A DNA stretch of 64,000 bases from Yarrowia lipolytica. Taxonomy: Eukaryota; Ascomycota; Dipodascomycetes; Dipodascales. Under the pieces are notes generated by a model. It ran no database searches, was not told the origin of the DNA, and saw only the letters and a program-made list of their open reading frames with translations. How positions within the stretch are numbered: the stretch's first letter is position 1; each line of letters begins with the position of its first letter. Positions 1 to 64,000 of this stretch are shown here, in pieces. Both the position numbers and the translations under genes were made by a program. The stretch spans positions 2,604,001 through 2,668,000 of the forward strand of contig NC_090771.1 in the NCBI RefSeq assembly GCF_001761485.1. The letters are read 5' to 3'.

Positions 1-406
1 GTGGCACTCAGAAAGTACTAAAACTGTGGATCCCCAGTATATTTAAACGGCGTTGCTTCGGTAAAGCTGGATGACTTTTCAACTAAATTGGTTGACTGGT
101 TCACCATTCATCCCAAACGTCCATAATATTCTCGATTTTCATTGGCAAGAGTTACTTGTATACTTCAGTCGAATAGCAATGTATTGTGGCTCACCAACAG
201 GTGAAGCTTACATGAAATACGTTGATGGTGTTATTACATAAATTCTTTCAATGATGAGATGTTCTCTCTTAAAAAGTCTACAGTATAATCCCATACAGTA
301 GATACTCCATTCTGGCTCTCTCAAGTGGTAAGACATCAGCAACTCTCACAGATATGAGGTCGCCTCTTAACAGAGAAAAAAAGAAAAGCCCGCCGCTGTG
401 GCAAAA
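1..406. other. Left-edge non-coding DNA
   Basis: No credible coding region or tRNA is visible in this AT-rich stretch. Its right end carries the T-run that terminates the 5S rRNA gene lying on the minus strand. A gene ending to the left of the window cannot be excluded. Confidence 0.5.
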
Positions 407-526
407 GAATTGCAGCACCTAGGATTCTCGTATGGTCTCCCACTACAATACTAACTAGGCTCTCTGGTGCTTGACTATGGCTGATCGGACGGGAAGCCGT
501 ATTTTCACCAGGATATGGCCGCAACT
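407..526 (-). rRNA. 5S ribosomal RNA gene, solitary
   Basis: Read on the minus strand, the segment begins GTTGCGGCCATATC, contains TTCCCGTCCGATCA, then GTAGTGGGAGACCATACGAG, and ends AGGTGCTGCAATT. These are the hallmark blocks of fungal 5S rRNA in the right order and at the right spacing, over about 119 nt. A TTTT tract directly follows (minus strand, 406-403), as expected for a Pol III terminator. The bases immediately upstream (above 526) do not form a tRNA, so this copy is not one of the fused tRNA-5S units known in this yeast, and it would need the internal TFIIIA-type promoter. The exact 5' base (525 or 526) and 3' base are uncertain by 1-2 nt. Dispersed 5S genes outside the rDNA are known for Yarrowia. 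Confidence 0.9.
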
Positions 527-805
527 ATAATGTATGATCCCAAATTGACTCATAAGGTATTGTGTGCTTAGTAACCCATTGAATTAAAGAAACACCACAT
601 ATTGGTCACGTGATTTTCCTAGAAGACGTCATGACCCTCTCGTACGAATCTGACTACAGTAACAAACACAACTACAGCACAGTTTACAGTATCGTATATA
701 TCCAGTTACAGTACTTAGTTCAAACTGTACAACCTCAATAACATAATAAGATACAATCAATTAATAATAATAAACAAAATCCTTCACATCCTCCTCACGA
801 TCCAT
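527..805. other. Spacer between the 5S gene and the GLT1 3' end
   Basis: Non-coding, AT-rich, with a TCACGTGA palindrome near 607-614. It includes the 3' flank of GLT1 and the 5' flank of the 5S gene. No further gene is seen. Confidence 0.5.
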
Positions 806-3800
806 CTATTTGAGCTTGAGATCTCGCTGCTCAATGGAACCGTTACCGGGCAGTCGAGTGCATCCCATAAGGAAGTGATCAACAGCTCGAGCACACTGTC
901 GACCCTCTTGGATACCCCAGACAACCAGAGACTGTCCTCGTCGACAGTCACCGGCAGTGAACAGGTTGTCCTGGACCTTGTAGAGTCCAAGATCCTTGAC
1001 ATCGCCGGTCTGAGTCTTGATGTTTCCTCGTCCGTCTCGCTCAGCAGCGAGCTCCTGGGCCTCGGGACCAACGAAACCCATGGACAGCAGAACCACGTCG
1101 GCGGGGAAGAACTCCTCAGAGCCGGGAATCTCGCTCATCTGCCAGGCGCCAGACTCAGACTGCTTCCACTCAACTCGAACAGTCTTGATACCCTTGACAT
1201 TGCCCTCTCCGTCGTCAACAAACTCCTTGGACAGGATACCGTACTCTCGGGGATCCTTGCCGTAGTGAGCAGCCACTTCAGTGTGACCATAGTCGACTCG
1301 GAAGATTCGAGGCCACTGGGGCCAGGGGTTGTCCTTGGGTCGAGCAGGGGTAGGTCGTGGAAGCAGCTCGAAGTTGGTGACGGACTTCGCTCCGTGTCGA
1401 GTAGAAGTACCCAGACAATCGTTACCAGTGTCTCCACCACCAATGACAACAACGTGCTTGTCCTTGAGGGACTCTCGAACCTCATCCATGTCACCGTCAA
1501 GCAGAGACTTCGTGTTCCATCGGAGCAACTGCATGGCGAAATTGATGTTGTTGAGAGATCGGTTCTTGATGGGCAAGTCTCGAGGAATGGTGGATCCGAC
1601 ACACAGAACGACAGCATCATTGTCAGCTCGCAGACCAGACACAGAAACTTCCTTGTCCTCACCGACCTCGGTGTTGGTAATAAAAGTGACACCCTCGTCT
1701 CGCATCAACTGGACTCGTCGCTCAACAACCCGCTTGTCCAGCTTCATGTTGGGGATACCGTACATGAGGAGACCTCCAATTCGGTCAGCTCGCTCGTAGA
1801 CAGTCACAGAGTGGCCTGCCTTATTGAGCTGATCGGCAGCAGCCAGACCCGCAGGACCAGAACCAATAATGGCAATGGTCTTACCAGTTCGAGTGGCGGG
1901 GGGCTTGGGCTTAATCCAGCCCTGCTCGAAACCGTGATCGATAATGGCACACTCGATGGACTTGATACCAACAGGGTCCTCGTTGATACCCAGAACACAG
2001 GCACCCTCACAAGGAGCGGGACAGATTCGTCCAGTGAACTCGGGGAAGTTGTTGGTCATCAGAAGTCTGTCGAGAGCATCCTGCCATCGGTCCTGGAACA
2101 CGAGCTCGTTCCACTTGGGGATGACGTTGGAAATAGGGCATCCAGTGTCAGACTGGCAGAAGGGGACACCACAGTCCATGCATCGGGCAGTCTGATACTT
2201 CAGCTCCTCCTTGGTCAGTCGGGTGTTCATCTCGTCCCAGTCCTTGGTTCGGTTCTTGGCATCTCGATACTTCTCAGCACGTCGAGTGTACTTCATGAAA
2301 CCTCGGGTCTTATCGAGCTTGACCAGCTTGGAAGCCTTGGCCTTTGTGGCGTTGTGGTCGAGAATGGCGTCCTCCAGATCCTGAACAGGAGGCTCCTTTC
2401 GGGACCGAGGAGTGGCACAAGGCTTGGGGGTAGCAGCTCGCTTGAGCTCACCGTTGGTGATGTCGGCGTCAGGGTCCTCCTTGATGGCATGCATGTAGCC
2501 AGAGACCTCTCGCTTCTTGGCCTCAGCAACCTTGGCAGCTTGCTCCTCCAGAACTCGAGCGTAATCGGTGGGCAGTACCTTGACAAACCGGGGCAAGATT
2601 CGGTTGAAGTCTGTGAGAACTCGGTCAGCCAGCTCGGAACCGGTGTAGTGTCGGTGGTCCTCAATCAGGCCTCGCAGGAAAGCAATCTCCTGGGGATCAG
2701 AGACAGGGCCCAGCTCAACAGTCTCGGAGTTGACGTTGTTGACAAACTCCTGGCCCATGTCAAGCACGTAGGCAATACCACCAGACATACCGGCGGCAAA
2801 GTTTCGGCCAGTGGAGCCGAGAACAACAACACGACCTCCAGTCATGTACTCGCAGCCGTGGTCTCCACAGCCCTCAACAACGGCAGTGGCACCGGAGTTT
2901 CGGACACCGAAACGCTCGGCACCAACACCTCGGAAGAAACAAGTACCGGAAGTAGCACCGTACAAACAAGTGTTACCAACGATGATATTCTCCTCAGCCT
3001 TGAAAACAGAGTTCTTGGGAGGATAGACGACGATTCGGCCTCCAGAAAGACCCTTACCAACGTAATCGTTACAGTCTCCCTCCAGTTCCAGAGTGATACC
3101 GGGTGCCAGGAAGGCACCAAACGACTGACCCGCAGAACCCTTGACATTGACGTGAACAGTGTCGTCAGGCAGTCCAGCCTCACCAAACCGCTTGGAGATT
3201 CGGTAGGAGAGTGTGGAACCAAGAGATCGATCAGTGTTGATGATGTCACAGTCAATGGTGACGGGAAGACCCTTGTCCAGAGTGACCTCAGCCTCGTCAA
3301 TGAGCTTGTTGTCGAGTCGGACATGGAGTCGGTGGTCCTGCTTTCGAACCTTTCGGGTAGCAACACCAGGTCGAAGGGTGTGAGCAGGAGTGAGAATGGG
3401 AGTCAGATCCAGGTTCTTGGTCTTGTGGTTTCGAAGATCGTCTCGGACTCGCAGCATCTCGGCGTGGCCAACCATCTCGTCAATGGTTCGGAATCCAAGC
3501 TGAGCCATGATTCCTCGAAGCTCATTGGCAATGTAGTAGAAGAAGTTGATCACATGCTCGGGGGTACCCTTGAACTTCTGTCGCAGCTCGGGGTCCTGGG
3601 TGGCAATACCGACGGGACAAGTGTTGAGATGGCACTTTCGCATCATGATGCAGCCCATGGCAATGAGAGGAGTAGTAGCAAATCCCCACTCCTCGGCTCC
3701 GAGAAGACAGGCAATGGCAACATCTCGACCGGTTCGGATCTGACCATCGGTCTGGACAGTGACTCGACCTCGCAGATCGTTCAGAACCAGAGTCTGGTGA

Positions 3801-6800
3801 GTCTCAGCAAGACCCAACTCCCAGGGGAGACCGGCGTACTTGATACCGGTCCATCGAGAGGCACCAGTTCCACCATCGTGACCAGAAATGAGAATGTGGT
3901 CAGCCTTAGCCTTGGCAACACCGGAGGCAATGATACCGACACCGACTTCGGACACCAGCTTCACAGAGACTCGAGATCGAGGGTTAGAGCACTTGAGGTC
4001 GTAGATAAGCTGCTTGAGATCCTCAATAGAGTAAATGTCGTGGTGGGGAGGAGGAGAAATGAGACCGACACCAGGAGTGGAGTGTCGAGTCTTACCAATC
4101 TGCTCAGACACCTTGTGTCCGGGAAGCTCACCACCCTCACCGGGTTTGGCACCCTGAGCCATCTTGATCTGGAGCTCATCGGCGTCAGAAAGGTAGTACG
4201 AAGTGACACCAAATCGACCAGAGGCAATCTGCTTGATGGCAGATCTCATAGTGTCTCCATTCTCAGCAACAGCGGATCGCTCGGGGTCCTCACCACCCTC
4301 ACCGGTGTTGGACTTACCACCAAGTCGGTTCATGGCAACGGCAAGAGTAGAATGGGACTCCATTGAGATGGAACCGTAGGACATGGCACCAGTGACGAAT
4401 CGTCGAACAATCTCGGTCCAGGGCTCAACCTGATCAATGGGGACAGGGGTAGCGGCATCGAAGTCGAAATCAAGCAGACCTCGGAGAGTACAGTCCTTGA
4501 TGGCTTCGTACTCGGCCTTAGAGTAAGCCTCATAAGCCTTCTCGTTCTTGTTTCGAACAGCATCCTGGATGTTCGAGATGGCAACGGGGGTGTTGACGTG
4601 GGGGTCTCCACCATCTCGGTAGTGGTACTCTCCAGACTCGGGCAGAGACTTGGTCTTGACAGTCTCTCGCGAGGGGAAACCTCGCTCGTGAAGGGCAATG
4701 GCATCCTCTGCAATGAAGTCAAAGGTGATACCCTTGATTCGCGAAGCAGTACCGGCGAAGCACTTGTCGACTACAGAGTTGTCGATACCAAGAATCTCAA
4801 AGATCTGGGCACCCTTGTAAGACGCGAGAGTAGAGATACCCATCTTGGACATGACCTTCAGAATACCGCCGTCAACGGCTGTCTTGTAGTTGGCCACAAT
4901 CTGGTCGTCAGAAAGAGGTTCCTTGATAAGACCCTCCCGGTTCATCTTGGCAAGGGTCTCGATAGCCAAGTAGGGGTTGATAGCGTCAGCGCCGTATCCG
5001 AGCAGAACACAGAAGTGGTGTACCTCTCGGGCCTCGGCAGTCTCGACAATCAGGGCAACTCGAGATCGCTGCTTCTGCTGCACAAGGTGGTGGTGAACAG
5101 CACCACAGGCCACAACAGAAGAGACAGGGACTCGGTCAGCAGAAGTCTTCTTGTCGGATAGGATGATGATCTGGTGCTTGGCGTGGATGGAGTTGGAGGC
5201 CTCCTCACAGATTCTGTCAAGAGCCTTCAGGTAGCCAGCGGGGCCCTCAGATTTGTCAAAAGTGATATCAATGGTATCTGTGGTCCACTTGGGGTAGTGT
5301 CTGTGCATCTCGTGCAGCATTGCAGTCTCCTGGATGGTCAGAATAGGAGAGGGAAGCAGCAGACGGTTGCACTGGCTGGGGTTCATCTCAAGCACGTTAC
5401 CCTGGGGTCCAACGTAGCACTCCAGGGACATGACAATAGCCTCTCGAATGGGATCGATGGGAGGGTTAGTGACCTGAGCAAACAGCTGTCGGAAGTAGTC
5501 AAACAGCACCTTGGGCTGCTTTGCGAGGCAAGCCAGAGGTCCGTCGTTACCCATAGATCCAAGAGCCTCCTTGGCAGTGGCAGCCATGGGTGCCAGCAGC
5601 AGAGAAAGCTGCTCAGCAGTGTATCCGAACGCAGGGAGACGGGGATCGCTCTGGACAGAGAGCTCGTCGATCTTGACCTCGAGAATGGAGGGCATCTTGG
5701 ACTCAACCTTCTGTCGCATGTCCTCCATGGTGATGACGTTGGCGTGGATCCACGACTTGAAGTCCACTCGGCCAGCAATCTTCTTTTTGAGCTCTCGGTC
5801 ATCAACGACTCGTCCCTCCTTGGTATCAACCAGCAGCATTCGTCCTGGTCGGAGTCGGCCCTTCTGGATCACCTTCTCGGACTCGATCAGAATGACACCC
5901 ACCTCAGAGGCACAGATCATTCGGTCGTCGTCGGTGATGTAGTATCGGCAGGGTCGTAGACCGTTTCGATCGAGGTTAGCACCACAGTACCGTCCGTCGG
6001 CAAAAGTGAAAAGAGCAGGGCCGTCCCAGGGCTCCATAAGGCAAGCAGCCCACTCGTAGAAAGCTCGCTTCTTGGAGTCCATGGTGGTGTTGTTCTGCCA
6101 GGCCTCTGGAATCATCATCATAACGGCCTCGGGCATGGACAGGACACCATTGATGACCAGCAGCTCAAGGACGTTATCAAAGGCAGCGGAATCGGATCCT
6201 CCCTCCTCGACAATGGGGTAGAGTCGCTCAAGTTCGTCTCCAAACAGACCAGATTTCATCATTCCCTCTCGGGCTCGCATCCAGTTCTTGTTTCCTCGCA
6301 GGGTGTTGATCTCACCGTTGTGTGCGGCCCATCGCAGAGGCTGGGCTCGGTCCCAAGAGGGGAAAGTGTTTGTGGAGAATCGCGAGTGGACCAGAGCAAA
6401 GTGGCCCTCGTAGTCGACGTTGAGCAGATCGTAGTAGTAGTTGTAGACCTGGACGGGAGCAAGCTGGCCCTTGTAGACCATGTTCTTGTTCGACAGCGAA
6501 CAAATGTAGAACCAGTTGTGCAAACCAATGGTGTGAGTGGACTGCTTTCGGAGCACGTAAAGCTGCAACTCAAACAGCTTCTCGAACTTGGAGTCCCATT
6601 CGTCCTCAGTGTGAGGGCCTGACTTGAAGGCCTCAGACAGCACAACCACCGGCTGCAGGATCAGAGGCTCTCGAGACAGAGCAGCGGGACCAAGAATAGA
6701 GGAGTCTCGGGGGACGAATCGCCAGCCGAGCACCTCAAGGCCCAGAGACTTGGCAATGGACTCAAACGTGTCCTTGGACTTCGCCAGCACGTCCTGGTCG

Positions 6801-7706
6801 TTTTTGAAGAAGAGGTTACCGCAGGCGTACTGACCCATGGGAGGCAGCTCGAAGTCGTAGAGCCGCTTAAACTCCTTTTTGATGAACTTGTGGGGGATGG
6901 AGGTCATGACTCCTGCTCCATCTCCGTCTCGTGCGTCGGATCCCACGGCTCCTCGGTGGGTCATGTTGCAGAGCAGATTCTTGGCGTCGGAAATGATCTT
7001 GTGCGATTGTTGGCCCTTGATGTTACAGGCAAAACCGACACCACAGGCATCTTTTTCGTACTCGGGGTCGTACAGGCCCTGTTTGGTGGGGAGCGCGCCT
7101 GCCCACGAGCCATTGTTCTCGTTGTATGAGATGGGGTTGTACTTTGTTAGTTTGGAACGAGGAATACTAGAGTATAGCGGCTTGCTAGAGATCAGTTTCT
7201 GGGACGGTTTTGCTTGAAGCATGACCCATGTCGCCGAGTTATTTTCTCTGCTCGTCTATCTACCTGATTTCTATGGTGTGGTTTTGATTGGTGCGACAAG
7301 TGGTCCTTGAAATGCAGTAGTGCATGCCAAGGGAAAAGAGGGGAGATAGTGGCAAATGAAAATTGAATAAAACGACTCATTCACGCCATTGGAAGAGTCG
7401 TAGCTCCGAGATCGCTGCATCTCTGAACACGCGTCTGTCTCTAATACGTATCTTGTCATCGGATCACCCATTTTTCCACTCCACCCTCTCACTCTGAGTT
7501 CCCTCTCCTTTCACAACCTTAACCTGCGTCACCACGCTTAAGCGAATCCAACGATAAGCTAAGCGAAACTAGTCACACAGATAGTGAACGGAGTGCACTA
7601 AAGCCACCTAAACCACAGTAACAAAATCAATAGCAAAATATCGCCACCACCATCCAAAAACTCGTCGTCCTCCATTACTCACTTCTTGTTGTTCTTCGTG
7701 ATCCAT
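806..7706 (-). CDS. GLT1: NADH-dependent glutamate synthase (GOGAT), probably spliced
   Basis: Converts glutamine plus 2-oxoglutarate to two glutamates in ammonium assimilation. The continuous frame runs from 7222 to 806 (2,138 codons). Counting from 7222: glutamine amidotransferase domain with the catalytic Cys at residue 60 after a propeptide (DACGVGF), central and FMN-binding synthase domains, a 3Fe-4S cysteine cluster near 1,190 (CHLNTCPVG), a GXGXG domain around 1,320-1,490, then the fused small subunit with 4Fe-4S cysteines near 1,684 (CMDCGVPFC), an FAD motif near 1,787 (IIGSGPAG) and a nucleotide motif near 1,930 (IGGGDTGNDCLG). This is the usual fungal single-chain form. I prefer a spliced start: exon 1 at 7706-7683 (MDHEEQQE), GTGAGT donor at 7682, acceptor CTAACAAAG ending at 7142, then YNPISYNENN in frame, giving 2,119 residues. 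The 27 codons between 7222 and 7142 use rare codons (CTA, AGT, AAA), unlike the rest. The simpler alternative is an ATG at 7222. The identity is certain; only the N-terminus is not. Confidence 0.95.
7142..7682 (-). other. Putative first intron of GLT1 (541 nt)
   Basis: The donor GTGAGTAATG at 7682 follows a short open exon, and the acceptor CTAACAAAG ends at 7142. Both junctions are phase 0. The interval contains the unspliced ATG at 7222 and an out-of-frame ATG seven bases before it (7229) that opens a 14-codon reading frame overlapping the start. AAG is a less common acceptor than CAG, so this is an inference. Confidence 0.55.
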
Positions 7707-12364
<4,658 letters not shown>

Positions 12365-12397
12365 ACACTGAAAAACGAGGTGTATTATTTAAAAGCT

Positions 12398-12413
12398 AAT
12401 AAAATAGAATAAA
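12398..12413 (+). terminator. Polyadenylation signals of the DAHP synthase gene
   Basis: AATAAA at 12398-12403 and again at 12408-12413, 34-49 nt after the stop codon, in an AT-rich context. Placement is typical of a yeast 3'-end positioning element. Confidence 0.5.
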
Positions 12414-13560
12414 GCGTATTGATGGAGTGATAGGGGTACAGTACATAGTGAGTGTGGACTTGTATTCGTGGGTGGTACTGTAGTGTGGTGGCAATGCCCT
12501 TTTTTGGTTTTGGTTTTTTGCAATTGAGCTGTTGATACATTACTTATATTTACTTAACTAACAATTGATTTTTTTCTAAGTAATAAAGTTCTCAACTGCG
12601 ATAGGCCCATCTTACTGCACAGTGAGACTTCTGGGATTCTCATATTTTATAGAGTTTAATGTATTATGTTGTTATAAAATAAAGATGTTGGAAAAGATAC
12701 ACATCTACTTGTACAAATACTTGGAAGTCATTGGTTGAAGACATGTGGAGTACATGTACAAGTACAAGTACTTGTATTGGAATTGTACTTGTAGAATCAC
12801 CTTCATATACTGTCTCCGATCAACCGCTCCAAACATCGCATCCAATATGCAGAGTGCATGTGTTGACGCGAGTTTGATGATTATTGATCTGCCGAGAGAC
12901 TCACAAATTCGAAGGATTACAAGTACTACAGTACTTGTAAAATGCAGATGTACTTGTACAATTAACAATCCAGGTTATTTATTCCTACGATGTCTTCTGA
13001 GTTAATGTATCCGTGGATCTACAACAGGTACTTGTACGATACTCGAACTGCAAACATTCTCGAGACCTACAGACGTCCTAAAAATGCGGGGTGGACTGCA
13101 GATCGGAGGTTCGGCGTTTGAAAACTACGATCTCGATTAATTCGTGATGAGGATGTTTTCTGAGGAAAGATATAATATATTTTGAAATCCCTGATTATCT
13201 AGGATTATATTAATATGTTTGAAAGTTGTATTTCACTTAGTGTGTTAGAGAAAAGATGCCTCCAAAATCTCATTTATTGATTATCTAACATGTAGGCGAG
13301 CCGCACTAAGTTGAGGTATGTAACATCTCTAACACAGCCTCGAAGCCGCAATACTTGGTTGATTTTTATGAAAAAAGAGTCCAATAACAACAACTACAAT
13401 CAGCATATCTCCCTATGACCTTTTATCCGGCTTCAAGTGCTTCCTTACCCCCACTTTCACACCTCCTTCAATTCAAGGTTCCCCCTCATCAATAGCCTGT
13501 CTCAAAGTATCTTAGGGCCAGGATAAAAGAAACTGGAGGGCCTCAATTTCTTCATGAATC
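12414..13560. other. Intergenic region with TACTTGTA-type repeats
   Basis: No gene is supported. Palindromic short motifs such as TACAAGTACAAGTACTTGTA cluster at 12755-12776 and 12919-12960. The rest is AT-rich sequence and the promoter of the F-box-like gene. Confidence 0.5.
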
Positions 13561-14001
13561 ATGTTACCTCACGAAATTTGCAGTCTCTTTTTCACTCATT
13601 GCGATCTCGAGGAGTGTCTTGCGCTCGGTGAGACGTGCACAGCATTCCGCGACTCCCTGATGGATGTCGATGACAGCATTATGCGTCGCAAGGTGAAAGA
13701 CCGAATTCCCTGGATGGACATTGGGGGTGCTAAGACGGGAATCAACACATGGATGGATTGTGCAAGGATCATTAGAGCCAGAACGCAATCGATGAAGGAT
13801 GAGGACAAGGAGGCCACAGTGGTGCAGTATTCGGGCCTGCTGTTGCACTATTGCACAAACACAGTGTCTTACTGGATACTGTTACTTTTCAAAATTTACG
13901 TGCTCAACTTGCTGTTTCCAATTTCGCGCATGTCATTCAAGTTCGTACTTGACCTGGTCAAGGGCAGAGAGAGGAAGGAATTGAAGCGACTGAAGGTGTA
14001 G
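13561..14001 (+). CDS. Small F-box-like protein, 146 residues
   Basis: The first 35 residues (LPHEICSLFFTHCDLEECL, then LGETCTAFRDSL) have the spacing of an F-box: Leu-Pro, hydrophobic helix, Leu-x-x-Cys-Leu and a Cys-x-x-Phe/Leu turn. F-box proteins link substrates to SCF ubiquitin ligases through Skp1. No WD40 or LRR substrate domain follows. Instead there is a hydrophobic stretch at about 102-122 (YWILLLFKIYVLNLLFPI) that could be a membrane segment, and a basic tail ending KGRERKELKRLKV. It is short for an F-box protein, so it may be a truncated family member or a lineage-specific protein. The ATG at 13561 is the first in the frame. Function is not established, and the F-box match is by eye. 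Confidence 0.6.
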   Translation: MLPHEICSLFFTHCDLEECLALGETCTAFRDSLMDVDDSIMRRKVKDRIPWMDIGGAKTGINTWMDCARIIRARTQSMKDEDKEATVVQYSGLLLHYCTNTVSYWILLLFKIYVLNLLFPISRMSFKFVLDLVKGRERKELKRLKV

Positions 14002-14644
14002 CACCAAGGACTCGAAGCCTTTTATTTATATAACGAATAAATTATAACAACCAACTAGAGCAAATAGAGAGACGCAGTCGATGTAGAAGTAGCTGTTCTA
14101 CAGAAAATGGCCGAGGTTCTCTCTTTTTCTAGGTTCATGAACACATCTCTCTCCGTATTAACCATGGACCACTGTTACCTCCGACAAGACAAGCAGCATG
14201 ACTGCTTAACTAAGACGTGATACGAAACTCGAAACTTCCTGTTAAGTACTTGGTTAAGTCAGATAGTATATGAGATGAATGTATCCAACCTACCAGTAAT
14301 CTATCTGGTACGTCTCCACCCATTTAGCCAAGCACATCTACACACGAAGACGTAGAGACTTTTTATGGCAAAATGCAGGGGCCTCTGGGAGCTTTGTGTC
14401 ACCTTCATCAAAGCGCTCAGTATCATGTTCGCTATTTTCATGAGCGGCTCAGTATACGAAATCATTTTTTGGTGTTCCTCCTTGGGCACAACATAGCGTG
14501 TATTACAGTAATTTGTCTCAAAACAATGTAATGCCCACATGCTCTACATGTTGATTATTTACAAGACAATACAAAGCAGATCTTTGCATCGATATATCAG
14601 TTTGACGACAATAAATTAACTCATTGTATCATTATAAATAACAC
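14002..14644. other. Convergent intergenic region
   Basis: Lies between the 3' ends of the F-box-like gene and the permease. AT-rich, with ATTTATATAACGAATAAA just after the F-box-like gene, probably its 3'-end signal. No other feature is seen. Confidence 0.45.
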
Positions 14645-16516
14645 TTACTCTTCCTTTTTGGACCATTTTGGCAACTTGGGGAGGGTTGTAACCCTCTCAT
14701 ACACAGCTCCGACAGCTCTTCCAGCAATGAAGTTGTAGTAAGCAATCTTGCCCCAAATGTTGACGTCCTTGTTGGCTCTGATTCGAGCCTCAATAGCCTC
14801 CTTATCTGCTGCCATGTAATCAGGTCCCTGACCAGGACTCCAGACTCGACCTGAGATGAGATCTGCATCTGCTGATCGTACAAACTTATCAGTCTTGTAG
14901 TTCCAACCTTTCCATCCAAAATAGCAGATGGCAAAGACCGCAACTCCGAGATATGTTCCAAAGGGGTTCTTCCAGGAGAAGGGGTCTTGCTTGACAGATG
15001 CGTAGCCCATACCAGCAAATAGAAAGCCTCCAAGAACGAGAATGAGGATAGGTAGCAGAGGGTATAATGGTTGCTTGAGAGGCAGGTCAGTCAGAGGGAT
15101 TCCCTGTACTTTGAGTGCCTGTCTGAATCTAATGGAGACAAAACCAATAGACATCCAGGTAAGAATAGCAGAAGCTCCAGTGATGTTCATGAACCAGGTG
15201 AAGACTACAGCGTTACCCCAGATGGTCGTGAGGAAAACAAGACAGGAGATTGCAAAAGTAAGCAGAAGCGCTCCAATAGGCACGCCTCGCTTGTTGACAA
15301 GTCCAAAAACGGAAAACATTCGCTTGTCATGAGCCATATTCATGAGCATCCGGGACGATGCAAAGAAACACGCGTTTACAGCCGACAGAACAGCGGTCAG
15401 AAGAATGGCGTTAACCACATGTTTGGCTGCCCCAAAACCGGCATCTTCAAACACAATTGTGAACGGACTCTGGGCGACATCCGAGTCGTATGCCGCTTTC
15501 AGAAGCCTGTCATCTTTGTAGTTGATACACAGTCCAATGACGAACACAGTCATGACTAGGAAGATCATGATTCGCCAGACAGTAGCTCTCACCGCGCTAG
15601 GAATAGATTTCCACGGCTTAGCTGTCTCTCCAGACGTCAGAGCCACAAGCTCTGTTCCTCCATAGGAATAGAAACAGAGAACAACGACCTGGAAAAACCC
15701 GCTAAATCCCCCGACCCAAGCCTGTCCGTTTTTCAGGTTACTGAGACCAGGCGAGGGTACGGCATTCTTGAGTCCGTTCATAGCACCCCAGTCGTAAAAT
15801 AGGCCGATGATAATGAACGCAACAACAAAGAATACCTTGATAATGGCAAGCCAATATTCAGTCTCTCCATACGTTTTAACGGAAATCAGCTGCAGGAAAA
15901 ACATGGGCACAATAATAACAATAGCCCAGACCCAGGAGCCAATATGGGGCGCCCAGAACTGAATGATAATTGCAGCAGCGGTCAGTTCACTCGGAATACT
16001 GAACGCCCATTGTAGGTAGTAGTTGATTCCCAGAGCAAAGCCGAAACTGTCATCCACGAATCGACTTCCATAGTGCGCAAAGGCACCTGAAGAGGGGATG
16101 TAAGAGGCCATTTCACCCAGACAGATAACAACTGAATAGACAAATATACCGACAATAATGAAACAAGTAAAACAACCCATAGGGCCCACAATAGTGATAC
16201 CTTGACCGAGGGATAGGAAGACACCAGTACCGATCGTTCCTCCTAGAGCAATGAAAGTGACATGTCTGGAAGACAAGCCGTTCACAGTCTTATTCTCTTT
16301 CTGACCAAAGATCTTTCCGTAGAGCCCTGTTGGCTTCTCTTCGGTTTTCGAAATATCAGATTCGCCGGATTCGTGGCTTTGAAATGCAGTGATCTCGTTG
16401 ATGTCCGTGTCGACGACGACTTTCGACTCGTCTTTGCTGTCAAAAGCTGGGGGAGGCTCAGCGTAGACGCTCGAGAGCTCGAACTCCTCGGCAACCACCT
16501 CTGTTTCGTTTTTCAT
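14645..16516 (-). CDS. Amino-acid permease (yeast AAT family, APC superfamily)
   Basis: A 623-residue plasma-membrane amino-acid/proton symporter. A hydrophilic cytosolic N-terminus of about 85 residues is followed by the family signature IALGGTIGTGVFLSLGQG near 90, then about twelve hydrophobic segments up to about 545 and a hydrophilic C-terminus ending in KLPKWSKKEE. The sequence GEMASYIPSSGAFAHYGSRF in segment three and the conserved Glu in SYGGTELVALTSGE near 300 are characteristic of fungal AAT permeases. N-terminal lysines and acidic Ser-rich stretches could serve ubiquitin-dependent turnover. Substrate range cannot be told from sequence. The 1.9-kb upstream region carries at least five GATAA motifs, suggesting control by nitrogen source. 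Confidence 0.9.
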   Translation of the reverse strand: MKNETEVVAEEFELSSVYAEPPPAFDSKDESKVVVDTDINEITAFQSHESGESDISKTEEKPTGLYGKIFGQKENKTVNGLSSRHVTFIALGGTIGTGVFLSLGQGITIVGPMGCFTCFIIVGIFVYSVVICLGEMASYIPSSGAFAHYGSRFVDDSFGFALGINYYLQWAFSIPSELTAAAIIIQFWAPHIGSWVWAIVIIVPMFFLQLISVKTYGETEYWLAIIKVFFVVAFIIIGLFYDWGAMNGLKNAVPSPGLSNLKNGQAWVGGFSGFFQVVVLCFYSYGGTELVALTSGETAKPWKSIPSAVRATVWRIMIFLVMTVFVIGLCINYKDDRLLKAAYDSDVAQSPFTIVFEDAGFGAAKHVVNAILLTAVLSAVNACFFASSRMLMNMAHDKRMFSVFGLVNKRGVPIGALLLTFAISCLVFLTTIWGNAVVFTWFMNITGASAILTWMSIGFVSIRFRQALKVQGIPLTDLPLKQPLYPLLPILILVLGGFLFAGMGYASVKQDPFSWKNPFGTYLGVAVFAICYFGWKGWNYKTDKFVRSADADLISGRVWSPGQGPDYMAADKEAIEARIRANKDVNIWGKIAYYNFIAGRAVGAVYERVTTLPKLPKWSKKEE

Positions 16517-18459
16517 TGGAGCTGTCTGTAGAGTTACTGACGGAAAAGTACCACATTTTATAATACATCATGTTTTAGTACGAGGTTAACCTTGTGCACA
16601 ATTGAACGACCTGAAAGTAATAAGGAAGAGACCTTGAAAACATAAAAGCAGAAGGAAAAGCATCAGAAATGCATAAAAGCCCTGTATGTTGACTGACTAA
16701 CGTGATAAATCTACCAGCAACACAGAGATAGCAGTGTCGTTGTTTAGATCAACACTAGAAAATAGACTTGTGACATCAGGGGGGGGTGTGCTCCAGCCCT
16801 CTTGGTAGAAACCACACAGATTCAGGGAACTCAGGGAGTCGAAAAGAAAGTGATTATGAAATGGTTAAGAGAGCAATTCCCTTATTATCAACCACGATCG
16901 ACTAGTTCTGGGAACGACTGATGGGGGTTTCGAAAAGTGCAGAAGTAGTGAGGAGTTTATGTGGGTTACAGTTACCAGCCGCCATATATGAATCGATTGT
17001 TGAACAGAGCCACGACAGAGTGGGATTTCGGCAATATATCTAAAATCTGACTACATATATATATTCTTGAGTTCATTAGGAGTTCGGTTGTTGTACATTT
17101 TTTCTACAGTGCCCCCCTAACACTGTGTAGGGGTACCTCGAAACAGCAACAAAACGCCGTCTTATCAGCCACATTACGCCATCCATGCATCAACCTTGGG
17201 GAAATGAAACTTTCGTATATAAGCTAAAGTGCGGCTGATGGTTGGAAAAATCTGGTGGTATTTTAATCGTACAGGTGTCACGTGCTGACAACGAGGCAAT
17301 CACCCCCTGATAGGTACATGTAACTGGTGATCTACACCGAAAACGGCGGTATGCATCCACTGAGACTCTTATCTAAGTCTCACGTTGACAAGCTCTGATC
17401 TGATCAAGACTGTGAAAAGTCGAGCTAATTACAGCAGTTCGCTTAGTTGGTGTAGGTTGTGTTTTAATGCCTTGAAGACAGGTGAAGCTTCTAAGCACGA
17501 GTATGTTTAAGCCCGTGAAGCCTTTTTGAAATCTGTTTGAGGTCTTATCGCATAATAGAGTAAGGTGTGCTGAGAAATACGAGCAGCTTGGAAAATCGAG
17601 AAAAGAGGAGAAAATATCAGATATTTGAGTATGGGGGTATTATCTAATGCAAGTTCTACTGAAGAGCAAATTGCATTGATTCATTACTTACTGTGCCTTC
17701 ATTAGTTTTTCTTACTATTTCATCTAAATCAAAGTCTCAGCGACGCTTAGTCCTATAGTTGAGAAGATAATGACTGAGATGTGAAGTAGGGCTCATATAC
17801 TACACGTGTGGTATCCTGGATGGTAAAGTCTTACTTCGGAAATTGGTCGCGCGATCAGTACACCCTTCGAGAGCTTCATTGCAGACAATATGAGTTATTA
17901 AACAATGGTTGTAAGTCGTTATAAGACAAACAAGCCACAGTTCATTGTCAAACTTGTCCGGTGTTTTAAACCCAACTTCATGGGATCACTCTATTTGTTG
18001 TGATTTACTACTCTGAGCGTCTAACTCGCAGCCACACATCTCCATTTATTTCTGTTTTAATGCCTTATGCTTCATTTTACTGAGGTCATGAGGTGTAGAT
18101 TGTGTCACAGGTGAGCATTTCACAGAGTAGGCATGATAATCACCGAGCTTTAACAGTATGTAGTACAGAATGTCCAATGATACATACTCTTAACTCACCA
18201 AGTTTCTATTATTCGACCTGACTCTCAGTACCAATGATCTTTGGGCATCTCGGACACTGTTCCACTCAACTCAAATCGCATCGCATATCCATTTTACGAA
18301 ACTCTCAAACAATATTCACGTTGGCATTCGTAGAGTTCCACATTACTCATGATTCATACTCCTGTCTTCTTCTCATATCATCATACATAGCATCATGCTT
18401 CGCACTTGTCTATGCACATCTTTCACTATTTACATACTTCACCATCGCGTGACACCCCC
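16517..18459. other. 1.9-kb upstream region of the permease
   Basis: No coding region is supported. On the minus strand GATAA motifs occur at 16885-16889, 17162-17166, 17369-17373, 17545-17549 and 17640-17644. C/G-rich runs (CCCCCCTAAC at 17111-17120, GGGGGGG at 16780-16786) are also present. The right edge is the 3' flank of the mitochondrial ribosomal protein gene. Confidence 0.5.
17162..17644 (-). promoter_or_regulatory. Cluster of GATA-factor motifs upstream of the permease
   Basis: Four GATAA sites in about 480 nt, with a fifth at 16885-16889, all oriented on the coding strand of the permease. GATA factors (Gln3/Gat1/Dal80 type) control permeases under nitrogen catabolite repression in yeasts. 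The motif is short, and binding is inferred. Confidence 0.4.
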
Positions 18460-19500
18460 TTAAACGTAAGGTCCAAACAGCTCACTCTTGCTAAGATCTG
18501 TCTGCTTCTCAAAGTGGTCCTGGAGTCGTCCCTTGACGACGTTCCAGTCAATCTTCTCCCAGAAGTTGTCGAGGTACTTTCGCTTGCCAAACGCGCCGTA
18601 GTCGTTGAGCCACATGTGCTGCCACACGTTGACGTTAAGCAGCGGCTTGAGATCGTGCAGAATCTTGGGCTGTGCCTGTCGCATCTGCTTGGCCACCTCC
18701 ATCTTGTAGATTTTGTTCTTCAGAAGCTTCTCCTCCAGAGCGTTAAGCTTCTTGTTCTGAGCCTCGGCCTGGAGCTCAGCCAGAGCCTTCGCCTCATCAG
18801 CCTCGACGGCTCGCTTGGCAGCAGCCTCTGCAGCCAGCTCGGCAGAGTTGGTGCCCTTCTTCTGGATGAAGCCGTTGTTGTAGGTGTTGACGAGATGTAG
18901 TCGGCCAGAGTGCTTGCTCAGCACTAGCCATGTGTATCCATTGCCGAAAATCGACTCGGCCTTGGTCAGCAGATGTTCTCGGAAGGCCTCCACAGTACCG
19001 AACGACGTCAGGATCAGGTCGTACAGAGCATCGTCAGTGCCGGGGTGGTTGCCCCAAGCAGGGGTCTCTCCGGTGGCCAGAGCAGGCATCACAGTCTGGT
19101 AATCGGGGTCTCGGGGGCTGACGTAGAGTCCGTGGTACGCATCAATGGGCTCAGAGACCTCACCGGGCTTGACAGTAGAAGCTACACCCTTGAAGAAGAA
19201 ATCGTTGGCAAAAGCTCCAGAAGCAAAGTGGTGGAGAGCATCCTCGGACCGGTTGCAAGTTTCCAGAGCCAAACTCTGCAGATCAAGACCCTCCAGCTCC
19301 TCGCTGCTTGCCAGACCCTCGTTGACTCGCTCCAGCATCTCGTGCTGATGTTCAAACCACGCAGACTTGACGGTCTCGGCCGACAGAAACTTGTTGATCT
19401 GAGTGGGAGCGGCCTGAGAGCCGAGGCCAGAGTATGCAGGCATGGTGTGCAGAGCCCGGCCCAGCCGGGGCACCAGAAGAGCTCGTCGAAGAGATAGCAT
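18460..19500 (-). CDS. Mitochondrial small-subunit ribosomal protein with Fe/Mn-SOD fold (mS42/mS43, Mrp1/Rsm26 family)
   Basis: A 346-residue protein with an Arg-rich, acid-free N-terminus (LSLRRALLVPRLGRALHTMP) typical of a mitochondrial presequence. The body has the superoxide dismutase fold layout: a helical N-terminal half (SAWFEHQHEMLERVNEG, then LHHFASGAFANDFFFKGV), then SIFGNGYTWLVLSKHSGRL, and the C-terminal block PLLNVNVWQHMWLNDYG with the NFWEKIDWNVV helix. In true SODs that block carries the Asp metal ligand (D-x-W-E-H); here it reads N-V-W-Q-H, so Asp is replaced by Asn and catalysis is unlikely. A charged helical insertion (about 215-275, rich in Ala/Lys/Glu) separates the halves, as in the ribosomal paralogues. 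The two proteins of this pair in yeast form a heterodimer on the mitoribosome; which one this is cannot be settled by eye. Confidence 0.85.
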   Translation of the reverse strand: MLSLRRALLVPRLGRALHTMPAYSGLGSQAAPTQINKFLSAETVKSAWFEHQHEMLERVNEGLASSEELEGLDLQSLALETCNRSEDALHHFASGAFANDFFFKGVASTVKPGEVSEPIDAYHGLYVSPRDPDYQTVMPALATGETPAWGNHPGTDDALYDLILTSFGTVEAFREHLLTKAESIFGNGYTWLVLSKHSGRLHLVNTYNNGFIQKKGTNSAELAAEAAAKRAVEADEAKALAELQAEAQNKKLNALEEKLLKNKIYKMEVAKQMRQAQPKILHDLKPLLNVNVWQHMWLNDYGAFGKRKYLDNFWEKIDWNVVKGRLQDHFEKQTDLSKSELFGPYV

Positions 19501-21778
19501 TGTGGTGTGGTTGTGCTGTGTTGGTGTTTGTACAAATCGTTAACCTGAAATTTTCACCCAAAGTTAATTTGTTGTGTTTTAAGGTTATTTAGGTGTTTAT
19601 TGGGAAGTTGAGTAATAGTACTTGTAGTCGGGTGGTGGAGGTCGAAGGATGTCAGTCGTTCAACTAGAATAAGAAACGGATGACAGTTATGACACAGCAA
19701 ATGTGCAGTACAGGTGAATACACGAAGGATATGTAGTTAGTTCGGAATATAAACCTCTACGGAAGTTCGCATCACAGAAGTCCAAAAGATGACGTAAGCT
19801 ACAGCCCATTGTGGGTAGAGTTACAGACCAGAGACTGACGTAGAGGATGTTTACGATTGAGACCAGCTACTTGTACATACTGTACAGAACATTCTCAATA
19901 TATCAGCAATTTGTTATAATATAGAAAGAGATGTGTGTGGTGTTATTTTTAAATGTTGTTTCTGATGAATGACAGCCGCAAAGAGATAACGGCTTCCATG
20001 AACATACCATTCGAATAAGAAGGAAATTCCTCTTTCCATTGATATGCTACAAGGCTTTATTAAACCACTCCAATGTCGTCGCATTTGCGAAGTCGTTTTC
20101 GTGCTGGTTTTATCTCCACTACATATACAACCCTAATACTTTAATACCAAAGACCAGGGCAGATAACACAAGCCACCTCTGGGAGAATCAACCGAAAAGA
20201 TGGTAAAGTCGGAAGCGGAACAAATGTTCTACTTTTAATACCCTACTGTAGGTGAGTCCTGTCTCACATCAACTACAGTAATAGCTATTGGAACGTGAGA
20301 GGGAGTTGAGTTGAATGTTGTGAACCACTCATTATTAGCACTCATAATTGGAAAATACTAAAAATAGCCATGGCAACCATTTCAGTGTTATCCAAGTCCC
20401 TACTTGCATGGTACAGTAGGTAGAACAGTTACCCTATCCTTTCTTTATTCTACCTCCTCTGTCAATATTATGATGAAACCGGGTCTGTGGTGAAAATATT
20501 CATCACAGATTATGAGTAGATCTGTCATTCTGTTCGAACTGATTACATTTTCTCTTTACAAATGGAAACTTTCCCGTTTTTACCTCTGCCGGATTTAGAT
20601 CTACACCACTATTTCCCCTTCGGCTCTGGATCCACAAAGACACTGTTAATCAATACGCCAGTCGCTGAGACACGCCAGCACTAAACAGGCAAGCGTAAGT
20701 AATAAACACGAGGAGTTATGGCGACAACATGATGGTGGTTTTCAGATTGGAGCTTCAGTAGGGGGACCAGAGGTGATCACAGGATCCATTTTTAGCATCG
20801 TCTAGCACCTAAATTTCCATTTCTGGAGCATTCATTTGCAGTACCTCGGTACAATATCGATTTCCGATGCTTTCATTTGGGCTGTAAAGCGATATCAGTT
20901 CCAATGCATAAAATATATCTCCACGCGATAATACTACATATGAGAACAGTGGTTACGAGATGAATGGTCGATGCCAGCCTGGTGTGCTACACGAAATCTT
21001 TCCATGAGCTATACCACTCTGCTACAAGTAGACCTTGAGAACTTCTGAATGTCCATACCATTTACTTCTAGGGTCCAAACAGTCGGATGTTTACACCTCC
21101 GCTTAGACCTGGAACGCCAATATTCTCCGCCCTTGCAGGAAGCAGGTGTGTAAAAATATAATTACAAGGTGCACCGAAACGAAAAGTGAGCAAAATGAAT
21201 AGAAACAATAAAAATAGATGTACCAATGTGTACATACAGTACGAGTAGCATTGTACAGTAGTACAGTGGCCCAAAGTTGGGCAAAATGACTCAGTTCACT
21301 CGAGCAATCCCAATTGAGCCGTATGTACTATAGGGCTAGCCAATAAATCTAGAACTTCGCAATCCACAAGCTAATATAATTATGATCTAGCCTACTGTAA
21401 GCCGACAGGCCATGATGATGAGTCGAGGAGTGATACTTTGGGTGGTTCCTGTTCATAGAGCACATACAATGCCACCATTACAAGTACTCGTAGCAAACTC
21501 CAGCTCGTATTACAAGTAGACTACAACAAGGTGAAAATAATCATATCCTTCTCCTTATCTTCCATCAAACACTCTATAACTACATACTCATTACATGATA
21601 TCGAGACTCTAGAATTCTAGGTCATAATTGTGCAGGTTGTGGGTCGAGGGCAATTGATCTAGTTAACCGGTAACTGATCAAGCACGCCACGGGAGACAAC
21701 CAAGTTGTTGTGGTCTGACCACTCAGCACTAGCTGTTGCGTGCTTGTGGGTGTGAATCAGACGTTGTGGTGTGCTCAC
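19501..21778. other. 2.3-kb intergenic region
   Basis: Holds the promoter of the mitoribosomal gene (leader ACACAGCACAACCACACCAC just before its ATG) and the 3' flank of the PAL1-like gene. No ORF above about 70 codons looks coding, and no tRNA is seen. Confidence 0.45.
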
Positions 21779-24685
21779 TTAACTCCTTCTTCTCACCTTG
21801 AGACTCTTGACTCGTCTCAGGAGACCGTTGCTCTCTGGCGACACCGCCTTCTCTCCATAGTATTCCTTGCCTCCCTTCATGTCACTATCATTCGAGTATG
21901 TTCGGTAGACACCCTTGGACGAGTCGTTTGGTCGAGGGGGAGGCGACGAGTCGGATCCAGTGACTCCCTTACGCACCCGCTGCACCAGCGACTTCTTTCG
22001 GCCCAATCCAGAGTTCTTGTCCTGGTGATATGACGCCTCAATGTCAGCCTGTGATGCTGGGGCACCGTCCAGGAACGTTGATGTGCCGAGTCCCTGCGAC
22101 GCGGTTCCGTGCACCTGGTCGGCCTTGTTAGTGGGATCGAATCGGGTGTTGCCTTCGGCTCTCTGCACTTGGGGCCCCGAGGGAGCCATATGGGGCGCCG
22201 AAAAGTCGGAAAATGCCTCTGTCTCTGTTCGTCCCCAAGCGTCAATCTGTTCTTCAGAGGGCTTGGCGGGGCCCAGAGCATTGTTGGCGCCATTGACGGG
22301 GAAGGCCGCCACGGGTGCCTTGAAATTGGTGCCCTTGTTTCTGTGGGGTCTGCAAGCATCGAAGGGACCGTCGTGGTGGAAGCCAGAGCCAAAACCAAAG
22401 CCCGTCACATCGAGCTTGTCGATGGTGTCCAGAGGCTGGCCGGTCTTGGACAGACGGCCATTGGGCTTCTGGCCAGCTGCAATGGCAGCCTCACGGTCCT
22501 TTCGCTCCTGGTACCGCTTGAACTTTTCGTACTCTCGTTCCTTCCGAGCACGTCGTTCTTCAGGGGTCTCTGGCTTTCGTCCTGACCGCTGGCGCTCCTC
22601 ACGCGAGTGCGAGTGTGAATGCGAACGGGTCTGCGACGAGTGGGTGCCTCCCGAGTGGTCTCGTCGAGAACGGGGAGGTGGAGGAGCTCCTCTCTCGTTA
22701 TCCTTTTCGTCGCCTCTGCCGTACTCGTTTTTAAAGGTTCGGGGAGGCGCATCGTGGAGCACGTCGTCGTAGCTGGGCAGGTCACGTCCCTGGAGGTCGG
22801 ACGACGAGCGAGGTCGGTTGGTGGTACGGTTGGACATAGCAAAGTCGCTGTCCTTGTTGTCTTCAGTGGCGTAGTAGGTCACGGGCCGCGAGTTCTGCTG
22901 CTGCTGAGGGGTGCGAAAACGCGTTCGTGAGGCGGGAGCAGAGGAGGGCTGAGACGAGGCCCAGTCTGCGGTTGCTGCAACGTTAGAGTTGGCGGAGGGC
23001 GAGCCCACAGGCAGGTCAGGGTTGGGGTACGCGGGGTCCTGGGGAGACAGGTCTGCCAGGAATGGGTTGAGCGACATTCGGTTGTTGTTGTTGCGGTTGG
23101 GCGCGGCGTAGCTCCGGCTGCGTTAGTGGTTGGAGAAGAGATAGAGGTATTTTCTTGCCAGAAAGTGAAAACCAAAACCAAAACCAAAAGTAATGCTGCG
23201 TTTAGTTTAGAGTGCGGTGAGACGACACACTCTACTCTCACACACGCACACTTCACAACATGGCTGGCGCAACAAGGTTTTGGGAGCATGCGATGTGCAA
23301 AAAAGGGGCAGAAGACCTTCACCAGGAGGGCGAGTGAATGAGGCAGTGTAGCGAGGAAGCCATAAATGGAGCTTGATAACGGAGGAATCGGCGAAGCGGA
23401 AGGCTATAGAGGGCAGTGTTTATAGCTGAGGCGGTATGCACACTGCGGCACACTGGATTGGATTGCAATTGCTGGCTATGAACTGTGAACTGTAGTGTGG
23501 TGTTGAGCCCAAATGGACCGCCTTCCTAACAAGTAAAACACGCACACAGCACAGAACACAGACACCCGCAAGAAGAGAACACAGCAAAGACGACCACGCC
23601 ACACATAATACCACATGACGCATGGAGATTGCCACACAGCCTCAGTCCGGGGAAGAGAGATCACGTGACTAACACCACACGAACGCGAACATAATCACCA
23701 GCGCACAGCCCGCCACACACAGAATTGGCACACACCACTGCTGTGGACGCGCCAAGTATCATATAAGTAGCCCACAAACTCACCTGTGCCGCGTGCCATG
23801 GTAGACGTCAGCTGAATTTAGTGTGTTGTGGCACCCTTGGCTTTGTGTGTTCGTTGCTCTCCCCCCCTCCTTTGCTTTGCTTTGCTGTGCCATACTCCAA
23901 GTCTGTAGTCTGCGCTATCCGAATCCGTCAGCAGAAGATCGATTGCCTCAAACTGGGTTGCCATGCTCATACTTTGATATGTTAGAGGGCTTAATCGCTC
24001 AGCAAGTGAACCCTACGAGCAACGAGGTGCATCTGTCGTCATTTAATTCGTGCGCGTGTTCCCTTTGTGTCGCTTCTGTCATCCGGTTCCATTCCCGTAT
24101 TCTTTTTTTTGTTTTTAGACCAATTTGCCACACGATCCCCGCTCTGTATGTATGTGGTGCTGTGGTCTGGTGTAGAGATTAACATGACTAAGCCGTGTTA
24201 ACACGATTTATCAGTAAAAGCCATAAATGTGGACTTCGTTTGACACAGCTGATAAAACAGAGTCGTCATTAGTCTCCGCTTCAGCACCACTACACCTGTG
24301 TGGGGGTCCGTTCACTGTCTCTGCATGGCTGATGTAACCATCTCTCCAAACCCAGTCATCATAACCATGAAACCGTCATAATAACGCCGAACCATTGGTG
24401 AAATCACAATACTCACTTATCAAAGGAAGGAGAAGCAACCCGCGTCTCCCAGATGTCGCCAGGTTCAGAAAAAGGCGAGTTGCTGCGTTGATCCGACACA
24501 GATCGGATCGTGGGCGGTTGCAGACTGCCGTATGAGCTATGTCGAACCGATCCGCTTCCCTGCGACGAGTCGGAAGCGGTCCGTCTAAACGGGTTCTTGG
24601 AGCCCGTTGTATTAGGGGACATGGGCGGCGGTGTGGCCGAGCTGAACCGAGCCCCGGGAATGTGCATTGGGGGGGCTGTAGACAT
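21779..24685 (-). CDS. PAL1: Pal1-family cell morphology/endocytosis protein (spliced, 2 exons)
   Basis: Exon 1 is 24685-24417 (MSTAPPMHIPGARFSS...) and exon 2 is 23117-21779. The donor GTGAGTATTG starts at 24416 and the acceptor ACTAACGCAG ends at 23118. The junction completes an AAC codon and the combined frame is 535 residues. Pal1 in yeasts binds clathrin-adaptor EH-domain proteins and marks sites of polarised growth and endocytosis. Two NPF motifs, the EH-domain ligand, occur: KNPFRRT in exon 1 and LNPFLADL at the start of exon 2. Further along are the family's Glu/Arg-rich helix (PEERRARKEREYEKFKRYQE), then GFGFGSGFHHDGPFDACRPH, which I recognise as the Pal1 core, followed by the HRNKG segment. 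The C-terminus is basic (RRVKSLKVRRRS). Most of the chain is low-complexity and probably disordered. Exon 2 alone also begins with an in-frame ATG (23077), so an internal start is possible. Confidence 0.85.
23118..24416 (-). other. Long intron of the PAL1-like gene (1,299 nt)
   Basis: Donor GTGAGT and acceptor CTAACGCAG match the species consensus exactly. The intron contains short simple repeats (CCAAAACCAAAACCAAAA class around 23168-23188; CTTTG units at 23871-23888) and a second GTGAGT donor at about 23783 preceded by ATGGCACGCGGCACAG, whose phase does not fit the downstream Pal1 frame. Confidence 0.75.
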
Positions 24686-26764
24686 TATGCTGAAGATGAG
24701 TGAAGAAGAAAAGAAAGGTGGTGGTTGATTAGGTGCGATGTAAGAAATGTGCTGTGTGCTGATGTACGGGTGCGTACACGTTGTCTGTGTCTGTGTCTTT
24801 GCACGCTGCTGATGCTGGTGCTGTTAATTGTAGTGTTGGTGGGGTTGATGTTGTTCTACTGGAGATGTGGAAAAGGAGAAGAACACTCGGCTTTGTCCTT
24901 GTCCCGTTCGTACTATGGCACAGCCCAACCAAGCTTTTGGTTTGGCACGTTAAAAACGTTCAACCCAAATTGGCATTTGGCGCTACACGAGAGGCGCCAT
25001 AAAATGGTACCCGGAGAGGCGATAGAACCGTAGTGGACGCGTATATCTGTTCTATGATCACATATGAATGGATCAATCAAAATCCTGACTCTTTTTATAT
25101 CACTTTGACCCATCTAGAGGCGTCACATTCGTTCATGTTCATACTCCTACTCGGCTTTATGTAGCCCGGCAACCGTATTGTGGATCAGTACGACAAAAGG
25201 AGTCATCGAGAGAAGAAGTTAAGGACCTGATGGCAGAGGAGATAACACATTATCCAAACAGTAAAAAAACTCTCCTTCAGGATCCCCAAGCTCTCCCTTG
25301 CAATCGCCCCTTGAAGATGCGGTATTTGTGTGTGCCCAGATAATATTGTCCAGTCATCCTCTCCCTCTCCTCCACTTACCCCTGATGGGAAACTGACCCT
25401 AAAATATGCAGGTGTGGTGCGCGCTAATTCGCGTGCCAGCTCAAAAAAAGAGTTCCCCACTACTTGTAGCTGTTAATAGTGGCTTGGAGACGTGTCCAAG
25501 ATGCGAAGCCGGTTACCACGTGGATAATAATCCATCGCATGTGTTTCTGGCACCTCTAAAGCACCATCTTTTCCCTACATGATGACGATCAAAACCGTTG
25601 TCGCTTCTTTCCACTTTTCAAGACATGCCCTAAATTAACGTTGCCCCCTTGGCTCAAATAGACTTGGGATCGGAACCAGTAACAAAAGCGGTAGTGACAG
25701 AGATGGATAGGGCAATGATATTGACAGCTGTACAGCACACGCCCAATTCGTGTACAGTGCAATAGAATACATACGGTACGAATATACATTTGAACTGGTA
25801 AGTCACAGCGTCACGTGACATGAGAACATTAAGACTGTGCTGTAAGCGTTACATTATGCCCGATGCAAAGAACTCGGCTGTATTACGACAAATGTTTCAC
25901 ACAACTCCCATCTGTCTGTTTGGTTGCATTTAAAAAATGAGTTTAATGAGCCTAATGTCAAGTCGCCAATCGAGATCGACAACAGGAAGAATGGTAAACA
26001 GAAGGGAGGCGTCAGGGGATTTATGGCAAGATATTAGTCCTGACGTAGAGTGCAAGTGCTGTAATATCGTACTCGTGGGTCGGGGTAGGGTTTATCGTAT
26101 TTCTACTTGGTGTCTGTAACATCGCCTTTATTAGAGCGGTGATTCGAAAATTTTTTGATCCACCCACCCCCTCCCATCGGCCCCTTGAACAGCAGCTTGT
26201 TCTCCCTACAGACAAACCCAGAAACACATGTGGACGTGCAGAGATGACGCGGATCGCGCCAATCACGTGGGCAAAACACTGTCACATTCTTGGAACAATA
26301 ACAAAAGCTCGATAGACTCTTATTGTTTGCGATGGAATGTCGTGAGCAAAGTTCGTACAGATGCCCAGCCAGCAGTCGCGTGGGCCGAGCACCGCAAAAC
26401 ACGGACATCAAACAATAACAAACTATGCGAGTTGGTGCGTTAATTGAATACAGCGCGCACCTCTATCACGCCCTTCTTTAGAAAAATTTGCACCTGCGTT
26501 ATTGCACGAGGCCTGGCGCGTTATGTACACCCCCCGCCTCTAGTCAACTTCGCGACGAGAATTTTTTTCAACGTCGCGTTCCCGAGGCGACACACGTGAT
26601 ATAAGGGTTTATATGGATAAATCACGTGTTCTTTAATACAAAGGAAAAAATTCCGACCCCAAAGCTCCTTTTAATTGTCAATTAAATTCATTTAAAAATA
26701 AGGTCACGTGACTTTGGAAGGTTTAGATTGTATTGGTTCAACGACAAAAAATATAACGCGTGTT
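24686..26764. other. 2.1-kb intergenic region with CACGTG motifs before tRNA-Trp
   Basis: No coding region is recognised. The right half carries several CACGTG-class palindromes, including CACACGTGAT near 26592, ATCACGTGTT near 26621 and GGTCACGTGACT near 26702. The left half is the promoter of the PAL1-like gene. Confidence 0.5.
26590..26712. promoter_or_regulatory. Cluster of three CACGTG palindromes
   Basis: Three CACGTG cores occur within about 120 nt, the last within GTCACGTGAC, some 55 nt before the tRNA-Trp gene. CACGTG is bound by bHLH factors such as Cbf1, Tye7 and Pho4 in yeasts. Whether it serves the tRNA or a distant gene is unknown. Confidence 0.4.
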
Positions 26765-26851
26765 GATGTGGTGGCTCAATGGTAGAGCTTTCGACTCCAG
26801 TCAACTATGGTTGTAATCGAAGGGTTGCAGGTTCAATTCCTGTCCATGTCA
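26765..26851 (+). tRNA. tRNA-Trp (anticodon CCA) with a 15-nt intron
   Basis: A full cloverleaf can be drawn. The acceptor GATGTGG (26765-26771) pairs with CCATGTC (26844-26850), followed by discriminator A at 26851. The D-arm is GCTC/GAGC (26774-26788). The anticodon stem is TTCGA (26790-26794) with TCGAA (26817-26821), the variable loop GGGTT, and the T-arm GCAGG-TTCAATT-CCTGT (26827-26843). The anticodon loop is too long by 15 nt. With anticodon CCA at 26797-26799, the canonical position after base 37 places the intron at about 26801-26815. The D-arm through T-arm is almost identical to Saccharomyces tRNA-Trp, which also has an intron. No run of four T follows the gene until 26919, so the primary transcript probably extends past it. 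Confidence 0.95.
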
Positions 26852-26918
26852 TGTTAATGACAGTGGAGGAAAAAAGGCCGGTTTGATTCCGGTAGCTTCT
26901 CTAAGCTGATCAACACTA
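26852..26918 (+). ncRNA. Candidate small RNA co-transcribed with tRNA-Trp (C/D-box-like)
   Basis: The first Pol III terminator after tRNA-Trp is six Ts at 26919-26924, so about 67 nt of extra sequence should be in the same transcript. This segment has a 4-bp terminal stem (TGTT 26852-26855 with AACA 26912-26915), a weak C-box-like TTAATGA (26854-26860, 5 of 7 to RTGATGA) and an exact D box CTGA (26906-26909). It also contains a T-arm-like hairpin, GCCGG-TTTGATT-CCGGT (26877-26893), resembling a B box. It does not resemble 5S rRNA. It could be a snoRNA, a decayed tRNA 3' half or an extended trailer; I found no rRNA complementarity by eye. Confidence 0.4.
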
Positions 26919-26924
26919 TTTTTT
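26919..26924 (+). terminator. Pol III terminator of the tRNA-Trp unit
   Basis: Six consecutive Ts on the plus strand, the first run of four or more Ts after the tRNA-Trp gene. Confidence 0.8.
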
Positions 26925-27020
26925 CACGTCAGTAAGTGAGAATTTTTTTTTTTTGGTCACAATTCATTAACTTCTTACTACAAGTAGTACTTGTAATCAT
27001 TACATGGTCTCTTCGAGTTC

Positions 27021-28202
27021 TCAGATGTTGTCATTGGCTCCAACAGCAACAATGTTGGTCTCGTCAGTGTAGACAGCTTGAGCGACACCGATCTGGTAGT
27101 TGTCGAGATCGTAAACGGCGTATACAGATCTGAGGAACACATCGCCAAACAGAATGTTATCACTAGAATAATCTGTTGATTGGATGCCAAAAACACACTC
27201 TGTCTGGGTCTTATCGTCAAGCAACTCAGATAGGTGAAGAACGAGCTGGTCAGCTCCAAGAGTGATGTCGGTGTTTCCAAATGTCACGACAACATTGATA
27301 TCGGCATCGCAGGCGATGTACTGCAAGTTGGTGTCAGCATTGGTAGTTTCGTTTAGGTTGATATCACTGGACAGACCGTAGAAGACATCATTGGGCATAT
27401 AAATGTACGAGGTTCCAGAGTCAAAAACAGCAGCACTGGCTCGTCCATACGAATTTCCGTTCCAAGACACGTCGCTGTAGGGAACGGAGAAGTCGTCGTG
27501 GTCAGCCAGGTCCAGCACCTCCAGGTGACCAGAGTACTTAGCCGTATCAATGCCTCCTAGCAACAGAGTACCCTCAGTAGCATTAATGGAGTTCAGGTAA
27601 AGCGAGTAGACGGTTCGGTCAATCCATCCCTGGTTGACGAGCTGAACGGGGAAATTGGGGTACTCGTTCTTCACGAACACAACAGACTCAGAGCCCTGTA
27701 GAGAAATTCCAAGGATACCGCTCTGAGCAGAAGTGTGAGTTACAGCAGCAAACTGGAGGTTCTCGAGCTTCACCGACCCGATGGACAGAGTGTCAGTTCC
27801 CCAGTTACCAGTAGCATTATCACCAGAGACGTACTCGATAGAGTAGTTATTTCCAATGAAATGGTAGGAGGAAGAGTCGAGGGCATTGAACTGGCCGGTG
27901 AAGTCACAGGCGTGGTTCTCACAAGACTGTGTAGCGTTGGATGCGAACACCCAGAGGTCAGAAGATCCGGTGTCCAGAATCACGTTAAAGTCCTGAGCAG
28001 GAGTTCCCAGAGACAGAGCAACGGAGTAGTAGTACTCCTTGTTGGTGATTGGGATCTGGTAGGTTGAGGATCTCTTTGAAAGAGCAGGGTGACGAGTGGT
28101 GTTGTGGTGTCTGGTCACTGGCAAAGCCACTACCTTGGCAGCGGTAGGAGCTGCAAAAACTGTGGCAGCCAGAGTAGAAAGGAGGAGAGTAGATAGAAGC
28201 AT
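27021..28202 (-). CDS. Secreted aspartic protease (pepsin family A1)
   Basis: A 393-residue pepsin-like endopeptidase from the ATG at 28202. The N-terminus MLLSTLLLSTLAATVFA is a signal peptide, followed by a propeptide that ends at a Kex2-type Lys-Arg (ALSKR-SSTYQ). The two catalytic aspartates lie in VILDTGSSDLWVF and AVFDSGTSYIYMP. A Cys pair follows the first lobe motif (QSCENHAC), another lies in the C-terminal lobe, and several N-x-S/T sequons occur. No GPI-anchor tail is seen, so it is probably secreted rather than wall-anchored. An ATG 11 codons upstream (28235) is also in frame, but a TATATAA box at 28251-28245 is only about 10 nt from it and about 43 nt from 28202. That, and the cleaner signal peptide, favours 28202. 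Confidence 0.9.
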   Translation of the reverse strand: MLLSTLLLSTLAATVFAAPTAAKVVALPVTRHHNTTRHPALSKRSSTYQIPITNKEYYYSVALSLGTPAQDFNVILDTGSSDLWVFASNATQSCENHACDFTGQFNALDSSSYHFIGNNYSIEYVSGDNATGNWGTDTLSIGSVKLENLQFAAVTHTSAQSGILGISLQGSESVVFVKNEYPNFPVQLVNQGWIDRTVYSLYLNSINATEGTLLLGGIDTAKYSGHLEVLDLADHDDFSVPYSDVSWNGNSYGRASAAVFDSGTSYIYMPNDVFYGLSSDINLNETTNADTNLQYIACDADINVVVTFGNTDITLGADQLVLHLSELLDDKTQTECVFGIQSTDYSSDNILFGDVFLRSVYAVYDLDNYQIGVAQAVYTDETNIVAVGANDNI

Positions 28203-28244
28203 TGATCTTGTTTGTCTTATTTCAATCGAAGACATAAGGGTTGT

Positions 28245-28251
28245 TTATATA
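28245..28251 (-). promoter_or_regulatory. TATA box of the aspartic protease gene
   Basis: TATATAA on the minus strand, about 43 nt before the preferred start codon at 28202. It also argues against the upstream ATG at 28235. Confidence 0.6.
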
Positions 28252-30022
28252 GATTTCGTGAGCGGGCACTCCTCGAATTCAGGGTGGGCATAAGGGTCTA
28301 ACTCTTGATTGAAGTTTCTTTTATCAGATCAATCTCGGAATTTTAACTGACCAGATGCAACGTCGAACGTTTATTGTCTCACCAGTCTTCGGGTTCATCT
28401 AAGTTATGTCTTCGTAAGTCATGATGAGTATGTATGGATTCACTGTTGTCTGTCTTAACTGGCGGTGTCGTGGTTGCCTTGGTTGCTTCGATTCAGACAA
28501 GGACGTGGCAGCTGCGAGACTACCCAGAAAGACTTTCGGTGGAGGAAGAAGGGTCTCGTTCAATTTGACTACTTCTTCCTAAGAGACGCTTTGATCTGAT
28601 TAATATCGACATCCATCCTTCCGTAGCAGTAATAACAGTAAGATTCAGGGTATGTACTGTAGTCGTGTGTAGCCTTGAAGAGGAACACTTTGGATAGCAG
28701 ACACTTGAAATTACTCATAATGAATGTTGGTGATTGTTGTAGCCTCAACAATAACCAACTTTATCAGCCAGACCAGAACAGTTTCCAGTAGACCATGGAA
28801 CCATATCCACCTTGGTTGATGCCGTGAGCAGGAATAACTGTCACACGCTCGATTTACCCATAAGGCTTCTGTTAGTTGACTAAAATAAATGCAAGCGGGC
28901 AAACTAAACGCGAATACCTTCAAAATCCCTCTCGCAATTCAGAGGGCCCACTTTTCTGGTCTTTCTCCAACTCAATTCGTACTTTAATCCAATTGAAGAA
29001 CTATTTGAAGAGACTGTAGATGGAGTAGGTGCGTTGTGGCAGCTGAATTCAAAGGAAGGCAGGATCTGTTCTGTCATCCGGAAGTGTGTATCATAATCAC
29101 TTGCTTCGATGACAGTCTGGCTTGGGGGTTCTCAGAGACCTTCTCGAAACACGTTACTGTGACAGTGGAACACACAACACCTAATCAGTGTAGATCAACT
29201 TTGAATCAAACGGCGCTGGCCAACTTATACCGGCTGTAAGTTGGAGAGATAGATAAAGCAATGTGGATATCTGGTATACCCGCTTGGGCTCATATGTGCT
29301 CTATTGATATATGGTGCTCGTGTGTTTCCTACTCCAGTTTTCATCACAGAAGTATAGATCTATATTGAAAATATTAAATCATTGTCAAGGATTAGCGAGG
29401 CTTTGTTGAGTAACGACCAGGCACACTCTTGTACTCGTAGTCTCAGCACACCTTGAAAACTTTCCATACACGGCATGGGACGGTATAACTCTAGCTACAA
29501 TGTAGAATTTGTAGATATTTTTGTTTGTTCTCTTCTTTCTTGTTCACAGCTCTCAGATCCTACCCCATAAATGGAGACACAATGCAATGTTTCTGAAGTC
29601 ACCACAGACATGAATTTCAGAGATCTTTGCTGACAAAAGACAATCCTTTTCTTTCATCGTTACTGCCGCCTTGATGCCTCGCTGACCATAAACTGGCTAC
29701 ACCTACAAGTGTGTATCTACACCATGAATACTGCACAGTAATTATGTATGCACACTTGCATTGAAGATCTCAACAGAGAATATCAAAGATGGCCATCTCT
29801 GGGAAGTCAGCAATCGCGGTGTACTATCGTACATTGCACCAAGTACTGTAGTTACATGGCTGGGGAATACCGAGCAAGATTATACAATATGGTTAAGAAG
29901 ATCACATATGGCATTCTACGTGAGCCACTCGGCGGCCGAATGGCTGACTGTTCGAAAGAGCATTTATTATCTAATCTACTACAGTAAAAACTGCTTTTTT
30001 GTATCACTGTTCATACCCCTCT
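28252..30022. other. Intergenic region between protease and elongase
   Basis: No intact gene is supported. Around 28560-28920 on the minus strand, short open stretches in more than one frame have a coding look (Tyr/Cys-rich) but none gives a convincing gene; this may be a decayed small gene of unknown family. The right half is the 3' flank of the elongase gene. Confidence 0.4.
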
Positions 30023-31626
30023 TTATGCTCGTCGAGATCGGGTAGTGGTCTGGCCTCGAGAAGCACCAGTCTGGGCGTTGACGCCGCCAACAGGGCCATC
30101 GACAGCAACAACAGGCTTGGAAGGTCCCTTGGAAGAGGGCTTTCGGTAAGAGTTGATGTAGAAGGCGATGAAGAGGAAGAGGTAAGAGGTCAGCAGACCA
30201 CAGCCGTAAATAGCAGCAAACTCCTCGCCGGCACAAGAGCCCATGTTGGGCATCCAGGGCCAGTAGGTAGAGGTGAAGTAGGTGTAAGAGGCAAAGTAGA
30301 CAAATCCAAGATCGATAACGAACTGGATGATCTGGAGCCGGGTGACCCACTCCTTCCACCACACTCGGATACCTCGCGCAGCCAGGAAGTAGTAGAAGTA
30401 CATGACAACGTGGACAAACAGGTTAAGGGTGATGGGGACCCAAGAGACCGAGGTCTTACCAATGAGCTGGGTGTAGCACAGAAGAGCAGTGGCACCATGG
30501 TGGTAGGTGTGGAGGAAAGTCAGCTTCTTCTTTCGCAGCACAAGGAAAACGGTGTCGATCAGCTCAAAGTACTTGGTCAGGTAGTTGAGGTAGTAGCAGA
30601 AGACAATGGGCTGAGTCCAAGATCCGTAGTCGCAGATGGCGTAGAGGATACCCTGTCGGACAATGATGGGGAAGAGCTGCTCAACGAGGAGGAGGAGGAG
30701 CATACCGGACAGAAGGGTGAGGAAGATGTTGTGGATCTGGAAGAGCCAGTTGAGTCGGATGGGAGACAGGTTTCGCATCACCTCTCGGCCGCCAAAGATG
30801 ACAATGTAGTACACAATGATGGCAATGATCACGGGAGGGGTAGAGGAAAAGGGGATGTTGGGGTCATTTCGCACGAAAATGAAAGAGGACGCGGGCCAGC
30901 CGAAAAGCTTCTCCCAGGCCTGGTCAAAGATGGCCCAGAGGTAGATACCAAAGGGTCGGTCCACGGAGGGGACGTTGAATTCAATAGGGACGGCGCCTGA
31001 GTTAGTATAGAGCGGATAGTAAAGGTGTGACAGAGGTCGTGTCCCAAAAAGGACGTCACGTCAGTGTTGTGGCGGCCACCACATAGTAGTGACACGAGGC
31101 TTGTTGTCACGTATATGTTCGGGGTTTGCCTCACTTCGCCTTGTATGGATTTTGTCAAACATGAGATCGGAAGTAACGATATGGATCATGCGACATGTGA
31201 GAGACGTAGATAGATCAAGGGGCGAGGTAGGATTTGTATTATCCATCCGTTACTGTCTCTGCGTATTCGTTTCTGTTGTCCGGCGATTAAACCCCAAATC
31301 TGCCACGTTTTGTTGTACGCGACGCGTAGATCAGGGGTCAAATCACCCCGCGACGACGATAACAGCGCTTGAGCTGAGTGTTGGTGACACAACTACCGGT
31401 AGTATCCCCGGTCGATCATCTTCTGGCTCGAGGTGTCCTCCTAAAACATCTGTTTCGTTGACTGAATGGTCGATTACACAGGACGTGTGTCCCATGTCGA
31501 CGTAACGTGTTCATGATCACAGGTGCAAATCCGAGGCATTTGTGTCACCTCCGCGCTGCTGCGTGTATCGGTGTCGGGGCGTGTTCGCTGCTGGGGGCAT
31601 TTGTTTTGTGGGAAATACTCACTCAT
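30023..31626 (-). CDS. Very-long-chain fatty-acid elongase, ELO family (spliced, 2 exons)
   Basis: The condensing 3-ketoacyl-CoA synthase of the ER elongation cycle, using malonyl-CoA. Exon 2 (30996-30023) holds nearly everything. The ORF seen alone starts with GTG, so an upstream exon is needed. The acceptor TACTAACTCAG ends at 30997, and an ATG followed at once by a donor (ATGA then GTGAGTATTT) lies at 31626-31623. Joined, the protein begins MSAVPIEFNVPSVDRPFGIY and is 325 residues. About seven membrane segments are visible. The active-site histidine box HTYHHG, the KYFELIDTVFLVLRKK motif before it and NLFVHVVMYFYYFL after it define the ELO family. The C-terminus is basic (TTTRSRRA) and could aid ER retention. 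Substrate chain length is not readable. The 4-base first exon is inferred from splice consensus and phase. Confidence 0.9.
30997..31622 (-). other. Intron of the elongase gene (626 nt)
   Basis: Donor GTGAGTATTT at 31622 and acceptor ACTAACTCAG ending at 30997; phase 1 on both sides. It lies immediately after the start codon, a common arrangement in this species. Confidence 0.7.
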
Positions 31627-32595
31627 TTTTCTGTCGCCAAGCAAACGTGTTTTCAGTGCAACGAGAGTACAACTGGCGAGAAGCGAAAGGAGGTTTTGCT
31701 TGTGCGGAAAACGAAAGAGACTTTTGCGTTATGCCGGTTTTGGGCTTCTCCGAGGTTAGGGCACGCAGGTCATGGAAAAAAAGAGCGTGTGAAAAAGCCA
31801 GAGCTAAATGGAAAAACCAGCAGAGGTAACATAGAATACAGTACAAGTAGATCCAATGGGTACAGGAAAGGCAACAAGTGAAGATATTGACACACTTTTG
31901 ATAGCATACATCACTTCTGTATATCCTTTATTACAGCTCCAACGAAACAATACCCCTCAAACTAAGGTAGTGCCCCCTGAACAGTATACTGCCTCTTGGG
32001 CCCAAAAGTCACTTTACTTGCCGAGCTTGTTAACCCATTTTAAGCGTGGATTAACGTGTTCCATAGAGCAAGGTAAAGATGCGGTGGAGACGTATTGTGG
32101 AGGAAGTTACAAAGATAGTGCAAGTGCTATGGGATTCTCAAAGGGTACGTTTTTCAATCTTCAAATTTGTGGCCAGATCCGACCGGTACTGTCTGAACCA
32201 GTCCCTACAATTATCGACACAGTTTAAGAGACTCTTTTTTCACACTTGCCAAAATGCATTCCATTCATGCACGACAAGAATGTAGATTCAAGTAGACTGA
32301 GAGGGGGCAAGCTGGTGGGGGTCCAAGCAGCCACGTGAGGGCGCGTGGGTTTCATGTGGCTGGGAGGCCCTTGCCATTAATAATATGTCACGTGATTCAG
32401 ACTCAGTTCCGGAGCGGGGTTGACGTGTATGGTGGCGTAGTGCCATTTCTCCATGTCACATCACCCCACACTGGGCCTCGGCTCGGACTTGCAGCACAAG
32501 CGAAATAGACTGACTTTGAAGAATGGCTTGGTGTTCCGATTTCAGTTTGCCCAATCAATTGTACCTGCTTACAAGGCATAAGAGGGGGCTACAAC
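31627..32595. other. Elongase promoter side and spacer
   Basis: Contains a 123-codon plus-strand open frame starting at 31856 that I do not recognise and do not call. A TCACGTGA palindrome lies near 32388-32395. Confidence 0.4.
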
Positions 32596-32724
32596 CTACT
32601 GCACCGCCGCTTTTGAGTGACCGAGGTTGAACCCCGCGTACGCAGCAAAAACAAGAACCATCGTTAGGACGGAAATGAGAGACATTCCAGACATGGTACC
32701 CGTACGATTATGCAGTGTATTCAT
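32596..32724 (-). CDS. Candidate 42-residue membrane microprotein
   Basis: A short open frame on the minus strand, from ATG 32724 to TAG 32596. The sequence starts MNTLHNRTGTMSGMSL, then has one strongly hydrophobic segment (ISVLTMVLVFAAYAGF) and a short hydrophilic tail (NLGHSKAAVQ). It would be a single-pass membrane peptide, similar in size to tiny ER or mitochondrial subunits. I do not recognise a specific family. No TATA box or intron is evident. Internal ATGs at 32694 and 32685 would give shorter versions. Low confidence; chance is a real alternative. Confidence 0.3.
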   Translation of the reverse strand: MNTLHNRTGTMSGMSLISVLTMVLVFAAYAGFNLGHSKAAVQ

Positions 32725-33820
32725 GACATGATAGATTAGCGTTGTCTAAGTACAGCAGTTAAGTACAGTACCATTACGATACATAATCACAGTGGATAAG
32801 GTAACACAGATCGCTATCCGTCATCCGTCATACAAGTCAAGGCTATAGAGGACTGTAACTGAGATCATCAAAGTACACACCACAGACAGGCATTTGCAAT
32901 AGTGCTAGAAGTATCGTGAAGATACTTGTACTTGTAATGCAGGAGTAACAGTCCCGCATTGACAGGAGGGTCGAAATATATATGGTCTGATGTTCCAAGT
33001 GTGGGTTACATCCGCTATTTAAGGTCTACTTGTACAGTTGATATTGTACAATTAAGTACAGTAGCTACTTGTATGTACTTGTGCTTGTACAACGATACAC
33101 GATACTGTGCAGTATATAATAAAACTGCAGTACGTATGTACAGAATTGTACAAGTACCAGCTGCTGAACGAAGGTAATTCGAAAAGGAACTGCTGTACTT
33201 GTACTTGTACTCTTCAGGATATTCCTTCGAGCAGAAACTCTCGTATTGTCACCTTGTATCCATCACCCCAATTCAAATGCTCCATATTCTCGTTTTGTGT
33301 TATCGAACAACCATTAGATCAGTCGTTTGGGAAACGTGGGCTGAGGTCAACTGAAGGGGCCAAGATGAGGCATTTAGAGAAAGTCATGGCAAAGCTCTTT
33401 TGCAGCTACAGTACAAAGCGTTTCAGAGGAGGCATGGGCTCTTACTGGTGCGTACAATACGACATTCCGTACACTTGTATAAAGCTGCTAAATCATGTCA
33501 GCTGTATATTCCAGCTGCTTGTACCAGGTACATACACAACTTACGATCACTCATGTCTTATAGCTACTTGGAGTATGTCTTGTTGCCATTTGCGGCTATC
33601 CAGACTGCTCTATTGTCGCTTCTCTTCATAAAGTAAACACTGTTGCTGCCGTACTTGTCTCTTGGCTCGGCGTGTAGGTAGCTTTGCTGTCGTATCGCCT
33701 GCACAATCCATGCACGTGTGAGATTAGCCTGGTGGGAGTGCATAGCAGAGGGTTGCATGTCAAGCTGTAGCTGTATCTCTCACATGACTGGGGTCATTGT
33801 GTGGAAAGCAGTGTAACTCT
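32725..33820. other. Intergenic region rich in TACTTGTA motifs
   Basis: Dense in GTACTTGTAC-like elements (about 32920-33210). No gene is seen. Confidence 0.45.
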
Positions 33821-34009
33821 CTAATTGAGATCGCACAGAAGCAAGTGTTCCTGATCCTTCGTGTTGAGATTGCAAGGTCTATTGAGACCTTGGGGCTTAG
33901 GTGTGGCGGACTGCGCCACAGGTCGCCCGCTGCCATTGGAGGGCTTTGTGTCGCTGGTGGTCTTTGTGATGGTTGTCGCAGTAGGTTGGTTGGTCTTGGA
34001 AGAGAACAT
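33821..34009 (-). CDS. Candidate 62-residue small gene with TATA box
   Basis: An open frame from ATG 34009 to TAG 33821 encoding a hydrophilic Thr/Ser/Pro-rich peptide (MFSSKTNQPTATTITKTTSD, then KPSNGSGRPVAQSATPKPQG). The support is its promoter. TATATAA lies at 34062-34056, about 47 nt upstream. The A/C-rich leader right before the ATG (CACAAATACAACCAAA) is typical of well-expressed yeast genes. No domain is recognised and no splice donor is present. It may be a real lineage-specific short protein, or the TATA and leader may belong to a non-coding transcript. Confidence 0.4.
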   Translation of the reverse strand: MFSSKTNQPTATTITKTTSDTKPSNGSGRPVAQSATPKPQGLNRPCNLNTKDQEHLLLCDLN

Positions 34010-34055
34010 TTTGGTTGTATTTGTGACGAGAGAAAGATGGCAGAGATAGCTCTAC

Positions 34056-34062
34056 TTATATA
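34056..34062 (-). promoter_or_regulatory. TATA box before the small minus-strand gene
   Basis: TATATAA on the minus strand, 47-53 nt before the ATG at 34009, the same geometry as the TATA box of the aspartic protease gene in this window. Confidence 0.5.
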
Positions 34063-35177
34063 CCCCGCTTTGTTTGGGGCGGCGACACAAACACAGTCTG
34101 GGTGGTCGTTATCGTTGAGCTCAACAGGTTTATGCCAGTTGTAGCAGAGAGTATGATAGATAAAGAAAGCAGATATTTCGGAATAACTAAGTAAACATTT
34201 TCCTGTGTCTCAGCATATGGTATATAAATGGATGTGTGCAACTAAATCAGGTGTTGCTGGGTGCCAATACATGAGCCATAGCGGATCTAGACTGTGAACA
34301 CGTAGCGTTCCCTTCTGGAAGCCCAATTGCCTCAACAAACAACTGCCCATCTTGTTCTGGGTCTCCCTTCTTGACTGTTTTTGTCCCTTGCTGATAATAT
34401 TGTAATTCCCAGTCCCTTGCATACGCCATTTTTTTGCCACCGATCTTTGCATTTTTGGAAGTATATACATAGGAGCATGTTGAGCAGGAGATAGCGCAGA
34501 CGGAGTGTCAGAGGAGAGACAATGTAGGCTGTCACGATAAGTGACCACAGTAGCAAATCAAGATTTACACACGCACCATGCTCAGACGTTCAATATCTAC
34601 CTTCTGTCTACAGTTCTGTCTATAGTACACAGTAGCTTGGCTTTATTCGCTAACCTGTTCAGACGATAAGTACAATTAGCGTCAGTCCATATACCCCTCT
34701 TTCAAAAGCGGAAAAACTAATGGATGCAATAATACGACAACCTCCACCGGATTATTCCACACTCAACGTCCAAAAAAGAAAGTGTCACCTTTGGACCTGT
34801 TGAGTGACGTCCAAATCGAGCTAAATGAAACTCAATCGTTCGCATCGTTCATCTCGCTAACCATTGCGACTGGAGACATTCTCACCCGCTGAGCTAAAAA
34901 GGCAGTGAGTAGCGAGGTGGAAATGGTTGTGCGGGTCTTCAAGTCCTTGTACGCTGCCATTACCACCTAAAGCACCCTCTTACAAGTACCGGTACATACT
35001 GTACTTCTATCGTACAGTAGATGACAGATTCACTATTATCATCACATTGCCATAATAATCCACTCAATAAGACAAATACCCTTCCACCCTACACATCGCT
35101 CTGAGGCCACACCTCTTCACTGGTTGATTATTAAATAAATAAATGTACATACACTCCCCCATTAAAACTGATTTTTC
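34063..35177. other. Intergenic region
   Basis: No gene is supported. A tRNA-A-box-like string (TTAGCTCAGCGGGTGAGA on the minus strand, near 34890-34908) has no matching T-arm and is not called. The right end is the 3' flank of the ROM2-like gene. Confidence 0.4.
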
Positions 35178-38100
35178 CTACGCCGCCACTCTCTTTTGAC
35201 TCTTTTCCCAGAAATCCAGACAGGCAATCACATCGTTGCCCCGCTCGTCCTCGTACGCGTAGATGATCTCCCGCGACGACTCGTGCAAGAACCGGATGTT
35301 CTCGCCGTGGATCACGCTCACAATCTCGCCCGTCTTGACATGCCGAATCTCCACAAAGTTGGGTTCGAAAGCCAACAGGTACGGGTACCAGATACCAAAG
35401 TTCTGAGGCACGCCTTCCCAGTCGATTCGCCACATGGGCTGCTTTCGCCAGCCATGGGCGTTGGCGTAGAACGAGAACTCGGAAAAGTTGAGCAAGAACT
35501 CGCCATCAAGTCGGTACACTGCAATAGGCTTGAGTTGCTCCTTGCCAATGACGAAATCCAGGGAAGTATCTGCAGAAGACAGCAGACTCTGAGTGTCGAA
35601 ATTGGTGAGGGACACCACCTTGAAACCGTTAGCACAGCCAACACACAAGTTGAGAGACAACAGTGAGATGGAGATAATCTCTGAAGAAATGTTGAACTGC
35701 TGGAACGACCGGAACTCGGTGTCCTGACGTCCCTTCTTGAGAGACAGGAGGGTTGTTTGCCGCTTGTTCTTGGTTAGGGGTTCTGAGGGCTCCAGGACGT
35801 TGATGGTGGACGAAGTGGAGCTCGACTTGACTGTGCAGACCAGCATTCGGTTATTACACACACCAGCCTTGAAGAAGTTGATGTGACCAAGAACCTTCTT
35901 ACCCTTTCGCGAGTTGGATACGGGATCCGGAGTATCGATGATATCGGACGGCCAAGCATATAGAGTCTTGTCAGCAAGCGCCAAAATCGTCGTGTACTCG
36001 TCCAGAATGGCCACCTGGGTCACGTTGCTCGTAGAAATGAGCTTGACAGGGGTGGTGGCCACAATGGAGTTCTGTAGCGAGCCCTGCTGCTTTGGAAGAT
36101 GCCGGATGTCAGAAATGAACACTCCCGAGTCGGTTCCATATAGCACCTTTCTTCCGCCGTCAATGGGAACCACGCAATTGACACGGTTATTGCCGTGGAA
36201 AAAGCCGGAGCACAGCGTGTACTGCGAGAATACGTCGCCAAGCTCTCGTCGGGCATTCTTCTGCGACTCAATGTTGTCAGACCACGCCTTTCGAGCTGCA
36301 AAGTTGGCAGCATACAAAGTCAACTCGTAGCCCTTTCGTCCGATATGCAGAAAGGTCAGAGGGTACTTTCCATTGGACGACTCCTTCGACACAGTCTTGG
36401 GGATCAGCGAAGACGGAGGCCGTCGGAATGAAGAGCTCTTAGGACCGATCTCCTCAGCCTGAGCAGCCAAAAGAAGTTCGAGGGGGATGGGCTTCTTGTA
36501 TACACGCATAATTTCCCGCTTGTTGACCACCTTAACCTTGACGAACAGCAAAAAGTGGTCCAGCAAGTACACTTGGATCTCACCCTGGGTGTCCTGGGTT
36601 CGCTTCTTGAGAGAGCCCTTGAAAATGATTCGTCGAGACTCTTCCATCAGCTTGAGGTCCACGTAGTCGTTCTTCTGGAACACCAGCGACTGGTTCAGCT
36701 GCATCAGCGAGAACCGGTTCTCGGACTGACCACTCTTTTCGTTGACCTTCATCAAGTACGCCTTGATCTGTTTGATGGCTTCAGGAATGTCACCGTAGTC
36801 GGGGTTGTCCTCCTTGGTGTGTTTCAGCACAGCTTCGAGCAGCAGAGGATATCTGGCCAATCGAGTGGTAGGCTTGGTCAGGTAACCGTTAAGCTCCAGT
36901 TTTCGAGACTGCTCGAGACGCTCCGTGTCGTTGACAAATTTGGCAAATGCCGGGTTAGACGACTTTTCACGCTCGTACTCATACTTACCGTACAATTGCG
37001 AGGCTCCGTACTTAATGAACGGCTCGAATCGTGGCACGTGTTGCAGGAAAATGTCTCCGACACGTCGAACAACAGGCGCAAACTGCTCTCGCTTGGTCAG
37101 AGCCTCGGCCAGCTTGATGTTGACGGCATGCACGTCCATGATGAACGAAAAGACCATCTTGATGAATCGCTCTCGTCGAGCCTCGGGAATAATGTTCGAG
37201 GTTCGCAGGGGAGTGATCCAATAGTCCCGTACATACTCCAGATCCTTGACAAAGTCCCGCTCTGTGTAAATGAGCTCGCAAATGACCTCCTGTCGCTTCT
37301 TCTCCTCGTCATCCACACTGTTGGCTATCTCCTTAGTGACCCGCTCTCTCCACAGCTTCTGCTCTTTGTTGTCGCTGTCGCCGTGAAGAGACAGACGCGA
37401 CTCAGATCGCTTAAGACCGCTGGGCTTCATGTTGAGCCGAGCCTGCTGCTCTAGACGCCTGGGACAGGCAATGGAGTAACACAGCTTGTCTCTAGTGCAC
37501 GTGGGAGAGTAACACTCTGTCAGCAGCGTGAACACACCGTTGACAGGCATTCCAACAGTCTGGGCAGCCGCATCATTGGCTTCCACAATCTCGTTGAACT
37601 GGTACAGCTCAAAGGGCGAGTCTCGCAGCCGATGGTCGTAGGTGACGTCGTGGAAGAACTTTTGGGCATCCAGAGACCGGCCGAGAAGCAGGGCCAGGTT
37701 TCTGTCAGTGGTTTTGATGATATCGGCAATCACTGACACAGCCTCGGAACCCAGAAACGAATTGGAGTAACTCAGCTCGTTCTTCTTCTTGTCTGCTACC
37801 ACAACGGTGAGTCGGAACATCTCGGCCACCTTGGACAGCAACGCAGGGTAGACGAGAGGGGCTCGTCGCGAGGCAGTGAGTACTGCAGAACGAGGAGAGG
37901 GGCCAAATTCAGATGACAACGACCGCATGGACGATGTGGAGGTCGTTCTGTGGTTGCCGAAGCTTGACTGCTGTGTGGGAGACACGACCGTGCTGGCAGT
38001 GGCAACCGACGCAGAGGAAGACGAGGGAAGGTGGGTTGCCGACGTAGAGGGAGTTACCGTCGAGTTGAGACTGACGGTTGACCCAGGGATGCTGTGTCCC

Positions 38101-39678
38101 TGTGCGTTAACTGCATGGGTGCTGCCTCCCATTCCTCCAGGTCCAGAGCCAGGAGGTCCTCCCTGTCGCGGCGGAATCACTCTACCTGAAGAGGTTGAAG
38201 TCATGGTAGAGGTTCGGCCCCCGGTTTCTCGATCGTAGACGTTGGGGTTGCCTCGCGATGTTGCTGCCACCGACTGCTGAGTTAGAGACATGGACCGTCC
38301 GTACTGCTGCTGGTGAGCCGGGTGATGCTGCTGAGGTCCACCAGACACTGATCTGCCCGGATTGAACTGGCTGAACTGCGAGTACGGGTTGGAGGGGGAG
38401 GTCGGAGAGGTGGCCGACTGGGTGTGTCGCATCTGGGGTCGCCGGGAAATGTGGTAAGGGTTAGCCTGGGTCTGGATCTGTGGCGGTTGTTGCTGTCGTG
38501 AGAACTGCTGGCCACCGTATTGCGGTGCTCCAGGAGTCATTCCCTGGCCCATACTTGTTGGGGGCATGTTTCCTCCCTGGACCTGGCCGCCCTGAGGGTG
38601 CTTCTGAGGCGAGTATTGCTGCTGATGCGGGGGTGGAACATGTTGCGGAGCATGTTGCGGAGGACCGTGCTGCAGCTGAGGAACATGATTCTGCGGGGGA
38701 GGACCGTGGTGCTGCTGGGGAGGCGCGTGGGGAACATGCTGGGGCACCTGCTGGGAAGCATGCTGAGGAGGAGCCTGCTGTCCCTGTCGTCCTACAGCGT
38801 AAGGATACTGGGTCTGGCCCGTGTGTCCCTGAGGCTGGCCTTGCGGGTACTGTCTCGGCGACTGCTGCTGGGCCTGTCCGGGCTGTGGCCGGTTGGTCGG
38901 GTAATGTCGCGGTGGCATGTGTTGCTGTGGCTGCTGGTGATGCTGGGGTGGGGGATTGGCATGATGCGAGGGCTGCATGGGGGGCTGTTTGGTCTGGCCC
39001 TGGGGAGGGGCTTGGCCTTGTTCATACCGCTCGTTGAGGTTTTGCATGGACCGCGAGGCGGGGATGCGCTTGGTTAGTATACGGGAGCAACAGGTGTGAG
39101 GGTCCGAAAGTCGAGGGCGGACAACGAGATGTAGCTAGTGGAGCAGAAGAATGGGCTGTGATAATTTGTATATGGCGATTCTTAGAGTCGATGTAGGTTT
39201 GATTTGCCCTAAGTGTGTCGTCATGTATGCTCTACACCACGTCGTGATGTGTCGTGCGATGCGTTGGTACGCCTTGGTTCCCCTCAAACCACGTCAAACA
39301 GTGTCGCTAAAATGTCGCCATAGGAACAGTACAGTCGTGAACATTCACCAAATGAAATTACTGCACATTCCACAGCAATCTCATCTGAATATATCCTTCA
39401 CGTCACCCTTAAACCATCCGCTCATCTGTGTAACTGCGCGGTACGATAGGAACACCGCTTGTACTGTTGGGATATGAGCCATGTCGATGCTTCTAATTCT
39501 AGGTCTCTTCTTCTGCCTGTCTGTGTCTCGCTTGCCACTGGTTCTGTGTTCACATCAGTCTCCTTTCTGTCCATATCACCCATTGCCTGTGTCTATCAGG
39601 GTTTCTCCTCATGTCTCATCTACTCACCTGCATCGACGGAATATCGGTAAAAGGAATATCCAACACGTCCTGCGCCAT
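35178..39678 (-). CDS. ROM2: Rho1 guanine-nucleotide exchange factor, Rom2-like (spliced, 2 exons)
   Basis: Activates the Rho1 GTPase in cell-wall integrity and polarised growth at the plasma membrane. Exon 1 (39678-39628) encodes MAQDVLDIPFTDIPSMQ, then donor GTGAGT at 39627. The acceptor CTAACCAAG ends at 39069, and exon 2 (39068-35178) begins RIPASRSMQNLNERYEQ. Both junctions are phase 0 and the total is 1,313 residues. Domains in order: a Gln/Pro/His-rich disordered N-terminus (to about 300), a Ser/Thr-rich linker, a DEP domain at about 425-505 (LLGRSLDAQKFFHDVTYDHR), a Dbl-homology domain at about 610-806 (ICELIYTERDFVKDLEYV, YLTKPTTRLARYPLLLEAVL), a PH-like region to about 940, and a C-terminal citron/NIK1 homology (CNH) domain (NCVVPIDGGRKVLYGTDSGV). 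This DEP-DH-PH-CNH order is that of Rom1/Rom2. The ATG at 39047 is an alternative start if splicing is wrong. Confidence 0.9.
39069..39627 (-). other. Intron of the ROM2-like gene (559 nt)
   Basis: Donor GTGAGTAGAT at 39627, acceptor TACTAACCAAG ending at 39069, phase 0. Coding sense continues upstream of the internal ATG at 39047 (RIPASRS), which supports an exon boundary here. Confidence 0.75.
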
Positions 39679-41076
39679 TTGAGCTGCCCTGGGTCGAGTG
39701 TGACTAGTTGTGTGTCTCTTGGGGCGTTGTGTCGTGCAAACAACAACTGGTGTAGAGATTGGCGGGCTCTGAAAAAGTGTAGTACTGTACCCTAAGACGC
39801 ACGAGGCTGTGTTTGTGTGGTGCCAACTTTAGGTTGCTTAGTCACCTGCGGTATTAGTGTGGGGGGAATAAATGGAGCGCTATGAGGGAGACGCATGCAA
39901 CTTGACCCGGTCGGTACGGTCTATATTACTTGCTACAATGTGGTGAACCGGTGGTCTTTTTTCTCGTGAAAATCTGTCTTTTTTTTCGGCATTTATAGGA
40001 CTGCCGAAAACGTCAGAAAATAGGGTTGGGGAAGACTGTACAAGAGCAGACCTTTGTATGAGTACTCGAGATACTTTTTTGGAGAGATGATGAAGAAGTC
40101 CAAACACCTCCAGTGTGTCATAATAGCCTGTGATGAACTATTTGCTGGCTTTTACTGTCACCTTTCTACCCAAAAGTACCCCTCTCTGACCCACCATTGT
40201 CGGTCATATTCACTATGTCCGTCGTATGCAGTCCATCACTTAACCTCATTTGTCCTTAATAAGCACAGGGGTACAGTAGTCCAAAAAGCAATAAACACGG
40301 AAGACTCAAGACCGTCAGCCGATGGTCCTGTAGCAGTTGAGCAAGGGAGTGGCTGGAAGCCGAAAATAGTGCCTTGTGTAGCCACAAGTAGATAACAATT
40401 CCTTTCAACTTCAAGCACGATAACCACTCAATTGTTAACTCAATAACTGTTCGCTCGCACTTGCCACACAGCTTGCTTGTACCTACGATAGGTGCAACTG
40501 TATTGTAGGCATGTGTCCTACAGAATGATCCTCGTCCCCTCCCCGATTATAGCCATTACGGTATTGACATTGAGACACTTACTACTGTAATACGAACATC
40601 GGCTACTTGTACTTGTACCAGGGTGTGATAATGAACTCTCTTAACTCCGGTTCCCCGCAAGTCAACCCGGCTGGCACTACAGTCGGTCACACCTTTATCT
40701 GACACAGTAGCTACGGTACAGTAAATCTGAAGTTCAATCAACTGAGGGAGTGATTTGAGAAAACAAACTCAAGTGCCATCCAAGTAAAATCCAAGTATGT
40801 TACTGAAGCAACCCGCACCCCCTTCCTCCGAATGTTCGCTTCGTAATCAGCGGAATTCATGGTCGAAACATTTCCAATTCACTCAATTGAATCGGCTTAT
40901 GACATTCCATCAATCCACCTACCTCCGGTCACCAAAATCTCACCTCCCACCATTCCTTGCAATTTCACCTCTAACTGCGCCATTATTAGAGTTCACCAGC
41001 TATCTCCACCTCATCACACCCAAACCTGTCATTACCAACGCATCACCAACGTTAACACATCCAACCAGACACAAAA
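39679..41076. other. Divergent intergenic region ROM2-ARC18
   Basis: Shared promoter region of two genes acting on the cortex (Rho1 GEF and Arp2/3 subunit). No other gene is seen. A TACTTGTACTTGTACC element lies near 40605-40620. Confidence 0.45.
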
Positions 41077-41604
41077 ATGCCAGCTCTGAACAGTACATTT
41101 CTCGGCGAGGACCAGGACACCCGGGTAGTGGGCAATTTCGCTATCCTCCCCATCAAAACGTCATTCCGAGGCCCCAGTTACCCCAGCAACGCCGACTACG
41201 ACATCATCGACGAGGTGCTGGATCTGTTCCGAGCAAACTCATTCTTTAAGAACTTTGAGATCAAGGGCCCTGCCGACCGGGCTCTCATTTACGGCATTCT
41301 CTTTGTGTCCGAGTGTCTGGGAAAGCTCAAGCCTACCACTTCTGCCAACGAGGCCAACAAGTTGCTGAACACTGCTGCTGTGGAACACTTTTCCATTCCC
41401 GGAGACGCCGGCTTCCCACTGAACTCTCTCTACGCCCCTCCCCGAGACCGAAATGAGGTCGAACTGCTGCGAGGCTACCTGATGCAATTCAGACAGGAGC
41501 TGGCAAAGCGTCTGATTGAGAAGATCTACAAGGACGACCCTTCCAAGCCCAACAAGTACTGGTTGGCTTTCACCAGAAGGCATTTTATGAACAAGAGTTT
41601 GTAA
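41077..41604 (+). CDS. ARC18: Arp2/3 complex subunit ARPC3 (p21)
   Basis: A structural subunit of the seven-protein Arp2/3 complex that nucleates branched actin at endocytic patches. The 175-residue length is standard. Conserved family sequence runs end to end: MPALNSTF at the N-terminus, VGNFAILPIKTSFRGP near 17, DYDIIDEVLDLFRANSFFKN near 40, GPADRALIYGILFVSECL near 64, MQFRQELAKRLIEKIY near 134 and the C-terminal WLAFTRRHFMNKSL. No intron. The ATG at 41077 is preceded by an A/C-rich leader (CAACCAGACACAAAA). Confidence 0.97.
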   Translation: MPALNSTFLGEDQDTRVVGNFAILPIKTSFRGPSYPSNADYDIIDEVLDLFRANSFFKNFEIKGPADRALIYGILFVSECLGKLKPTTSANEANKLLNTAAVEHFSIPGDAGFPLNSLYAPPRDRNEVELLRGYLMQFRQELAKRLIEKIYKDDPSKPNKYWLAFTRRHFMNKSL

Positions 41605-42130
41605 GCGAATGAATTACTAGGCACAGCCGGGTAATGTATGAGCGGTGAACAAACACAAGCAACTCCGGTGATGAATCTCCACCAAACAGCTGAAGGAAGA
41701 GGTGCATCAGAGCACAAACTAAAGCCCTGGATACACAATGTAACTAATGAATGATATGATAAGGTAACTTTGTAGGAGCTGGTCGTATGGATGAACTGTA
41801 TGTATGTATAATAATGTATTGTCACTGTGTATCAGTATGTACATTGTACTCGTACTTTTTCGTACTTTTACGTACTCGTACTGTGTGCTTGTACTTGTAT
41901 TGATCCAGTCTATACAGTCTATTTGTTTTATCTTTCTCACACTTTGAATATGACAAGTGGCGATAGACTACAACATACAGTAGGGATGTTGCCATAGGCA
42001 CCCGTGCTAATTGCAAGTAGTCATTGTCAAGCGCCTACACTCAACTCAATTAAATCTTCATATAATACATATAAATAAACACGCTTTATCCATGCTATCC
42101 TTCCGTCCTTCGTGTCCTCCTCTCCCCTCT
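41605..42130. other. Convergent spacer ARC18-SNT1
   Basis: AT-rich, with GTACTCGTACTTTTTCGTAC-type repeats at about 41847-41900. No gene is seen. Confidence 0.45.
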
Positions 42131-43610
42131 CTACTGCCAATAAGGTGGATAAGGTCCTGGGGGTGACTGCTGTCGTGGAGGATACATGCCTGGAGGAGCT
42201 CCGGGAGTGCCGGGAGCGCCGGGCGCGCCGGGAGCACCCGAAGGAGGACCCGCCATGGCATTGAGAGGCGGCAGGGTGATTCCTCCAGGACGTCCTCCAC
42301 TCGGCTTTGAATCGCCATTGAGAATCGACGTGATCGACGACGTCTTCGAAGGCCGCTGCAGAATCGGCAAGGGCGGCAGTGTCTGCCGAGGCCCGTGGGG
42401 TGTGTGAGCGTTGATGGGCGGCAGAGAAAACCCAGTGGGAGAGCTCTGCTGTGGCGGAGGCGTGTGCGACAGCGGAGGCATGTAAGGTGAGTAGGTACTT
42501 CGTTGAAGATCTTGTCTCTGGAGGTCCTGCTGACGCTGTAGCTCCTGCTGTCGTTTAAGCTCCTGTTGACGCTGCAGCTCTTGGCGTTGGAACTCTTGCT
42601 GGCGCTGGAATTCCTGCTGTTGCTGCTGTTGCTGCAGCTGTCGCTGTCTCTCCTGCTCCTGCTGTCGCTGTCTGTGCTCCTGCTCCTGCTGCTGTCTCTG
42701 TCGCTCCAGCTGCTGGTCTTGCAACTGTCGCTGTCTCTCCACCTGTTCCTGCTCCTGCAGCTGTCGCTGGCGCTCCAGTTGCTGGCGCTCCAGATTGGGT
42801 CGCTCCTGCTTGAAAGACGAGGATCTTGGCTTGGTAGCAAAGAACCCGGCCATGGGAGGAGGTCCAGGCTGAGGTGACTGTCGCGCAGATTGGCCAAGCG
42901 GCGGCGAAGCAGAGTGCATGTGTCGCATTGACTCGGTAGCAGGTCGCATTCCATGGGGAGAGTACCGCATGGAGCCCACAGGGTCACGCACGTGATCGTA
43001 GTCGTACGAAACGGCTCGTCCGTGGGTAGCAATGTACTGCTGTTGGGGTGAACCGCTAGCGGGAGTCACGTGCTGGGGTTGAGACACGTGCGGCTGCTGC
43101 TGAGAAACATGCTGGGGTTGGGGCTGGATAGCGACAGGTCTGTATGGACCAGGAGTGCCTGTAGAGGACTGAGAACTTGACCGAGAATGCAGAGACTGGG
43201 CAGGTTGAGAAGGCCGAGCAGAGACTGGGGGCTGCTGCTGCTGCTGCTGTGGAGCAGAAGGCTGGTGGGGCACCTGCTGAGGAACCTGCTGAGGTTGAGA
43301 CTGCTGCACAGAAGGCGGTTGAGATGACTGCTGGTGCTGGTGTTGGACAGACTGCTGTTGTCTCTGAAGTTCCTGCTGCTGCTGATGTTGCTGCTGCTGG
43401 TGCTGCTGTTGGGCAGACTGCTGATGCTGTATAGTCTGTTGTCTGTGGAGCTCCTGCTGCTGGGCAGACTGCTGATGCTGGGCAGGTGTCTGGTGTTGTC
43501 GCATATCCTGCTGACGCTGGAGCTCCTGTTGGTGCTTCTGCTGACGCTCCAGCTGCTGCTGCTGCTGCTGTTGCTGCTGTTGCTGCTGTTGCTGCTGTTG
43601 CTGCTGTTGC

Positions 43611-43650
<40 letters not shown>

Positions 43651-46600
43651 CCTGAGGCTGAACAGTCTGCTGGCGTATCTGCTCCTGCTCGGGCATTTGT
43701 CTCTGCCGCTCGAGTTGCAGCTCTGGACTCACTCGTTTCTTTCTCAGTCCCGCGTAGGGAGTGGTCAACTCCAAAGACTGCTTAATGGGAGGGGGAGGAG
43801 GCAGGGGTTCACCTCTCTTTGCCCTCTCGTCAGCCTCAATAGCCAGTCCGTGCCACCCTTTGGCCTCACCGTGCTTGTGAAAGTAGTTCTTCACCATCAC
43901 GGCGGACTTGGAACGGAAGTGAGCAGCTACCTGTTCCCAGTTGGTGCCATGGGAACGGATTAGAATGGGTAGCAGGTTGACTTCGTTGACAGACCAATAT
44001 GAAGAGGTCTTGAAGTCACCAGGAGCAGGAGCTGCATTGGCAACTGCTCCTGGAGCAACTACAACTGCAGCATCAGCCACACCAATTCCAGCCTCTCCAA
44101 CTGTAGTCGCAGGCAGGGTATTTACAGCAATACCCCCGCCTGACGCCACACTCCCAACTGAAGGCTCCACCTTGACTCTCTTGACTTCCCGCTTCTCGCC
44201 CTCCATCTGCCGCTTCCTCTCCTCCTCTCCAAACTGAGGAGCTGCCGCTCGTCTGGTTCTGATGGCTCCGTCGAACGCCATCTCATCCACAACGTCCTTC
44301 TTCCGTCTGCCCTTTCTGGCAGACCGTCTGTTACGCCCCGCGACGATAGCCTTGTAGTCCACCCGTGTCTTGGTTCTGTAGTAATGCAAAACACAGTCTC
44401 GGAAAGTCCGCAGACCGCCCATGGCAGCAGAAATACGACCAAACTGCTTGGGATGAGCAGCATACGCCTCGCAGAACAGCTCGTGTTCGGCAGCAGTGAA
44501 ATTGTCAATGCCGTCCACATCTAGGCGTCGATGGAACGCCTGCTTGTCGGCCACAAAGTTGTTAGTATCCACGAAGAACACCTTCTGACGCAGCTCCTCG
44601 TCCAAAATCATGTCTGGAATGGTGGCCGAGGTGAGCTTTGCACGCACTGACGGGTCACGTGCATGCTCCCGTTCGAGGTTGGCAAGGATCTCTAAAAACT
44701 CGGCCTCGGAACGGACGGTGTCTCCATGAGAGTGTCTGCCACGTCGTCCCGCAGCCACATCTTCGGCAGAACCCTTTTCACTGCCCTTCTCCTCGAGCCC
44801 GCTCTCAGACTCCTTGGGGGCCCCATTGACACTGCTACCAGGAAGAGCAATTCCCTTGTCGCCGGTAGTCTGCTCAGGGCGAGGCATTTGCTGGTTGGCC
44901 TTGGAGACGGCCTGCTCCTCGTCCTGCGACCGCGTCACGTGCTGCTTGCTCCAAAGACGGTACTTGCTAATGTACTCCTGCTGCAGCTGCTTCTTCTTGG
45001 CGTAGATAGCCTTGTTGCGGTCAGAAATGCGGGCAGCAAGAAGAGGTTGAATCACGGCAAAGTTGCGCGTGTTGGTCCTGTAACACTTGTAGTCACGTGT
45101 AGACTTGAGAGGAATAGACCGGAGGTACCGCATCTCAGCAACACGCTCGGAGCGGGGAAGAAGACGGTTAGAGAAGTAGGTGTTCTCCAGCCGGGTCATG
45201 GGGAACTCGTCAGGCTGGAAGTCGATGGAAGCTGTTATGACAACCGGTGAGACAGCAACTGGTGCAGCAACTGGCTCTGCCTTCTTGGTGACAACAGCTG
45301 TGGGGGTTGTCTCCTGGCCTCGTACGCCGACCGTAGCTGTACGCGGAGACACTCCATCCCCAACTGCAGCAGGGAGTTCCTCCTTCACTGCTGGAGCAGC
45401 AGGAGTCTCCTCCTTGTCAACGAGAGATTCGAGTTTCTCTTCAACGGCAAAAGTCACCTTTGCAGGTGCAGGTGCTTTGACATCCATCTTTTCAGGCTCT
45501 TCCTTCGACTCTGGCTCAAGGCACACGTCCATCTTGTCAGACTCGACATGGGCAACTGCTGCTGCTGCTGCTGCCTCATTAGCTTCAACAGCATCAACAG
45601 CCCTCTCCAGAACCGCATCCTTCATCACCACGTCCTCTGTCACAGGGGCAGGATCTACTGGAGGTGTGACGGTAGATGCAGTGGCTGCCGTGGATCCAGT
45701 AGCTCCAGTAGCTCCAGGTAAAGCAAGGCCACCAGGAAGACTAAGACGCTGGCTCTGTTGTTGGGAAACAGGGGGAACCGTGGGCAGTGAAATTGACCGC
45801 ACAGGAAGAGTCTCGATGGAGGTGGCAGCAAGAGACCGAGCTGTGGTGGGAGACACGGAGGCAGAGGTGGCAGCGGCAGCAACGGCTGCTTCTTCTTCGA
45901 CCTCCATCTCCTCCTCCAGCTTTTGCATTTCGAGCTCAAGCTCTTTTTCAAGAGCGTCGCCCATGTCGTCGTCAACTGCAGCGGAGGGAGCTTCAGTGAT
46001 AGGCGGTTTCTCTGCCGTAGCAGGAGCTGTGGAGGGTTCATTAGTTGCGACAGTAGGAGTGGAGGTCTCGACAGTGGTCTTGGGAGCAGCCTTCGGAGCA
46101 GCATCAGCTATTAGAATATTGTCTTTAGCGCTCGTGGTCAGTGTGGGTGTAACAGTAGATACTGCAGCCATCGTAGGAGCATCAGAAGTGCCATGAGCTG
46201 AGGACTCCTTTGCATGCTCTTTAGTCTTGGCTTCCTCTTTGACACACTCTTTGACAGGCTCCTTAATAGGCCCCTTGACCTTCTCCTTGACTTCCTCCGC
46301 TGCCGCTTCAGATTTCTCAACAGCAGAGGGCTTGTCAGCTTCATTCGCCTCCGCAGTCTTGGTGTCTGCAGCTTTGTTCTCTGCAACCTTCGTCTCAGCC
46401 TTCGCATCAACCTTTGACTCCACATGATTCTCCATCGGCTTCTTAGCCTCTGTAGGCTTATCTGATTGTGTTTTGGGCCGTTTGTCCTCCTTGACCTCCT
46501 TATCCTCCTTGATCTTACCCTCCCTTACCTTTTCCTCCTTGACCTTGCCATCCGTCGATGCCATCTTTTCCTTTTGTACATAGTTTTCGGTTGTTTTTGG

Positions 46601-48831
46601 CGGCATCGATTCAGCAATATGGTCTGTTCCGTTCTTCACCACCTTTTCCTCCTTGCCGTTTTCAATCACTGGATCCTCGTGCATGGCAATGTCTGCGGGA
46701 CCCGGCGTGTCGGCCTTGAGTTGCCTACCCTCCTTCTTGACCTCTTCCTTGAGCTCCTTGACCCTCTTGGAGTCGTCGTGTTTCACCTCGACGCCCTTCT
46801 TGCGAGCAATCTCCTCAGGCTCCTCAGGATGCGTGTCGGAGTATGTGTGGAGATCATGTTGGTGGCTAAGCGATGAGGCGTGCTTTGGGAGAGATTTTTG
46901 ATGCGGCTTCCTCAGTGGCCTGCTACCGTTTCTAGCAGGACTTGCGACATCTGGGGACGCGGAGCGATGCAGGTCACGTGGAAGGGGCGATTTACGCACC
47001 GACTCACGTGATAAGGAATCTCGTGCATCCCTGGTGTCGCGTGAAAACCTTCGCTCGTCACTCGGTGAGTTACACACCGAATTGGAAGCTGAGGCCGCTG
47101 CAGAAGCTGCAACTGCGGGCGGCACGCTCGGCGACTCGTTTTTGACAAAATGCGGGAACAAGTCATCCGCAGGAGGTACACGTGACACACTGCCATCCTC
47201 TACACGGTCACGTGAGAGGTCACGCGGGTCGCTCCGCAAATCTGGCCGGTCTCGTGGCGGAAGATCACGTGGATCACCGCGCGAATCTGACCGGTCGCGC
47301 GAGTGAGCGTCACGTGGGTCCCGAGGATCTGGTCGGTCGATTCCTCGATCTCTAGGATCGGGCCGGTCTCGTGGGTCTCGTAGATCAGGTCGGTCACGTG
47401 GATCCGGCCGGTCGCGTGGATCTCTCTCGGCGCCTCCCCGCGAGTCTCGTTTAGATCCTCCTCCTGGACCATCATCGTAACGGCGTCGGTTGTCGAACCG
47501 GCGGTCGTCCCAGCGGCGGTCGAAGCGCGGTGGTGTGTTGCCCTGGTAACGCGGGTCTGCTCCTCCGGGTCCAGGAGGGCCTCCTCCTCCTGGTGGGCCG
47601 CGATAGCCCCGGTTGTCTCGTTTACCTGTCAGGCTACGGGGACCTGTGGGAATCTCTTGTTTGAAGTTAGGGCCTGGTGGGCGCCGCTCGAATCGTCGGC
47701 GGTCGTCAAAACGGCGGTTCTGTGTTAGTAAAGGTTATGGATCTTGCAACGAGGGTACTGTGGTTGTAGCAAAAACAGCATGAGTGTCTGAGTGAGGAAC
47801 AGAAGCAGTCCCTACTCACATCAGACATGATAGTCAGTGGGTGCAGGGCAGCACAATGACAGCAGCGACGGTGGAGACAACTGTAACGGTGGCAGTGGTA
47901 GCATTGCATCTAAAGTCTCACTCGAAGCTCCCCAGAAGTGTCGATTGGTGGCCTACACACAATGTAAAGGTGGCACAGAAGTAGAGTTCTGGGTGCGTTG
48001 GTCCACAGCCGGTAGTGATGTTGGTGTTGATGGTGTGAACTCGTACATAGATGAGGTAGGGTATCTGACGTATAACAGAATGGTATTGCAATGTTACCTT
48101 TTTTCGATCGTTTGGGTTGCATCTGATTTGGATCGTTGAGGTACTGTGACACATCCTCCCCTCTATGCTTGGTCAAATATCTGCGGCTCAAGCAGTTGGG
48201 ACCTGGGCTGCATGCGCTGCTGTATCTGAGTCGGAACACGGAACAGCAACTGTTCAACATGGACTTGAACGGCAGAATCTGAACAGTAAGTGATGGAAAT
48301 TTGGTGGCGCCGTGACGGTACATCCATGTTCTGTTAAAAACATCGGGTATCGCGTGACCTGAATGAATGCAGATGGTATCTCAGAATGCCACGTAAACAT
48401 GGACCATGTTGTCCTCAATACCAACGTCAAGGAACGTGCTCGCGTCTCGAATGCCACTCGCTTCAAGGCTGTCGCCCGTTTCGCCCTCTCATCTCTTTTC
48501 TCTCTCCTTGGTATCACGTTGGTATCATCTTAGTCATCATCTTGAATTGTTCATTTTAGCCCCTAAAAACACGCCATAGTGCTCAGAACGCCTGCTCAGT
48601 GTACTGCCCGCGTCTCTCCTCTAGTTACACCCGTCAACCCACCTTTTTGTCACACTTTTCTCTCCGCTTTCACTCAACCTAGGCTCTCGTTCATGTCTCT
48701 CGGGTACTCACATCTTCCCTCCTCTGTCGTTTGTACTCGGCAGCCTCGCGTTCTCTTCTGCGACGCTCCTTGTCGCGTTCCTCCAGACGTCGCACATCTT
48801 GCGCAGACGACGACGGATAGTTGCCCGACAT
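42131..48831 (-). CDS. SNT1: Snt1-like SANT-domain corepressor (Set3 complex type), spliced
   Basis: A probable scaffold of a histone deacetylase complex related to yeast Set3C and animal NCoR/SMRT. The long open frame has no ATG at its 5' end, so upstream exons are required. Exon 1 at 48831-48712 encodes 40 residues (MSGNYPSSSAQDVRRLEERD...) up to donor GTGAGT at 48711. The acceptor TACTAACACAG ends at 47720 and exon 2 runs 47719-42131; phase 0, total 1,902 residues. Features: an Arg/Asp repeat region at about 90-190 (DPRDRPDPRDRPD), a long Lys/Glu/Ala-rich disordered part, the Snt1-type block YFSNRLLPRSERVAEMRYLR, a first SANT domain near 1,095-1,165 (FTAAEHELFCEAYAAHPKQF), a second near 1,276-1,323 (SYWSVNEVNLLPILIRSHGT), a run of 32 Gln near 1,397-1,428, and a Gln/Pro-rich C-terminus. 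A shorter alternative first exon (MSD, 47828-47820) also has a perfect donor. Confidence 0.85.
43553..43648 (-). repeat. Poly-glutamine tract (32 CAG/CAA codons) in SNT1
   Basis: Read on the minus strand this is an uninterrupted run of 32 Gln codons, mixing CAG and CAA so that the DNA repeat is interrupted. Further shorter Q-rich blocks flank it (42490-43550). Confidence 0.9.
46990..47450 (-). repeat. Arg-Asp/Pro-Arg-Asp repeats with CACGTGAC units in SNT1
   Basis: The coding strand repeats Asp-Pro-Arg-Asp / Arg-Asp-Arg, written as degenerate copies of CCACGTGACCGACC and GATCCACGTGAC. Several perfect CACGTG cores therefore occur inside the coding exon (for example near 47270, 47311 and 47396). 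Confidence 0.7.
47720..48711 (-). other. Intron of the SNT1-like gene (992 nt), with a nested alternative first exon
   Basis: Donor GTGAGTACCC at 48711; acceptor CTAACACAG ending at 47720. A 9-nt candidate exon (ATGTCTGAT, 47828-47820) with donor GTGAGTAGGG lies 100 nt before the acceptor, in phase 0, and could serve an internal promoter. Confidence 0.7.
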
Positions 48832-51017
48832 GGCCAGTGTTGTGTGTAGATGTAGAGTGGTGAGAATTAACCAGATAGGGTTAGGGGGGTTGGGTTAGGG
48901 TTGGTTGGTGTGCTGTTACACGGCAGTGAATAATGATCTGTAGGTGACCGATGGTGTCGTCCTATAGCATGTGATCGGCTCGAGTTGGGAGTTTATGTTG
49001 GCTTATGTGTTTCCGGGCGTTGTACTAAAATAACACGTTGTTCGGTGGCGATTCCATCGGTCATATGTACACACTATTTTTGCCTCCTAACTGCAGCATG
49101 TGAAGTGGCGTATCACACGGAAGAAGACGGCCCTCGGAAGCGACGATAGAACACACTCATGCCCCGCCGATCACAACTAAAATGATACTGCCAAATATCC
49201 ACACATATTCCTACACAACTGCGATGAATAAGCACGGTAGAGTTTTGAGGAAATTGGGTGCAACCAACGCACACCCACGATTGACAGAAGCAAGGAACCA
49301 ACAACCTGACAGTTGGTATTGAGGAGTTAGAGACAGGATACATCACGTGACAACCCGACACCGTCATAAATATTACAAGTTTGCATTCCATTTACACGAC
49401 ACACGCGTCAACTCGGGTGACACAACCATCGGCCGGGTAACACCATAATTAGGTCAACACGGGATAGAGTTCTGCTACTGTAGTGCAGCATGGGGCACTA
49501 CTTGTAGATTACCTAAGCAGTGAGGCGAGATAGTTACATAAGCAAACTCTGCGTTTCACTCCGCCCTAGTAAAACACAGTCTGGGGTAAACCTGTCGCAG
49601 CCGAATTCTCACAAGATTAAGGTCTTCATTATTTCGACTGGTGCATGACATCTGGGGCGAGTACAATACATATCGTATGTACTCATGAGTTACAAGGCTG
49701 ATACTTGACACATATGGAGCACAAGTGAATGAACCAGATGAAAATGGGTGTGGTAGGGGAAGTCAGCTCTAGGCTCCGTCACATTGTAGACATCAAAAAT
49801 GTGACTGTCGTCCACCGCCTAATCTTCTCACCTATCTTAACTCAACATTTCCCATTTCCAACCGGCATGGACTGTTTTCTCACAGCAGAGTTCTAAAGCT
49901 TCTCAGGTTCAAGTACAAGGAAATAGACATGGCCTTGTCGGACTCTAGCTACAGTACTTATAGGTGGTGATGTTCATCCCATGAATCTCCCAGAGTAGCA
50001 ACCTACGGCGAACTTGCGAGCGAGGAGACGAATACGACTCGCGTGTGGAGAGTGCATGGCTCGTCATTGCAAAGTCGGACCGATGTTTGCTCCGGTAGCG
50101 AGACTTCTTGCCCTAACCAAGCCTACTTTGATCAACTTTAACGGCTGATATCGTTTGATTGTCCTATCAGCCGCGGCAGTTGGACGCAAATAACCAGGGG
50201 TCTATAGATCAGCCGGAGAGAGAGACGTCGATAGCAATGAAGAGAACGCTGAAGAACAAGGGAAGTTACAAATTCAGGACCAAACCATCAAGTTGAATAG
50301 CCGCAGAGCCGAGTTTATAGAACTCAGCGAGTTGCAACTAGTATTTGAAACATCAAGCCTCAAACCCTGTCACAGCACGTGAACCTGTGTCAGGGGTCCT
50401 GTGGGCCGATGGAGCTATTTGTTTTCCCAGTGATCAGGACAGGCTCTCCTTTTGGGATGATTTCTATCCCTCAGCTGTCTCTTGTTTCCGACCACGACAT
50501 TTGTATTCGTACTCGTACTCATATAGCATACATGCAGAGGTGCAAACACATACAGGTATCTGGAGATAAATGTGCTTAAGCGAGGTTACTGAACCTTGTG
50601 CGGTGGGGTTTGCGATACTTAATGGAGGGGGCTCCTAGAGGTTGAGAGGAACGCAAACGTGTAATTCTTCTAAATCACACTATTCGATACTTGCTGAACA
50701 AGCCGCTCTACTCGGAGACTCGCACCCACGCAGCAATGAACGACATGGCAGGCCTCGGTGATGCGGACGCCTTTGTACCGCCGACAGCGGTTGGTTCAAA
50801 AGCCCAAGCATTGGAGCATGGGACAATGAGCGATGACTATGGGGAGGGTTTGGGGGAATTAGGATGGGAAAGTTCCGCTCCAGTGAAAACTAGTCTAGCC
50901 TCAGAAGGAGGTGCTTGGCAGATCGGTCTACTAGATCTGACATCGGGGCTAGATTCCGAGAAAGGGACAGAATTAGGACAGCGGGGTCAATGAGAAAGGC
51001 CGGGGAGTGCTTTACCA
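48832..51017. other. 2.2-kb divergent intergenic region
   Basis: Near SNT1 it carries telomere-like GGGTTAGGG motifs (48878-48900). An 85-codon plus-strand open frame from ATG 50736 to 50993 lies just before the next gene; it has no recognised domain and is not called as a gene. No tRNA is seen. Confidence 0.45.
48874..48909 (-). promoter_or_regulatory. Telobox-like GGGTTAGGG motifs before SNT1
   Basis: GGGTTAGGG occurs at 48878-48886 and 48892-48900 (plus-strand orientation) in a G/T-rich stretch about 45-80 nt upstream of the SNT1 start codon. TTAGGG elements are bound by Tbf1-type proteins at yeast promoters. The Yarrowia telomere protein Tay1 binds GGGTTA-containing duplex repeats. A regulatory role here is inferred. 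Confidence 0.5.
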
Positions 51018-52199
51018 ATGAAACGGACAGAAGACTTTCCTTCCGAGGACTCCAAAGTCCGAAAACGGTTATACAGCCCTCCCCAAGATTTCGACATTTC
51101 TCGAGAGGGCTCAAACGACCCAACCTCAGAATACGCTCCACGCGACACATCCCAAGATGCAACTGTCACAATACTCAATACCCCCTACCCCCATACTTGT
51201 TCAATGGCTAGACTTCTCGACCTGTCACTCCCAGAGCTCGAATTGATATCCGAGTTCACTCACCATACTCATCCCGAAATTCTCAAAGCCAATGCACAAC
51301 CCGACTTGCAGTGGATGGGAAGGCCAGACTTACTCGCTTCTTCGAGGTCCCTGAAGCTGGCATTTCTGTTTTTGGCGTCTTCAGACCTAGCTCAAAAAAA
51401 AACGCAACAAGTCGTAGGAAGATATCCTCAGATGCCAGTCAACACACAAGAGCGGCTCCTCAGAGAGTTTACCAATCTGCTCAAATGGTTCAAATATGAA
51501 AGCCAGGAGCCCAACTCACTTTTCCGACGAGACGACATTCTTTTACCAACAGCAATCTACGTCTACCTCTGCGGCCTAGCTATCGGACCACAACTTCTAC
51601 CCTTCTTCACTAGCTGTCGTCAGGACTTGGCGGGGCTCTGCAATTCGATCCACAACACTCATATTTCATTTTCAGGTGAGTTCCAACCTCCGGCAGTAGC
51701 CTACCCTGTTCTTCCAGACCGAATGAGAACCCTGCTGCCAAAAGAAGAAGACCTATGGGCTATTGTGGATCACGTGTTGGTGGACGAGAACATCCCCACA
51801 ATGGCTGAAAGACGACACATTCGGACAGTTCTCTCTACAGAAATATACGCCATGATCGAGTTGTTCAATATGGACGTGGCTTTCCGTTCTATCTCACATC
51901 TGTCTTCGTGGTGTGTCTTCAACACTGAGAAGTTCAACCTACTCCGACAGGAACAGAACCCTTACTCGACAATTGTCATTGCCTATTACCTGGCATATTG
52001 CCACCTCTTTCACTCATGGGGATGGTGGAGAGACCGGGCTCAGTATGACCTCTATGATGTGGTTGAGTATCTGCCCGATTACTACATGGAATACGTTCAA
52101 TGGCCTTTGGCGGTGGTGGAGAGTTTTGAGTGGACTTACGAGGATCTTTTGAATGGAAAGTTCCGAATGGATGCAGAGAAGATGAAGAGCTTTAGATGA
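51018..52199 (+). CDS. Unrecognised 393-residue protein
   Basis: A single intact frame starting MKRTEDFPSEDSKVRKRLYS. The first 60 residues are charged and probably disordered; KVRKR could be a nuclear localisation signal. From about residue 60 the chain is mainly alpha-helical in character, with hydrophobic blocks (ILLPTAIYVYLCGLAIGPQL, STIVIAYYLAYCHLFHSWGW) and a C-terminus containing PDYYMEYVQWPLAVVESFEW. The general look, including the terminal WP motif, recalls the C-terminal regulatory region of fungal zinc-cluster transcription factors such as the Upc2 type, but no Cys6 zinc cluster is present here or in frame just upstream. It may be a lineage-specific protein or a derived paralogue lacking the DNA-binding domain. 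A TAGTATGTACTTGTTT 3'-end-like signal follows at about 52311. Confidence 0.75.
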   Translation: MKRTEDFPSEDSKVRKRLYSPPQDFDISREGSNDPTSEYAPRDTSQDATVTILNTPYPHTCSMARLLDLSLPELELISEFTHHTHPEILKANAQPDLQWMGRPDLLASSRSLKLAFLFLASSDLAQKKTQQVVGRYPQMPVNTQERLLREFTNLLKWFKYESQEPNSLFRRDDILLPTAIYVYLCGLAIGPQLLPFFTSCRQDLAGLCNSIHNTHISFSGEFQPPAVAYPVLPDRMRTLLPKEEDLWAIVDHVLVDENIPTMAERRHIRTVLSTEIYAMIELFNMDVAFRSISHLSSWCVFNTEKFNLLRQEQNPYSTIVIAYYLAYCHLFHSWGWWRDRAQYDLYDVVEYLPDYYMEYVQWPLAVVESFEWTYEDLLNGKFRMDAEKMKSFR

Positions 52200-52663
52200 A
52201 GGACAGACGACCACCCATACAAGAACACAACGGGATATGTCACCACGGACAGATAAGGTCTACCACAAAGAGAGGGAAGAAGGGAAGGAACTATCAATAT
52301 TTATTATTTATTAGTATGTACTTGTTTGTACTGGACGCTTGATGGTTATGATGTAGGAGGTGGCAGCGGATCAACGTTTTTTCCAGTTCCATAACTACAG
52401 TATGTACATGTGTGTGTTACAGAGAGCACATACAATCTTGTACTCGCGTTTCGAGGCAACGTCACTCTCCTCAAAGGGGGGATTGAGGTGGTTGAAGACA
52501 GACACGGCCATGGTTGGTGTATCTTTCAAAACGTTCCACTAACTCGACGAGACTCGTACAGACGGGGACTGGCGACAAGAGTGAAGAATTGTGGGAGGTC
52601 CTCAACAATTTAAGAACGATTACTTGTACTAGTAGTTTCTTCTAGACACTGAGCTTGCTCATC
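52200..52663. other. 3' flank of the 393-residue gene
   Basis: AT-rich directly after the stop, with TTATTAGTATGTACTTG around 52308-52324 as a likely 3'-end signal. Nothing else is seen. Confidence 0.4.
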
Positions 52664-52936
52664 TTATTCAATGTTGTTGTGGTTGATGCTGTTGCTCATC
52701 ACGTGATGAGCGAAAACTAGGTCTGTTACATTTCGAGTGGATGCTTTCAAGAAAATGTCTCCAGAACGGAATTTCTTGGCATAGAGATGAATTGTCTTGT
52801 TTTGCGAGAACATCAGAGTAATGTAAATTTGATCTTTGCCACGGATTCCAGGACTAATCGCATCAGCCAACTGTATTAGGACCCAGATACCAGTAAGTAC
52901 AGTGTAACAAGTACTTGTATGTGCCGGCACTTTCAT
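52664..52936 (-). CDS. Doubtful 90-residue ORF
   Basis: From ATG 52936 the frame encodes a protein with a hydrophobic N-terminal stretch (YTVLTGIWVLIQLADAIS) resembling a signal or anchor, then a moderately polar region (DQIYITLMFSQNKTIHLYAK) with two N-glycosylation sequons. An acceptor-like CTAATACAG lies inside and a GTGAGT donor just upstream (52976), but no good first exon was found to join to it. It may be the last exon of a gene, a relic, or chance. Confidence 0.25.
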   Translation of the reverse strand: MKVPAHTSTCYTVLTGIWVLIQLADAISPGIRGKDQIYITLMFSQNKTIHLYAKKFRSGDIFLKASTRNVTDLVFAHHVMSNSINHNNIE

Positions 52937-55548
52937 TTGAATTATCACAGGAATGGACACACAGGAATGAACTCACAATAATAAGGATTTCAAATCAACT
53001 CAGATTCTATACAGCTACCTATCACCCAAACCACTTGCAGAACCCATTATCACGGGGCAATTATTACACAGAGGGGTTCTCCAAGTGCCCTATATCACGT
53101 GAAGTTTACACAAGTATGAGTACATACACAAGTATGTCCAAATTGTGTGTTTTGATAACACCCATTTATGGTCCCAGCGAGGGAGCCGTGAAGTTTTAAA
53201 TGACCTAAAACACTAAGCCAGAAGTGCTAAGCAGTCTTGGTTGTTAAATTTGTGGTTACTGTAGGCACGGTGGCCACAGTGGTGTATCGACATTGCCTGC
53301 ATTAGTAGAGCTACAGGTCTCCACTATGCCCCTTCAACCGCATCTAGGACTCGGTTTAACTCCATTCCCCCTTTGATCTGGCTCCTCTCGAATGCAGACG
53401 GAACTCAGCTTGATTAGGAAATTTCAATTTTCCCATTATTACCCCTTCAGTTCAAGACGTTTCGAACAATAACCAAAGCGACAGGCAGGGGTCTAGAAAG
53501 CTGAAAAATCGACCTTAGAGAAATCAGAGTTCGTAGTAATGACGACCGCCGGATAGCCGGCAATAGTTTTGTCATGTTTTTATTTTCATTTTTTATGTCC
53601 TCTCCTCGCCCAAAATCTGGGCACTCAATAGTGAAATTAATCCAACTACCCAATACAGTATGTACACATACTTGAATTCGTAGCCATAAGCTTCATCAGC
53701 ACTTATCATTCGTACCCGTTGATAACATGTTTAGATCGACGTGTCTCAGGGATGACTGATGGTGAAGCAGATACCAACAGTGAACCCTAAAAACTGAGTG
53801 AAAACATCGCTATCTGTGTTAACAGAGTCATCGAGGTAACAATGTTGAGTATTATTAGACCTCCATCTACTATACCTGCCAGAATCACTCGGTCCCTCAC
53901 GGTATCATTACTCGGGATTATTTCCGGATGCAAACCAATAGGGCTGCACCGTTACCCGTTCCACAGCGTTTTGTCTCTTGCATCATCTCATTCTGCTGTT
54001 GCTCATTCTGGAGCGATGTTACACTGTTGGGTTTGAACACGAGCTGAATTGAACGCTCATTCTACACGTTATGTGGGGCTGAATAATGTAAATCTAAGAG
54101 CCGAAGTGCCGCTGTGAAGGAATGGATAGAATAGGAGTTGAAAAAGAAACTTGACCTGAACAATATTACGTGATCAAGCGAGATGGACGAGGAAAAAATA
54201 TTCGCAGGTGAGACTGTGGTATTCTACGACTGCTCACAATCATACGACCAATATCTATAGCTCACATGTAATGGAATTACGAGCCCCATGTACATGATAT
54301 ACTTGTAGTACAGTCCGTGTCTAGACAGCGGTACGTCAATATTCCTCGGGTACAAATACGCACTAATTGTAGCGCAGGGGGTGATAGGGGACATCACAAC
54401 AAGTCCGACAATTCTAAGGAGAACAAGTTTCGAACCTCTACACAGCGTAACACAGTAACCCAGATCTAACGTCCCACCACTGGGGATTCGCACATGAGGC
54501 TCACACAATCCAGGCAAAGTTTACATTCTCGACGCGTCTTGGAGATCGCAGGGAGCAGTAAACAGCGTTGCCCTGGTTACAGGAGGAAGCGGCGTCACGT
54601 GAACGTCTCTCAAAGAAGACACAAGAAACAACCCCGGCGTAGAAGGAGAGAGGGAGTGGTAATTAAAGTGGTTAAAACCACAACAAACAGAAGGGGGGCT
54701 GGGTACAGGTTATGTCTGTGGTGGGGTATTTTGTATAGGACGCTATGGTACCAATACCATAACACCTTGTTAAATAAGCAGACAGCAACGTATAGTCACG
54801 TGAGCTCTAGCGATGCCATGCAATGAGTCGAGTATTGACATTTGAATCCGTTAACCTGGCGCACTCATCAGATTGCTCAGCCATCAGGTAAGGCTCCATT
54901 ATTCGTTAATTCCGCAAATAGAGTTTGGTTAAAGTTGACAGGCCCGCCCAGAGCGGAAATTAGGTTGCCAAGAATCGAGGCGAGGATGGGGTATGTGCAT
55001 TGTGATGGCTCGAGTGCAGTCTTGTGCAGTCTTGAATGAGGGATATTATGTTCGCGTAAATGGTGGTTTTTTGTGAGAGCATGTGAGGGCAATAAAATCA
55101 GGCACTAGTTTCATAGCCTTCCCGATATGTGTATGTGGTCAGCCTCCGGGGGGAGGGCTATAAATACCAGCCCTGTCTGACTTTGTTCTATTTTGGACTT
55201 TGCATTCCACACAGTTACCCTGACGTGCAGTGGGATGTGGTGGTAGATGGGCTTTGGACGGCTTGGTATGCACCGATTGCAGATATTAAGGGGATGCCAA
55301 GGGAAGCTGTAGAATAGGCGACAAGAGCCGGTTGAGGGGTCTACCGATAATTTTATAAATTTGCTGAATCAAGATATCACGTGTCGCATTCAATACGTGT
55401 GATATCGCTCCCTACCGCACGACCCATTATACAGTGTTGTACTAAAAGGACAAGCTCAGAGTTGAGATGGTTCAGGCTTGCTATGTTTGGGTTTGCAGTT
55501 AAGTTCGGACCAAGGTTCGCCAACTAGAGTTTGGCCAAACTCACCCTC
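52937..55548. other. 2.6-kb intergenic region
   Basis: No gene is supported. A B-box-like GGTTCGAAAC on the minus strand near 54430 does not fold into a tRNA. TATA-like GCTATAAATA at 55157-55166 has no convincing ORF after it. ATCACGTG occurs at 55377-55384. Confidence 0.4.
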
Positions 55549-55556
55549 CCTATATA
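55549..55556 (+). promoter_or_regulatory. TATA box of the PIR gene
   Basis: CTATATAT lies about 65 nt before the ATG at 55618, followed by a C/A-rich leader (AGCACAGCACCACATTCG), as in strongly expressed wall-protein genes. Confidence 0.6.
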
Positions 55557-55617
55557 TCCCCCTTTGTGTCCTGCTGGTATTCCCTCCAGCTCAGCACAGC
55601 ACCACATTCGTTTCATC

Positions 55618-56478
55618 ATGCTCTTCAAGTCCGCTGCCGTCTCTCTCGTGGCTCTCGCCGCCACCGTCTCCGCCGCAGACGAGTGGACCAAGCTCAAGCC
55701 CACCAACACAGCTCCCTCCAACTGGATCACCTCTTACTCCAACTTTGGTATTGCCATCCAGCCCATCACCGGAGCTGTTCAGGCCGGAGCTGAGGCCACT
55801 GCTGTGCCTACTGCCCACCAGAAGCGAGACGAGCACGATGACGACGTTGTCACCCAGACTGTTGTTGTCTGCCCTTGCGACGAGTCCACCACCACTCTGC
55901 CCGTTGTTGCTCCTCACCACGAGGAGTCTGCTGCCCCTACCTCCGCCAAGGAGTCTGCTGCTGCCGCCGAGACCACCCCCGCCACCGTCCCTCACTCCGA
56001 CGTGACCACCAAGGCCTCTGCCACCTCTGCTGCCGCTTCTTCTGCTGCCGCTTCTTCTGCCGCCGTCTCCGGTGACGCTGAGGCCACCAAGGCTGCTTCT
56101 GCTGCCACCACCGGCCCCAAGCCTTCCGGCAAGCAGGACGAGCCCACCTCCAACTCCGACTTCGCCAAGCTCGTTGCTTGCAAGAAGGAGGGTACTCTCG
56201 CCATGACTCTCGAGGACGGTATCCTTAAGGACGACAAGGGCCGAATCGGTTCCATTGTCTCTAACTACCAGTTCCAGTTTGATGGACCTCCTCCTCAGGC
56301 TGGTGCTTGGTACGCTGCCGGATGGGCCATCTCTTCTGACGGTAACCTCGCTATTGGTGACAACCAGGTCTTCTGGCAGTGTCTGTCCGGTACCTTCTAC
56401 AACCTGTACGACCGAAAGGACAACCGAGATCAGTGCACCGCCGTTCACCTCGCCATTGTCAACCTCGAGGACTGTTAA
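55618..56478 (+). CDS. PIR1: PIR-family cell wall protein
   Basis: A structural mannoprotein linked to the beta-1,3-glucan of the yeast wall. From ATG 55618 the product is 286 residues, the size I recall for YlPir1. Signal peptide [19 protein letters not shown]; Kex2 site QKR near 69; then an Ala/Ser/Thr-rich middle (probably O-mannosylated) and a compact C-terminal domain with four cysteines spaced C-66-C-17-C-12-C. The family pattern is C-66-C-16-C-12-C, so one residue is inserted. [18 protein letters not shown] and [12 protein letters not shown] are typical of this domain. The classical PIR repeat (Q-[IV]-x-D-G-Q-[IVP]-Q) that forms the ester link to glucan is not visible; only a weak trace ([14 protein letters not shown]) precedes the Kex2 site. 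Codon use is strongly biased (GCC/GCT, TCC/TCT, AAG), indicating high expression. The frame is open to 55531, but no ATG lies upstream in it. Confidence 0.92.
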
Positions 56479-57804
56479 ATTTATGACTGCATTTAGATTC
56501 TGCAGGTAACTGCGGTAAATAACATTAATATATTGAAAATTACGAATTGTGAGATAATTGGCAGTAGTAGTAGGAGCTTTGCAGCACACTCCTAAAGGTA
56601 GTCATGGTGGTACAGACCCCTGTTTTCACACTATGATAGATGCTAAGACCCCAGGAGTTACCTTAGTGCCTATGGTGCATATGTTGATGTTGTAGGAACA
56701 TCCGTGTTGCTTGGAAAAGCCGGAATGGTGATTCTGATCGAAGCGCTCGAAGCGGGTGAGCTGTGATTCCATCATGTCGTTGTCTACTTGAAGTTTTATT
56801 GAAGGGAGTGTATCATTGAAGGCGTTTACACTGCCCTACAAGGAATAATCCTTGCTGGTGAGATATCCACCGATTCGGCACTTGAGTCAGAACTGTTTCC
56901 GAGAGCCTTATCTCACGAGGTTTCACGAGACGCCAAAACCGTATTTCCAGCAGTTTTGTGAAAGTGGAGATTTTTGAGGAATGATAGAATCGTTCTATGG
57001 AATTGAAATATAGAGAATACAAGGAGGATACCAATGTCAGAAGATAGCCAGGAGCAGTGCTCTCGAGTTTTCAGCATTGTCATATCTTCAATTTAACCCA
57101 TTATAAAACCAAATTCGCACCTTCTTGAAAAACTGTTGCCAATTTGATTTGACTCTGGACTTGCGGCTACGTCTGCCGGTACGATACTGCACATCAGGTC
57201 GCCTACATTATTTCTGTACACCGCCTCGAGCAACGAGACATAAACAAAAGACAAACGACTGCAAACAATCAGACAGATACAGACGCACCAGACCGGAGAA
57301 ACAGATGATAAACAGCTCTTTGTGTTTCTTGGTTTGGCAAAGTGTGTCTCCCGTCCCGTTATTTTATTAGTTACCATCATCGACATTGCTCAGCCATTAC
57401 CACGGCATTCGTTTAATAACCTTATAGACAGCTAATTACTGCGATATTGAAAGAACAATTTCGTGCATATAGTGGCCGATATTAGTTGCAGGACGTATTC
57501 GACGAAAAATTGGTTGACTCTGGAAGCCCGAGCGCCTACAGTATCTTGTCTTTTTCATGTATTTTCTCCAAGACGCATCACGGTACAGTAGATAGGACCT
57601 ACGGTACTCGTACTAAAACAGCCACCACAACAACAACAGTTCAAGGGCAATAATGCACCTCGCAATTGTCGCATTTCTCCGTTGCTGCTGTCATTTGTGT
57701 CACTCTAAACTCATCATCGTTAACAACGCACTTACCCTGCTGAGGCAGCTGCCAAGAAGCCAAGAGAGCAACATGCATCGATCCAGACTCCAGACTTGGA
57801 GAAA

Positions 57805-57834
57805 CATGTAACCCCATGTAACCCCATGTAACCC
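57805..57834 (+). repeat. Three perfect tandem copies of CATGTAACCC
   Basis: The 10-bp unit CATGTAACCC occurs three times head to tail. On the minus strand it is GGGTTACATG, sharing the GGGTTA core and the 10-bp period of the Yarrowia telomere unit GGGTTAGTCA. Confidence 0.85.
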
Positions 57835-58435
57835 CATACTTTATCGGTTGCCCAGCAATTGCTATAAATACGGTAACAGTCAAGTCACTAATTGCTATCA
57901 AACTGTTGCGAGACCGCCAAAGTGCTCCATTTTACAAATAAACACCCACCAACTGTCGGTATGGGTTATAAATAGCTCGTAGGTTTCGACCAGTTTTTGA
58001 TTTCTCAAGTTGCCGTAATATCTATCCAAAATAAGGTTCAAACGATATCATTGGACTCGCCTGATTTCAAGGAATCTGAATATCCAGTTCAATTGCACAT
58101 ATCACCAATCAATCACGAGAAGTTACAGCCACACAATAACCACGCGTCGGAAAGCTTAAATATGAGTTCACGTGTGCTTAATTGTAAATCCGAAATAAGT
58201 AACACAGGCCTCCAAATTGGGAGGTTGGAATGATTATTAATCACAAACACCACAGAGCAATTGAAAATGCCCCACTCGCATAAATTTGATTCCAGAGAGT
58301 GTTCCAAAGAAAATACAGCTACCTTCACGGTTTCTGTTAGCTCCACTGGGTGTGCTGGTCTGTGTTTAACACCAAGTGAAACTGAAGCAAGGTTGGGAGG
58401 GTCTAAACGAGAGCTTACCCCTGGAAGAGGGCTAT

Positions 58436-58454
58436 GGGGGGGGGGGGGGGGGGG
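58436..58454 (+). repeat. G19 homopolymer
   Basis: Nineteen consecutive G residues in a non-coding region. The length is prone to polymerase slippage and may be misread in assemblies. Confidence 0.9.
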
Positions 58455-59462
58455 CTGGTGAGTGAATTTTTGTAATTGGATGGAGCTGAATGCAGTGTGC
58501 TATTCAGCGTACAGTAGTCCAGGGGCTCTGTGGCTTTTCGTAAGCCCGTAAAATTTGGTTAGTTTTGGTGAATTCGTGCTATTGCTTGCTTGGAACAGGC
58601 ATTCATCGTGGGTGTGCAATCTACAGGTACAATACACTGTATCGTAGAAGTAAGAGCACTTATACCACTGAGAGTATTGCGGACTACGGTATGTCCACTC
58701 GTATGTACTACAAGTAGTACTTAGAGGTTCTCTGGTTGTGTGCTTGTAAAGAACAATCATATTACCATGAAAAACAGTATGTACACTGGCGATCAGTATA
58801 TACAGATATACAATAAGAGTGTATTTTTCCAAGAACAGGAGAATGTGCGCGTAGGTGTCCCTTGTACGGCATGTAACGGTACCGGTACAGTAGGAACTCC
58901 CACAATAACCTCTGTAGGTATCGGTGTATGCTATAAAGCCGTTGAATTGTAGCTACTGTACCCTTGAACATAGCTTTTCACAGTCGGTATGTATTGCAAC
59001 ATGGCTACACTCTTTCGTCCATGAATCGAGGGCCGCTCTCCAAAGCTTGAATTGAACAGGCACTACTTGTAGCACTGCAACTATTGTAGGGAACATGCCT
59101 GTTTCCTCACAGGAACTCTTCATACTGCACCTACGGATCACCACAGTATGTATGTACTGTTTAGCGAAGCTATATAAACCAACCCAAACATTGGGAATAT
59201 ATAAGCAACTACACTATGTACTACAATTGTACTTATCTACGATATCAAGAATCACTCGGAGTAATACTTGCACGCCAGTCTCATGTATTCATCAGGATAT
59301 AGCATAGGGCTGCCAGGTTACCATCGGGTAAGTGTACAGCTAGGACAAGTAATAATTATACCGCCCAGCCCTGCATAAACTCGATTCACAGGCATCGAGG
59401 TCCCATTGTGATCTCAACTCATCCATCGGTTGGGTCTTTGTTCAATTGGATCGTCAATCGCA

Positions 59463-59915
59463 TCATTCCTTGACAGGCCGCACGTACTTGACAAAGTCGT
59501 CCTTCTCACCGATCTTGGTGTAAAGCAGCTGGGCCCGGTGGTTAAAGTGCTGGGTGTGCCAGTAGGTCTTCTCACAGCCCAGCTTGTCGGCCTCACCGTA
59601 CACAAACTCAATCAGCTTGCGGCCCACACCTCCGTTTCGCACCTTGTCGTCCACATACAAGTCATTGAGATACATGGAGTCTCCCACGGTCCACGTGTTT
59701 CGGTGGTTGATATAAGTGGCGTAACCAATGAGATTACCAGACTCGTCGACGGCCACGGCGCAGTTGACTGGCTCTGAGTCGTCCAGGAACCGCTTGAAGG
59801 TGACCTCAGTCACCTCGGGGGTCCACGATGACTTATAGAAAGTCAGATAGCCGTCCAGCAAGGGCTTCCAGGCCTCCTTGTCGGTCTCCTCAATTTTTCG
59901 GACAGTAACGGACAT
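59463..59915 (-). CDS. GNAT-family N-acetyltransferase (Hpa3-like)
   Basis: A 150-residue acetyl-CoA-dependent acetyltransferase from ATG 59915 (MSVTVRKIEETDKEAWKPLL). The fold order is complete: an N-terminal helix, the strand AVDESGNLIGYATYINH, the strand YLNDLYVDDKVRNGGVG containing the acetyl-CoA pyrophosphate loop (RNGGVG), the following helix RKLIEFVYGEADKLGCEKTY, and a C-terminal WHTQHFNHRAQLLYTKIG. The last block (N-x-x-A-x-x-L-Y) is the conserved Tyr-containing motif of the family. Length and layout resemble yeast Hpa3, a D-amino-acid N-acetyltransferase, and Hpa2, but substrate cannot be told. A 17-codon longer frame begins at 59966; the internal start is preferred because it begins the conserved domain, and a TATAAATA element lies near 60003-59996. 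Confidence 0.85.
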   Translation of the reverse strand: MSVTVRKIEETDKEAWKPLLDGYLTFYKSSWTPEVTEVTFKRFLDDSEPVNCAVAVDESGNLIGYATYINHRNTWTVGDSMYLNDLYVDDKVRNGGVGRKLIEFVYGEADKLGCEKTYWHTQHFNHRAQLLYTKIGEKDDFVKYVRPVKE

Positions 59916-61873
59916 GGTGGTTGTAATAAAGCTGAAATTTCTGTGATCGTGATAGCTTTCAGTCACTATCTATCACAACCTGGGGTGGAATGCATATTTA
60001 TACAGTAAGGTGGGTTAGAGTTTCGCGGGTAAATTATCTACAAGAGGATTTGACAGAGGGAAAGTTGTAAAAATGGCCTAACATTTCTGTTAGCCACACT
60101 AAAAGCTGTGCATAATGTCTCTCCTGATCAAATCAAGCCTATCGCATACCCCACACACTTTCTAGAAGCACTGTTGTGTGCCTAATGAGCAGCAGTTTAC
60201 GAAAAACTGTAATAGAGGGTAGACCTGAGTCACATTGAGGAGGACGGCCCAGCTGAGGTCAGTAAAAGTGCTGAATGGTCCAAAATTTTGTTTAATCGTG
60301 CCTGACACACTTTCAACCCTCTGCAGATATCTCATATTGTTGAGAAACTGTCCCTGAAGCCTTTTTTAATGCCCCTTTTATTGCTATGTCATCATTTAAA
60401 CGTTCACTATGGTTATGTACTTCGCACATGCGGCTGAAACGGCGCGGACAGAGTGGATTTCAGAAGACCCCAAGTAGGGCCAAGGGCCTATAAGGAACAA
60501 ATAAATTATATTTTATTGTTCCTCTCAATATGAGAATCCGATTGGTTGCTTCAAATTAGTGATATCTCTACTGTCACTCATTATGTGACCCCCACTGTGA
60601 CGGAGCGGACTTCTGAATAGTGTTATGCTTCACATCACTCATACCAGCGAGAGCTCCATGTGACATGGAGTTACTGTAGTACTGTAAAGTACGAGTAGTG
60701 GCCACTAAACTCGCATACATCGTATATAGATTGCTTCTGAACTCCTTTGAGCATATTCACATCCCCACTTAGCCTCATTTGTCTTGATTATCTCATCATC
60801 TCGTCAATTAGTTACAGAATCGCGCTCAATCACAATCCAGACATATGACCACAACTGGGCAGTCCCGTAGGTCTTCTGAAGCTGAAAACTGGCTTCAATT
60901 CAACATACAGTCGTAGATAGGTACAGGCATGAAATCTCACTAAAAAGACCTTATAATATCCATCACATGACTAAAACCTCAACACACAATCGATAAAGGT
61001 TTCTTGGGCTGCACGATAAGACAATCAGCCACGATAAGAAATTATAACCGCTAGAATAAATTAGTCACAAATATGGCTTACTACGATGTGTGGTTCATGT
61101 TTGCAACTCCAGCCACAATAGGACCTGTCAGAAGCGGGTATTATATATCTTGTGTGTAAGACAGGTGCAGTATGGAAAGAGTTGGAGTGAGTTGTGCAGT
61201 ATGGTCAGTGAAAGAAGATAAATAGTATGGGAGTAACATACTGTAGTGTAGACCTTTGTAATAGTATCTGAACATGTGTGAGTTGGTTGAAGCTCTTGCA
61301 ACCCTGCGACATACCTTACCTTTTTTTGTGTTGTTGTAAATCATTTATTTCCTCTAGCCTCCGGTTTAATATAAAATCCAACTAGGAAGGTACAATAGTT
61401 AGACTTCCTGCTTAGATTTTCTCAAGTAATCTTAGCATACATTACGGGAAGGAGATATATTAAAACGGAATGGAATGGTGTTAAACATTTAGTAAAAGGG
61501 ACATTGAAACCATTTGTTGTCTATAATTGATGAAGTCTTTTCACTCAACACTACTTTCACGTGACACTACGTGAGGTTGAGTATGTACTCAATGTTCCTG
61601 TTCAGTGTCCTACTTGTAGTGTGAGGAAGTGCCATACTCAACCTCACTCATGGAAAATTACACACACTCAGAAATTTCCCATAATCATTTTGGAGTGCCA
61701 AAATCAACTGCAATAGATATTATTTAAACCCAGACACCACTTTCTCCTTGATATTACCTCGTTATTGCAGCTGTGGGATGACTTGTACTCCTCTTCCTCC
61801 CACTCTTTCCAATTTCCTACAGCTACACTTTCCGTACCTCTCGAAATGCCCTGAAACATAGCTGGTATATAAC
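59916..61873. other. 2-kb divergent intergenic region
   Basis: Promoters of the GNAT gene (minus) and the lipase (plus). It contains a 15-bp perfect inverted repeat (61571-61647) and a GGTATATAA box at 61861-61869, immediately before the lipase ATG at 61874. No other gene is seen. Confidence 0.5.
61571..61647. repeat. 15-bp perfect inverted repeat with 47-bp spacer
   Basis: GTGAGGTTGAGTATG (61571-61585) and CATACTCAACCTCAC (61633-61647) are exact reverse complements. The pair lies about 230-300 nt upstream of the lipase start. Confidence 0.9.
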
Positions 61874-63031
61874 ATGCGTGGTGACCGCTACAATCCAACA
61901 ATGATTGTTCTACTTCTTCTTCTCTCTGTCGCGTTAAGTAGTCCAATTATGTTGGACCGGTTTGGCGATAGTGTGAACCGCATGATACGAGGCAACAGTG
62001 AGGCGTATGAGAGCGGCGAGACACGCGGGGTGTCCCAGGAGTTTGAACAGCGGCTCGTGCGGTACATGTGGTTCAACAATGTGGCTCCATGTGTCCCCAA
62101 GAAACTTCAGCATCCATTCAAGTGCATAGCTAGAGGCTGCAAAGAGCTGGGGAAACATACAGAGTTGGTCGACATTTTCACTCATTCAGACAACTTGTTT
62201 GATCGCACAATTTCAGGATTTGTGGCTTTGGATCACAAGCACAAGGAGATTGTTCTGGCGTTGAGAGGCACTCAGGATGCCCACGACTGGGTGACAGACC
62301 TGCATCTGAGGCTAGTGGGGCTTCATCCCGAGCATCTGGGTGTATCAAACTTCAACTGTCGCAACTGCCAGGTAGACCTGGGCTTTCTCAAGGGATATTT
62401 GCATTCGTTCCATGTTGTTGACAGTATTGTTCAGCGTCTGACTGAAAAATACCCCGACTACCAACTGGTGATTACGGGCCATTCACTTGGAGGCACTGCA
62501 GCTACGCTCTTTGGACTCAACTACCGACTCAACGGCTATTCTCCCCTAGTTTTTTCGGCTGGAGCTCCGGCACTGGGAAACAAGCAGTTTGCCAACTTTG
62601 CCGACCGAGTCTTCTGGGGATCGCAGAACCCCAACACTCTCAAGGTCAAGGAGAGAGATATCAAGTTCTGTCGCATGACCCATCTGGGTGACTTTGTGCC
62701 TCGGTTTCCCTTCTGGAACGGGTACCAGCAAATGTCTGGAGAGGTATTTATCAACGACGTGCGAGGTATATATCCACCCAGGGAGACACTCCAGCGATGC
62801 AACGGGCAACAGAATAGACAGTGCTCGTTCGGAGACCAGTACCGCAAGCTGGAAATGAACTTCAAGCCCCACTCGGCGTACTTGGTGCCTGGAAGCGAGT
62901 GTTCGCTCAGTGGTAGGAGAGAGTTGACATTCGGACAAGTTCATGCAGCGAATGACACAAACAAGGACTCAGACACAAACATTGAGCCTGACATTGAACC
63001 AATCTTGATACCTGTCGTGCAAATAGACTAA
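61874..63031 (+). CDS. Secreted class 3 lipase
   Basis: Triacylglycerol lipase of the fungal Lip2/Rhizomucor type. The frame gives 385 residues from ATG 61874. A hydrophobic signal segment follows (MIVLLLLLSVALSS from residue 10), and the ATG at 61901 would start right at it; since GGTATATAA at 61861-61869 is only a few bases from the first ATG, the second start is plausible. Catalytic triad visible: Ser204 in VITGHSLGGTAA, Asp273 in HLGDFVPRFP, His333 in FKPHSAYLVPG. The lid region lies around 130-150 (RGTQDAHDWVTDLHLRLVGL). About eight cysteines suggest disulphides typical of extracellular lipases. The C-terminal tail (DTNKDSDTNIEPDIEPILIP) is acidic and not part of the fold. It is one of a large paralogous family in this yeast; I cannot assign the LIP number. 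Confidence 0.92.
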   Translation: MRGDRYNPTMIVLLLLLSVALSSPIMLDRFGDSVNRMIRGNSEAYESGETRGVSQEFEQRLVRYMWFNNVAPCVPKKLQHPFKCIARGCKELGKHTELVDIFTHSDNLFDRTISGFVALDHKHKEIVLALRGTQDAHDWVTDLHLRLVGLHPEHLGVSNFNCRNCQVDLGFLKGYLHSFHVVDSIVQRLTEKYPDYQLVITGHSLGGTAATLFGLNYRLNGYSPLVFSAGAPALGNKQFANFADRVFWGSQNPNTLKVKERDIKFCRMTHLGDFVPRFPFWNGYQQMSGEVFINDVRGIYPPRETLQRCNGQQNRQCSFGDQYRKLEMNFKPHSAYLVPGSECSLSGRRELTFGQVHAANDTNKDSDTNIEPDIEPILIPVVQID

Positions 63032-63315
63032 CGGGACATCCCAACCACAGAATGGATACAACTGACGTGTACATACTCATTATACAGTGGCATTTGTGAA
63101 CGCACACAATCTGAAACCTGAAGACGACTGCAGTTAAACGCAGATGATTTTGTGTAACAGTCCAATGGAAGAAGGGTATTTGAAAAACTTTTATCTCGAT
63201 CGTGCCTTCAGCAACCAAAGCCCCCAAAGACGAGTATCTACACACCTCGTGTAAGATAACCTTAATTTTTAGCGATGTTCAAATTAAACCTGACCAATGT
63301 CCACCATGAAATATT

Positions 63316-63361
<46 letters not shown>

Positions 63362-63937
63362 CACTACTACTTGGTTGGTAGCAAAAAGGAGGTTGCTCTA
63401 GGTATTAATTTAGGTGGATCATAATGGAATGGGAATGCTCCGTACAAATGCTCCTCATTTACTATCAACATTAGATTGAGGAACGTCTGTTTGCCTAACG
63501 AATTGGTGGAAGGATACACTCAGACGCTGTCTTCGTATGACCTCCTTATGTTCCCAAACTCAATCTCCACAGCTGAGTAACTCCCCCTTCTCATACTCCC
63601 AATGGCTGATTTGTGCCCTAACCCAGAGTCTGTTTGTGGTGTTGGGAGAGGTAAAAACGGGCCACTGTTGGAGAGGCGAATTGGGGGGTTCTTCAAACCT
63701 GTCCGGTATTGTAGCAATTGGCAATATGGCAGTCGAAATAAACCAGTCACGTGATTTTGAACACTTTCCCATTTTTAAAATTAAATTTTCCCCCCCCGAA
63801 ACGCACACTAGGTATTTCCCATCTCAGCCAATCAAAAGCGACCCAAATCCCAAGCCAATAGCATTGCAACTTTTCGCCTGCACCTGTGTAAAAGCCAGCT
63901 TGCTTGACCACACAACATCTCCACCCTACAACTAAAG
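63032..63937. other. Spacer with an (AG)19 microsatellite
   Basis: Contains an AG run at 63319-63356 and, near its right end, GTCACGTGATT (63747-63757) in the promoter of the last gene. No gene is seen. Confidence 0.5.
63319..63356 (+). repeat. (AG)19 dinucleotide microsatellite
   Basis: Nineteen AG units, uninterrupted, about 290 nt after the lipase stop codon. Confidence 0.9.
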
Positions 63938-64000
63938 ATGCTCAGGACCACGCTACACAAACGGGGTCTGGCCCGACTCAGCCGAGGCTTTGCTACCACC
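63938..64000 (+). CDS. 5' end of a gene with a mitochondrial-type leader (cut by the window)
   Basis: The ATG at 63938 opens 21 codons up to the window edge, reading MLRTTLHKRGLARLSRGFAT. This is Arg/Lys-rich, free of acidic residues and able to form an amphipathic helix, with an R-G-F-A-T end like a presequence cleavage region. It therefore looks like the start of a mitochondrial matrix or inner-membrane protein. An A/C-rich leader (CCACACAACATCTCCACC) precedes it, and CACGTGA lies about 180 nt upstream. The product cannot be named from this fragment. Confidence 0.65.
   Translation, partial: MLRTTLHKRGLARLSRGFATT

What the first reader, a model, noticed from the sequence alone, without database searches (positions are those of the whole stretch)
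26765..26924. Dicistronic-looking Pol III unit: tRNA-Trp plus a small RNA module
There is no run of four Ts between the tRNA-Trp and T6 at 26919, so transcription should continue about 70 nt past the tRNA. The extra segment has a terminal stem (TGTT/AACA), a D box (CTGA), a weak C box and an internal T-arm-like hairpin. Yarrowia is known to fuse tRNA and 5S genes; a tRNA fused to a snoRNA-like or other RNA would extend this strategy. This is the best candidate for an undescribed unit in the window.
Basis: partly seen in the sequence, partly recalled or inferred. Interest (0 to 1): 0.75.

Follow-up and report, generated by a model that had tools for sequence, protein, structure and literature searches.

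The report
Known tRNA-Trp–RUF70 gene pair in Yarrowia
A yeast tryptophan-tRNA gene is followed, apparently in the same transcription unit, by a roughly 70-letter small RNA; such pairs have already been described in Yarrowia under the name RUF70, and I found no report of what the small RNA does.

Summary
A tRNA-Trp(CCA) gene lies at 26765-26851 (Rfam tRNA, 54.6 bits). No TTTT occurs between it and T6 at 26919-26924, so Pol III should read a 67-nt trailer. The 'dicistronic unit' reading is very probably right, but not undescribed: the Yarrowia lipolytica W29/CLIB89 genome paper (PMC5014426, section 11 and Table 4) counts 13 copies of RUF70 and says that copies lie downstream of tDNA-Trp(CCA), citing earlier work, Acker et al. 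2008 among it (not held). I identify 26852-26918 as a RUF70 copy from position, length and host; no RUF70 sequence was available to compare. The snoRNA reading is not supported: C-box candidates are 2-3 mismatches off, a C/D-like arrangement as good occurs at 233 of 539 CTGA sites, and Rfam snoRNA hits are far below threshold. A 10-nt complement to a yeast 18S just upstream of the CTGA (reached at 5 of 539 sites, this one included) lies in a variable region of another yeast's rRNA. The least chance-like part is a T-arm/B-box-like hairpin at 26877-26893. RUF70's function remains open.

The parts
26765..26851 (+). tRNA-Trp(CCA) gene with a 15-nt intron (about 26801-26815); its internal A and B boxes should drive the unit
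   Evidence: Rfam tRNA 54.6 bits, E 5.3e-09; anticodon and intron read from the sequence and a hand-built cloverleaf
26830..26840 (+). B box of the tRNA gene, GGTTCAATTCC
   Evidence: 1 mismatch to GGTTCGATTCC (the consensus is recalled)
26852..26918 (+). downstream segment, identified as a copy of RUF70 (RNA of unknown function, about 70 nt)
   Evidence: place behind tDNA-Trp(CCA) and length to the terminator; PMC5014426 section 11 and Table 4. No sequence comparison with another RUF70 copy was possible
26858..26912 (+). predicted long imperfect hairpin of the RNA (stem 26858-26870 with 26897-26912)
   Evidence: minimum free energy -17.8 kcal/mol, z -1.64, 16 of 200 shuffles as good: not beyond chance on its own
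26877..26893 (+). T-arm-like hairpin containing a B-box-like sequence (GGTTTGATTCC at 26880-26890)
26906..26909 (+).
   Evidence: one of 539 CTGA sites on both strands of the window; 233 have a C/D-like arrangement as good
26919..26924 (+). T6, first Pol III terminator of the unit (T12 at 26943-26954 as possible back-up)

Best explanation
This is one of the known tDNA-Trp(CCA)-RUF70 dicistronic Pol III genes of Yarrowia lipolytica. TFIIIC and TFIIIB assemble on the tRNA's A and B boxes. Pol III passes the tRNA end because no T-run is there, and stops at T6 (26919-26924). The 3' tRNA processing endonuclease (RNase Z) cuts behind the tRNA at about 26851/26852, giving pre-tRNA-Trp and a separate, oligo-U-ended RNA of about 70 nt that may fold as an imperfect hairpin. 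Shown here: the tRNA, the missing T-run, the length. From the literature: RUF70 copies behind tDNA-Trp. Inferred: read-through, RNase Z cut, protection of the U tail by La. The product's role is open; my guess is a structured RNA carried along and expressed by an essential tRNA gene, not a methylation guide. The second and third rivals below concern what RUF70 is and can be true together with this.
For: tRNA call at 54.6 bits. No T4 before 26919. 67 nt plus up to 6 U fits the name RUF70. PMC5014426 section 11: thirteen copies of RUF70, copies of it downstream of tDNA-Trp(CCA), dimeric RNAP3 genes abundant in Y. lipolytica (Table 4). The window fits that species: a dispersed 5S gene, G+C 48.9% against 49% for Y. 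lipolytica (PMC2911113 passage), fungal-type protein genes, and a lipase whose two best solved matches are 4jei 'Lipase 2' and 3o0d (that these are Y. lipolytica Lip2 is recalled). From memory only, the abstract of Acker et al. 2008 says that the 13 RUF70 genes lie 3' of the 13 tDNA-Trp copies, lack internal Pol III promoters, and are transcribed and processed in vivo.
Against: No RUF70 sequence was available, so identity rests on place, length and host. The species is inferred, not proven by an exact match. The primary paper is not held. PMC5014426 says that dimeric members are 5-26 nt apart and that the upstream one is followed by an abbreviated T tract; here only TT follows the tRNA closely, and with such a spacer the mature RNA would begin a few nt after 26852. 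That paper also disagrees with itself on whether RUF70 was annotated in CLIB122 (section 11 against the Table 4 footnote). The B-box-like element sits oddly with 'no internal promoter'.
Confidence: 0.91

Rival explanations
1. The downstream RNA is a C/D box snoRNA released from a tRNA-snoRNA precursor, as in plants; its guide (10 nt upstream of the CTGA) would direct methylation of a G in helix 44 of 18S rRNA.
For: CTGA at 26906-26909. The 10 nt directly upstream are fully complementary to a Saccharomyces-type 18S (11 nt counting the C of CTGA, from 18S position 1685). Against 18S, 5.8S and the first 374 nt of 25S, 5 of 539 CTGA sites reach 10 nt, this one included. The size is typical (recalled).
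Against: C-box candidates have 2-3 mismatches to RTGATGA; with a terminal stem of 4 bp or more only the 3-mismatch one remains, which 233 of 539 CTGA sites equal. Rfam snoRNA hits are far below threshold: snoR113 on the plus strand 14.6 bits against 47; snR77 16.2 against 50 and DdR1 12.3 against 70 on the minus strand. 3 of 60 shuffles reach the 11-nt match, and with G-U pairs allowed 58 of 60 do. The 18S stretch lies where the Rfam consensus is weakly conserved, and Y. lipolytica's own rRNA was not available.
Confidence: 0.06
2. The segment is only a long 3' trailer: the unit was copied together with tDNA-Trp, and the trailer RNA is a by-product without a role of its own.
For: The fold is not beyond chance. 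No Rfam family at threshold. Copies behind tDNA-Trp could reflect duplication of the whole unit (inference).
Against: A published annotation treats it as an RNA gene with 13 copies, and the recalled 2008 abstract reports efficient transcription and processing in vivo.
Confidence: 0.3
3. RUF70 is the remnant of a second, tandem tRNA gene that kept the T arm and part of the acceptor strand.
For: T-arm-like hairpin with a near-consensus T-loop; GTGGAGG resembles GTGGTGG of the tRNA 5' end. PMC5014426 reports nine tDNA pseudogenes and many dimeric RNAP3 genes.
Against: The two-block similarity to tRNA-Trp is weak: 55 of 1000 shuffles and 76 of 1000 window 67-mers score as high. The single local alignment is no better than shuffles (198 of 500).
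Confidence: 0.15

Closest known systems
[quoted passage not shown] Acker et al. 2008 recalled)
   Same: Leading tRNA, order, about 70 nt length, no full terminator between the two members; host as far as it can be inferred
   Different: No difference established; sequence could not be compared. The tRNA is not closely followed by a T tract, which the paper mentions for dimeric genes in general
Dicistronic tRNA-5S rRNA genes of Y. lipolytica and Trichomonascus vanleenenianus (PMC13130702 passages)
   Same: Pol III fusion led by a tRNA gene
   Different: The second member here is not 5S: Rfam finds no 5S at this place, and similarity to the window's own 5S is at chance (371 of 500 shuffles score as high)
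Plant tRNA-snoRNA dicistronic genes (recalled; the term occurs in papers of the listing, which I did not open)
   Same: tRNA followed by a small RNA in one precursor
   Different: No valid C box here; C/D arrangement at chance level

Membership tests
tDNA-Trp-RUF70 dicistron | leading gene is tDNA-Trp(CCA) | tested here: met
   Rfam tRNA hit and CCA anticodon read from the sequence
tDNA-Trp-RUF70 dicistron | no full Pol III terminator until about 70 nt behind the tRNA | tested here: met
   first run of four or more T is T6 at 26919-26924
tDNA-Trp-RUF70 dicistron | sequence similarity to other RUF70 copies | not testable with these tools
   no genome held for the window; exact-pattern scans of viral contigs and genome contigs found none, but these collections are not of yeasts
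tDNA-Trp-RUF70 dicistron | no internal Pol III promoter (recalled from the 2008 abstract) | tested here: inconclusive
   a B-box-like GGTTTGATTCC, 1 mismatch, lies at 26880-26890; no A box seen by eye
tDNA-Trp-RUF70 dicistron | separate stable RNA made and processed from the joint transcript | not testable with these tools
   needs RNA data
C/D box snoRNA | C box RTGATGA near the 5' end | tested here: not met
   best candidates 2-3 mismatches
C/D box snoRNA | D box CTGA with flanking terminal stem | tested here: inconclusive
   CTGA present; TGTT/AACA possible but unused in the predicted fold
C/D box snoRNA | guide complementary to the organism's own rRNA | not testable with these tools
   only a Saccharomyces-type rDNA piece (L001, a contaminant) could be compared
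tRNA-5S dicistron | 5S rRNA as second member | tested here: not met
   no 5S hit here

The most novel reading that the evidence does not exclude
RUF70 is a lineage-specific regulator tied to tRNA-Trp: its 5' part can pair with the tRNA 3' end across the expected RNase Z site (14-bp hairpin within 26837-26871), which would make it a switch for tRNA-Trp processing; or, with degenerate boxes, it guides 18S modification. One sequence excludes neither.
Probability: 0.07. Interest if true: 0.65.

Novelty: already known. Interest (0 to 1): 0.25.

Why it matters
Such units show how a tRNA promoter can carry a second small RNA that needs no promoter of its own. A search of the held library for RUF70 finds one paper, and the passages of it that I read state no function; other literature was not searchable. 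The window is therefore an anchor for an open question about a known RNA, not a new class.

Tried and rejected
C/D snoRNA: C-box mismatch scan with the window's 539 CTGA sites as control and Rfam at a loose E-value: rejected as a membership claim. 5S relic: alignment to the window's own 5S is at chance (371 of 500 shuffles). tRNA relic: weak. tRNA-trailer hairpin: 1 of 500 shuffles in a first test; on repeating with four window choices, 13 to 79 of 2000 shuffles and 24 to 178 of 2000 trailers drawn from the window, so a lead only; the gain for the whole precursor is not significant (45 of 200 shuffles), and the longest perfect complement of tRNA and trailer, 5 nt, is at chance (60 of 60 shuffles). 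H/ACA idea: an ACA lies 3 nt before T6; this spacing occurs at 12 of 468 T-runs on both strands, and the 19 nt from the upper stem to ACA (counted by hand) do not fit the recalled 14-16 nt rule; dropped. Conservation: no yeast genomes are held; exact-pattern scans of viral contigs and genome contigs and a distant search of plasmids found nothing, which says nothing about Yarrowia.

Full report
What is there. Rfam finds one tRNA gene in the window, at 26765-26851 on the plus strand, 54.6 bits. Reading the sequence gives anticodon CCA (26797-26799) and a 15-nt intron. ARAGORN finds nothing without introns, and with introns the same gene with a shifted intron and the label Arg(CCT). Behind it the first run of four or more T is T6 at 26919-26924, then T12 at 26943-26954.

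Is it more than chance? A 67-nt stretch without TTTT is ordinary (7503 of 9134 sampled + strand stretches); the point is its place behind a tRNA. The fold of the trailer is only mildly stable (-17.8 kcal/mol, z -1.64, 16 of 200 shuffles as good). The T-arm-like hairpin at 26877-26893 is the least chance-like part: three hairpins of that type occur on both strands of 64 kb, one being the tRNA's own T arm. Sequences within one mismatch of GGTTCGATTCC number 3 in the window (tRNA, trailer, one elsewhere) against a mean of 0.97 in shuffles, and 8 of 100 shuffles reach 3. The hairpin was picked out after the fact, so no exact odds are claimed.

What it is. The genome paper of Y. lipolytica W29/CLIB89 (PMC5014426; [quoted passage not shown] It is the only held paper that contains the word RUF70. 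It cites Acker et al. 2008, which is not held. From memory, that abstract describes RUF70 as a novel putative Pol III RNA of about 70 nt, with 13 genes 3' of the 13 tDNA-Trp copies, transcribed and processed in vivo. The window fits this species: a dispersed 5S gene at 407-526, G+C 48.9% against 49% (PMC2911113, passage), fungal-type protein genes, and a lipase closest to 4jei and 3o0d among solved structures. Identification of 26852-26918 as RUF70 is by place, length and host, not by sequence. Two details fit less well: the paper speaks of spacers of 5-26 nt and an abbreviated T tract behind the upstream member, and only TT follows the tRNA here.

How it works. The tRNA's A and B boxes recruit the Pol III machinery; the polymerase reads through to T6; tRNA 3' processing frees the trailer as a separate RNA. 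Read-through follows from the missing T-run; the later steps are inferred from general tRNA processing and the recalled abstract.

Is it a snoRNA? CTGA exists, but an acceptable C box does not: candidates differ from RTGATGA at 2-3 of 7 positions, and an arrangement as good as the one with a 4-bp terminal stem exists at 233 of 539 CTGA sites. Rfam at E up to 10 gave three snoRNA hits in 26700-27000, at 12.3-16.2 bits against thresholds of 47-70, one of them (snoR113) on the plus strand. One lead remains: the 10 nt before CTGA are complementary to the 18S of an rDNA found as a contaminant in a Planomonospora assembly; that it is Saccharomyces-type is my recognition of the sequence, since Rfam says only eukaryotic. 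Five of 539 CTGA sites reach 10 nt against the available rRNA pieces, this one included; 3 of 60 shuffles reach the 11-nt match, and 58 of 60 do if G-U pairs count. The 18S stretch is weakly conserved in the family, so it may not exist in Yarrowia.

Other readings. Similarity to the window's 5S is at chance and similarity to tRNA-Trp is weak. The tRNA 3' end can form a 14-bp hairpin with the first trailer bases; its rarity depends on the stretch chosen (13 to 79 of 2000 shuffles, 24 to 178 of 2000 window controls; 1 of 500 in a first test), and the gain for the whole precursor is not significant (45 of 200).

Verdict. A correct observation of an already described kind of unit. I found no report of the second RNA's function in the library searched; the snoRNA label is not supported.

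Noticed in passing
window 407-526 (-): A 5S rRNA gene (97.9 bits) with no tRNA hit in front of it: a stand-alone dispersed 5S copy, with TTTT directly behind it.
   Followed up: partly
window, whole; densest at 46975-47400: CACGTG occurs 42 times against a mean of 17.4 in 100 shuffles (none reaches 42); seven lie within 46975-47400 and three at 26593-26710, upstream of the tRNA. Possibly binding sites of a bHLH factor such as Cbf1 (recalled).
   Followed up: partly
L001 2050-4963: Yeast-type rDNA (18S, 5.8S, start of 25S) inside the assembly of the bacterium Planomonospora parontospora JCM 3093 (BMQD01000062.1): a contaminant.
   Followed up: partly
window 26837-26871: The tRNA-Trp 3' end and the first trailer bases can form a 14-bp hairpin that would bury the expected RNase Z cut site; statistical support is weak.
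   Followed up: partly
window 27021-28235 (-): An aspartyl protease gene (Pfam Asp) points towards the unit and ends about 96 bp behind its T6 terminator.
   Followed up: no
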